NCBI GenBank assembly: GCA_019054805.1
Contig: JAHQIY010000026.1
Location: forward strand, 806,001-870,000
DNA: 64,000 nt
Origin: Brachionus manjavacas
Lineage: Eukaryota; Rotifera; Eurotatoria; Ploima; Brachionidae
Direction: 5' to 3'
The notes beneath the pieces are model-generated. The model was not told where the DNA came from. It saw nothing but the letters and a program-made list of their open reading frames with translations, and ran no database searches. A program made the translations under genes and the position numbers. Every line of letters starts with the position of its first letter. Within the stretch, counting starts at the first letter, position 1. This document shows, piece by piece, positions 1 through 64,000 of this stretch.

Positions 1-3000
1 TGACACCGTCTCTAGAACCTGATATGATTATATTACCATCGAAAGTAATCGCTACCTTGGCTATTATGTCATGATGGCCAGCTAATTTGTGAACTACCGA
101 ACCATCTTTAAAGTTCCATAGAATAATAAATCGATCTTTTGCACCACTAACGATTAGATTGTTACTAAACGGAACATCAATTGAGGTAACAGCACCCTCG
201 TGCTCAATTAAAACTTGAATCAATTTTCCTGTCAGTAGTTCCCATATCTTACACGAATTGTCCTCACCACCGGTGATTACATACTGAGAATCGTGAGTAA
301 ATTTAATAACTGTTATGTTGTTTGGATGATCAATTGATCTGATCACTTTGGCTTCTTTCAAGCCCCAAATTTTAACTCTAGATAAATTTTAAAAATTTAA
401 TATTTTTTTTTTTAAATCATTTGTGTAATTGTAAACTTTTTCTTATTATACTTCTCCTTCTTGGAGGTTAATTTTCAAATAAATAAATAAATAAAAATTA
501 ATGATGCAATAATTGATACATATTTCATTTAGAAAGAATAAAAAATTATTTTACTCTTTATTAACTTTACATTATTAACTTTACTAAAAAATCAAAAATA
601 ATCGATCATTTTAGTTAATTTTGAACATACTATTAATTAAATTTTTTTTTTTGAAATTTTAATTTAACAAACATATGTTGTAAACTATGTTTATATTTTA
701 CAACTATCAATGTAAAATCAAGAATTTTATAAAATTCTACCTAAATCTTCAGGAAATTTATTATTAAATATAAAATGAGCAATTTGATATATTCAGTTTT
801 GATCATAAACTTCAACATGCCGGTAAAATCTGCAAAAGTCTGCAAAAAATACTCACTCAGTAAATGTGAATTTTGATAATGCAGAGTCTATCTTTTTATT
901 TAACAAAGTATGTTTAATCAAAAAATATATCTATGCATTAATTCTTTAAAGAAATAACAATTTATTTCATAATCAAAAATTAATTTGGTCATTTTGAGTA
1001 GTCGATAATTTAATCGACTAGATAAAATCAATTTAAAGCCTAAAGAAAGAATTGGGCAAATCTTTATACCATAAATTTCGTTAGAAAGAAGATCATTTAA
1101 AGTTTTTTGAAATTAAAAAATTAAATTTTTTGATAATTCCTAACTACTCATTTCGAGATAAATTAGTAGTTTTAAAGTCAACTAGAAAAATTATTCGATT
1201 ATTGAATCGATTGCCAACACTAACTTTAGGAATCAAAAATTGATTATAAACTTCAAAGTGTCATTAATTTACCATTGTTAGCTCAAAAATTATCGAAAAT
1301 TTTTATTTAAATTATAGTTTTAACAATTTTAAAAAGGCTTAAATTTTTTAGGGGTGACAAATTTTATTTTTTTAAGATGACAAAATAACTTAAAGTGGTG
1401 ACTAATTTAATCTATTTTAGCTGACTATAAAAAACTAATTGTTCTGACAAAAAAACCAAACCACTGACAAATATATATATATTGAGATGACTTTTTAATA
1501 ATTTTGCACTGACAAAATTTTATTCATTTTTTTTTATTTTATTTTAGTTCTAATCAAGTAAATAAATTGAAGATTTTTTGAATTGAGTGCTAAAAGATGT
1601 CAATCATTTAATAAATGTTTTAAGATTTATTTTCTAGAAAAAAGCTGTTTTGTAAAAATTATGCATTTTTGTTCAACTGTATTTTATTAAAATTTAACAA
1701 GAGTAATCAACCTAATTACAATATTTCTTTTGCAAAATAAAAAAATCTAATTATTACTTATATCTATGGAAAATGAGCCTAACCGGGTGATCTATTTTTT
1801 TTTATTGCATAAAACGATCCCATTTTGTTCGAAAACTCCAAAAATTATCACCGAATTAGACCTATTTTTTTTGACTCACCCATTTACCTCCTGCGGTTAA
1901 TTATGTTAGGGCTAATAGGGATAATTGGGTTAACCGAAATACCCCGAAAACCATATATATTTTGCCCCAAAACTAACCTCTTTTCCAGAATATTCACCGA
2001 ATTCACCCAATTAGCCCGATAATAATTAAAAAAAGGATTTTAAGTGTTATTTTTAAAAATATAAATATTTAAAATATTCTTTATTATAATTCTTTTAAAT
2101 ATATGCTACAACATAACTATTTAGAAAAAAATTTAAACGAATTATTAACGAATTCAAAATAAATTTTATGTTTGATTTTTTTTAGTTAAAAAGTTCTGTC
2201 TCGGAATGTTGTATAAATTTAAAGCTTGAGTAGTGTTCAATTTTTTTTCAAAAACATCTTTTTTTGCGTTATCAAGATCTTTCATCGAATACTTTTTTTT
2301 AACTTCTTTTTGTTTGTTCTGATTCATTTTTATAATATATTGACGATTTTTGATAATACAGAATGAATATTTTTATCAAATAAAATCAAATTATTTTTGT
2401 AAAAAAAGGAGAAACAAAATTTTAAATTTTTCATAAAAAATGACGTCATTGTGATCATTTTTGTCCTTTCAGTCTAATTATGTTAAATATTTTATTTTTA
2501 GGGGTAAATGGGTGGGATTTTTGGGTATTGAGGTGATACCTCATTAACCTCTTAAACCACAAAAAATAACAACATTAGACAACGGACCCATCGGCTATCT
2601 TAAAATTCTAGTAAAATTATTTTCTACTAATTAAGACCCACTGAAAACGATAAGCAAATAAGGTCAGTTCAAACTTGTTCCGTCATCGGATCAAAAATTG
2701 TCAAACATAATTACTAATTTGAAAAATTCTACCGAATAAGCCGAAAAAAAACTTTGAATTAAAAAAAAAAGGTTTTAAAAATTTTTAAAAAATATTTCAT
2801 ATATATATTTGGATTCCTCTCTTCAAGATCTACAAGAATATGTGGGTTGTTTAAAAAAAATAATAAAACGACTGATATATTTCGGTTTTTCAAATTACGT
2901 CACCGAATTTACATTAAATACATTTAGGCTGTGTTACCATATAAACTAAACTATGAGTTCGCTGTAAAGAAGACACAAAAATTGTGCATTGGAAAACTAA

Positions 3001-6000
3001 GAGAATTTTTTTGTCATACTTATTGAAAATTATTTGGTCTTAAAAAAAATTAACTTCATTCCCTTTTTTTTTATTTTAAATGAAAAAACCATTTACTTTT
3101 TTAATTTATTAAATATATTTTAGTTTTTAGTTTTTTTATTTTAAACAATAGAAAAAAAATGATTTTTTTAGACCTAGTAACTTACCAAAATAAAAACTCG
3201 ATTCAATTATTCAAACAATTTTCTAACTTTGAAATAAATTTATCTTACATATTTTCTCCTGGTCCCGAAACAACATATTTCATATCAGGCGATAGTGCCA
3301 ACAGGTTACAAGCAACTGTAATTGATTCAAGAAGTTGACCGGTATGGGCAACCCAAATTTTGCATTGATTAAATCCGTCAGATGTTAAAATTTGTTTGCT
3401 ATCTTCTAAGATAAATAAATGCTTGACCTGTGATTGATGTTCGCTGAATTCAGCGGCAATGTCACCCATTTCGTTGTCAAACACACTTACGGTATTGTCA
3501 GTGAAGGCAACAACACTGAATAGATTTGAATTGGACAAAAGCAGCTTACACACTCCAAAACGTTGATTTTCATTAGGTTCAATTAGTGTTTCAATAAATT
3601 CTCCATTTTTTAAATTCCATAAATTAACCACGCCTGACTCGTCGCCTGTAATTACCATATCACCTTCTTTAGACATTGTTATGGCTTTTATCAATCTATT
3701 TTGTTCTATTTCTTTGCTTTTTTGTCTTGAAACAAACTTTTTCTTTTTTAAATTTAGCACATACAACGAATTCTAGGAAAAAAATTTATTCCTAAAAAAA
3801 TTCTTTTTTTTCAACTTACTCCAGAGGATGAAAACAGAAAACTGTTATCGGAAGATATTCTCAGATCATTTATACTTGATTCTTGCTCAATTAGAATAGC
3901 TATTAGTTCCCTTGATTTTAAATCATAAAGATATAATTTGGAATCTGTACATGCCACGTAAACTCTTTCGCAGTCTCTCGAAGAAGCCAAACAGGTTATA
4001 TCTGAACTATGGCCGACCAAGTCATGAATGTCGGTTCCTGTAATAAGTGATTTTACTTGAACGGATTTATTCTCGCATCCAATTATCACAAATGTATTGT
4101 CCACCGTGATAATCATGCTCGTTACTGAGCTGTAGATGGTTGCTATATTTTCCAAAATTTGCATGTCTTGAAAAGACCAGCGGCGAACTGTATTGTCAGC
4201 TGAAGCTTTTTACAATTTAAAATTATTTAGATATTGCAATTCAAATGAGAGTAATGCTGTGACATGTTTTTACATTAATAAAAAAATTAATAGAATTTAG
4301 AAAAAAAAGGATAAATTGTCATTAATTTTGATAAAAAAATCTAAAATTTATTTATTTATCTGTGTAGAGATAAAGCATTTTCAGATCAAATTTAATTTTG
4401 CTCAAATTTATAATGATAACCAACAATCACTTTTTTTTAAAAAAATTTTGTAAAATTCAAATAAAATTATTTTTGTAACTTTTTTTCAAAAATTAGGCAA
4501 ATAAAGTTATTAAAGTTTTTCATTTATAAATAAATAACAAATTTTAGTAATTTTTACGTTAATTACATAAAAACTAAGTTTCATTACACACAACTGTATG
4601 TACTGGTCAATTAAAAAGTTAATTTCAATTCTAATTAAAAGAAAAGAAGCTTTTTCAATTTTGTTAGATATTTAACAAATTTTACTAATAAAAAAACATA
4701 AATTATAAAAATCACAAAGATAAAAACGTTGATTATTTAAAAAAAAATTGTAAATAATTAAAATGAGGCGAAATTTAGGCTGGATCTTAATTCAAGAATT
4801 TAGAAACGAAACATTTATTTCCCATTCATTTCACGAAGCTTTTTATCTAAATGATTAACTCTTTTTTTGCAAAAAAAATTTGGATCTAATTTTTTTTTTA
4901 TATTTACTGTTAAATTATTAAAATTTTGATGTATGTAATTTTTTATTTATTTTTTTTTTTTAATCCTATAAAATGTTTTGTCCTACCTTTCTCATGGACG
5001 TCATAAAAAATAGGTTAATTTTTTATTTTTTTTTATGTAATTTTTTTTACTTAATTAGTGAATAAAATTAAAATAAAGTTATGATTTAATTGAATTAGTG
5101 TTTTTTCATCTTTTTTTGTGATATTTTTTTATTTTTTGTGTTCTTTTTCTCAAATAAATATTATAAACTGAATTAGTTAACTGTTTATTGATTCTGTTAT
5201 TTTTTTACAAAATTAGTGAAGATTTTTACTGGATTTGTGGATAGATAATATTTATGCTCCTTTCTCATATTTTAATTCAATTTTGATATCAAATGATTAA
5301 TTTGTGTGAATTTTACGATAAATAAAAAACTGATCAACAACGATGATAAGTTCTATAGGTCTTTTGAAAGATCAGACAAAGACTGAAAGAGAAATGGCCG
5401 AGTTAAGTTTGATTTTGTCTTTATGTGACATTCTGTACAAAAATACTAATTTAACTATTTAGTCAATATATATGAAATAATTTTTTTTTAATCAATTTTT
5501 AATAAGAATTTTTCAGCGGAGAAACGAGCAAAACCTTGTTCGATTTAAGATTTACAAAAAATTAAGATATCAGTGATTTTTTTCTTTAAATATGTCAAAC
5601 TTGACCCAGTGGGTTTAAATGATGTGAAAAAGATAGGAAGTAAGATAAAAAGTATTTTTTTAGTTTTTTGTAAAGAAAATTTAACTCGGGATAATTTCAA
5701 AATTCTTTATTTTATTTAGTGGGTTTAAATAAAAATTTAGAATTTTAGATTGAACTTTTAGAATTTTGATTTCTAAAATAAACAAAAAAAAATTATGTTT
5801 GATAATTAAAAGGAGTTGAAGTTGTATCCGAGCTTTAGGTACTGGGCTTTTATACACCAGAACCATAGTTTATATACAGTGATGATTTTATAACAGTATT
5901 TTACGAAAAATTACGTAAAATACCGTAAATTAACCACATTTTACGTAAATTAACGTAAAATCCGAAAAGTGGGAAAGAGGTATTTTATGAAAAATTGCAT

Positions 6001-9000
6001 AAATTTTCAGGATTTTGAGATAATTTTGGTAAGATTCAAAACGGCCAAAATTGAAAATTTAAAATATTTTTTTAACCAATTTATGAAAAAAAAAATTCTT
6101 TTAAATTTTCGATTTTTCGAAAAAAAAAGAAATCTCTTAAAAAATTTTGAATTTTGAATTGGCCATATTGAATTTTACCAAATTTTACCAAAATTATCTC
6201 AAAATCCTGAAAATTTTCGCAATTTTTCATAAAATACCTCTTTCCCACTTTTCGGATTTTACGTTAATTTACGTAAAATACTGTTATCAAATCACCACTG
6301 TAATGAAAAAAGATAAGAGTAAGCTATTCACTTAGAATAATAATTTTGATTCTAAATCTAGTCATATTTAATCTCAAGCCCAACTTTGCTGGATTAAACT
6401 TACCTGAAACCAATATTGAGTCATCTTCTGATATGGCCAAGGCAGTAATTGCATCAAAATGTTTTTCCACAGAATGAATGACATCTCCATTTTCAATTCT
6501 TATCACATTAATCAATCGATCATAGCAGCCAGTGACAATAAATTCATCAGAATGTGTTATTACTGAACATAAAATTGCTGATTTGTGATTCCTGTTAAGA
6601 AAAAAATTAATTACCTTAACATTAATGTGCTCATTGTTACATGAATGTGTTTTCTATCTCTCCAGTCCCCAAATTCCATACCATCATTAATTTATCCGAG
6701 GAGCCACTGATCAAAAATCTGTTATTGTAGGTTATTTGCAAACAATTGATAGTATCAGTGTGACCAGTAAATTTTCTGACCAATTTTTTTGAAGGTACAT
6801 GGTACATGCAAATGTCATGTTTTGACGTGGAAAAGAATACATGTTGATTGAACGAAGTCACGGCTATTTTGAATATGCCTTCAGGATGATCAATTCTAGT
6901 GATTAATAAATTTTCTGGTGAATCGAGCCATGTTGACAATGGAATGAGAACAGGTGAATCGTGATTCTCGCACCAATAGCTTGCTTGGGCGACCAATGAC
7001 CGCACATGCTCTCCGTATTCATCTAAATAATTAATAATTAAAAATGAAACTAAAAATTAAAATTAAAAAAAAGAAATCACTTTGTAAAGGTCTTAGACGG
7101 GAAAGTATTTCAGCTGAGAGTCTTAGTGGATTTTGAGATAAGGTAACTAAAGACTTTTTTATTAATGAACTCATTAGCAAAATGTCAATATCAAGGATTC
7201 GTCTGAGCACAGCGTCGATGTCATTCAGCAAAATTTGCAGCGAAGTTCCATGACACTTTGCCAAAAGATGCTCAAAATTAAAAAATGCGTGCTCTTTAAG
7301 ACGCTGTATGTCACCCGAGTTCATCAGATGATACCATAATTCACTTAATCTCCTATAATTGTATCTAACATTTGAATATAGCAACGGTTGCTGGCAGATA
7401 AATCTTCTACCTTCTTCGTCTCTTTGAATTTTAATTTAATTTTAATTTAATAAAAATAATTTTTTTTTTAATAAAATTAAGTAAAAACCTTATTTGCATA
7501 TTCTTGTTCATGTCAACCAAAGGTTTAGTCTCGACAAATGACTCGAGGAAATAGTTGGCAATGTCCTTGTGGCAAGTCCTTATTTGTTCCACTCTATTGA
7601 AGTAGCGTTGTTTCATTAGTTTTTTGATTGAGTCTTGGCTCCAGCAGTAGGTTATTTTGTTGTCCATAAATTTTGTAGATAAAAGATTTCCTGCCGTACA
7701 ATTATTCTGATAAAACTTAAATAGAAATAAAGGGTTTGGCAATAATCTTACCAAGATGATGTTTTATTAACAACCAGAGACTAGTCGGAAATCTAAGCAT
7801 TGAAGGAAGATCCGTACTCTCATAAAACTCTGAAAAAAACTCATTATTACACGAAAGCAAATCAATAAGCTCCATTTCTGTTATTCCATTATGAGCAGCC
7901 GTTATATAATTACATATACAACTTATCATCTTCAAGTTAAATCTTCTCTCGATTGTATCTTTAGTTAAAAATTTATTTAAAATAATTATTTAGAGAGCTT
8001 AAATTTCAATAATTAAAAGGTTATCAAAAAATTATTTTATTGATGATTAACATTCATTTTAAGAAAAATTCCGCATGGTGTATCTGCAAATACATGATGT
8101 AACTAGTTCTGCAAAATGTTTCACCCAAAATAAAAAATATTAATTTTATTTTAAATTGAAAATTTCGATATATAGTAGCTTTGACAAAATCTCGATATGG
8201 CGAACTAATTAAAAAAATCCAGTAATACTCTTCTTAAGAAAAAAACCTTTATATAACGAATTTAAAAAAAATGACATCTGAATTAATTAATTAACACCAT
8301 GAAAAAAAATGAAATTTTATTATTATTTTTATTTGTTAATTCAAGCAAAATAGTAAAATTTAGAGAAAAAAAATTAAAAAATATAGTTGAAAAAACGATT
8401 TTGATTCAAACAAATAAATAAGAAAATGCATCTCTCTTGAAGCCAAGATAGAAACTTTAAAAAAAAATCGATTGAATAAGTACAATTTTTTTTTCAATAA
8501 ATAAAGATTATAATTCTCATGTAACTAATTTTTTATTTAAAATTGAAAATAACTGTACTAAAAAACTATCCGTTGCCGATTTTTTTAAAAAAATTTCTTT
8601 TTTGTTTTTGTTTCACATTTTTATTTTTATTTTTTAAAATATAACGAATATCAAAAAATGTTTTTTTTTATACCGAGGATTGACTTTATACTGATTTTAT
8701 TGAAAAATTTAGAGAATTTTTAGAAATTAATTAAAAAATTTTTTTAATTAATTTCTAAAAATGTACCATAACCTCTAAAACATCTCTGCAAGTTTCTCTA
8801 AAATTTTTTTTAAAGACCCCTTTAGAATCTTTTTTACTGAGTAAATACAAAATTTTAGATATAAAAATTATTGGAAATTTAAGCTAAGACAAAAATTCAG
8901 AGTTGGGTTCAGAAGTCCGGATTTTTAAATTTTTTTTTTCAAAAGTTCAACACCTGCTTGGCCGCCATAATAACGGCAGAAATTTCATTTGTCCTTGAAT

Positions 9001-9771
9001 CTCTCTTATTATATTTTTTTGACTTAGTTTAATTTAAAAAAAATTTAAAAAAAAAAAAATTATCAAAATAAAAACTATATAAATTAAAAAATTTTAATTT
9101 TTTTAAGGTTATCCCTAAAAAACGGATCCGGATCGCCGGATTAGGTACCTAAAACACGGATTTTTTTTCCGGAATAGACTTTGATTCTATAACACGGATC
9201 ACTTTTCCGGATTTTTGTCGGGCCCTAAAACACAGATCCGGATTGAAAAAAATTTAAAAACCTGAAGATGTTCAATATGGTGCTTTAAATGTTGATTTTG
9301 TAAAATATTAAAATAAATTTGAGGCAGAATGTTTTGAAAATTTAAATGTTATATTGTCAAAAAGAAAAAATATGCTAGACTCAAAAAGTTCTCAAATTAA
9401 CAAAATTTAATTTTTTTAATTATTTCCTTTAAATTTTCCGAACCAATTGTTATAAAACTTGTGAACTTTAAATAAATTTTTATTTTGAAACATAACATTT
9501 TTAAATCCGGATCCGTATTTTAGGCATTAAAATTCCGGAAAAAAATCCGTGCTTTAGGTACCTAATCCGGCGATTCGGAGATCCGGATCCGTGTTTTAGG
9601 GATAACCTTTTTTTTAATTAACTTAAATAATAATAATTTCGGTTAACCACAGTTGTTTATCATGTGTGATGATCAGGGCCAAATGGTCTTTTTGCCGTTC
9701 CAGGTAGTTATGGTGGCGATATATTATTAGTATTATTATTATTATTATTGTTATTATTATTATTATTATTA

Positions 9772-9821
<50 letters not shown>

Positions 9822-12800
9822 TATTGTGGCGATATAGTAAGTGTAAAAACTAATAACGCTGTAATTTTCGTATATTTATTAATTGAATTTTAACCAAAGA
9901 AAAATTTAAAATAAAATCTTAGTTAACTTTCCGGAATAAGATATCGAAAAGAATCTTATAGCTTAATTATTTGGATGATTGAAAAGTCATCTATCGGGTT
10001 ACTGAAAAGTATCATAACATAAAAAAAAACCTGTTGCTTCGTTCTTTGAGGCTCTAGGAACTAAGTGAAAGACTCGGTCACAAGCTGACCAACTCGAGCG
10101 CAGTGTAGTCTAGTTTTTCGGTATATTGAAAAGTATACAAAAAAAGGCATTCAAAAGTGTCATAGAGACCCCTCTTTCAATCGTACAACAGTCAAGCAAA
10201 TCAACAACCGAATATAGATCAAAAACAACTCAACCGTGACGGATCAGCAACCCACTCGAGACATTACATAAGTGTCAAAGTTCATACTTGGACTTTTAGA
10301 AAAAAAAAAGAAATAAAAGCCTTTGGCTCGGACTTTTGAAAAATAATAAAAAAAAAGTCTGGACTTGGACTTGACTTAAAACTCTGCAAAAATTCTACTC
10401 AAAACATTGGAAAAATGTATAAAATTACCCAATTTGAATTGTAAATAGGCCTCAAAATCTTTGGGGAATTTTTCGTTGGCAATATCAAGATTGAAACTAC
10501 TATTAGTTCGGTTAGCATTTTTGATTTCACTAATCATATAAATCAAGTAAAGATAATTTGGTGCATTATTTTCATTTAGTGGCTGAATGTCCGAGCTCAA
10601 TTCATTTGTCTTGCTGCTATAAAATTGTTGAATTATTGCCATGGCTAATTCATCGCCTATGTTTCTACCACTTTTAATTAACTCGTTTTTAAAATAAAAC
10701 ATCAACTCATTAGGTTCCACTTTGCGGAAAGGAATTGGCAATTCGAACAAATAATTTTCAGTTTCATTTGACAATTTTTCGTTGAAATTGTACAAAAAAA
10801 GCGGCACTGCTGCACTCGATGGACCAAAGTTGGCGGACAACGTAGATGCAGATGCAATAGCAGCATGTGTATTTGTCTGCGCTAGAGGATTGTTTTGGTA
10901 AGACTTGCTTTTAATTGAGGCATCAAAGCTTTCTGTGCGAACCATTTGGGCTGTTTGACGCCTTATGCTCACAATTAGATGCACTTTGGGCGGCAGTAGT
11001 TGGCCAAAAAGCCAATTTATTTGATTGTTTGTGTCGCTAGACTTGCTCAAATAGAGCCTTTCGACATTCACATCCACCATGCCATCTATCAATATTATCA
11101 AGTGTTTGCCATGAGACTTGGTAAAGTCCTTGCACATCTTGAAAAAGTAATCAATTATTTGGGAAATATCTTTGTTTTCAATTTCAAATGAACATGAAAA
11201 GTTTTGCAGAAGATTCAACTGCTCGCACACAGAGTACATTAGGCCCTCGAATGTTGAACACTGGTTAGACAAGTCTGTGTATCGGACAATTAAATAGCTG
11301 CTTTTTGCTTCAATCATGTTGGTGGCTATCAAGCCGAATTTGGTGATCAAAGATGTTTTACCAGTGATGGTAGAGCCGTACAGAAAAATTGGATGATGGT
11401 CGCTCTTTGAGCCTAGAGTGATTAATTTTTTGAAGCGCTCTGTATATTCAGGATATTCGATCAAATCTTTTACACAAAGTTCCTCAAACCTCGAATAATG
11501 TCGAATTATTTCCTGAAGAATATTCAGCTCACACAGTTTAGATGTGATTGTTTGCTCTTCCTGGAATCTTTTTTCGATTAAAGCTTTTACTTTGGATACA
11601 ATGACAGCGTTGAAATTGTGGATGTAATTTCTGAAGTCTAGATCGTACTTTTGAAAACCAAGCTGGCTAAATGTCGGACATGAATTGGGGATTTCTTCTG
11701 TTTCGCTGCCTGAATTAGAATGCTTAGGTGCTATTTCCACTATATCCTCTATCTCTTCTTTCCATTTAACTGTGAATTCGTGCTTGTTTTCAGCGCCTAG
11801 GCGCATCAATACTGCTTCTCTGTACTTTATTTGTTTTTCGTCCTTTTGCTTTTCTATCTTACTGCCCAAAATGTCAGCATATTTTGCGGCGTTTTTTTTT
11901 GAATAATCCAAATCTTTTTTTGTAAAATAAAAATTCAAAATAAGTTGCTTTATTTAAATAAGAAAAAAAGTAAAAAAAGTAGCATTTTTTCATTTTTTCT
12001 AATGGAACAAAAAATCATCAAGCATCAATTAATTTAAGACTTTATAATCAAATTATTCCTTACAATCCAGAGCCAATCTTTCTATGATCTGCGCTTTACA
12101 TTTAAAAATCATGTTGAAAATATTAAAAAATAGCAAAAAATTTTATTTTTGTGTTCAAAAAAATTAGAAATGCAAAAAATTTAAAGTAAGAAGTGTTCAT
12201 AAATTTTCTTGAAAATTCTTAATTCTTGACTAATCTTATTGGATTCTTAGGTCAGATACCAAATTAAATTTCCCGAAATTGTACGTAAAAAATTTTTCCA
12301 ATTCATTTTACCAATTTTTTACTCCAATATTTAAATTGGGCGAATTAATCATTTTTTTTGCATCAACACCTTGGAAAACAATCTTATACCATCTTTTGAA
12401 CTACAATTTTAGCTAAATGACCCTTTTTGATTTATGGATGCTCAAATGGTAAACATATAAATAACCTCAATTGAACACTTAAGAGATATTTTGCACAAAG
12501 AGTGGTTACAACGCCGAAGGCGGTCATTTTAATCGTAAAAATTTCAAAAACCGTTTTTAAATTAATTGTATCCATTTTTTCTTTTTTAATTTTCTGATAT
12601 TGGTTGACGATAAAAATAAGATAAAAACGCTCTTTTATTTAAACACCTTTTTATTTACGATAATTATTATAATTATTTAAATAGTAAATGAAAAAATTGC
12701 TTTTAAAGTATTAATTTTTATATTTTTTTAGGCAATTTTTTTTCAATTTTAGAATTAAAAAAGATCTGAAATGTGTTTGAGAAAGATTTGAGTTTAATTG

Positions 12801-15800
12801 AGTTCAGTTAATTCAAATGATGCAATCTTTGGTGACACAATTTTTTTTTTAATTTCTGTTTAAAATAATAAAATTTTATTAGTAAATTTTCTAAAAAATT
12901 TCTTTTGCCATGTCTTTGTAAAAAAATTGATAGAGGATATATTTAAATAGATGTTTTCAAAACTGAAAAATGCATAATCATTTTATGCTTAATCGGAAAG
13001 AATTGTTCTCATCATATAATTTCCTGACTAGGATATTAATTCTAATTGATTCAAATGAAGACATTTTTTGACTCATTAAATTCGACAAAGAAGAACAGAA
13101 TAAAATGATAATAGACCTTATAACTATCATTCTAGAAGTAAAAAAAATATTGTAGGGAATGTCCCTAGGTGCAATGATCGCTGATGTATCAATTATTAAA
13201 GTATAATGTCAGTACAAATTGAGACAAAGTATTCCCTGTTTGAAAAATTTAAAAAATCTCAAAAAAATAGCAGCTTTCTAAATTTCAATTTTTACCTGAA
13301 GTAAAATTTTTAATTTATTTTTTTGAATTAAATCTTTTAGATTTTTTATTTTTGTTTTTTTGATAAATAATAAAATACATCAAAGCTTAAAAAGTGATAA
13401 CTCGCTAACCGTTTAATTTTAATTTTTGAAATAAGGAAATATTTTTGTTCAATTTTTACTTTATTTCACCAACTCCAAAGTATGAAAACCAAGTGAAATT
13501 TCTCTGCTCTTAGCTTTAATTAAATGAATTCCTTTTAAATTTAAAGTATATTCGAAATTATGAATTTTAAATAATATTTTTTGACTTATTATAATTTCTT
13601 AATTTTTTTTCTAAAATTCTGCTTTAAGAAATCCAAAAGATGCGCTGTGTTTTTTTTTAATGGCCAGTATAAATTTCCAGGCATTGTGATTTTTGGTTAA
13701 AAAAACAAAAATGCGAAATATTAATTTCTGATCGACCAAAACATGTTCTGTAAATTGTAGCAAATTAAAAATTCTATGTATCACCAATATACTGATTCTG
13801 CAAAACTATGCAACAAACCTGCAAAATTCAGAAAAATGTGAATTTTTCATACAGTTCCAGTTTTCCGAAATCGCAAGTCCTAATTTTCATTCGTCGTTTT
13901 ATAAGTTTTAAACGGAGTTTTCATTTTTTAATTTTTTTCTCAATTTTTAAATAGTGTTTTACACAAAATTTAAAACAAGTTTATAAATAAAAGCTAATCA
14001 TTTTCCCCTTAAAGTAACAAGTTATGCTTATAGTCTGATCTACATATAATTCAGTGTTTAAACATTTTAAAAATACATCAAAAGAAAATTAAGAAGATAT
14101 CAATTGAAACTGGGACTGGTCTAGCTATGGAACTAAAGGACATATTTTGCATGACCATCTTAACAAAAGTAATCTATCATGACACTGGGTCAACAATGAA
14201 TTAACTGAAGGTCAAGAGTAGAAAAGGGCTGAGATTTGTCTTAAAAAATGCGGTGTCAAGGTAAAAAATGGCGATCATGTGAACATTCCATCTCTTCCAT
14301 ACTTTATTTAAAATAAATAAAAGAAATTCTTCTTAATAGATATTTTATTTGATTAAGTTTTTGGCCACTTCTAGGCACTTCTGGTTTTTGGCACATATAT
14401 CATATGCTACAATTTCAACATGCTTTTATATAATAAACTAAACATGCATTTGTAATGTTTTAAATCAAAATAAACTGTTCTTTAAGTGAGAAGATGATGT
14501 AGTTATTTAGAGAACTACAAAAGGATACCTAAAAAATGACAATGCCAGACCTCACGCTAATGATAGCATAAAGAATTTTCTTAACTTAAATGGCATGATC
14601 AGATCAAAAAATCATCGGCTTAAAAAATCAACCTTTTTTGGCCCAGCGTCAAATCTTTTGAATACCCCTAAGAAATACAATTCTAGATAAAAATTAATTT
14701 GACTTACTCTCAATTTGTCTGTAAATAGCAATACACTCGTTGAGAGAATTTTTAAAAGCAAAATGAGTGAGAAGTTCTAAGCCAGAATATTGATAAAAAG
14801 ACAAGTCACTGTGAATGTCTTTGGTTGATTGATTCATGGATTTGTTTTCGATCTTGTTTGCATTGAAATCATTGCTTGTAATGGCATTTTGAATTATTTC
14901 GATAAGCTTATGATGAACTTCCATAAAAGAAATGTTTTCACTAAAATAAGATTCGAAATTCTCAGGATTTCTTTAAATAAAAAACAATTAAAGGCAATTT
15001 AAATTAAATTTAATAAAATTTGCAAACTTGTTGTAATAATTGGGAAAAGCGTCAATGAGTGGACGCAATTTGTATCTGGGCACCAAATAGTTTGTGTGAA
15101 GTATATACCATGATTGGAAAAATTCGAAATCTTAGAAAAAAAATGCTAAATTTCTTAATCACTCGCGATCAAAAATCATTACCTGCAGTTGAGGTGGCAA
15201 CACGAATTTTGAGATAATCGCTTTCTGAAATTTCCAAAGGAATGGGAGTATTGCCGTATTTATTGCCAATAAGTGCCTTATCAAAAATTAATTTCAATTC
15301 AAAGTGAGAGTCCAAGTATACTTACAATAAAGAAGCATCCATCAGAATTTTGATAGCATTCATCAATTTCTTTTTTAAGACACTCAAATAAATACGGATC
15401 AACAAACGGATCAAAATCGTAGTTAAGATTAATATCGACAAACGAAAAATCAAAACCAAGTTGCAGGAAATATTGCTGTAATTCTGGTAGTGTTTCCTCC
15501 AGCAAGCATTGGCTCTCATTTTCAAATTCTGAAAGTATTTTTTGAATTTAAAAAATATTGAATTTATTAATATTTTAATAAGTTTTTTAATTTTTTTAGT
15601 TTTTAGTTGGGATAATTGGATTTTTAATTGATTATTTAATTTGCCAGCTTAGTTACATTTCGCATCGGAAAAATGCATTTCCCTCGAATGAATTCTAAAT
15701 TTACCTGGGAATTTTCCTATTGAATATGATAATTGAAAAAAATCCATAAATAATCTTCTTACGTCATTTTCATTATTCTCTTTTGATTATTTAAAACAAA

Positions 15801-16268
15801 AAAGGGGACTCTTTTAATTGAAATTTGATAAATTCTAAATCAATAAGTTGTAAAAAATAATCAAAATTAATAAACTTGAAAAATCAATATATGCTTAATT
15901 AAAAAAAAATTTTTAATTATTTTTTTGAAAATACATTAATAATAAATTGCTTAATGATTAAAATAATTATCATTTATTTACTAGCTTGAAATTAAATTAT
16001 CTGGCTCGAATCAATTGAGTGATTGAAAAAAAAATTGAAAATTTCAAAAATTACCATTTTTGTTTGAGGCGACAAAAATTTTTATTGTTTTTGATTTTGA
16101 TCTAAATTGGCTCAAATTTGAGGTTGCCAATGTCTCACTTTGATTTGAGTTTGCACTAGAAGTGGTGTTGTTTGATTTTTCCAAATTAATGGTCACAAAT
16201 TTGCCGTTGTTTATGGAAATGTTTTTTACGAACTGCGATATGTCGCTGGTTTTGTTAGTGCTTGGCAT
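1..16268 (-). CDS. NWD1/NWD2-like NACHT and WD40 repeat protein, 14 exons, 3' end off the window
   Basis: STAND-class NTPase of the NWD1/NWD2 family. Exons in transcript order: 16055-16268, 15326-15528, 15183-15276, 15028-15130, 14708-14970, 10429-11913, 7752-7958, 7489-7690, 7081-7421, 6641-7022, 6404-6591, 3820-4205, 3249-3772 and 377 to beyond 1. Every junction is GT-AG and the reading phase is kept across all 13 introns, giving about 1656 codons in the window. The N-terminal domain (KTIKIFVASNKN, later ALIGNKYGNTPIP) resembles the start of human NWD2. The NACHT domain has Walker A GSTITGKT near residue 472 and Walker B LIILIDG near 565, followed by a winged-helix-like stretch (ICNYITAAHNGITEMEL). 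WD40 repeats begin in exon 10 (GHTDTINCLQ, LISGSSDKLMMVWN) and run to the window edge. The start ATG at 16268 is the first in frame after a stop, but a further 5' exon is possible. Confidence 0.9.
378..3248 (-). other. Intron 13 of the NWD-like gene
   Basis: Long AT-rich intron of 2.9 kb. It contains the phased TGAC array at 1355-1515, but no ORF I would defend. A 65-codon open frame at 1825-2022 on the plus strand has no recognisable features. Confidence 0.7.
1355..1515. repeat. Degenerate tandem array, about 22-bp period, conserved TGAC core
   Basis: Eight TGAC motifs start at about 1355, 1378, 1399, 1422, 1445, 1465, 1488 and 1510, so the spacing is always 20-23 bp. The rest of each unit is AT-rich and poorly conserved. 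It lies in the last intron seen of the NWD-like gene. An old minisatellite is the simplest reading; clustered binding sites are an alternative. Confidence 0.5.
4206..6403 (-). other. Intron 11 of the NWD-like gene
   Basis: A 2.2-kb intron between WD40-coding exons. Apart from the TIR element at 5877-6300 it is low-complexity AT-rich sequence in which I see no gene. Confidence 0.65.
5877..6300. mobile_element. 424-bp Tc1/mariner-type MITE with TA target duplication
   Basis: The ends are CAGTGATGATTT and, reversed, CAGTGGTGATTT, each bordered by TA (5875-5876 and 6301-6302). The terminal inverted repeats reach about 170 bp and include the palindromic word TTTACGTAAATTAACGTAAA. The left arm carries roughly 36 extra bp of the same motif. 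There is no transposase. TA duplication and CAGTG termini point to Tc1/mariner mobilisation, and the element has coding exons of the NWD-like gene on both sides. Confidence 0.85.
9105..9609. mobile_element. 505-bp foldback/MITE with long inverted repeats
   Basis: The ends AAGGTTATCCCTAAAA and, reversed, AAGGTTATCCCTAAAA are perfect mirrors. Inverted arms of about 105-140 bp (9105-9246 and 9504-9609) share repeated words such as CACGGATCCGGAT and GGATTAGGTACCTAAA. The middle is AT-rich and non-coding. Both flanks are a T-run followed by AA, so an 8-9 bp target duplication is possible but cannot be told from background. The superfamily is not identified. Confidence 0.8.
9721..9826. repeat. ATT trinucleotide microsatellite flanked by an 11-bp direct repeat
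   Basis: About 105 bp of nearly pure ATT units with a few interruptions by G. The identical word GTGGCGATATA sits on both sides (9713-9723 and 9826-9836), which looks like a target-site duplication or a slippage by-product. Confidence 0.9.
11914..14707 (-). other. Intron 5 of the NWD-like gene
   Basis: A 2.8-kb intron immediately before the NACHT exon. I see only AT-rich sequence with no convincing ORF, inverted repeat or RNA gene. Confidence 0.6.
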
Positions 16269-18135
16269 CTCCGTGCTCAACTGCTCTAAATCTATGTATC
16301 CCTATTTATCTAAAATAATGAAAATCTGATATTTAATTGCTTTCAATTTATTTGTCAAAAATCTAAGGGATATGAATTTCAAAGGGGAAATTTTATTAGA
16401 ATGCCTCTTTAAAAAATTTTGCGTCATTTGAATTCAGAACAGTCTATCTTTTGTCAAATTCCCATTTGTATTCATTTCCGTAAAAAATAACTAAAGGTTT
16501 TAGCCAAGGCAAATTTAAATAGAAGACTTGGAGCATACTAATATTTTGTGTGAACTCGCCCAGATTTCGACTTGAGCTTTAATAGCAAATTTGCTTGGAA
16601 AATTCCATTTCCCATTTAGGAATCTTTGTTCAATATAAAACAATCGAAATTTAATGTTTCGTTCTCAAATTTCCATTATATTAGCGACAAAAATTCATTA
16701 ATCGAATCAATTGCTTTCATAATTATATTACACATAAGATAAACAATACAATGAGAATTTTATGCTAGAAAAAAAATAAAAATTTTGATTTAATTCTTTT
16801 TTTTTAAATTTTAAGTTTATTGATTTTTTCCTGTGTCTTCAAGCAGGTATAGATTATTTGTAAAGCACCTTAGATCCATAGCTAGGGATTTATCATCTTA
16901 ACGACCTTACTTTTTTTTCTCATTACGTAACATCACTAATTTGATGTGTTATTTAAAATTTTAGCTAAAAAAAGGTCTCTGTTCCGATATGTTATTTTTT
17001 TTAATCAAAATCTTCCTTGATTTCATTATAAAAACATTGAGATTATCATAATCACCTGGAATTGTTGCCAAAGAGTTGCTTCATGTCAAGTGTAGTGGTT
17101 TAATTTAGTGAAATTAGTTTCGACAAACACCTAATTCTGATAGAATTGAATATCCGCTTTCATACTAAATGAAGAATAAATGAAAAAACGCTTTGTTTTG
17201 TTGTTATTTATAAAATAGTAGAATCGGAGCCTCATTTTGTTATCCTCTCTCTCCTTCGCTCTCTTATTTCAATTCCGTTTCTCATAAAATCCTCATATAA
17301 ATTAATTAAAATGAAATAAAAAATTTAAAATAATTTATTAGATGTTGACTAACAGACATAAATATACCACCTAAAATATTATCGAGGATTATTATAGCTG
17401 CAAAAATTTATAATTACAAAAAAATTAATATTTGATAATTCCCATCAATTTCGAATGAAATAAAAATATGATTTAAATATTCTCAAGGCATCGGTATAAT
17501 CAGGTCTTTAATCCTTCCATGTACCTTCCTGTTTCTCTTTCTGGGACTTGGCTTAATTTTTTGTTTTCGACTCTATCTCTATTTAAATAATAAAATAACA
17601 AAATAAATGAATTCGATAAATTATCAAGAAATATATATTTGACAAGAAAAAGTGCTAAAATTTATTACAAAAATGGATAACAAAATTAAAAATTAAAAAA
17701 ACTAAATACATCACAAATCGATTCAAATTTCAATATTAATCATTAAAAAAAATTAACTTTTAACACCTATTGATAGCTGCCAAAACTTTTTCTAGAGTGA
17801 AGAACTTTATTTAATAAAAAAAAAGAAACTACACGCCTAAATTAAAATATACTTGTTTCACAGAGAAACATGTTTAAAAATAATTTTTCTGTTTTACACC
17901 ATAGAATCTTAGGAGAAGTTTGTCATCAATTCTAAAAGCTAAAGGCTTTCGGAATGTTAGTTTTTAATTATTATTGCACGCGATCAGATCTTGCTTAATG
18001 ATTTGGAATCATGAATTTCAAATTTTTGTCATTCTCGCATGCGGGCTCTTTAAGTCAATTAGATGTAAACTTTCAAAGTTAGTTAAACTACTCTTTCTTT
18101 ATTAATTTCTATTAAGGATTAAAAAAAACAAAAAA
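16269..18135. other. Intergenic, upstream of the NWD-like gene
   Basis: About 1.9 kb between the start of the NWD-like gene and the 3' end of the epimerase gene, both on the minus strand. It should contain the NWD promoter and possibly a 5' UTR exon. No coding signal is visible. Confidence 0.5.
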
Positions 18136-19139
18136 CTAAATATTTGTTGTTTGCTTGATGAATTGATCAGACAAATGAGGCAAAAATGATACCAGCTCCC
18201 TAATTCCATCTTGTACTGTCACAGTTGGTTCAAATCCCAAATTTCGAATTTTCTCATAGCTCACTTGATAATCTCGTTTATCAGCATCAGTTCCACTATC
18301 AGTTGGAGCAATAACACAATCAGGCAATGCTTTTTTGATCAAATTGCATATGTCTAATTTGGTTAAATTCAATGAGTCACTTCCGACATTAAAAATTTGT
18401 CCTCGCATCTTTTCATAATTTTCAATCGAAAACACAAAAGCTCTAGCAACGTCCTTTATATGAAGAAAAGTTCTCCTAAAGTGTGACTCGTATACTTCAA
18501 AATGTTTTTCTTGTAAAGCTTTGTAAGTCAAATGATTAATCAGCAGATCTAGTCTGAGTCTTTGTGAAATTCCGAAAATTGTGGCTAGTCTAAGACTAAT
18601 ACCATCTGCTTCTTGCACTAGTTTTTCTCCCTCTACTTTTGTCTGTCCGTATAAACTTAAAGGACTAAGAGGAGTATCTTCGGAGCAGAAACCATTAGGA
18701 ATAGCTCCATAGCACGAGCCTGTACTGGAAAAAATCAATTTTTGGTCTTTCCTCATGTTTTTAACTAACAATTTTGTTCCCGCAACATTTGTTGATATGG
18801 CCAGATCGGGGTCTTTGCTGCAGGCTGGATAGCCGACAATAGCGGCCAAATGAACTACAATATCAGCATCTTTCAATGCTTCTTTTAATTTTTCTTCATC
18901 ACGAATATCTCCTTTAATTAGAGTTAAATTTTCTGACAAAGATGATGCAATCAGTGATTCTGATCCATATTTGAATAAATCGTAAACTGTAACTTTGAAA
19001 TTCTTCTCGATCAACATTGGAACCAATGCAGATCCAATATAGCCTGCACCACCTTTTAATAAAATCTTTATTGCTGTAAAATTAGTGAAGTTGGAATACC
19101 TGTAACTAAAACGTGAATTTGTTGAATATTTTCATTCAT
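18136..19139 (-). CDS. NAD-dependent epimerase/dehydratase (extended SDR)
   Basis: A 318-aa protein in two exons (19100-19139 and 18136-19052). The 47-bp intron falls inside the dinucleotide-binding motif, so splicing restores VTGGAGYIGSAL, a clean Rossmann TGxxGxxG. Later features are the D of GDIRDEEKL, HLAAIVGYPACSKDP, FSSTGSCYG supplying the catalytic Ser, and SLYGQTKVEGEK supplying the Tyr-x-x-x-Lys pair. The C-terminal part (RRTFLHIKDVARAF, FNVGSD) is typical of sugar-nucleotide epimerases and dehydratases. The exact substrate cannot be read. The sequence looks more like bacterial WcaG/GalE-like enzymes than a standard animal paralogue, so horizontal origin followed by intron gain is possible. 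It is divergent from the GDP-L-fucose synthase gene 1.5 kb away. Confidence 0.85.
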
Positions 19140-20644
19140 TTTGGAGATAAAAATGAATTTTTTTCAAATAAAAGCTAATTCAATTTAATTAATTTAAATA
19201 AAAAAATAATTGCAAAGAGTAATTTGATAGAAAATATTTTAATAATATTACTTACAATTTAACCAACAAAATGATAAGTATTATTTTTTACTTAGTCATA
19301 AAGCTGTCATCAAATCAATAATTATTTAAATTTGTTTCAGTTTTTTTTTTGGTTGATTTAGCTTTCAAAAACAAAATTTTACCTTAAACATCATTAAATA
19401 TGAAAAAACTTCTGATGCATAAAACGTTTAAAAAAAAAAAAAACTACTATTGTATGGCTTATCAATTTTTAAATAATTTTTTATCACTCTAAAATAAAAT
19501 TAGATTTCAAAAATTGAAGATTTTTTCTGGAATTATATTATCATTAATATTTATTTTGGTAATTTTTAAATGCTAACAAATGGCGACTCTATTTCAAAGA
19601 TTAATTTCTTTTATTACCTCTGCAAATACTCAAGTTACTAAGATTTATATCATGGTAGATACAACGATTTAACTTTTTAAAACATTTCAAAAAAACATAT
19701 TAAACTAAACATATCAGTAGTATTATATGTATTCAATTTTATTGATAGATCAGAAAATTTTAAATTTTGCCTTTATTTTTTTAGTAAGAAGTGCCAGTGA
19801 AGTTGCTTTAAAGTAATAATTCTCAAGACAAATCCAAGTCCTGACTTTTAAAAAAAAAAATTAAAACAAATTTTTTAAGTCATTGACTCGGAATTTGTTT
19901 TATTGACTAGAATTAGGGACTTTTAGAGAACTCTGGATCATTCAACCATTTGTGCAACAGAACTCTGGAAAAAAACGTTTATAGCTGATAAATAAAGTTG
20001 AATGAATATTGTAAATTGTTTCTGATTAAATTTTTTTTTTATTAAAATTTAAAAATTAAATGATTGAAAATGTCCAAGTGTTGGTTAACAAAGCAATATT
20101 GACTAATGGCAGTTTGCAATCAAACTTCAAACTCAACAAACAATAATCTCTGATCTAAATCAGAAAAAAGATGTTACATTTATTACATTAATTCAAATAA
20201 TTTAGACAATAAATGAAAATTTAATTTTAAAAATCATGAAAAACTCAGAAAATAGTTTTATTTATTTAGAAAATTTTTATTTCTGAAAAAAATAATAAAT
20301 TTTCTTGAACTTTTTAGAGTTTTTGTAAAATAAGAATTTAATTAAATGATTTTAAGAATCTTGAAAGATTAAATTTATCAGTATTTAAACTCTGAAGTTT
20401 TCTAAATTTTTTTCAAAAACAAATTAATTTCATTCATATTTTTTCGGTCAAAAATTAAAAAATCAAAATAATTTTTAAAAGATTAGATTTGAAGTTTTTT
20501 TAGTTACCATCTGAATTACTATTTAAAATCACTCACACTGATTTTATCTGAAGAAAATTTAGCAAATTTAATTTTTTCTTTTTTTCAAATAGAAAAAAAT
20601 TGTGTTTCATAATCGTGAATTTTGAAATATTTTTAGAAAGTAAA
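19140..20644. other. Divergent intergenic region between two SDR genes
   Basis: A 1.5-kb AT-rich spacer holding the promoters of the epimerase (leftward) and GDP-L-fucose synthase (rightward). No gene or repeat is seen. An acceptor-like TTTTTAG about 10 bp before the fucose synthase ATG hints at a 5' UTR intron. Confidence 0.5.
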
Positions 20645-22145
<1,501 letters not shown>

Positions 22146-22755
22146 GAATTGATTAGTTGGAAAAATAAGATATCAAACCTACATGAGCAGTTTTTTAATT
22201 AATTCTTTAAAAAAATATTTTAGAATGAATAAAAATTATATTTATTTATGTTAAAAATTATTTGCCTTTAAATGCAATGAAACATTAAAAATTTCAAATA
22301 ATATTTCAGTTCAGTTTTGGCATTTTTTTCAAAAATCCAAAACTAATTATGTAATTAAACAGTATTTTAATGATTCAAAGCAAGCGATTTTAATTTTGAT
22401 TTTAAAAAATGTTCAACTAAAATAAATCGATCTTTTTGGAATGTTTATCGACTCGTTTATGATTCCAAGCGATTTAAATACTTAACCCAGTATTTAAATT
22501 GCTATGATTTCGAGTTAAATGTTCTTCAAGAAATAATTAGCAATAAAAGCATTTTTTACTTGAACAAGTAAAATTGTTTATTGACAAAAATGGCAAGTAA
22601 TCAAAATAAGGTATTTAAATATTTATTATTTTTAAAAATAAAGCCACTTTCCTGAAGAAACAAACAAAGAAAAAAGTATATGTTTCTTCATAAACATCTT
22701 AAACATACTTAAATTGGAATTAATTATTTTTCTGAACTGAATGCTTAGGCTCGAA
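22146..22755. other. Intergenic, between GFUS and the CIMIP1-like gene
   Basis: Contains the GFUS 3' UTR and the promoter of the next gene. A short open stretch beginning with ATG at 22590 ends at a donor-like AAG/GTATTT (22610). Its phase does not fit the next coding exon, so if used it would be a leader exon. Confidence 0.45.
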
Positions 22756-23160
22756 ATGGAAAAATCTGAAAAAACTGATTTGGTCTATGATGATAAGCAC
22801 TCGTATGTGGCCAAGGATAACATCTGGAAGGGCCATGTAGAAAAGATTGAAGTTGCCGCCAAAAATTGGCCAGAAAAATGGGGTTTTATGATCGATAATG
22901 AAGTAAATTAAAAATCCTAACAATGTTCATCATGTTCATACATTAATGAATACTTTTAGAACAGAAAATTTGCAGCATCGAGTGAATCTCAGCCAATAAA
23001 GCGAATCCAGAATTTTAAACCCATACCAAGAACAGCATCTGCATGGATCGGCTGGAAGTCGACTGATGAAAAATTTAAGCTGGAAAAGTATGGACACTAC
23101 GCTAAAGCAAGAGGCAGTATTTTAAAATCTTTAAAATGGCCGCGTGAAGCAGTCATATGA
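22756..23160 (+). CDS. CIMIP1: Ciliary microtubule inner protein 1-like (C20orf85 homologue)
   Basis: A 115-aa protein in two exons (22756-22902 and 22960-23160). It matches the layout of human C20orf85/CIMIP1, an axonemal doublet-microtubule inner protein. The first half has DNIWKGHVEKIEVAAKNWPE then KWGFM, parallel to the human IWKYRLKAESEARQNWPQNWGF. The second half has the conserved WIGW and a tail (KARGSILKSLKWPREAVI) like the human FARELCWPKQGVH. An acceptor AG lies 7 bp before the chosen ATG, so a non-coding leader exon is likely. The homology call rests on my recall of the human sequence, not on a search. Confidence 0.82.
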
Positions 23161-23257
23161 ATGAGTTTTGTGTAAGTTTGAATTAGAATTCCTCACAACA
23201 GATAATTTTATTCAAAATTTAAAATCATTTTTACTAATAAAAAAATCCAATTTACAA

Positions 23258-25680
23258 TTAAAATTTGACATTATTTTTTTCATCTAATTCTAGCTCTTCG
23301 GCATCATTCACTTGGGTCTGAACGATTCGGTTGTTTGTCCAAATTTTCCAATTTACCAGATACTCTGGTTTTGTAGGCATTATCTCAACCAATTTCATTT
23401 TTTCCACAATTAGGCTCACGATTATTCCAAAAAAGTATGTTATTAAACAAGCAAATATTGAGTAGTATAGATAAGACATTCGATAAAAAACCGGACCTCT
23501 TGCAACAAAAAAATTAAATTTTTTTTAATTAATCAAACTTTAAATTATTTTACAAATCTTGATCCGGAGCCGGAGTAGAGCTGATTGGTGATTGGGTTAT
23601 TGGGAAGAGTGTGGCATCACATCCTGCAGTAGTTACTGGTTTGAGTCCCGTCGGCTTGCTGTATATTACACCTTCAATACCTAGCCAAATATTGGCTATA
23701 GTGCTCAATACTAATCCTGTTAATGCTCCCTTATTTTGATATTTAAATGAAAAAAAAAAGAAAAATTTGAAATATTTAACTGACCACCCAGTTGGCTTTT
23801 TTGAAAAACATTCCGAGAGTAATTACTCCCAGAAGAGGACCGCCTAAAAGACCAAAAATGCTCAAAGCTAATTGTAAAACAGTATTTCCAAAAAATTGGC
23901 AGAGATACGCAAGACCAATGGCTCCCACTCCAAAAAGAAAGGCTAAATCATATTAAAAATTATTTTAGAATTATTTTTAAATTTCTTAATGAATTACCAA
24001 GGCCTTTTGTTATGTATGCTGCTTTTTTTTCATTTAACTCATGTCCTTTTGACATTGAATATAGCGGTTTAACAAAATCTGTTATACACACTGCAGCCAA
24101 AGAATTCATTCCGCCCGAGATCGTACTATATTTAAAAGATTTTAATTAATTTTTTTTAAAATAATTTTAGTACCTTAAAGCCGCACTGTAAATAGTGGCC
24201 ACAAAAAGTCCGGGTAGACCGTGCAATTTTCCTAAAACATCCATTACAAGAAATGGCAAAAGCTATATTTAAAATCATTTAAAAACAATTTTTTCGGCAA
24301 ATTAATTTTTATTACTTGTTCTCCTCTTTTGATGATACCTGATCCCAATATATCGCATTCATAATACTTAGCATAGGCTAACAGACCACAAAAACAAGTC
24401 AATGTGAGAAGAAATACTCCACCTACTAGATTAATCATCAAGGCTCTATTATAAATAGATAACAAAAAGATATTCAAAATCAAAAATTTTGCTACTTTGA
24501 AGCATTTTGCCATTTTTTGACTGTCAAGTAGCGCTGAATTGTTCCCTGATTTGAACCGTAGACTGTCAAATTAGTCATAAAACCACCGATGAACAAAGTC
24601 CAAAAGGTATGTCGTACAAATGGATTAGGATCAAAACTAATTTTTTCTTTAGTTTCAAATTTTAATTTCAATTGTAAAAAAGATTACTCAAAAAATTCTA
24701 TGCGACCAGATATATCAGCCCTTCGTACTAGCTCTGTGAATCCTCCCGGAATTTCCAAAGTTCCCAAAACGGCAACTGCTATCAAACCTTAGAATAAAAG
24801 CTTAAATTTAGTTTTTTTAACAAAACAATTTTTTTACCAATAAACATAATGGAAACTTGGAAAGTGTCTATCCATACGGTTGCCTAGGATGAAATTTATT
24901 TTTCAACCAAGCTTTTTTAACTCAAATATGAATTACTTTCATTCCTCCAATAACGGTGTATACTATACAAATAGCTCCAGTTCCAACTTTAAAGTGTAAA
25001 TTATTTTTTTCTCATTTTTTCTTATTAAATTACCAATTGAAAGAACCAGAGAAATGTCCGTCACTAAAAGAAAAAATAAATTTCTGATTTGGATGGCAAT
25101 AAAATTTGAAAACCTTGTTCAATGGCAAGCGCAGGGGTATACAACGCAACTGACATGTAGAGAAACTATTTTTTTTAATTTAAATAGAATTAATAAATTT
25201 AAACCTTTGGAAAAAAATAAACCATTTGAAAAGAAAAAATGATTGAAGCCGCTGTTCGAACATACTTGTGAAATCTAAGTTCTAAATACTAAAGAGAGTA
25301 TGAATTTTGTGAGCATGAAGCTTATACACGTTTACTTGGTAGGCACTAGTAATTTTGAGCCCGTGAAACAGTGGAATAAATACCAAGGCAGCAAAGCCTT
25401 GAGTAAATGGATATGACAGAGTGATCATCCAATACATAGTTCCATATCTGTACATTTCTGCAGAGAATCCCAATATTGCTATAGCAGATGTAAAACTAGC
25501 CAGAATGGAAATTCCAACAGGAAAAACTTTAAGATCTCCGCCACCTAGTAAAAAGTCCTTGGTCGATTGTTTTTTTCGGTTTAGCCATCCAAATGCCAAA
25601 CCAATACCAGCACTGAATACCAACATTGCTACAAACACTATGTAGTCAGCATAATGAAACTTGCTTAGTCCAGCAATCAT
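23258..25680 (-). CDS. Sodium-coupled solute symporter, SLC5 family (SMCT/NIS/SMVT-like)
   Basis: A multi-pass plasma-membrane Na+ symporter of 583 aa, rebuilt from 14 exons that keep phase: 25336-25680, 25223-25288, 25114-25165, 25034-25063, 24937-24986, 24838-24883, 24688-24787, 24496-24636, 24316-24445, 24174-24262, 23998-24125, 23785-23942, 23554-23729 and 23258-23498. Signature stretches are [39 protein letters not shown] then [32 protein letters not shown] and ISGGMNSLA. The order and spacing are those of the SLC5A5/A6/A8/A12 branch. The substrate (monocarboxylate, iodide or vitamin) cannot be decided. One exon is only 30 bp. Confidence 0.93.
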
Positions 25681-26286
25681 TTGATCTAAACGAATGTATT
25701 TTAAATTTGAATATTGTTTAGATTTTTTTTAATTTCTATGCGACAAAAAGTTTAAAATTTATCAAATTTTTTTATCATTTTTGAATATTTTCAGTAATTA
25801 TCAACTTAAAACTTCATCATATCTACATTTAAGATAAAAAAAATTATCGCCTCTTTTTATTATTCAATTTACACACCAAATTTTAGAATCATGTACAAAC
25901 TAGTCTGATAATCAATTTAAATTTTAATACTAAATAAAAATATTATTTCAAAATAATTTCTACTATGGCCAATTTATTCCATAAATATTTTTTTTTAATT
26001 CAAATTCTTTATAATTTTAAATATACTCTGACACACTTTTACTCACATTTACAACAATTTAGGACAATCATTTTTTTGAGGGAATAATCAAAAAAAATTT
26101 CAATTTGGTTTATTAATGTAATAAAATCTGTTACCCACCATAATTAAGTCAGTAAATGATAAAATTGAATAAAATTTTGTTGATTAGAAAAACAATTTAA
26201 TCAATTTTATTTAAAAAATTGGTTGAAAAAATTAATTCAAACTTTAAAAAACAAGCTTTCTGGTCTCTAATGACACAAAAAATTGA
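25681..26286. other. Intergenic, upstream of the SLC5 gene
   Basis: About 600 bp of AT-rich DNA between the SLC5 start and the stop of the next minus-strand gene. It presumably holds the SLC5 promoter. Nothing else is recognised. Confidence 0.5.
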
Positions 26287-27113
26287 CTATATTTTATCGT
26301 TTTTTTGAAAAGATATCTTAAATGAAGTCGGTGAAGTGCTAGAAGTCTTTTCAGGCAAAGAATCAATATTTCGTATCTTCAAATCTTTGATTACTATTTT
26401 ATCGAGTTTGCTTTTTTCATTTGAATTATTTGGTCGGATAGTTTTTAATTTTGGCAAAATAAGCGATTTGGATTGAAGTTCATTTTCGTCAAATTTCGAA
26501 GGCCCCATCCAAAAGACAGAATTACTTTCTAATTTTTCAGCATTCTTTAGTCTCTCCTGTGATCTTTTGCGACTTCTGTTGGAATTTTTTCTCTCAAAGC
26601 CCTGAGACAATCGTCTACCTGATTCATTATTAACAAATTTGTTAAGCATTGATAACTTATCGATGTCGCTTTTTACTTCAGAATTTGGCAATCCGATTTT
26701 TCGGCCCAAATTCTGCATTGCTTGATTGCGCTTCTGCTCTTTCTCAGGCACATTCTCATTTAGCATTTTGGGAAAAAAAAACTTATCATAAGCTGGACTT
26801 TCGTAAAGTGTATTTTTCAAGTGTTTTTTCATATCATCAGGAAGTGTATAATTATCTTCTTTGACTGAGCAAATCATTGATCCATCTATACCTTGATAAT
26901 TTTAATTAAATTTATTTTGCACTCTTTTAAGAGTTAAATTGAACCTGTTAGGAATTTCAAATTTTTGGGGTTTGCGGCGTGTCGGACAAAAAACATGTTG
27001 TTACTGCGAGTGCCAAAGCGATTAGTTAGAACAGAATCGTTTACCGAGCTCACTATGTGGTATTTTTTAGCTGGAATCTGTTGGAAGTGAAAATCTCGGC
27101 TAAAATAGCTCAT
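26287..27113 (-). CDS. Uncharacterised basic protein, 257 aa, two exons
   Basis: Exons 26945-27113 and 26287-26891 join in phase across a 53-bp intron, and the junction reads FLTGIDGSMICSV. The ATG at 27113 follows a purine-rich leader. The N-terminal third is compact (FHFQQIPAKKYHIVSSVNDS, then NNMFFVRHAANPKN). The middle has LPDDMKKHLKNTLYESPAYD and KFFFPKMLNENVPEKEQKRN, and the rest is rich in Ser, Lys and Arg and looks disordered. There is no signal peptide or membrane segment. The style, short structured motifs plus a disordered tail, is common among axonemal small proteins, but I do not recognise the family. Confidence 0.75.
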
Positions 27114-28489
27114 TTTTGCCCAATTCGATATTTATTATTAATTATAAGTTTTCAACTTTGCTTATAAACAAAATTCTAACACCAGCAAAATAAAAGAACT
27201 ATTTTCTAATTTTGAGTAGTTGGCAAGAGAGTTTTTGTTTAAATTGGAAACATTTAAAAGTGATTTCGATGAAATAATTTATTAGCCTTGAGATATATTT
27301 AAAATAAAAATTGAAAACAAAATATGATCAATATTGGAAAAAAAGCTTTTTTGTCTAAAAAAGAAAGTCATTTTTGCTTGTTGAAATTATTTTGTCATTC
27401 CTTGACCAAAGATACTTGATAAACTTTACTAGTAAATTACCTTTAACCAATTTTTTTTTGTTTTTTTTAATTCAATAACTTTCAAGAAGATTTAAAAAAT
27501 AAAGTTTATTCAACCCATTTGAACGCTTTAATTTGTGACAAATAGTAGAGCTCTTGAAAAAAGTAAAACTTCGAGTTTAAAAATATAAACTTAGATGAAA
27601 CTAAATTTTAAAAATCAAAAGACAATTATATTTCGATTTTTATTTAACCTGATAAATTTTATGGCATTTAAAAAAAAATAAATTAAAATAAATACTTATT
27701 TGAAAAAGATTTTTTTGTTAAAACAAATTTTTTATAGATTCAATTAAATTAGAATTATAAAAATTTGTGGTATTCTTGATTTTAATTTTTCGTAAGATAA
27801 AATTGCTTTTCGTTTTAAGATTAAAAATTTAACCGAGCATACAAAATTCAAGTATTAATTTATGATTATTATTTATAATATTTAGATTTAAAAATAATCA
27901 TAATTGGAAGCAAAATCTTCAATAAATGATCGCTCCAGAAAATTAATTAAGCTATAAATTTATGAAACAGATTGAAAAAAAATTAGCATGTATTCGCTGA
28001 AATAATATGAAATTATTTTTTAATTTATTTGATCAAAATTAAACTTTCTAACTTCAAGATTAATTTTCAACTTACTCTCAAGTAATATAATTAAATTCTT
28101 AGATATTTTATAAAGTTTAGATTTTAACATGGAATAACTTTAATAAAGATAGATTTCCCGCTATCTCTTTGTCATGACAAAATTTAAGCTTGTTGTAGCT
28201 ATGATACTTATAAATAGATAGAGAGAGACGAGCGGGTTTCTAGTCAAATCGATTTTTCAGGTATTTTTACTCTATGTAATATTAAAGACCTGATAAAAGT
28301 GAAATGATATTGCAATAAAAAATTAAAAGATAATAAATAACCAAGATATCTAATCTTTATTAAATAACTCATTTAAAAATAACAATTCTATAAAAATTTA
28401 CTATTTATTCGAAAAAATAACATAAGTTCTTAAAAAAAAAAAAAACAGCCTAAATAATTCAATTATTTTCAGATCGTTGAATTCCACAA
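27114..28489. other. Intergenic, about 1.4 kb
   Basis: AT-rich sequence between the uncharacterised 257-aa gene and the 3' end of the guanylate kinase gene. I see no ORF, repeat or RNA gene in it. Confidence 0.5.
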
Positions 28490-29134
28490 TCACAAACCAT
28501 TTATTTTTGTGATTTGAGATTTGAGTATCTCTCTTAATTTGGCGTATGCTTGCTCTAGATCATCATTAACTATGGTATAATCAAATGCATTTGGTTCGGA
28601 TTTTTCAAAATCCAATTCGATTCTAGCCGTATCCAATCTTTTCTGCAGGGATTCTGGTGTTTCAGTTCCGCGTTCTTTTAATCGTTTTTCCAATGTTTCC
28701 ATGCTAGGTGGCTTGATAAAGCAATAGATTGGATTTAAGTTGCTTTTCTTTAGACTTTTAACTCCTTGAATGTCCACGTCCAAAGCACAAATTCTTCCAC
28801 TTTCCAAAACAGCTTCAACCGCTTTTTTGGACGTTCCGTAAATATTTCCTGAAAACTCAGCATGTTCCAAAAACTCATTTTTCTCGACAGCTCTGAGGAT
28901 TTCTTCGCGTGTCACAAAATGGTATTCTCTTCCATTTTCCTCGCCCGGCCTTGGCTTACGGGTCGTATGTGAGACACTAAAAGCAAACGCTTCTGGAAAT
29001 TCCTTCATCAATCGCTTTAACAAAGTTGACTTGCCACTGCCCGATGGACCGCAAAACACAACTGGTCTTAAGCTGGTGCCATTAGCTAATTGCGATGCCA
29101 TAGTTCTAGCAGCTGAATAAATCAAGTTTAGCAT
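28490..29134 (-). CDS. GUK1: Guanylate kinase
   Basis: Phosphorylates GMP/dGMP to the diphosphate using ATP, in the cytosol. A single 214-aa exon from the ATG at 29134. Walker A GPSGSGKSTLLKRL lies at residues 29-42. The GMP-binding set follows: SVSHTTRKPRPGE, GREYHFV, E in FLEHAEFSGNIYGTS, and DVDIQGVKSLKK. The lid and adenine regions are IKPPSMETLEKRLKERGTET and YTIVNDDLEQAY. Length is close to human GUK1 (197 aa) plus about 17 N-terminal residues, which may be a cytosolic extension or a weak targeting sequence. There are no introns in the coding part, unlike most neighbours. Confidence 0.97.
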   Translation of the reverse strand: MLNLIYSAARTMASQLANGTSLRPVVFCGPSGSGKSTLLKRLMKEFPEAFAFSVSHTTRKPRPGEENGREYHFVTREEILRAVEKNEFLEHAEFSGNIYGTSKKAVEAVLESGRICALDVDIQGVKSLKKSNLNPIYCFIKPPSMETLEKRLKERGTETPESLQKRLDTARIELDFEKSEPNAFDYTIVNDDLEQAYAKLREILKSQITKINGL

Positions 29135-30229
29135 AAAAAAAAATTAGTTTTTTTTTTTAATTAAAAAACAGGTGAGAAAAATCTCTAGAATTTTGTTGGG
29201 AAGATACCACAGTTTTTATGCATAAATGAAAAGTACACGTAAAGTGTTTTTTTTTTTCATTAAAAAATGCAAGTATTCCTAAGCATGGTGAATAAATGTC
29301 GACTCTTTTTTTGGAATTTTAAACAGATCTTGATAAAAATGCTGATAAAAAATGAAAAATATTTTTGCGTTTTTAACCATAAATTTTTGTTCATGTTGAC
29401 AAATTAATTCTAGCTTTCAACCTAAAGGAAATAATTTCTTACAAGTAAATCCTTAATGAAGTAATCTGAAATGAAGTCGGCACCAGAAACCTTTATTTTT
29501 AAATGGATAAAATCAATACATCTCTCTCTAAACACGAAATTTAAAATAATTTCTCATTTATGCGTCAAAATCAATAAAAGGGTTTAAAAAATTAATCATA
29601 AGGATCTGGTGAAAATTTTTAAGAAAAATCAACAAGAAATTTTTTTGCATAATTTTTTAATTTCTATCTTAATGAATAGTTTGAAGAAAATTTTTTCAGA
29701 TTACTAATTTAAATTTAAAATTATGTAATGAAACAATTTTAAAAAAATAAATACTGCATCATATCATGATTTTACTAATAAAAAAAGACTGATTTTCTAG
29801 CGGTTAGAATAATCAAAGCATGTTTTCTTATCTAAAACATGCTATCTTAGCAGTCTCTTATTCCAAGGTTTTAAATTTAAAACAGTTCTTCTAAGACAAT
29901 CCAAGACTTGCTTTAGGCTTTGGAAAAGTGTTTTTATTTTTAGCAGTGATTAGAAGGCTGATAATTTAGCTTGTAAATTCAAAAATTCGTTTGCACTAAT
30001 TTATTCGAATCTCTAAAAATTTATATTTAATTTTATGAAATAATTTTTAAAAATAAACTTGAAAAACTGTTTTAACAATCAAAAAACATTAAAAATTATT
30101 AAAAAAAAAAAAAAAGAAGAAATTATTTTTTAAATAAAAATATAAATAAATCCTTCAAAATTCCATTTCAAAAATTCAGTGACCAAAATTAAACCTTCTG
30201 AATTCGAATTTTGATCCAAGCTTAATTAA
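29135..30229. other. Intergenic, about 1.1 kb
   Basis: AT-rich spacer upstream of guanylate kinase and downstream of the coiled-coil gene. It contains several A/T homopolymers, no gene and no inverted repeat that I can support. Confidence 0.5.
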
Positions 30230-31300
30230 TTAGCTTTGATTAAGCAACCAATAACCAATTGGTTTTGCATAAATATCATTTAAAAGCTTGGTAATCATGT
30301 CTGTTTTGTCCATGCCGAATCTTTCTGGCACACTAAAATTCTCAATTGCATTGACTTGTTTGGGCTCTTTTTTGACCATGTCTGTGTCGCAATCATCGAA
30401 CTCTTCCAGAACTTCCGCCCATTCTGAAAATTAATTCTATTAAAAAAATTAAATTCAGCTAATTCCAAATTAGACACACACCTTTATCATAATTTATAAG
30501 CTCATATGAATTTGCTTTTTTTAAATTCGACTCTGTCGTATCTAGGGGTTTGGATGCTAGAAGCCATTTGTTGTTCTCGAGATCTTCACTCTGTTTTAAA
30601 TTTGTCGATTCTGTTCTAACAGCACTTAAAAAAAAACTCAAATAATTGTCTTTAAATGACTGTCTATTTTACTTTTGAATATTTTCTATTTGGTTTTTAA
30701 GGAGATGGCTTAAATGGTGCTGACTGGAATATAAATTATCAACATGACTTTTCCTGTAATTTTCAATTGACTTTAGGCTTTTGGAAAAAATTTTAATTTT
30801 TTTTCTTCAAAAAATTTTGAAACCAGTCCTCACTTTTCCTTTATCCGCTGAATAGAAGAATCAATTTGCTTGAGACATAGAAGCTTTTCCGAGTCATTTA
30901 GAAGCGACAAGCTATTTAGATTTCCAATGAGCTGATTAATGTCGTTTTCAGAGTTTCTCACAGGCATGTCAATTTGTTCCTTGATGAGTTCGGACTCAAA
31001 TTTTTTGTACATTTTGCTTGAGAGCTTGGACAGGTCGCCTTTAAGCCGGTCAAAAGTGGTGTCCAACTCATCTTTTACCTAAATATGAACCAGAAGTCAG
31101 TTTTTTGGAACAAATTGTGCTACTAAATTGTTTACTTTTTGCTTTGATTGTTCAGTGTTGGTTCGGATTTGGTCAGTTATTTTCAAACAGTCAAGCAGCT
31201 CACTCAATCGGTTTTCAATTTGAATTTGTTGTTCGTATGTGTTGAGGAAAAATTTAACTTTATTCATGTTTTTCGACGAGTTTGACATGTTTTCTAAGTC
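30230..31300 (-). CDS. Uncharacterised coiled-coil protein, at least 279 aa, five exons
   Basis: Exons 31136-31300, 30834-31078, 30673-30777, 30482-30624 and 30230-30423 join in phase. The first ATG is at 31288, but an acceptor (TTCTAG) precedes 31300 and the frame is open to it (DLEN-M), so a further 5' exon is possible. Residues 1-150 are rich in heptad-like Leu/Ile/Lys/Glu (IQIENRLSELLDCLKI, LKGDLSKLSSKMYKKF, NQLIGNLNSLSLLNDSEK). The C-terminal 60 residues carry an acidic stretch (EWAEVLEEFDDCDTD) and end in IYAKPIGYWLLNQS. I do not recognise the family. It lies 600 bp downstream of REC114 on the same strand. Confidence 0.75.
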
Positions 31301-31921
31301 CTAGAATGAACAAAATGCTTTCAACTAAAGCTGGGTTTTTATATTAGCTTGAAATTAGAAATTTGCATGCTCCTTCAAAAATTTGATATCAAGAATTGCA
31401 AGTCTAAATTATTCAACGAAAAAAAAACACAAGCTTTAACTCGACTAAATAATTATAATAATTTCAAATTATTTTTTAAGAAATAAATCGTCTATCTTTA
31501 CATGGCTTAGTGTAATTTGCCAAGCCGACTTAAATTTAACTTTGCAATCTGTACTTTGAAATTCAAGTTTTTTCTTTTAATGAAGCAATAATTTCAGATT
31601 TTTTTGTTAAGTTTAGGTTGTCACTCTTCCCATTCGTGCAAGGATCGCGTCAGCCCAACTTTTTTTCCTCATTACAAGGCTGGCCAAGACCAGTAGACAC
31701 ATTTACTTAAATTTTAGATGCGCCAAAGCGTCCGCACTCAGGGCCTCACGGCAACAACCGGACAATTCTGAGTGTAACCACAGAATAGACACTTTGGACT
31801 AAAATTCAAATCACTACTTATTCTCGAGACGCGTTTGAGAAAATAGGTTTTTAAAATTAACTTTATTTTATTCTAAATAGTTAAATAAAGATGTCTGAAT
31901 TAAAAAAAAAAAAAGAAAAGT
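31301..31921. other. Intergenic with a GC-richer unexplained island
   Basis: Between REC114 and the coiled-coil gene. From about 31620 to 31830 base composition rises well above the surroundings, with words such as GGCTGGCCAAGACCAG and GGGCCTCACGGC, yet no ORF or tRNA fold is apparent. A SINE or a structured RNA are possibilities. Confidence 0.4.
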
Positions 31922-32789
31922 TTATTCATTTTTTAAAATTTTATCAAATATGCTATCAACTTTTTTGACAAAACTTGGAAACATGGGATCAATGAGACAA
32001 CAAATTATGAATTCCTGCAAAGCCTTGTCATCTTCACTGTTCAAAATGTCCGCTTCAGATTCGTGTTGGTAGAGTAAAGGCAGTTTATTCTCATTTTTCT
32101 TTACCAATAACTGACCAAAATGAAATTAAAAAAAATTTCAGAATAAAATTCCAAATGTTACATCAGTCATTTGACTTAATCCTAAGGCATCCACTTTTTT
32201 CTTTGATTTCTGGACCGAGAAGTACTTGTTCTCGAAGCTAATGTCCGAACCGAATTCAATCACATCTATAAATCGGCTCAATTCTTTGACACATGCTAAA
32301 CAATTTGACTCGTTTGATTTCATATTTGAATCGGAGAATTGCACTCTAAATTTTCTCATCACATCCTTTAAGTGTCATTTAAATCTTTTACCCAATTTTC
32401 TTCTAGTTTTACCTTTATTTTGAATATTACGAGCAAACTGTGCACTTTGTAGAAAGCTTTGAGATTGGATCTATTTGTCCAGAGATTGATAAATTCCTAT
32501 TTCAACAAAAAATTACAATCACATGCTTAATTAAGTGAGCTAGTGTTACGTGAATTTCGTTTTCATGCTTAACAAGGAGAAAATTGGTTGGCGTGAGTGA
32601 CAAATGGATCGGGTTAATGAAACTAGAACTGTCTATGGTCTAGATTATTTATCTTAAATTTTGAGATTTTAATTTTTAATTTTGCTTCATTACCTCCCAT
32701 TCGAATTTATTTTGGTCATTTCTGGTTTGCCTTGAGTATTTGGTTAAAATCCACGTGTGAGTAAAATTCAAAATTTCAAAATTAGCCAT
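31922..32789 (-). CDS. REC114: Meiotic recombination protein REC114
   Basis: REC114 partners MEI4 and activates SPO11-dependent double-strand breaks on meiotic chromosome axes. Five exons, all in phase 0: 32694-32789, 32550-32639, 32413-32496, 32162-32365 and 31922-32110, giving 220 aa (human about 266). The N-terminal two thirds should form the PH-like domain. The diagnostic stretch is MRKFRVQFSDSNMKSNESNC then CVKELSRFIDV, matching human LFRVQFSGESKEQALEHC then CVQKLAQYITV. The C-terminus IDPMFPSFVKKVDSIFDKIL is a short predicted helix, where the MEI4-binding segment lies in the family. The protein is small and fast evolving, so this rests mainly on one motif and the domain layout. Confidence 0.78.
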
Positions 32790-33003
32790 TTTCTATTTGT
32801 GAATGAAAGAGAGGAAAATTTTTTCCCCACTGGACTTGAAAATTATGCACTTAACATTAAAATTTTCCAAAAAGAGTAGAAAAAATTTATTTAAAAAAAG
32901 TTAAATATTATGATGAAACAAAAATAGCTTTTGCAAACTTTTTCAAAAATTCTACAAAAGACTCGCTACAAATTGGAAAAAAAAAGTTTGAAAAAAATTT
33001 GGT

Positions 33004-36000
33004 CTAAAAATTTTGCATAAATCCGCCATTTAAATTTGTACTAAGAACTTGTTTGGGGTTATAGACAATTTGACTTTCAGCACCAAACAGCAAAGCCTCA
33101 AGTTGATTTAATTTTTCTGAAATAAAAATTTTCTCATCTGCTTGAATCTGTTTGCCAGAATTGTAAAAAAATTCGTTCAACTGATCAACCAATTCGGACA
33201 CCTGTTGTTTAGTCTCGTTCGTAAAATCATTTTCTTTAGACAAAAAAAAGTCATTAGCTGTGCTAAATTTAGAGATAAAATTTGCTCTTTTGATTTCGCT
33301 GAGAATTTCGTAAAAACTCTGCTCGCCAAAATAAAAAATTGGCTCTTCCTTTTTCGAGTTCCATATTAAGCCTTCAAGTTTTTGTATTTCATGAGTGTTT
33401 TCCTCTGAGTCAAGTCTGGATTTAAAGTCAAAAAGATCCTTAAACAAGCAAAAGCTATGATCTAGCACAATCAATTCATTTCTGGTCAGCGGCCTGGAGT
33501 TGAGAATGCTGAAAATTGATGAAATAAATTTAAAATCAAATTGATTATGAGGAGATTTGAATTTGGTATAGTTTTCAAGTTGTTGTGCCAATCTGAGTTG
33601 TTCAAATGAATTTTCTTCCGCACTGCCATACTCAATTTTTTTTAATTCTTCGATTTTTTCTTGTTCTTGTTTGACTAAATTGGAATAGCGCAAGGTTGAC
33701 CGGATGGGTGTTCTGCACTTTGGACAAACAGGTGCACAACTAGCACACTGTGCTTTTACCCATTTGTCCAAGCCTGTCGATTCAAACAAGTGCTTGCAGT
33801 CGAACAAGAGGACAAATTTTGCCTTTTCGTCTCGTTCGCTGCCAAAAAAGATCTTTGTTACCTTAGTTCTATCACAAACTCGGCACAGACGAGGACATGG
33901 CTCACCACAAACACCAATGCACGTGTGACCACACTTTAGCAATTTATCACATGGTTCATTACAAGCTGGACGGTCGCATAACTCCGAGCACTTCTTGTCG
34001 CAAACAAAATGAGCACATTTGTGCGAACATTGTTTTTGGCACATTGGTTTAGGCATAAAGCATGATTGCTCAAAAATTTTGTGTCTACACTTAAACAGAC
34101 ATTGTTTGAAACATGGTTCAAATCTACGCCAACACTCTACTGTTGACTTGTGTCCGCATGGCATTTCTCTCACAATTACTTGGTCGCACTTTTTATGCAC
34201 TCTACCACTAATGCATTCACCACATAGCTTGTTGCACTGATGACCACAGTCTAGCATTGCTCCACAAGGTCTGTTGCACAATTTCTCATAGTTCCATTTT
34301 TTCTCACCGCATGAGACCATCATTTTTGTCTTGTGTTCACACGGGGTCTCAATTTCAATGTGGCTTTTACAGTTTAAATCGTGGCCATCTTTGTGCAAGT
34401 GTTTGGCGCATACTTTTGGACATTTGTGGCCACATTTAAGCACAAAATCACAAGGGATGTAGCAAAAAGATTTGATGGGTTCCGTGTTACAATAAAGGCT
34501 GATGGTGTGGCCGCATTCAGGCACCAATTTTTCCACCTTGAATTTGCACGAATTACACTCTTCTGTCTGATAGCACAATCTAGTGCATTTGTGACCACAG
34601 GTTTGGTTTATTTTGTCGCAAGGCATTTGGCAGATGAAATTAGTGTGCTCTGGATCCACGTTTCCGTGACAGTAATTGGGACAGCAGTGTCCACATTTGA
34701 GCCCAAAATTACATTTCAAAAAGCAACCACCGTCAGTTCTCTTGTCAAAATCGTCAGGTTCAATGGCGACCAAATCGTTTTGGGGATGAGATGAACAAGT
34801 TAGTCTGAGACCATCGCCGACACACTCCAACTGTTTCAGATGTTCGATTATGCTGGCCCATTTGTCACTGTGCTTAGCTATGAAATCTAAATTTCCGATG
34901 CAAAAAAATCCCTTCCTGGCACGAGACAGAGCCACACAGACTCGATTGTGGATATTCAGAAATCCGATCTTCTCAATTGTGTTAGACCGGACAAGTGACA
35001 AAAGAATGATGTCATTTTCTTCGCCCTGAAAGTTGTCCACAGTGCTCACCTTAATGTCGGCAAGATTGTTGGTGCGCAACAGGTTTCTGAGCTCGCCAGC
35101 TTGGCCAAGATACATGGTCAACACTGTTATCTGATTAGGCTGGTAATTTTGTTTGATTAAATATTGACAAAGTTTGGTCAAATAAAGTGCTTCGTGTTGG
35201 TTTAACTTGGACAATGACTCGCTCATTTTTGACTCCAATTTTGAATGATTGATGAAGAAGATATTTTTGTGGACACCTCGAATCGGCTCGAATCGCAGCA
35301 CCGACGAATGATTGAGGATTTTTTTCTCGTAAAAGTGCTCCATCAACAAGCTGATCTCAGGTCTCATGCGATGTTGAGTCTTGAGCATTACTTTTTTGGC
35401 ATTGTTGTTGAGCAGTCTTTCGAATAGAGACACGTCCAAATGGAAATCAATGGCCAGATTGTATACAGCCGGATTGGGTCTGAGCTGAGCATGGTCTCCA
35501 ATTAGGATGAGGTGTTCGCAATTTTTCGACAAAGAGCTCACAATATGCGCCTCAAACACTTCGGCAGCTTCTTCTACGATGACAATGCGCGGTCCTATGT
35601 CTTTTAGTATTTTATGGTATCTGGACGAGCCAGTTGTGGTCATGGCTATGATCAAAGCGTTCTCCAAAACTGATTTATCTTTTTGCATGCGTATTTCTTG
35701 CAGCATTGACGAGCTCTGATTGAACTCTTTGACAAGCTTTTCCAACTCGGATTGTTTGTCAACTCGAAGCTTCTCCAGCCAAGTCAAATAGAGCGCAAAT
35801 CTTTCATTAATGTTCAATCTCCATATGTTGTAGCTCTCGTCCAAATGAAAATTTGTGCGTCCCTGGTTAAAATGATGCAACGATTGAAAGTGTTCTTTGA
35901 CCACTGCAACATCACCACTTGGTCTAAATTTTCTTTTTTTTTTCAAAAATTTCCTATCCTCCTGACAATCGGTGATGGACAGCTCGTTAAAGTAAAAGGC

Positions 36001-38163
36001 CAAATCAGACATCTCGTCATATTCCAAAAATAAGTGAGAATTCTTTTTTTTTCTTCTTGGAACCAATTTTTCAAATTCAAAATCATCTTCGAGCATTCTC
36101 TCGTTGTTTATGAGCTGATTGTCAAAGTCAAGCATGTGAATGGACTTGTCTATTTGTTCCTGGTTGTCGTCTAGTGCAAGTTTTTGCACATGTCTGGACA
36201 CATCACTGGTTGAATCGATGTCAAAAACACCCAGCCATTCCAGCATTGTATAATCTTGGGCGCTTCGCTCTTCAAAATTGTCCATGTGCTGATTGTGGCC
36301 ATCAAATTGTTTCAAGTGCTTGTCTGGGATGTATTTTTTGATTGCGTTGAATGATACTAGGCCATTTTTTGCATCGATTCCATTCAAAAGAGTGTTCAGT
36401 TTTTCTAGTTTTGTTTGCAAGTCAATCAGTTTACTTTTTTCCAATTTTATCGCCTCCATAATACCGCGATCATATTTGTGACTTTTTTTCAAGTTACTAA
36501 GCAAAAATGGATTTAGCTTTTCGTTTTTGCACCGACTTCCAACTCGCACTACACCCTGGTCCAGTTTGCAAACATTGACACAATATTCCAAGAATTGGTC
36601 TAGTGCATGATTTGTGTAGCAAACCATAAGAATGGGACGCTTTTGGTCTCCGGGCAGTTGCCACCAAAGCTTTTTGTTATGGACCAACAATTCAACTAGC
36701 TTGACGCCAATGTAAGTTTTTCCAGTTCCTGGTGGTCCCTGGATCAGCGCCAGTTTGTTTTCCAGAGCAAGCTTGACAGCCTCATATTGAGATTCATCCA
36801 GACCCATTTGTTCGGCATTGGGCCATTTATTCGCACTCAAGATTGAACAATTCTTAGCATACAAGCTCTCATTTGAAAATTCGCACACAGAAAATCCGCT
36901 CATGTCGGTTTTGTGGATTTTTTTGCCATCCACCAAAGGTCTAAAGTCAATAGATGCATTTTTTAGATATTCAGGCCGATGTATTTTGGAATTACGCGCG
37001 TCTACAATATTTTCTCTGAACGGAAAATCCAGCTCAGATGAAAGACCAAATGATGCCAAAGCGTGCAGCACATGTTTGTATGATTCAAAAAAAGCATTGG
37101 TCTCCAGCATCACATAAGTTCTATTCAAAACAGGAAGATTGAATTTTCCACTTGAGTTCATGTCCAAATTGAATTTGATCTGAATTAAGCCTTTGTCAAT
37201 TAGGGCATTTGAGTCCCGATTGCAAACTGTACCAATTATACACTCTTTGGAATAGAAATCCGAACTAAGACAAATTAAAGAACCAAAAATTAGTCTTTTC
37301 GAAAGTTCCCAATTTATTCTCGTTCTACTTGAGCGATCAAGTTGAATGGTGTACACTAGTCCTTGGTCAGTGCACATGTTGTTCGTCATTTTAACATCAA
37401 AATAGACATTCAGAGAGTCAATGCGGCTCAATTTGTGGCGGATTTCATCGCTGAGCCTTTGATTTGCATATATTCTGTTATCTCTGATTATCTCTCCAAA
37501 TCTGCCGATACCAATTCGAAGAGGCTGAAGAAAATCTTCTCTCAATAGCCTGAATTGAGTGTCCAAATAGCTATTTACATTTGGATAAAAGCCGTGAATC
37601 AAGTTTTTGTTCAAAAGAGGCTTTTTGTTTGTGAAAATATCACCAATCACTGGCACTACACTTAGCCGAGTAAAATCATCAGTTTTCTTGCGTTGGCTTG
37701 ACTTGTTGACCAATTTTGCCAGGCCGTAATTGTAATGGTTCAAAAGATCCAAGTTGTTTAGCTCATACTTGACTATAGAATCCAGTTTTTCTACCAATGG
37801 ATACAATTTTTCCAATTTGGCTGAGTTGATTATTAAAATGGAGTGGCATATGTTGATTATGGAACGTGTGAACAAAATAGAGTCACTGTGGTTTGTAATT
37901 TTTTGAGCAAAATAGCCACATATGTATTTGTTCCAAAGATTTGATTGTAGCAATTTGGGGACAAATGCTCGCGCCAAACATTCGGATAGAGAATTTGTCT
38001 TGAGGCAGATTTCAATCAGTTCGATAAATTCTTTAAACGATTTGTGGCCCATTTTAGGCTCGATGAGTGCATCGATATTTAAATTTTGGCTACAAAAAAA
38101 AAGAGCCACCTTTTCCGGTTTTTTGAGACGCAAGTCGTTTAGGATGTGTTGTAAGTTTTTCAT
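33004..38163 (-). CDS. ZNFX1: ZNFX1-type SF1 RNA helicase with NFX1 zinc fingers
   Basis: A 1719-aa protein in a single uninterrupted exon (vertebrate ZNFX1 about 1900 aa). N-terminal helical region, then a UPF1-like superfamily 1 helicase core: Q-motif region MGLDESQYEAVKLAL at about 453, Walker A GPPGTGKT at 476-483, TNHALDQFLE, the DEAD-box equivalent IVEEAAE near 861, GDHAQLRP near 889, QHRMRPEIS near 930, VDNFQGEEND and VALSRARKGFF. From about 1130 to 1470 comes a Cys/His-rich array of NFX1-type fingers (CGHKC, CGHQC, CGHTC repeats), ending in a variant RING-like CxxC stretch (CASCAPVCPKC). ZNFX1 acts in small-RNA inheritance in nematodes and in antiviral dsRNA sensing in mammals. The lack of introns over 5.2 kb is unusual here. 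Confidence 0.95.
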   Translation of the reverse strand: MKNLQHILNDLRLKKPEKVALFFCSQNLNIDALIEPKMGHKSFKEFIELIEICLKTNSLSECLARAFVPKLLQSNLWNKYICGYFAQKITNHSDSILFTRSIINICHSILIINSAKLEKLYPLVEKLDSIVKYELNNLDLLNHYNYGLAKLVNKSSQRKKTDDFTRLSVVPVIGDIFTNKKPLLNKNLIHGFYPNVNSYLDTQFRLLREDFLQPLRIGIGRFGEIIRDNRIYANQRLSDEIRHKLSRIDSLNVYFDVKMTNNMCTDQGLVYTIQLDRSSRTRINWELSKRLIFGSLICLSSDFYSKECIIGTVCNRDSNALIDKGLIQIKFNLDMNSSGKFNLPVLNRTYVMLETNAFFESYKHVLHALASFGLSSELDFPFRENIVDARNSKIHRPEYLKNASIDFRPLVDGKKIHKTDMSGFSVCEFSNESLYAKNCSILSANKWPNAEQMGLDESQYEAVKLALENKLALIQGPPGTGKTYIGVKLVELLVHNKKLWWQLPGDQKRPILMVCYTNHALDQFLEYCVNVCKLDQGVVRVGSRCKNEKLNPFLLSNLKKSHKYDRGIMEAIKLEKSKLIDLQTKLEKLNTLLNGIDAKNGLVSFNAIKKYIPDKHLKQFDGHNQHMDNFEERSAQDYTMLEWLGVFDIDSTSDVSRHVQKLALDDNQEQIDKSIHMLDFDNQLINNERMLEDDFEFEKLVPRRKKKNSHLFLEYDEMSDLAFYFNELSITDCQEDRKFLKKKRKFRPSGDVAVVKEHFQSLHHFNQGRTNFHLDESYNIWRLNINERFALYLTWLEKLRVDKQSELEKLVKEFNQSSSMLQEIRMQKDKSVLENALIIAMTTTGSSRYHKILKDIGPRIVIVEEAAEVFEAHIVSSLSKNCEHLILIGDHAQLRPNPAVYNLAIDFHLDVSLFERLLNNNAKKVMLKTQHRMRPEISLLMEHFYEKKILNHSSVLRFEPIRGVHKNIFFINHSKLESKMSESLSKLNQHEALYLTKLCQYLIKQNYQPNQITVLTMYLGQAGELRNLLRTNNLADIKVSTVDNFQGEENDIILLSLVRSNTIEKIGFLNIHNRVCVALSRARKGFFCIGNLDFIAKHSDKWASIIEHLKQLECVGDGLRLTCSSHPQNDLVAIEPDDFDKRTDGGCFLKCNFGLKCGHCCPNYCHGNVDPEHTNFICQMPCDKINQTCGHKCTRLCYQTEECNSCKFKVEKLVPECGHTISLYCNTEPIKSFCYIPCDFVLKCGHKCPKVCAKHLHKDGHDLNCKSHIEIETPCEHKTKMMVSCGEKKWNYEKLCNRPCGAMLDCGHQCNKLCGECISGRVHKKCDQVIVREMPCGHKSTVECWRRFEPCFKQCLFKCRHKIFEQSCFMPKPMCQKQCSHKCAHFVCDKKCSELCDRPACNEPCDKLLKCGHTCIGVCGEPCPRLCRVCDRTKVTKIFFGSERDEKAKFVLLFDCKHLFESTGLDKWVKAQCASCAPVCPKCRTPIRSTLRYSNLVKQEQEKIEELKKIEYGSAEENSFEQLRLAQQLENYTKFKSPHNQFDFKFISSIFSILNSRPLTRNELIVLDHSFCLFKDLFDFKSRLDSEENTHEIQKLEGLIWNSKKEEPIFYFGEQSFYEILSEIKRANFISKFSTANDFFLSKENDFTNETKQQVSELVDQLNEFFYNSGKQIQADEKIFISEKLNQLEALLFGAESQIVYNPKQVLSTNLNGGFMQNF

Positions 38164-39835
38164 TCTTCAAAATATAAAATTTTTCAATTTTATTGTGTCA
38201 TTAGAGTTTTTATTCAGAGAACAAGAGCTTCTTTTTTATTGTTGAATACAAAAAGCTTTTTTTCAATTCAAAATAACGTTTGGCAGTTCATTTAATTTTT
38301 TATTTTTAACATGATCAGACTAATGTCTTGGTCGCATGTGTTGGATTGATATTTTTAAGTAAAACTTTGAAATAATCGTTTACCAAAAAAAGGATTTTTG
38401 CTTTTGACATGTCCTAATTTTGAATTGTGGGGTCATTTTATTTTTTTGTTTATCATAAAGATTCTGGAAGATGCAAAAGCATATCGACCATCAAAAAATT
38501 AGCAAATAAATTCTTTACAAATTAAGAAAGTTAATTTTGAATTTTTCAGTAATATTGAAATGTTTCAAAGAAGACAATTTATTTTTAAATAAATTTTTAG
38601 TGAAGACAAACAGTACTTAATTTTAGATTTTAACTTTTTTTCCTTAATTAATCGCCAATTTAATTCAAAACTTAAAATAGTGGTGTCACAATCTTTGGTT
38701 TTTATTTAAAGATTTAATTTAACAATTGAGCTTTAAAAAATTAGCAAGTTTAGAATATTCTTTTTTTATTTTTAAAATAAATTGCTCCTTTTGATTTCGG
38801 TCTTGTCTGGAAATTTACCTATTATTAAAAAAGTTGAGCTTAAGTTATTCAATCGATTTAAGAAAATTTTTGAGACAAAAAATTTTGGCGAATTTTTTAT
38901 CAGTAATACAATTAAAATAAAAATAATATTTTGTCTAAATGACTCAAAAATAATTTTCAAAATTTTTACAAAAATTTCACTGTTTTTTTATTTTTTAATC
39001 TTTTAAGATATTTTCTATATTAAAACAATTATTTTATATTTATAATAGTTTATTGTTTTTATTAAGATTTTTCCTATTATAAAAAATTTTAATTTTCCTT
39101 TTGTCCTTTTTTCATTTCAAATGAATAATTTGATTTTTCAATTGTTGATTGTTGATTTTTTAGATTATTTTCACTTTTTTTAACCAAAAATTTTATTTAA
39201 TATACAAGAAATGAACAATTGAACATTTTTGGTCTGCATAATTTTTACTCATTTTCATTTAGTCTTTTTTTCCGATTTACTCTTCAGTTAGCAATTGACT
39301 TTTTTATACATATTTAATTAAACCAAGTGAGTATATTAGATTTGAGCTATTAATTTCAATGTCAAAGTCTCACTTTAACTTTGAAATTTCAAAGTAATGA
39401 AATTTCTTGAAGAATTTAAATATTTTTAGATGAATTATTATAAAACGAAATCACAAGTGCTAAAATTCTGCCAGATTTGGTTGTTATATATTTAATTCTA
39501 TTTAAATTTCTTAATTAATTAATTTTTTAATAAATAATTAATGAAATTGTGATTAAAATGCATGTTTTTAACAAAGAAAAATACAAGATATAGGAATACC
39601 GAAAAAAATATATTTTGATTAATTTAAGTTTATTATTTTAATTATTATTTTTATTGATTTAGATCGTAGGGCATATTTTGTCGCGTTGCGTTAAAAATTT
39701 CAGAAATTTTTATGACGGGTTTGAAGAAAAAAATTTAGCATAAAAATTAAAAAAACAAAATATCAGATATGAAGCTGAGACACGCTTTTGGAACTACATC
39801 AGTACATCTCGTCCATGCTGTAAGATTTTTGATTA

Positions 39836-40075
39836 TGAACGCATGGTCTAATAGCATAACAACGGGTTTAAGTCTGCATAAAATTCTGAAATTATTAATT
39901 TAATGCGCTATCAAGAGTATATTTTAAAACAATTTTTGGTACTGTACCAAATGCATGATTCAAAAAAAAAATTTTATTTTCTATTTTAAAATCAAGTCTT
40001 GATAACGCATTAAATTAAGAATTTTAGAGTTTGATGCAGACCTCAAACTCTGGCTACGCTATGAGACCATGCTCA
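39836..40075. mobile_element. 240-bp foldback element/MITE
   Basis: About 95 bp at the left end reappears inverted at the right end: GCATGGTCTAATAGC versus reversed GCATGGTCTCATAGC, later AATTTAATGCGCTATCAAGA versus AATTTAATGCGTTATCAAGA. The right arm contains a further small hairpin (GAGTTTGA...TCAAACTC). No coding capacity. The arms are about 80 % alike by eye, so the element is moderately old. Superfamily unknown. Confidence 0.75.
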
Positions 40076-40618
40076 TATTATTTTTTCCCATTTAAGCTTC
40101 ATTAGCAATAAAAAGGAAAATTTAATCCAAATATTTGAGCATTTAATTATTAATAAATTTTGTGTTTTAGAATATTAAAAATGGATGAAATTGATTTTAG
40201 GCTATTTAGACTTTTAAAGTTATTTAAATGACCTCTAAAGACGGAAATTTGTTATTTTGTCAGTTTAACTTCAACTAGACCATATAATTTATTTTAATAT
40301 TTTTATTACTAATTTTTGTGACGGGCTTGACTGCGGAACTAAGTTCTATCGTACTTGACTATAACAGATTTCATCCATTTTTAAAATAATTTTTAAATGA
40401 ACATCTGTTTTGTTCTTAATTTAAACCATTAACATTTGATTGATTCTTAATTTCTGATGTTTAACAATATGTCTTGACTTCTTAATGAGTCTGCAGGGCC
40501 TGAGGCATAGGAACTTGGAAGCTTGCAAATTGGATGAAACCATTCAATCCTATTTAATCATTTTCAAGTTTGGAAAATTGTATTAGGTGGTTTTCGAAAG
40601 TAGTTATTCATAGTAATT

Positions 40619-41045
40619 TTAAATTAGTAGTAGTATTAGTAAAGACCGCGAAGCGAGATAACTCGCAGGGATGCCCCTCAAACTTCTCTTCGTGTCTCTC
40701 GGAGCCGACCAATTTGGCTCGTTGTGCCACGTTATGTCATCTTTAATCCTGCTGACTTTGTATAGTTGAATTAAGTCACCACGTTGTCGTCTTGTCTCCA
40801 AAGATGTAAGACCCATCCGCTAAAGTCTGTTCTCGTACTCCATGCCTTTCAAAGCAGTGGGGACTCTCGTTACTCTTCTCTGGGCTTTTTCAAGGGTGAA
40901 AATTGTTCTCAAATCTTTTGGTACGAATGGAGTATACAATTTTGGTTGCTCTATGTTTTATCTTTTTAGTCGATTTCTGTTTGATCTGCAAGCTACTGGA
41001 TCATATGTCATCCGCGTCATTCCGCGTAGCCATGATTTTCAAAAA
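40619..41045 (-). mobile_element. LINE 3' fragment (CR1/L2/Jockey-like ORF2 C-terminus)
   Basis: Translation on the minus strand gives the region after the reverse transcriptase palm of non-LTR retrotransposons: PFVPKDLRTIFTLEKAQRRV, then ALKGMEYENRL, then MGLTSLETRRQRGDLIQLYK. This is the usual thumb and connection motif of CR1/L2/Jockey-type ORF2. One in-frame TAG (40820-40822) breaks it, and the remaining C-terminal part (PNWSAPRDTKRS) is degenerate. The left end runs into ACTACTACTAA repeats, which may be the short tandem tail of the element. It is a dead 5'-truncated copy. Confidence 0.8.
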
Positions 41046-42533
41046 AGTGGGGCGAGCACTCTATTAAAATGATTGAAATGGAGTGTAGGGAGATAACAGG
41101 AAGGTTTTAATAGTTAAAAAAATTGAAACAATCATTTTATTAAAAAAAATATACAATTCACTAATTTAAACTGATACAAATATTTTGGAAAATTTTTAAT
41201 CTTCTATTTTTACTTTTCACAAAAACTTCTAAAAATTTATCAATTTATAAACACATTTTGGACGCATAGTTTTTAAAATAAATTTTGATTTTTTTTATCA
41301 TTAAATTCTTTAAAAATCTAAATAGAATTGTGAGGCGCCGCTCCTCAATACAATATGTTTTTAATTTCAGAATAATGAAAATCCAAAATTTTGTTAATTT
41401 CAATTAGTGCCTTGTGGGCAGTGTAAAAAAACAAAAGTTAAAATAACATTTTATTTGAATTTGAATAAAAAAATAGAAAAAAAAAAGATATGAGAAAAAA
41501 ATGGCCAAGATATTTACCATTTTTTTAAATTTTTGAAACTTCAAATACACAATTTTACGAAAAACGAGTTTACAAATCAACAAAACCAGTATCATGTTTG
41601 AATTCAAGCAGCAATTCTAGGTTTACAAGGTGACAAAACAGCTTCAAGTTGTTATTTTTTTAATTTATGGTACATAACAATAAAATGATTCATCGAAACT
41701 TTAAACGTCCGTATGTCCTCAACGGACCAAAAAGAAATACACAATCTTAATGAGAACGATAAGATCTACAAGAGTGTGAAAAAAAAAGGTTAATTATTCG
41801 ACCATCATTTGAAAATTATTATTCTCTTTCTTATTTTTTTCATGAATAAAAATTTAAAAGTTGTTTACTACTTTCTTGTTCTTTTGAAGCTTAAAAAGAA
41901 AAAATATTTTGTGAAGAAAAAAAAAGCTAAATCGAGACATTTTTTTTATTTATAAAGAAATCTGATCGAGCTAATGCTCCTTCAGAAAAAATTATATTCA
42001 AAAATAAAAATTTAAAATTTAATATATGCAAATAAAGGAAAAGTTATCATTTTTGTCGAAACTTCAACTTTTATATCGTTTATTTAGTTAACAAAGCAAG
42101 GTTTACTTTAGGCGAATTACATTGTTAAGTTTTTTTTGTCGTGAATTCAAATTAAACTTGTTTATTTGTTTGCTTTGCACTAACAAAAGAACAAAAGTAT
42201 AACGAACACAAAAATCGATAAAATATTTTATATTTTTTTAAACGTGTTTTATTCTCTATTTATTATAATTTTTTGGATTCGTACCAAATAATTTCTTCAA
42301 AACATAAAAACAAAGCAAAAACCAAATCAACAAACTCTTTTAGACCGGTCCACCTAGTCTTCCGGCGCTCATAATCAACCCCTTTTTTCAACCAAAAAAG
42401 CTAAATTCATTTTGATTTTAGGTTTATTTTGCTTGCTTAATCAACCAAAATCACTGCATATTCAAAAAGCACATGTACACCTTTGTTGAATAAGCCAGAA
42501 AAGCCCGGTTCATTACTCGGATTACTTTGTATA

Positions 42534-45500
42534 ATGCCAGCTGATGCCGATCTTCTATGCCAGTACTTCATAGCGTCCAATTTGAATTCAAAAAAAATCA
42601 GACAAAATCAGAGCACCAACCTAAGCAAAGTGAAATCAGTGAGCGATACATCGCTGTCCAGCTGTGGTGCTAGCACATTTCTCTTTGGCGAATCGGCCAC
42701 TACCATTGACTTTGTTAAATATGACAAAAACCCAATGGACTATTTAAAACAAAAGTACCAACTTTTGAGCAGCAGCAAACAATCCAAACAATCGCAATCG
42801 CTCAACACTCTAAATTCGCCTGCTAACTCAAATGACAAGTGGCTCGATTTTGAGTGGTGCAAAATCCGCAAGAATGGCATAGGTCTACTTAATCTAGGTA
42901 ATAACTGTTACTTAAACGCTACCCTTCAATGTCTTGCATATACTCCTCCACTAAGTCAATGGCTGGTTGCTAGGCCGCATTCGCCAACTTGCAAATTTCG
43001 TCAGCTAAAAGGCTTTTGTTCTCTGTGCGAAGTTGAACGCATCATTTACGATATATTCAATTCAAATGGATTTGTCAAACCCAATTCACTTTGTTACAAC
43101 ATAAAAAGTAATTTTCATTTTTTTGTTCTTTTTTTTTTTATTTTTTTGTCAAGAAATTTCTGCCGTGTTCGGAGTCGGCACTCAAGAGGACGCGTCGGAA
43201 TTTTTTACAACTCTGCTGGAGAGCATGGCAAAATCGATCAAATTTTCGCTCAACATTCATAGCAAAATAAATTCTCAAAATGGTAAAAAAGTCAGCACCA
43301 TCCTGGATGATATATTTTCGTTTCAATTTAGAAGCAGAAGTAAGTTGACTTTATTTTTATCTAGTGTCTGAAATCGTGAATCAAAAACAACTAAGCATCT
43401 TTTCTTATAAAAATAAAACATAATTTTTTAATATATAAAACCGATTTGTTTGAAAATAATTAGTGCTTGCCGTCAGCAATTATCAATGCTCATGTAAAGA
43501 GGGATAATGTAGCAAGAACGTTTTATTTTATTGAAGTTAATTCTGAAAAATCTTATTAAAAATTTTATTCAAAAGTTTAAAATGTTTTTGTTCTATTTGT
43601 TCTATTCGTTTTCAACGCATTGTAGAAGATTTTAAATCAAACAATTGTGTTGATCTCAAATTTGAGATTAATTGACAATTTTAAGAATGTTATCAAAATC
43701 ATTTTAGAAATTTTGTTCTAGGCAATGTGAATTTCCGTACAAAAATTCCAATGCAAAATTTGATCAGAATTATTTCATTTAGTATTAAAATTTAAAGAAA
43801 ACTTTTAAATAAATATTTGCTTATAATTTGTTTTTTTTTAATCAAATTGTATGTTAACTTATAATTGACAAATAAAATTCTAAAAATCAAAATTATTTAA
43901 GAAGCGATAACGGGATTTTAACATTTAAATAAAATAAATTTGCTAAAAATAATATTTTCATTAATATTTTTTGTAGAATTTAGCGGAACATATTTTGTCT
44001 CATGTTGTTTCATCATCAAAGGTTAAAAAGCTAATTTTTGTCAATTTAAATTAATCAGATATGTATTTATTATTTTAATTTTTGGACGGTTTGTATGAAA
44101 ATTCACAACGCTTTTATTCTACCTTAACATTTAAAATGTTTATTTGAAGTTTTGATTTTAAAATTGCTAATTTTGATTGAAAATTCAATGAAAAAGCTCT
44201 TGAAATTTCGAAATAAAATTCTGAGATTTCCAAGTCAGTTAAAAAAAAGCAGATTTTTCTAAAAAAAATTACATTCTGAACTAAACTCTTCTTCTTTAAT
44301 TAAAAAAAATTATTAATGAAAAATCTTTTTAATACAGTAAAACCTGCGAAAAACGAATTCGTTATTTAGAAATTCGTAGATTAGAGGTTTACATGTTTAG
44401 GGGTTAGAAAAAAAATTGAGGTAAAATTTTAGAATTTTTATTATTAAAAAAAATCAAAAAATTCAAAAAATACAAAAAATAGAAAATTTAAAAACTGTGT
44501 TTTCCTGATTGCATTCAGAACAGTTATTTATGGACAGTAAATGGGAATTCTAATGCATTAAGGATGTCCCACTTTTTTGTTTATTTTATTTTGAATGCAT
44601 GAATAATACCTTGGTCAATTGGCTGTATAGACGACGTACAATTAGCACTAAAAAATTAAATGTTTATATTTTCGTATTTATCAATCTTGTGTCCACTAAA
44701 ATTGTCAAAAAATTAAACATTAATCCTATTTCAAATTTGATTTTTTAATATAAAAAAAAAATTAAAAATATCATTTAATAAAAAAACACTGGAAGTTTGG
44801 CACTAAAACTCAATACTTAAGCATGTTAAAATTTGAAATATAATTACGCAATTATTTCTAAAAATGTAAAATAGAAAAAAAAACTTGCCACATTGAGTCG
44901 ACTTAAGTTTTGTGAAGTAAGAACAACTCTGATTTTGTTCAATGATCATTTTAAAATTATCATTTTTATCAAAAAATAATTAACTAAAAAAATTCTTAAA
45001 ATATTCTCTGAAAAATTAAGAAAGAAAAATGTCCTGGATGTTCTTAATTTTTTTTAATGAAACACTTATGAATATTTGGCGAAAATGATAGAGAAATTGT
45101 TCAAGGAAAAAAGAGAGATATACCATCTAGATCCAACAATGAATGGGACTTGGAATAGGAACTAATTTAAAATAATATAAATTAAGCAAATCTTTAAAAA
45201 GAAATTTTTTCTTAAATAACTGACCATAAATTTGTATTTAGAAAAAAATATCTTTTTTATCTAAAATTATTTAGTATTAAGAAAAAAATGAATTTGAGTT
45301 GTTTAATAACTTAGAAAAAAAAATATTTTAAATAAAAAAATTTCTCTATTTAAGTAAAATGTTATTCCTTTTGTCAGTTTAAACATTATAAAAATCTAAC
45401 TTAAAAAAAACTTAATTTAAAAAGATTTGAGACGATTTCAAACACTACAAAGAAAAGTAAATATTAATTTTTTATAAAAAAAAAAACTAGTAACTTGCTC

Positions 45501-46962
45501 GAATTGTGGTCGAACATCGGACACTATTGAGAATACTAACACATGGCCCATTGATGTCAAGTATGTGCAAGACATTGGCAAGGGCATGCTGCATTTTTTG
45601 CGAGAGGAAGTGCTTGATGGTGAAAATGCTTACAAATGTGAAAAATGTAGCAAAAAAACACGAGCCACCAAAAAGTATTCAATTCGCTCTGCTCCCAACA
45701 TTTTAGTAATTCAATTGAAAAGATTCGATTTTTCCAATGCTGGAAAATTGTCCCATTTTGTCACTTATCCGGACACACTTAACTTGAGCACATTTGTGTC
45801 AGAGACAGAACAAATGAGCCCAAACGAAAAATCCCCACCAAATTTGAACTATAAACTATATGGTGTGCTTGTGCATCAAGGCTATTCTTCCCATTCAGGG
45901 CACTACTATTCATATGTACTTGGCCCAAATGACACCTGGTACAAAGCAGATGATCAACGAGTGAGCACAGTTCAGACTCGAGAAGCTCTCGCTCAACATG
46001 CCTACATACTTTTCTACAGTAAAATAAAAGATTTGGTGCCAGTCGCCGAGCTCGATCAAAACATTCCAATTGTCAGTGAACAAGAAACACCCAGCATTAA
46101 CACATCACCTCAAGTATATGGACCATTTCTTCCTGATAACTTTAAAAAACCGGAGGAAAACACAATTAAAGAGAGCAAAAAGAAAAAAAAGAACTATAAG
46201 ACCATGACAAGAAAACATTTGAAAAAAATAATTGTCAATTTAAAAAAAAAGACTAAAAATGATCCGAAAAATGGCAAATTGAAGCGTAAATTGAAAAGAG
46301 TTAAAAAAGCTCTTAAGGCAAAAAAAGAAAAAGTAGATGATGAAAGTAGAAAACGCAAATCAGACAATGATGGCACTGAATCGAGTCTTTCCATTAGTTC
46401 AATGTCATCATTAAGCTCGACAAGTTCGACCAAAAGTTTCAAGAAATTAAAGACTGAACCAAACGGTTTAGCACTACTGCAACACTATAAATCATCATCT
46501 TCATCGTACTCATCGCTTTCTGCATCACCATCGCCTTCGCCCGAACCCAAACTAGAAGCACCAAGACCAGTTGTATATTCCTACAATGTCAATGGGAAAA
46601 TGCCTCTTTCCAACCAGGAGAATCGCGACAAATGTGAAAAAGAAACAACGGCACACGTGTCCAACCACTTGAAAGATTCACCGCTGTCCAAAGTTAAAGC
46701 TTGGAACAGTACAAATTTCAGTGCAGTAAATTCTGATTTCAAAAGTGAAAACGTCGATTGGGACGAAACTAATGAGGAATATGATAGACCAAAGGAATCA
46801 AAACTAAAATATAATTCGAAAAAGTACCAGTCCCTGTATAGTGGCTTTCATGTTTATACGCACTCGAATGGCGACTACAAAACAAATTCATGGAACCGTA
46901 ATAAAAATGGATTTAACAATTACAACCGGTCCAAAACTTTTAATGTTTTTCATAAGAGATAG
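42534..46962 (+). CDS. Ubiquitin carboxyl-terminal hydrolase, USP36/USP42-like
   Basis: Cysteine deubiquitinase of the USP family, probably nucleolar by analogy with USP36. Three exons (42534-43107, 43154-43339, 45491-46962) join in phase to 743 aa. Cys box: GLLNLGNNCYLNATLQCLAY, with the catalytic Cys after GNN, where GNT is usual. Then GVGTQEDASEFF, the zinc-binding pairs TCSNC and YKCEKC, LVIQLKRFDF, and the His box GVLVHQGYSSHSGHYYSYV, then WYKADDQRV. The C-terminal 250 residues are Lys-rich and Ser-rich (KRKLKRVKKALKAKKEKV), as in the nucleolar tail of USP36. Residues before about 115 are disordered. The frame is open upstream to at least 42483 without another ATG, so an extra leader exon cannot be excluded. 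Intron 2 is 2.15 kb. Confidence 0.92.
43340..45490 (+). other. Intron 2 of the USP36/42-like gene
   Basis: A 2.15-kb intron, much larger than the 46-bp first intron. It carries a Tigger/pogo fragment (44335-44660) and otherwise AT-rich sequence without other recognisable content. Confidence 0.65.
44335..44660 (-). mobile_element. Tigger/pogo DNA transposon remnant
   Basis: On the minus strand 44584-44655 encodes FSANCTSSIQPIDQGIIHAF, the well-known end of the pogo/Tigger DDE domain (family pattern PNTTSLLQPLDQGVI). At 44335 the sequence TA-CAGTAAAACCTGCGAAAAAC is a good pogo/Tigger terminus with the expected TA target site, about 250 bp past the coding remnant. A stop follows AFKIK directly. 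The rest of the transposase and the other end are not visible, so this is a 3'-end fragment of a dead copy. Confidence 0.8.
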
Positions 46963-49900
46963 ATTTTTAGTTTTTTGTGATTAATTTATAATTTTTGTTT
47001 CTTATCAAAAAAAATAGGCCAGATCCAAAGAAATTTTTTCAAATTTATAAATAATTATCTTAAATATTTATTTTTTTAGTGTTTAATTGTTTAATGCTGG
47101 CAATATGTGCTAAATGTCCAACAAAACCGTTTGAGTAGAATTTTTTTGGCTAATATTTTATCAAAATGTTATTTTAAGTGATTTTGAAATTTAATAATTT
47201 TCTAAGCTTGTTTTAAAATTTAAAAAAATTATTCTTAAAATGTAAAAATTTGATTGTTTTAATAATTTTGGTATATAATAAATATATACAATAAAAAAAA
47301 ATGGTCTAATGCAATTTTGTTGTTTATTTGATGTCAATTTTATTTTTGAAAATCTTCAAATCATTAATTTTCTAATTTGTATTATAATTTGACCGTAAAA
47401 TTTAAGAAATAAGTTGGTTTTTATTTATGATAATCTTTTTCCTAAATTTATTTTCAAAAATCCCAATTGCTAACTTTTTAACACTTGAAACTATTATGTC
47501 GGAATTATGCTCCATTTTTAGTTTCTGAGTATTTTGAAGTGTCTATTTTGGGAACTCCTTTTCAACTCTTCCAATTGAGAGAAATTATTCACCATGTGTG
47601 TAGGTTAATATAGGACCGGTAATGGATATATTGTCTTGGATTTTTCAAACCAACTAAAAGGGGAATTGATGAGAGTCCACGTGTTTCTTAGTACAGAACC
47701 ATTAACACACAAGCGATACTAAAACCACTATCGAATTAATGAGTAAAACCAATTGGTTTAATTGCCAGTACTGTAAGAATTGGCACTCGACCTTCTCAGC
47801 AAAAACGAACAGAATACTCTGATATGTTAAATCTTTAGCATGTGGCATTGGGTAAATTGAGTTTTGTATTGGTAAGGATCGAAAAATGTATCCGATTAAA
47901 TTGGATAGTTGTTGTCTAATCATTTGATCAAATTTTGATTCCATTATGCATTCTGTTTGTTTGAATTTTGATTTTGAATTCCTTGTATTCATTCGTGTCG
48001 CAACACGTGATTATAAAAAATCAAAAAATATTATAATTAATTGTATTATTTGTATACGTTTGTTCTCTTCAATGGATCCTTCTAAAATATATAGCTGAAT
48101 CCTCCTCACTTGGGGCACCAAATGTAAAGTCTAGGATTTTAGACTTTAGGGACTTATGCCAAGAAATAAATAAAACAATTTAATTTAGAGAAAAATTTAT
48201 TTAATGGAATCCGAAATTATAACAATAATGTAGTGGTTTATTTAGTAGTAAAAACTTGTGTTCCGTCTGCAGTTTATCATAGATTGTGCAGCTCTAAATA
48301 TATATAGAGACATGTAAAGACTTGGGTCTACAAATAGCACTACAAATGGCACTAAAAAGATGTTAATCATTAACACGCTTAAAAATCTTTTTAGAATACA
48401 AAATTGTAACACAAAGATAAGAACATACATACTAAAAATCGAAAATTAATTTTAACATTAAAATTTTTAAAACTTAGCTAGGAACCACTTTAAACGTTTT
48501 AATGATTTTTGGATGAAATTCCAGACCCAATAGTTGAAAATCAATCCAATACAAATGACATGAATAAAAGCGATAATTCACACCATGCAAGTTGACTTTA
48601 AAATGAGAAGAATCGATAACGAAATTTTCAGCAAAATTGAGGAAATATATCCAAAAAAGAATATATCAAACATGTCGAGTGAACTTTTCAACATCCTAAA
48701 GTTTTAGCAGCTGGTTTCCAGACTGAGCATTATTTTATTATCTTAAGCATGTTATGTCTTCACTTCCTTTTTTATTAAATTCTCTTTTTTTTTTTCAATA
48801 TAAACTTTAAAACTTAGCTAGCTGGTCCGGGTCAAAATCTTTACATCAGCAATATAGAGTTCTAATAATTTGGGTTTTAAAATGTAACTTCATGTCTTTC
48901 TGTATGTACAGGAATTGATAAAATCTAATTAAAAAAGTAAATTTTACATCGCCTGGAAGTCAAACTGAATCATTTCCCTAAAATATCACTTCGACAATTG
49001 CAAATTTGGTGAACTACCAAATGTAAGAAAAAAAAGATAGAATCTAGAAATATTGAAAAGAATACATACAATTGCAACTTGAGAAAATAAAACATAGAAA
49101 AAAAACTAATGTAGAAATTTAAATTGATAGTATTTTTTTTAGTTCTTTATTTAACAATTATAACTGAGTGTCAAAATTTTTAGTTTAGAACTTAATTAAG
49201 CTATTAAATTATTTTATTAAATATGGAAATTTATTCGCCTCTTATTACTAAATTAAGATCAAACAAGAATTAGATAGCTATAAATTTGACTAAACAAATA
49301 TTGTTTTCAGGTGAGACTTTGAAACAAACAAAAAAAAAAGATTTGATACGTGAAGTTCAAAAAGTTGATAAATGAATACAATGTATTAAATTTAGATTTG
49401 TTTTTAAATGGTATCATTAATTTATTTGATGATAAAGAATAAGAATAACTATTCTTTAAAAATATTTATAAATATTTTTTATTTTCTATTTTAATTAATA
49501 TTCTATAATTTTATTTCTATAAAAAAATGGATTCTATTAAATCAAAATTTTCTATATTTTTCCTATCAATTAACACCTCAATAATAAAAAAATTCATCTT
49601 TTGAACCTTGACCGCCAATTTCCATGAGCGAATCTTAAAAAAATTTTCGTTGGGTCAATAAAGAAGATTTTACCAATGGCATAGTTTCAAAATGATGACA
49701 AATATTTAACTTTTTAATGTTAAAGAGATACTCGATATTTAATTCCGTTAGTAGCGCTGAAGGACATTTTCGAAGATCTCCAGTCAAAAGTATCTCTTTG
49801 CCACCAAAAATTATTAAAGGTTATGCTCAAAACTCGAAAATTTTAAAATTTTCAAAATTTTCTTATGTAATTCTCAATTATGAGATAATTATTGTAATAA

Positions 49901-50145
49901 AATAACATTAATCAAGAGAAAACTAATGTTTCATCAATATATATATATATTAAATTAGCGTAAAAAAGCATTCCAAAATTTTAGTACAGTAATATTTTTG
50001 ATCGATTTCAAATTATTTGTAAATGAGAAATTAAATTTCATTATTGATAGAGGCTTTTTTTAAAATAAATTCAATTGAAATAAATTCTCATTCAACTGTG
50101 CTTGGTTTTTCTCTTAAACTTTTCATCTAAAACGTAGAAAAAATT
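46963..50145. other. Gene-poor region, about 3.2 kb
   Basis: Between the USP gene and the tRNA cluster. The USP 3' UTR comes first, then an LTR-retrotransposon fossil (about 47520-48480). An open stretch at 49717-49905 (plus) has paired basic residues but no signal peptide or clear splice partners, so I do not call it a gene. Confidence 0.5.
47520..48480 (-). mobile_element. LTR-retrotransposon fossil (partial, broken)
   Basis: Read on the minus strand, an LTR-end-like ...TTTACA is followed within two bases by TGGTGCCCCAAGTGAGG (48101-48120), the form of a tRNA primer-binding site just inside a 5' LTR. The putative LTR lies to the right of 48122; its outer end is not determined. About 110 bp inside the element an open stretch begins (47702-47992) that could be the start of a gag region, without recognisable similarity. 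No pol domains and no second LTR are seen in the window. Family uncertain (Ty3- or BEL-like priming). It is a broken, probably old copy. Confidence 0.5.
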
Positions 50146-50225
50146 TGGCAGCGGTGGGATTCGAACCCACGCCTGTTACGACTGGTGCCTTAAACCAGCG
50201 CCTTAGACCACTCGGCCACGCTACC
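50146..50225 (-). tRNA. tRNA-Leu(AAG), copy 1
   Basis: An 80-bp gene reading GGTAGCGTGGCCGAGTGG at its 5' end, with acceptor pairing GGTAGCG/CGCTGCC and discriminator A. The anticodon arm is CTGGT-TTAAGGC-ACCAG, giving anticodon AAG. The long class II variable arm (TCGTAACAGGC) and the leucine-type D arm fit tRNA-Leu. Internal Pol III promoters: box A TGGCCGAGTGG and box B GGTTCGAATCC. A T6 terminator follows CAAA on the minus strand. No intron. Confidence 0.98.
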
Positions 50226-50654
50226 TTGCTATAATCGTAATTTTTTTTCTATTAATGTTTAAATTTTCATTTCAATTGAAATTTAAACGTTAACATTTTC
50301 AGATCTTAAATAAATTTTCACTATTTTATGATTTTTTTAAATTTTCAAAAAATTCAATCAGACCTTTAATTAAAAAATGAAAAGAAATAATTTATTTTCA
50401 TTAAATGTTGAGTCATAAAATGAAATTCGTCAATTAATTAAATTTTTATTTCTATTTAAACCATTCTAGATAATGCAGATAAGAAAAATTAAGAATCAAC
50501 ATAAAAGATTCATAAATCAAAAAAAGAATTAAATAAAATCAAAATATTTTAGGTCAAATTGGTTAATTCATATTTTATATTTTCCTTGGAAACAAATCAT
50601 TTAAATTTATTAATTATTTAAAAAAACAAATTTTTTTATCAACATAACTAACGA

Positions 50655-50734
50655 GGTAGCGTGGCCGAGTGGTCTAAGGCGCTGGTTTAAGGCACCAGTC
50701 GTAACAGGCGTGGGTTCGAATCCCACCGCTGCCA
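50655..50734 (+). tRNA. tRNA-Leu(AAG), copy 2
   Basis: Identical over all 80 bp to copy 1, opposite strand, head-to-head with it across 429 bp. The 3' flank AAATTTTTTC supplies the Pol III terminator. The 5' flank ends in GAGGTAG where the other copies have AAGGTAG. Confidence 0.98.
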
Positions 50735-51244
50735 AATTTTTTCTTTTAAAACATACAATGTCTCATTTATTCAACTTCACTACTGTCTATCAACCTAATT
50801 AAACATTTTTCTGCATTCCGATCGAAATTTTCGAATACAAAATCATAAAAAGAATCGTAATTAATTAAGAGAAAAGTTTTCATTGAGAAATATCCAGATT
50901 TTAAAAATGGATTAAGAAAAATTTTTTTTCTTAGACAAAATAATAAAGGAATAAATTCAATTAAAACGAAATAGAACAATTACTAAAAACTTTAGTTGAA
51001 AGTTATCATTTTCATCAATTAATTTAAAATTTTAATAAAAAAATAAATGAAAATTTTTTTCTACTCTATTGTAAAATTAATTTTCCAAAGTTTAATAACG
51101 AAGTGATTGTGAAAAAATATTAAATTTTGCCATTGTTATTTTTAAGTAATTAAAAATTATAATGATTATAGAAGAAAAAAAAACTTAAAATAAAATACCT
51201 AATAGATAGATCAATTATTTTCTCCATTATATAGGAAAAAAATT

Positions 51245-51324
51245 TGGCAGCGGTGGGATTCGAACCCACGCCTGTTACGACTGGTGCCTTAAACCAGCGC
51301 CTTAGACCACTCGGCCACGCTACC
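51245..51324 (-). tRNA. tRNA-Leu(AAG), copy 3
   Basis: Identical to copy 1 and tail-to-tail with copy 2. A T7 terminator is present in the minus-strand 3' flank. Confidence 0.98.
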
Positions 51325-51713
51325 TTGTTAAATATCCGGACTGGTTTTTCAATTTGAAAAAAAAATAATCAAAAGATTCCATTTTTCAATTTCTATTTTT
51401 TTTAGTAACTTTGAACCAGATATGTACTTAAGTCAGGAAAAAAAGCCATGAATTTATTTTATTCCCATAATATAGTTAAGCAAAATATTAAAAAACAATT
51501 TCAAAATTTTCAAAAGTTAAATCAAAACATATCACAACTTTTTCAATTAAAAAACAACTTCATTTTCTTGAGAAATTCACTAATCAATAGATTATCTCGA
51601 AAATAAAAATATTCTTTAGAATCCTAGTTTAAAATTGGCTATTCCAATATTATTTGTCTAAAATACAAAATAATTTTATGTTTAATCAAAAATTGAAAAT
51701 TATTTAACAGGAA

Positions 51714-51793
51714 GGTAGCGTGGCCGAGTGGTCTAAGGCGCTGGTTTAAGGCACCAGTCGTAACAGGCGTGGGTTCGAATCCCACCGCTGCCA
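51714..51793 (+). tRNA. tRNA-Leu(AAG), copy 4
   Basis: Identical to copy 1. Its 5' flank (about 51640-51713) is homologous, inverted, to that of copy 5: both contain a TTATTTGTCT-like word, AAAAATTG and ACAGGAAGGTAG. A TTTTTT terminator follows. Confidence 0.98.
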
Positions 51794-51885
51794 AATATTT
51801 TTTAATAAACCTAAAATTATTTTAAAGATTAGAAAATTTTTCCACTGACAAAAATATTTTTTTTCCAAGCAAAAAATAAAAAATT

Positions 51886-51965
51886 TGGCAGCGGTGGGAT
51901 TCGAACCCACGCCTGTTACGACTGGTGCCTTAAACCAGCGCCTTAGACCACTCGGCCACGCTACC
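51886..51965 (-). tRNA. tRNA-Leu(AAG), copy 5
   Basis: Identical to copy 1. It faces copy 4 tail-to-tail with only 92 bp between them and is the inverted duplicate of that copy, including about 75 bp of upstream DNA. Confidence 0.98.
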
Positions 51966-52187
51966 TTCCTGTAAAATAACTTCCAATTTTTAATTAAACA
52001 AAAAAATATTCTGTATTTAAGACAATAAGTTTTTGGCTACTAAATACAAAGCTTAAACTTACAGCAAAAGAGAATTGAATCTTTTGAATTTTATAAATTA
52101 TTCATATTTTATTCACTATTATGAAGTAACATAGTTGAAAATTTTCAAAATTTCAAAATTTGGTCTTGAAAGGATAAAAAGCTTAAA

Positions 52188-52561
52188 ATGAAATTGACAA
52201 TTTTGTTTTTTGCAATCGTGGGTTTTTTTTTAAGCCCAATTGTATCGTTTCCAATTAAAAAGGTTTTTTATTTATAATCTAAATTTAGAATTATTGATTA
52301 ATATTTCAAAGGAGCATCTGATAAAAAAAAGGCAATATGTGAAACCATCCATAGATGGAATATGGCTAGCTGATGACAGCATTTATGATAAGATATTTAT
52401 GCTCAGAGTTAAAAGTAAAATATTTAAATTAAAATTAAAATTTTAATCAAATAACTTTAGTTAAACTAACATTGTATTTTAAATTAATTAATTGAAAAAT
52501 TTTTTTAATAGAAAAAGATAAAAGATCTCGATCAAGATTAGCAAGAAAACGATTTAAATGA
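52188..52561 (+). CDS. Putative secreted peptide precursor A (75 aa, three exons)
   Basis: Exons 52188-52262, 52312-52414 and 52512-52561 join in phase by GT-AG introns of 49 and 97 bp. Residues 1-20 form a clear signal peptide (MKLTILFFAIVGFFLSPIVS). A basic site KKR (30-32) precedes QYVKPSIDGIWLADDSIYDK. The C-terminus is strikingly basic (KKKDKRSRSRLARKRFK). The layout, signal peptide then basic cleavage site then short peptide, is that of a neuropeptide or peptide-hormone precursor. The motif KRQY-V-KP-S-IDG-I-WLA recurs in the gene at 53063-53463, which supports both models. I do not recognise the family. If exon 2 is read through instead of spliced, it ends after KSKIFKLKLKF. Confidence 0.7.
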
Positions 52562-52699
52562 GTTAAATGAAGCAGTCACTTATATGTTTGTTTTACCACT
52601 GGTACTATGCAGAAATTTTAGTTGTTTTAATTTTTAGATTTTATAATATTTTAAAAATAAAATTTAATTAAAAAAAAAATAAAATTTAAAAAAAAAATT

Positions 52700-52779
52700 T
52701 GGCAGCGGTGGGATTCGAACCCACGCCTGTTACGACTGGTGCCTTAAACCAGCGCCTTAGACCACTCGGCCACGCTACC
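52700..52779 (-). tRNA. tRNA-Leu(AAG), copy 6
   Basis: Identical to copy 1. It sits between the two convergent peptide precursor genes. A T-run in the minus-strand 3' flank serves as terminator. Confidence 0.98.
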
Positions 52780-53062
52780 TTACTCTACTTTTACTCTAAA
52801 CTCATTTTTTAAAAACTCAGATTTTTCTTTTTCAAATCAAAAGAATCTTTTTTTGCACTCGTTTTATTAAATTTTTTTTGTTCAATAATGACAACTTTAT
52901 TGATTAATTTTGAAGAAAATGGTTAATTAAATGGTAAATAATTTTACAAATGAAGGTATCAAAAAGTGTTTTTAAAAAACGTGTTTACAAACAAAAGTAG
53001 AAAAGATTAAATACTTGTAATTAAATAAACGAAAATTGAAGATTGCTGTGCCTGACATAAAA

Positions 53063-53463
53063 TTAATTTGGTTTAGGCTGAGAACTAGAACAACTATAAT
53101 TGATAATATTGCATAAAGTGCCTTTAATCCGGTCGAATAAGTTTATCAAAGAAATGGATAAGCTTGTGACTGATATCTCAGGCTTGGGTGAAGTAACTAA
53201 CTGATCAATCGATTGTGTTGTGGTCCTCATTCTCATTTGATTGATTAGATAAGATCGTTCGTTTGCCAGCCAACTTCCGTCAATATTAGGTTTAATATAT
53301 TGCCGCTTAACTCTGGATTGCCTATCACATGAAACCTGTGTTTTTTTTTAGTTTAATTATCAGAATTAGCTTTTAGCAAAAAAATTTAAAAATTTACATT
53401 TAAAATCATCAAGGCCATCATCCATAGCAATAAGATTGCCTGGAATTTTTTCAACAGTCCCAT
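53063..53463 (-). CDS. Putative secreted peptide precursor B (112 aa, two exons)
   Basis: Exons 53398-53463 and 53063-53335 join in phase across a 62-bp intron. Residues 1 to about 24 are a hydrophobic signal peptide (LLKKFQAILLLWMMALMILN). VKR (31-33) is followed by QYIKPNIDGSWLANERSYLI. The tail (about residues 60-112) is longer than in paralogue A and contains two Cys (CNIINYSC) besides one near the signal peptide. Precursors A and B share 10 of 15 residues from QY to the acidic pair after WLA. In both, an intron falls 7-9 codons before the mature motif, so they are paralogues. Secretion and cleavage after KR are inferred from the sequence. Confidence 0.75.
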
Positions 53464-55457
53464 TTTGAGCGACACTGCTTGTCAAATTATTTGAAAATAA
53501 TTTAAAATTTTTAAACCAATTGTAAATTCAAAAACACAAAGATATCTGAATGAATTTGAATTTTTTATTGTTCAAAATTTCAAAATGAATGCATAGAGAA
53601 TAAAATGCAACTTTCTTCGAGAGATTTAAATTTTGACTTTAACTTATTGAGCCTTAAAAACACGTGAATGCGTTGTTTTAAAATATTATTAGCTTCAGAA
53701 AAAGGAAAAATGTAGTTCGATAAAGCTTTGATCTAAAGATCTCATTTTAAGTTTTTTTTTTCATCAAACAAGCGTTATGGATAATCTCTCTAAAACTGGT
53801 TTCACTCATTTTCAACGAAACGATGCTTGAGAGTTAATCCATTTACTTGGCTTTATTTACAATAAAATTTTGGTTTGTAATTCTAAAATTAGAGATTTGT
53901 AAAAAGCTTTAGTTTAACTATTATATGAAAATCTCATGTTGTTTTACAAATAAAACAGCTTTTAAAATAAAATTTTTACTTCAATTAAATGTCGATGTCT
54001 AAATGGGAGATAAAAACCAAAAGATTTTAGCCAAAAAAATTTGTTACTCAATAGTAAAAATATTTTTCAAATAAAGTATTTTGTACCCAATTACCCAAGA
54101 TTTTTATTTTAATTTCAATTTTTTTTTCAAATTGATTCACCTTTGACCATAAAATTAAAATTCTGAACTCTAAATTAAGTGAACAAAAAGTTTTGATTAA
54201 AATTTTGAATTTTTTAGGCTCTGAATTTTAGCCCCGTTTTGAATTATTGTGAATATTTATTAATAAAATGTTTAGCTAAATAACTTTATCCTATAATCAA
54301 AAATTAAAATACGATTCCTTGAATTTTATTTTGAAACAAATAAACTTAAATAATTGAGATAAATTGAGCCTTTACCTAATTTAGGGGACCTAAGCTTTTT
54401 TAGTAATATCAGGCAAATTGAATTTTAAAAATTTTAAATTGATATTAATTATTACCAATTTTTTGAATCAAATATCGGATTTTAGAAATTTAAAAAAATT
54501 AAAATGTTGAAAATAATTCACAATAATTTACTGAATTTTAATTTTTTTATTTTTTTATACAATTGTAGCAATTTTACTTAAAATTAGGCAAAAATATTAG
54601 TTTAAATCATCACTTCATGTGAAAGTACTGATAGCGTCAATGCTGATATTCAAGTTTCCGAGAAAATTAAAATCAGAACTTATCAAAAGATAGATACAAA
54701 AATTTTGTCTCTTATTCTCTAATTTAAATTGCTCCGAATGAAGAGTTTAAAAAATACTGTAACATACATATCTTTTTTTTATTTAAGGTTGTGAACTATT
54801 CTTTAATCCTTGGATAAAACCATTTAGTTTTTAAAACTGTTTTCAACTTACAAAATCTCTATAGATTTAATGTATTTTTAATGATTTAATTTAGATTTAA
54901 TGATTTAATGTATTTTTTGGCGTAGATTATTTCAACATCGTTGAAAAATAAAAGTTTGACTTTGGATAATTATTTTTTTACAGAAGTTTCAGCATAAGAC
55001 TCAGAATATCTGAATAAACGCTTTTATGTATTTTAAATTAGCATTCTTTCCCAAAAAGAAAATGTGTAATTTTATAAGATGATTAAGTGTTAATTTCCGT
55101 GATATTTTAATTTATTTAAACAATTTTATCAAATTTTTCAAAACTTTTTTTTTTTAAATCTAATATATATTTCTTTACTAGAATCTAATATACAATTTTT
55201 GAATAGCTATACCCAAATCTTAATAAAACAGAACATATATTTATGACTTATTTATTTTATAAACCCCAAATATTGAATAAAATGGGATAATTTTTTTTAC
55301 ATCAATTTCTTTAGAATTACACCAATATAAAAAAAAAATTGTTTTTTTAATATTCTGGCCTCTATAAAGAAATATAGTAAGAAAGATAAAAAATCAACAA
55401 AAATAATATTTTTTCCAATTGTGTTAATTTTATTGAAATAAAAAGAGTAAAAAACAA
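53464..55457. other. Intergenic, about 2 kb, between peptide gene B and tRNA copy 7
   Basis: AT-rich sequence with no convincing gene or repeat. It probably holds the promoter of precursor B at its left end. Confidence 0.5.
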
Positions 55458-55537
55458 GGTAGCGTGGCCGAGTGGTCTAAGGCGCTGGTTTAAGGCACCA
55501 GTCGTAACAGGCGTGGGTTCGAATCCCACCGCTGCCA
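55458..55537 (+). tRNA. tRNA-Leu(AAG), copy 7
   Basis: Identical to copy 1 although 2.7 kb from copy 6. Its T6 terminator lies against the stop codon of the convergent coiled-coil gene, which begins 6 bp beyond the tRNA end. Confidence 0.98.
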
Positions 55538-55543
55538 AATTTT

Positions 55544-56779
55544 TTACCTTAATTTTAATCGTCTCATTCGCAGCTGCACACTTAACCACCAATTCGATAT
55601 TAATTTACTTGCTTTAATATAATTTTCCTCTTCACTTTTTTCCTCTCTGTAATTTAAAACAATATTCAACTTGTAATCATAATCATCTTTTAAATTTATT
55701 ATTTTTTCTTTTTGTAAATCGTATTGAGATTTTATTTTATCTAATTTGATCTGAACTTTTTCAATCGAAGAGTTATAGCAGTCCTCTAATTTATTAAATT
55801 TATTTTCAAATGACAAAATCTCTTTATTCAAAGCAACCATCATTAAATCATGTGCCTGATTTTCAATTTGAATTGAGGAGTTTATGCTTTCAATTGATTT
55901 TTCTATTCTTTTTAAATCACCTTTGTTTACCATTTGAATTTGTAAAAAATTGTTTTTCTTCCACTTTTTTAAATAATTTGTTAATATTTTGTTTTGAAAC
56001 AATAATCTGGATTTGTTGGCCACTAAATTCCTCTTTGATAATTTCATATTATTTAACTTATATCTGCCCTGATTTTTAGTTGAATTTATTTTGGATTTTA
56101 AAAATCTCACATTTTTTGAATTGTTCCTCAAATCATTTACTATTTTTGTTGTGATAGTACTTTGGAGTTTAAAAATAACTAAATTATTATAAAAAATCTC
56201 GTACGAACCTTGATTTGAAATTTCTGTTTTGAGTTCGTCTAAAAGTTTTGTCAAAATAATAAGGTCTAAATAGCTTTTTTGCTCTAAATTGATGATAAAA
56301 GAATAGTCATTAAATAAATCCATTGATTTCAAAAGCAAAATAGTTGAGTTTCCAAAGCGGATCTTTTTACCATTTTCATCTTGTATTTCAATTGAATCCA
56401 AGGGGATATTAATTGGAAATTTGATTAATGTCTTTCCTACTAAAAGGTCAGCATCAATGTCAGCCTGGACGCTTTTCCATAATTGTCTTTTTTTATAAAA
56501 ACTAAATAGAGGAAAATAATTTTCTTCGAAATCATCATTTTTTTCTCTGTTTATAATTAGATTTTTATGAAGATAAAACTTGTATTTTTTAATTTTGTCA
56601 AAGAAAAAATTATCTGAAATATCAGTTTTGGACGACGATTTTTCTAGTTCATGAACCCAACTTTCAATTTGCCAAAGATTCGAATAATTTTTTTCAAATA
56701 TTAGCTTTATCAAATCCAACTGTTCGATGATCAGTTCAATAACGGACGAGTATTCTATCAAAGAACTGGAGTATAGCAT
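55544..56779 (-). CDS. Coiled-coil protein with IQ-like C-terminus (DRC9/IQCG-like)
   Basis: A 411-aa intronless ORF from the ATG at 56779. Residues about 280-390 are coiled coil (LKRIEKSIESINSSIQIENQ, EILSFENKFNKLEDC, KVQIKLDKIKSQYDLQKEKI). The C-terminus SKLISNWWLSVQLRMRRLK resembles the IQ helix that ends human IQCG/DRC9 (IKLQAWWRGTMIRRE), a subunit of the axonemal nexin-dynein regulatory complex. DRC10/IQCD has a similar plan and is the alternative. The rest is too diverged to judge by eye. The stop at 55544-55546 lies 6 bp from tRNA copy 7. The last codons contain AAG/GTAAAA, a possible splice donor, so the gene may continue past the tRNA; otherwise its 3' UTR must cross the tRNA to an AATAAA near 55430. 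Confidence 0.5.
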   Translation of the reverse strand: MLYSSSLIEYSSVIELIIEQLDLIKLIFEKNYSNLWQIESWVHELEKSSSKTDISDNFFFDKIKKYKFYLHKNLIINREKNDDFEENYFPLFSFYKKRQLWKSVQADIDADLLVGKTLIKFPINIPLDSIEIQDENGKKIRFGNSTILLLKSMDLFNDYSFIINLEQKSYLDLIILTKLLDELKTEISNQGSYEIFYNNLVIFKLQSTITTKIVNDLRNNSKNVRFLKSKINSTKNQGRYKLNNMKLSKRNLVANKSRLLFQNKILTNYLKKWKKNNFLQIQMVNKGDLKRIEKSIESINSSIQIENQAHDLMMVALNKEILSFENKFNKLEDCYNSSIEKVQIKLDKIKSQYDLQKEKIINLKDDYDYKLNIVLNYREEKSEEENYIKASKLISNWWLSVQLRMRRLKLR

Positions 56780-57408
56780 TGACGTTTTTTTTTTATTTTA
56801 GATAAAAATAAACAATTTTAATTAATTTAATAAAATTTTGCGCAAAAATTTTTTTGAAAATTTATCAATAATAGATATATTATTTACAATTTAACTTTAG
56901 CAAAAACAAAAGAATAATTTTATTTTAATTTTTTTAATAAAAAGTATTAATAAGTCGAGATCATTTAAATAAAGATAAATTCAAAGAATATTGTTATTTA
57001 GTTTAATTTATTTCAGTAGATAATCTAATGAAAAGGATTAAATGAAAAAAAGGACTTAGCATCACCTAAAAAAAGCCAAGACTATAGCTAAATTATCTTT
57101 CGAACAAACGAATTAATGTGACATTAAGTGCTTTAAATATGAAGGAAGGCATTTATTTTATGCTGATGCAAAATTAATCATTTGATTTAAATTAAAATAT
57201 AATAAATCCAACTGTTTTTTTTTAATTATTTATTTTGTTATTTTAAAAATAAAAAGAATAATATTTTTTCACATATTAAGTTAATTTTTTTTAAGTGATA
57301 TAAAAAAGATTGAATTATTAAAAAGATTCTGATTGTTTTGGTCTCCTTCTATTTAATCTATAGAAAAAGATATGCGTACATTTTCCGAATCATTTATTTC
57401 TATTCTTT
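56780..57408. other. Intergenic, about 630 bp
   Basis: AT-rich spacer upstream of the DRC9-like gene. Nothing is recognised beyond a presumed promoter. Confidence 0.5.
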
Positions 57409-57540
57409 TTAATGTCTCGAGCGGTTGTTTTTAGCTGCTCGTACTTTTTTTCGATTCTCCCCAGGTGAAACATCCTTTACATTTTCATACCATTCGATTT
57501 CCCTATCAACACAAGCAATAGCAACAACATCTTTACTCAT
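57409..57540 (-). CDS. Possible small protein, 43 aa
   Basis: Starts at ATG 57540 in a good context (A at -3) and ends with TAA-like termination near 57409. The peptide MSKDVVAIACVDREIEWYEN, then VKDVSPGENRKKVRAAKNN, has an acidic middle and a basic tail and uses varied codons, unlike the AT-rich noise around it. There is no signal peptide and the family is unknown. It could also be one exon of a larger gene. Confidence 0.35.
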   Translation of the reverse strand: MSKDVVAIACVDREIEWYENVKDVSPGENRKKVRAAKNNRSRH

Positions 57541-60500
57541 CGTATTGTAATTAATTAATTTTGTATCATTAAAAAAAATTTGTAGTATCAAAAAATATTT
57601 AGAGATCGTTTAAGTTTTTTTTTATTTATCAAGGTGTTGAATTTGATATAATTTTTATTTTGAAACAGAAAATTAATTTTTATTTGAATCATAATAAAAT
57701 TACCCCAAGTCTAAAGAAAAATTGCCCTTAAAATAGAACGGGATCTTTAAGAATCATGTCACTTATTTTTAGATATACTGTGATCCGAAAAACAATGCAA
57801 AAACAATGTCACCAAAAAAATTTTAATTTTTGAATACTTTTTTGAAGAAGACTAATTCAAAATCAGAAAAATTCTTATATTTTAAGAATTCTTAAATACC
57901 TAGATTCAAGCTTATCATAAAACTAGCCATAAAATCTTGCTGCCAGTTATTTGGAGATCATTTAGTTTTTCATTTCTAAATATTTTAGTTAATTTAGAAA
58001 AAAACACTAAAATATATTTTGTTTCGAGGCATGTTTAGCTAGCAACAATTAATAATTTTTAGCATGGTACAAATGTCAAATAATAATACGAGTACTGTTA
58101 AGGGAAACATAAAAATATCAAAAAATGAAAACTTAGTATTCTTAAAATGACGTAATATTAAAATTTTATTTAATTAAATTTTTTTGAAAAAAGAACAATC
58201 AAATGGGAAAATTTCAACATCGCTAAATCAATGCTGAAAATAAGCTCTAAAAATATTTAGTTATATAATAATGAAAATACAAGTTTCATGCGAAAAAATA
58301 AGCTTTTGTTTAAGAGAAATGAGATTATGTCTTATTGAATTTAAAATTACACTTTGAGATTTTAAAGTTTTTTTTAAGTTTTTTTTTCTAAAATTTGAAA
58401 TTAATTTATACAAAAAGTATAATTAGAAATAAATTTAAAAAAAATTATTTGTTAAGTTGCTTGAAGATAGCATTATTTAAGCTAAAGCTGTCAATTTTAA
58501 AAATAAAAAACTTTAGATCGCTTTTGAATTTTAATTGTCATAAAAATTCAATTTCGAGTGCTATAACTCTTGAAATAATTTACATTGAAATTTGTAATTC
58601 TGGTTGTTTTTTTGAAAAAAATAAAAGCTTTTTTCAAGAGTCTTTTTATTTCACTTTTTCATACATTTTTCCAGTTTCTCAAAGTTTTTTATTTTTTTAT
58701 TTATGATTAAACAATTATAATTGATCAATTTTAGTTTATCAATAAACTTTTCTGGGAAAAAATGTTTAAAAAATTCAAATTTTTTTCTAATAAAAAAAAG
58801 GATCACAGGATTGTTTTTTAAAATTTATTTTATCAGATTTTACGCGAATTTACCAAAATCTGTGGAGTTTTAGTAAATTTTCTTTAAACCAAAAAGCTAT
58901 TTTTAGTAAAATAAACAGAATCTCAGTAAATTCATTTAAATTTTAGTATATCCTCAAAAATATGGTAAAACAAATTTTAAAAATCAGAAGTGTGTCTCAA
59001 CGCTTAAAGAGAAAAGCATATTTAAGTTATTATTATTTTTTTTCAGGAGCTATTTGGAACAGTAAATCAAACAATGAAAATTAAAAATATCAAATGGGAC
59101 AAAATGTTAGGTTCTTTTTATTACAATAGTCAAATTTTGCTTAAAGACTTTTATTTTGAACAGAATAAATTTTAAAAATAAATAAACTGTTTTTTTTCTA
59201 CTAAAAGCAAAAAGTTTGTAGCTTTACAAATAAAAATCTGTTTTAAATATTTATAAATGTAGTAGTTTGCTAATAAATCATGATATGGATCATTAAAAGC
59301 CTATGTCCGTGTTTTAAAAAAAATCAAAAGGCTTTTTTAGCGAACCTTTTTAATTTAATCTTTTCGACTTTTGATTAATTAAAGCGTGTTCAAATCCCAT
59401 TACCATTGATTTGAATCGATTTTTAATTAAATTCTAAAAGAAAAAACTACGTTAATTTAAAATTTATTCTCAAATTTCTTTTTAATTTTCAATTCCCATA
59501 AGAGGTGATATAGAATTTGGACATATAATTTGAATCATATTGTTTACAATTTAATTCAAATATCTAAATCTATCTTATTCAATAAAAAATTTCATAATAT
59601 CTATCAAATAAAAATGAACACGTTCGAATTTTACTTTTATGATATTTTTCTTCTTTAATACAATCAAGTCAGTATTAAGAAAAATTAATATGGGTCGTTT
59701 TTTATTGTTAAATATAAAAAAACAATGTAGACTTAAAAAATGCATAACATTTAAATACTTTTTAATGGTAACTTCTTAGGCCATTTTCCAAATGCAAAGT
59801 GATTGAATTTTTAGACCTATATTTTTAAATTAATTTTAATTGTCGCATTTTTGTGGCATGGATGAAATTTTTTTTTTTTAATATTCATCGGGTCAGGCTT
59901 AAGAATTTTATTTTCAAACGGATAACCTGATTGTTTATCTTTGATATTAAAGACATAATCACAAAATTTAGGCTTCAGCCAAAAATAGAAAGTCTTTTTT
60001 GCGTATAATTTAGATGGCTTTTTAGGTCAATTTTGATCCATTACTCAATTAACAAATTATGGCTGACAAAAAGAACTTTTTCTTGGTGAATAGTCACTTG
60101 TAAACAAAGGCTAAATGATTGCATGATATAAATATTGTGGTAGAGCTTGCTTTTTTAAATAGTTACAGGTAAATATTTTACGAATAAGTAAAATAATTTA
60201 AGTTGAGTAATAGAGCTGAATTTCTTGACATTTTTTAGAATTTTTTGACGAAAATCAAATATTTCTGCGAGATTCAAGAGGAATTGGGTCCAAACCGAAT
60301 CTCGATTTAGAACTGTTTTCAACCAGCATTAACATTTATCTTTTTGTGCCTAATTAAAAATGTAGACTTTTAATTTAAGAATTTTCAAAATTTAATACAT
60401 TTTCAGGCTTTTTTTAAATTCTACTGAGATCAAAAATTCGAAAAATTTATTTAAATTTTTTTTTTATTTCTTTTCGATAAGAGAATCATTTTGGGTCAAC

Positions 60501-60889
60501 TAATTTTTGAAATTAATCAAAGTCGATTTGTTTTTAATGAAATTGAATTTAAATTTTAACATTTAATAATGTATGAAATTTGAATATAAATGACCGTTTA
60601 GAATAGATTTAAATCAAGCGTTCTAGGTCTAAATTTCATTAACAAACTAGTCTGACTCTTATTTGCTTAAAACTCGATAGTTTGATATTAAGCTTAAATA
60701 AGACTTTTTCGGTCATATTTCAATAAAAGATAAGTTGTACCTTCCTAATTCGCGGACAAGCAAATATTTTTTTTTCAAGTCCGACTATTCGGATAGATTA
60801 GGGAACATTTTTCATAAAAAAAAATAAGCAGATTAATTTTTTTAACAGGTATTTAGATTATGATTTAAATTTTGGGACAATTCATTAAA
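57541..60889. other. Gene-poor region, about 3.3 kb
   Basis: Very AT-rich. Open stretches such as 58395-58706 have only Lys/Phe/Ile/Asn-rich low-complexity translations and no start context, so I do not call them. An acceptor-like TTTAACAG at 60849 suggests the next gene has a 5' exon in here. Confidence 0.5.
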
Positions 60890-61485
60890 ATGAAACTCTC
60901 AAGTTCGGCAAATTGTTTGAACAAAAAAGATGTTCGCCTTGACTTACAAAACTTTAAAATAAATTTGTCCAAGACATTAAATTCAAATTTTTTGAAAAAA
61001 TTCCATGACTCGAACCAAGATATGAATATCAAGCCAAATGAGAAAATTAAATTCAGGAGTAGGTTATCTTCGACTCCGTCAATACCTGTCAAAGTTAGTA
61101 ACCAATATGTGTCCATGAATCCAAAAGAATCTGATTATGACATTAATTGCAATAAACCAAACAATGATTTCATTCAATCCAAATGCCAAAGTCCATTCTT
61201 GCTAAGACGTTCAATTCAGTCCCAAGAGAGTCTAAATTTAAAAAAGGAGCTCGAAAATGGTGCAGATAATTTTGATACTTATTCAAACATCAGTTCTAAT
61301 GTAAGTACTTTGCGTCTTAAAGATCTGTCAGACAGTGGCTTGTCCAGTTTGAATTCGGCACAACTATTTTTTGCCGAAATGAAAGAAGTAGTCAATCAAA
61401 GTAAAGACAAAAATTCAGTTAAATCAAGTATTGCTAGTTCAACGCCAACAATCAGAAGCAATCCTCTAAATTTCAACAATATCAG
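60890..61485 (+). CDS. Exon of an unidentified Ser/Asn-rich protein (partial)
   Basis: Starts at ATG 60890 (MKLSSSANCLNKKDVRLDLQ) and runs 198 codons to a strong donor CAG/GTATGA after 61485, ending in phase 2. Ser-rich, with phosphorylation-type stretches (RSRLSSTPSIPVK, RLKDLSDSGLSSLNS, SIASSTPTIRSN); it looks largely disordered. No further exon is recognised to the right edge, so the following intron exceeds 2.5 kb or the next exons are short. Function unknown. Confidence 0.6.
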
Positions 61486-64000
61486 GTATGAATTACTGTT
61501 GATTTTTAAAGAAGCACCAAGATTGTTTTTTAAAAATATTTTTTTGGTCTAAAAGAAATTTTAAAAATGAGAAAAATTAAATTTTTTACAAAAAAATACC
61601 TTATTCTAATGTTCAATAATTCACCGCTAACACAGCTTTGAAAAATTACAGCATCTCATCTATTTAATTCATTCTTTACTATCATTGGAAAAAAAAAGTA
61701 AATTATAATAATTATTAAATTTTTTACTGGAATATTTTTGGATATTAGTGAAAAAAAATTTATTTTTACATAATTAAAAATTCAAATTAAAAAACCCTCG
61801 ATAAGGATAATCTTAGGTCATGATTGAATGTTTGGAACATTCATATTAAGTAAAAAATGAAAAAATGGTAATTAAATATAGAAATAAAGTAATGCAATTG
61901 AACCCATTTTTAAAGTTTTTTTTGGACTCAAAAATTTTTTTTAAAATAATTAAAAAAAAGATCGAGTTTAAATTTCTATTTAGTAATCCAAAGTTTTTTA
62001 CACTTAAAATTTATGTAGCTTGATAGTTTTATTTTGAAAGTCAATTTTATTCATGTTTAAAAACTATAGCATTTAAAAATTAAAAATTATCTAAAATTTA
62101 AAAAAATTTTATTTAGTTTTTTTTTTTCACAAGTCTATTAATTGATCCAATTATTCAATATTAATTTTTGAAAGTTTGATAGTAATTTTAATAAAGGTTC
62201 GATTGTTTAACTATCAAAAACTAATCGTAAATTTCGATTCTTTTTCTTTTTTTTTTATTTAAAATTTCAAATTGCCAAATTAACAAATAATTAAAAACAA
62301 ATCTATTTAAATTTAAATTTTTATTTTTTTTTATAAACTGTTTATTTAATTTTTCTTAAATTTAAATAAAATAATTTTATTTGAGTTAGCTAAAATGAAT
62401 AAATATTTTTAGTTTAGTTGTTATAACATACTTAAAAATTTTTCAGTATTCTTGCATTATTTACATACATTTTTGAAAACTTGCATAAAAATATAAAATA
62501 AAGAATAAAATAATAAATTTTAAAATCACAGACTTATCAAATTGATAAAAATACAATGTAAATAATTCTCATCCTAATTATCATTATGTTTCACATTGCA
62601 TAACGATAGTTGTCAATTTTGATTTTACTCTAGATTTTTTTTTGAAAAGCTCAGTTGACTTTAACATTTTATTTGAATGTTATTAATTTTTAAATTCTAA
62701 ATAAAATCAGCATTTAGTATGTTTTGCGGTTGATTTTTGGGTATACTGAAAAGGAATTTTAAGGATGTTGAAAACATTTCTAGATATGTTGTTCAGTCAG
62801 ACGCCTTGAAACTTTAAAAAAATTAATTAAAATTCTGGAATATTGAATAAGTTTTCACTGATAATTAAAAAGAATTAACTTTTAGTAATTTGAATGCTTA
62901 AATTAGTGATAAAATTCAAAATCCAAATAATCCAAAAGAATAATAGTCAAAACTTCAGATTTATCTAAAAACTAAAAACTTTAAGGCAAAAGAACTATGT
63001 CCATGGATTTCATGGATTTTTTAGCTTTCTTTCTAAATTCAAATTTTTTTTTTTAAATTAAATGATTTTGTTTGAAAAACTATAGAAACTAAATTATCCA
63101 AAGTAAGTCCATAGCTCAAATACCTAATGCTGAATTTTCAGATTTTTTTTTGGCAAATTCATGACACAAAAGAAAATTCACCTTGAGAAACAAATAATAA
63201 GGAAAAACAGTATTTACAGACTAAGAAATCCTAGAAGATTTTTTATTAAACGGTGAAATCATGAAAAATTATTTTAACATGTTCGAAAATATTTTTTTCA
63301 TTATTAAATAAGATTTAGAATATTCATTAAAAAATCGTCATTGTCATCTTGATTGTAAACTATCATTTAGTTTAAAAAAATAAATAAATACCATCGAGAT
63401 ATTTTAAGTAAGAAATTAAAATATTTTCTTCTTTTAAACTGGTATTTAATGAGTTTTGAATTTTTTTTTAACTAAAAATGAAGATCAAGCTCTTTAGTTA
63501 AAAATGTACGCATAAATGAGACTTAATACTGTTTAAAAAGGCTCGGGTTTATTTTCATTTTATTTTGAAAGTTAAAAAAAAAACCGAATCCACGAAAAGC
63601 TATTAGCTGGTGAAAATCTGTTTACCAAGTTATTTTCATGTTTTTTAATGCTAGAAGAATAAAAAATATATTTTTATCTTATTCAAAACTCTTAAACTGG
63701 CTCTGAGCATTAATTTTCAAATTATTTATTTTTTCAGATTATTCATTGTGATGAAACAAAAGAGTATTTCTAAATCAATAATTGACTCATTAAGGTGGTC
63801 CATGGTTAAATTTAAATTTTTTTTTCAGTCTTAAAAAATCAAAAAAATGAAAATTTGGCAAAAAAAATCTAAAAACAGCGTTTAAAAGAATCATTTTTTT
63901 AATTCCTTGTTTAAAAAATTCAAAAAATTCCTTTTGGTTTTTTGGGTTTATTTCAAAAATTTTATTTAACACTACCTGAGAAGTTTTTTAGACTTTTTAT
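61486..64000. other. Right end of the window: probable intron of the Ser-rich gene
   Basis: 2.5 kb of low-complexity AT-rich sequence with no gene, RNA gene or clear repeat that I can support. Confidence 0.45.

Follow-up and report, generated by a model that had tools for sequence, protein, structure and literature searches.

A pair of putative secreted-peptide precursor genes in the rotifer Brachionus manjavacas

The closest described systems to the locus reported here are the peptide precursors of other rotifers and, more broadly, of animals at large. According to the available portion of PMC10730642, an intronless gene of Brachionus plicatilis encodes an APGWamide/AKH precursor that carries APGWamide three times and AKH once. 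Among the literature matches listed, this is the sole work devoted to a rotifer neuropeptide precursor, and the accessible part of a molluscan survey (PMC6425005) adds some rotifer families, reporting FCAP-related and FMRFamide/RYamide precursors. The APGWamide/AKH precursor is, like the pair of genes described below, a proposed neuropeptide precursor from the same rotifer group, and the available text of PMC10730642 sets it apart from that pair by description only. The FCAP-related peptides, again compared by description in the accessible part of PMC6425005, are 11 residues long, and each of their precursors contains eight or nine of them, versus the single copy of the core found in each of our genes.

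Here we describe two small genes, A and B, in a 64,000-nucleotide stretch of the B. manjavacas assembly GCA_019054805.1 (contig JAHQIY010000026.1, positions 806,001 to 870,000 of the forward strand; hereafter the window, whose own numbering is used throughout). Like the single-copy neuropeptide and peptide-hormone precursors of animals, both combine a signal-like N terminus, a basic site before a conserved stretch, a fast-evolving remainder and an N-terminal Gln. They differ from those precursors in carrying neither an amidation signal nor a recognised family motif, and B also has no second dibasic site. The pattern of a conserved peptide within a divergent precursor is seen here between the two paralogues, and judged from their sequences the genes are best filed as a candidate new family of peptide precursors of this known kind.

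Two genes with a shared core

Gene A (52188-52561, plus strand; three exons, 75 aa) and gene B (53463-53063, minus strand; two exons, 112 aa) lie tail to tail with 501 bases between them (Table 1), and our analysis reproduced the coordinates and splice models of the initial annotation. In each gene a signal-like exon 1 is followed by a phase-0 first intron and by an exon 2 that opens with a short run of residues (7 in A, 11 in B) ending in KR, with the core directly next; the proposed junction between KR and a conserved Gln is present at the core start of both. For A there is also a two-exon alternative, in which intron 2 is retained and translation runs to a stop at 52444-52446, yielding 69 aa. 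The initial annotation had stated that neither gene is visible as a single long open reading frame. The core of A does fall within an unspliced 68-aa ORF at 52240-52446 (TTG start); that ORF lacks the signal-like exon.

Table 1. Proposed exons and introns of genes A and B (window positions).
Feature	Positions	Strand	Remarks
Gene A exon 1, signal-peptide-like, MKLTILFFAIVGFFLSPIVSFPIKK	52188..52262	+	Maximum 12-residue hydropathy 2.7; GC 0.28
Gene A intron 1, GT..AG, 49 nt, phase 0, weak donor GTTTTT	52263..52311	+	GC 0.12
Gene A exon 2, EHLIKKRQYVKPSIDGIWLADDSIYDKIFMLRVK, core Q codon at 52333	52312..52414	+	GC 0.33
Gene A putative intron 2, 97 nt, GTAAAA..AATAG	52415..52511	+	GC 0.093
Gene A putative exon 3, very basic C terminus and stop	52512..52561	+	GC 0.26 vs 0.09 and 0.16 either side
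Gene B exon 1, signal-peptide-like, MGLLKKFQAILLLWMMALMILN	53398..53463	-	Maximum 12-residue hydropathy 2.9
Gene B intron, GTAAAT..ACACAG, 62 nt, phase 0	53336..53397	-	GC 0.18
Gene B exon 2, VSCDRQSRVKRQYIKPNIDGSWLANERS... to stop, 79 residues after KR	53063..53335	-	Self match in genome E 3.5e-18, to A 0.0023

The consensus of the two cores is KRQY[V/I]KP[S/N]IDG[I/S]WLA. Identity between KRQYVKPSIDGIWLA and KRQYIKPNIDGSWLA, previously put at 10 of 15 positions, is 12 of 15 by our count, and 10 of 13 after the KR. In an ungapped alignment the flanking codons specify the same residue at none of the eight positions before the core and at one of the nine after it; past the core, the aligned identities are a Tyr at a distance of 5 residues and a Met at a distance of 10, and aligning the whole precursors with gaps brings in further scattered identities outside the core. 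BLASTP of one precursor against the other returned 13 identities in 20 residues (E 4e-09). When the two gene regions were compared in six frames without gaps, the best BLOSUM62 score was 78, a value reached by none of 500 dinucleotide shuffles, which scored 33.2 +/- 4.0 with a maximum of 61. At 7 of the 12 identical core residues the codons differ, implying a protein kept constant as the underlying DNA changed. Differences within the core codons fall on 9 of 15 third positions, compared with 5 of 30 first and second positions (p = 0.005, one-sided Fisher test). By these figures the duplication looks old, and purifying selection has kept the core protein sequence. The proposal that A and B are paralogues with a constrained core was thus borne out by the shuffles, the 12 of 15 identity and the third-position excess, and we regard it as very probable that they are real coding paralogues.

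The surroundings of the pair are repetitive. Seven tRNA-Leu(AAG) genes in both orientations surround A and B (window 50146-55537), and these copies are pairwise 88 to 100% alike over 90 to 129 aligned bases; one of them lies between A and B, at 52700-52779. An imperfect palindrome of 372 bp (51654-52025; 85% identity), with a tRNA-Leu gene in each arm, stands just upstream of A. A local inverted duplication may explain the tail-to-tail order of A and B. Near B, an ORF on the minus strand at 55544-56779 (411 aa) had no Pfam match at E 0.01.

Searches of the genome and of known families

The 114-Mb assembly (114.2 Mb) was searched for further copies. An exact degenerate pattern of the core found A and B only, and in tblastn searches with each core region at E values up to 10, A and B were the only loci recovered among the best candidates scored (two of two for each query), their cross-matches having E values of 0.0023 and 0.0049 and lying about 1 kb apart. 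When up to three mismatches were allowed, the pattern gave 158 matches, versus 158 for the reversed control. About 100 of these places were listed, and those other than A and B carried 2 or 3 mismatches each; of the 28 beyond A and B that were assigned to loci, 11 were translated, and these took in every listed place with 2 mismatches (9 in all). None of the 11 translated places looked by eye like a relative, and one of them resembles what we take to be an RRM protein of the TDP-43 type.

The family had initially been reported as unrecognised, and Pfam, PDB and full-text searches likewise found none. Against 24736 Pfam models, B had no match at E 0.1 and A had one unrelated, sub-threshold match (E 0.088) to a plectrovirus transmembrane model; PDB sequence searches gave two matches (best E 0.12), two (best E 0.098) and one (E 1.9), all judged to be chance. 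In full-text literature searches, which cover main text, the strings KPSIDG and KPNIDG had a sole match, which concerns an unrelated human phospholipase, and six IDGxWL strings had no match. A few short motif strings were also looked for in the available text of two surveys, the spiralian PMC8557429 and the molluscan PMC6425005, and nothing of the core turned up there. The available text of both surveys names the PKYMDT motif; PKYMDT/whitnin, a proposed proctolin orthologue, was rejected as a relative, the motif being absent from both precursors. CRF/DH44 and gastrin/CCK were considered from likeness judged by eye, found no support in any search and were dropped. The resemblance of these families to the core is superficial (SID.. 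or G.WL....Y), and their C termini and amidation are absent from A and B.

Several other features of the same assembly came to light alongside these searches. The mate-recognition gene mmr-b, known from the Brachionus plicatilis complex with a repeat length of 261 bp (available text of PMC3495898), lies at 1530-2294 of locus L064 (G000:C7 near 5027191), where a 261-bp tandem repeat of 2.9 copies follows the site of primer 2MRPs2. This primer has one exact match in the genome and two with one mismatch, the latter within about 100 kb of mmr-b on the same contig; the reversed pattern has none. Primer site and repeat show the genome to be that of a rotifer of the B. plicatilis complex. The available text of PMC3495898 also records RNAi knock-down of mmr-b in B. 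manjavacas. Contig C4 carries a Gsx homeodomain that contains the two primer motifs used in a study of B. manjavacas (available text of PMC13161344); a Gsx primer had one match in the genome, with 1 mismatch, and a degenerate primer for Cdx had none. An SSU gene was located with a pattern and confirmed, and a spliced-leader pattern of bdelloids had no match at up to 2 mismatches. Contig C21 (1,221,242 bp) looks bacterial where sampled, at loci L005 and L061: the listed ORFs reach 4.3 kb in L005 and 10 kb in L061, and GC is 31% in L061. It encodes CyoB and an RquA-like rhodoquinone methyltransferase just below their NCBIfam cut-offs, and valS and mnmA above theirs. The CyoB shares at most 58% identity with the best 80 of its 216 relatives, and C21 is possibly a divergent bacterial associate sequenced along with the rotifer.

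Predicted processing and the nature of the products

For A and B alike we infer, from the DNA, expression, splicing, secretion, cleavage, N-terminal cyclisation and action on a receptor. The product of exon 1 would target the chain to the ER and then be removed, a protease of the furin or prohormone-convertase type would cut after KR, and the Gln so exposed would cyclise to pyroglutamate. The released peptide would start pQY[V/I]KP[S/N]IDG[I/S]WLA and act extracellularly, a receptor being its most likely target; its candidate mature forms, each with an N-terminal pyroglutamate, are QYVKPSIDGIWLADDSIYDK and QYIKPNIDGSWLANER, or longer. Secretion of both products and their cutting at KR we consider probable.

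How the peptide would end is less uniform between the two genes. KR precedes the core in both, and a basic site follows it only in the three-exon model of A, where a second basic cluster beyond the core, KKKDKR, would limit the peptide to 26 residues, QYVKPSIDGIWLADDSIYDKIFMLRV; the two-exon form of A has no downstream dibasic site. Gene B has no dibasic site after the core, so its product would have to be cut at a single basic residue, or the mature chain could run to as many as 79 residues. A Gly followed by a basic residue, the amidation signal, was found at none of the possible peptide ends after the core in either precursor.

The reading we prefer, at about even odds, is that A and B, as anciently duplicated precursors of one secreted peptide type, release an extracellular signalling peptide. 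Counted against this are the neutral codon usage, the weak donor of A, the missing dibasic site in B, the lack of amidation, the single core copy and the lack of a family match. With no later dibasic site in B, amidation signals missing from both genes and no backing from codon usage, the products could be small secreted proteins of some other kind. The main rival explanation is accordingly that A and B encode small non-signalling secreted proteins (such as those of epithelium, cuticle, digestion or defence), in which cutting at KR would remove a short propeptide, the remainder would be the mature protein and the core would be structural or would bind something. The two cysteines near the C terminus of B and the strongly basic tail of A would both suit such proteins, as would the missing dibasic site in B and the absence of amidation signals. 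However, identity between the paralogues ends with the core, bar one Tyr and one Met, and a short active peptide fits this better than a folded domain does. We think this explanation unlikely, if the most serious of those considered.

Strength of the gene models and outlook

A second explanation concerns the models themselves. The pair of cores could be a conserved piece within some longer coding exon or another gene model, with the signal-peptide exons misassigned. The weak donor of intron 1 of A and the neutral codon usage lean that way. No codon-usage support for the exons was found: with training on 21 ORFs (0.02-0.38 per codon), exon 2 of B scored -1.4 over 90 codons, a value equalled or exceeded by 91% of 2000 random open stretches, and the other exons of A and B fell mid-range in their nulls. 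Neighbouring regions served solely for statistics on codons and splice sites.

AT-rich DNA yields many hydrophobic stretches, which also favours misassignment. Signal-like stretches were weighed against their frequency at random open places. A signal-peptide-like exon within splicing reach was found at 4 of 3646 such places, and other draws gave 9 of 5593 and, for low-GC places, 17 of 3448. Loosening the hydropathy limit to 2.0 raised these counts to 36 of 5593 and 33 of 3448 (low-GC), and a limit of 1.5 was passed by 115 of 5593 and 49 of 3448 (low-GC). The limits were chosen after the genes had been seen, the draws overlap, and A and B lie inside the sampled window. At the limit that fits both genes, only 0.1 to 0.5% of random places qualify, and both genes place their exon before an intron of the same phase, which argues against misassignment. 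By hydropathy and by this rarity, each gene does have the signal-like exon proposed for it.

Base composition also speaks against misassigned exons, as the steps in GC follow the proposed exon borders: GC is 26 to 36% in exons, 9 to 18% in proposed introns and 16 to 24% in the flanks. The proportion of window stretches of equal length with GC as low was 0.6% for intron 2 of A, 7.9% for intron 1 of A and 21% for the intron of B, so that intron 2 of A alone is unusually AT-rich and the other two are ordinary. Taken together with the signal-exon test, we consider misassignment improbable.

That the pair are decayed remnants, or alike by chance and without function, is very improbable. In favour of this reading, the locus has inverted duplications and repeated tRNA genes, codon usage is neutral, and the B open frame, taken by itself, is ordinary: its 94 codons are attained in 26 of 500 shuffles when 53000-53520 is shuffled, and in 48 of 500 for 52800-53764. 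Against it, none of the 500 shuffles matched the similarity between A and B, their differences are biased to synonymous sites, and one would not expect 12 of 15 residues to survive in a duplicate that had drifted neutrally to this degree at third positions.

This rotifer is known to use chemical cues in mating. If A and B do encode signalling peptides, they could represent a family confined to the rotifer lineage and without counterpart in other animals, with pyroglutamate-capped, non-amidated products of the form pQYxKPxIDGxWLA..., perhaps serving as matched hormones or as water-borne signals; this further step we offer as speculation and think rather doubtful. Short spliced precursors such as A and B are easily missed by gene finders. 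Brachionus is a laboratory animal for the study of ageing, sex induction and dormancy, and the defined 13-residue core offers a probe for rotifer genomes, existing RNA-seq data, peptidomics and receptor screens in Brachionus.
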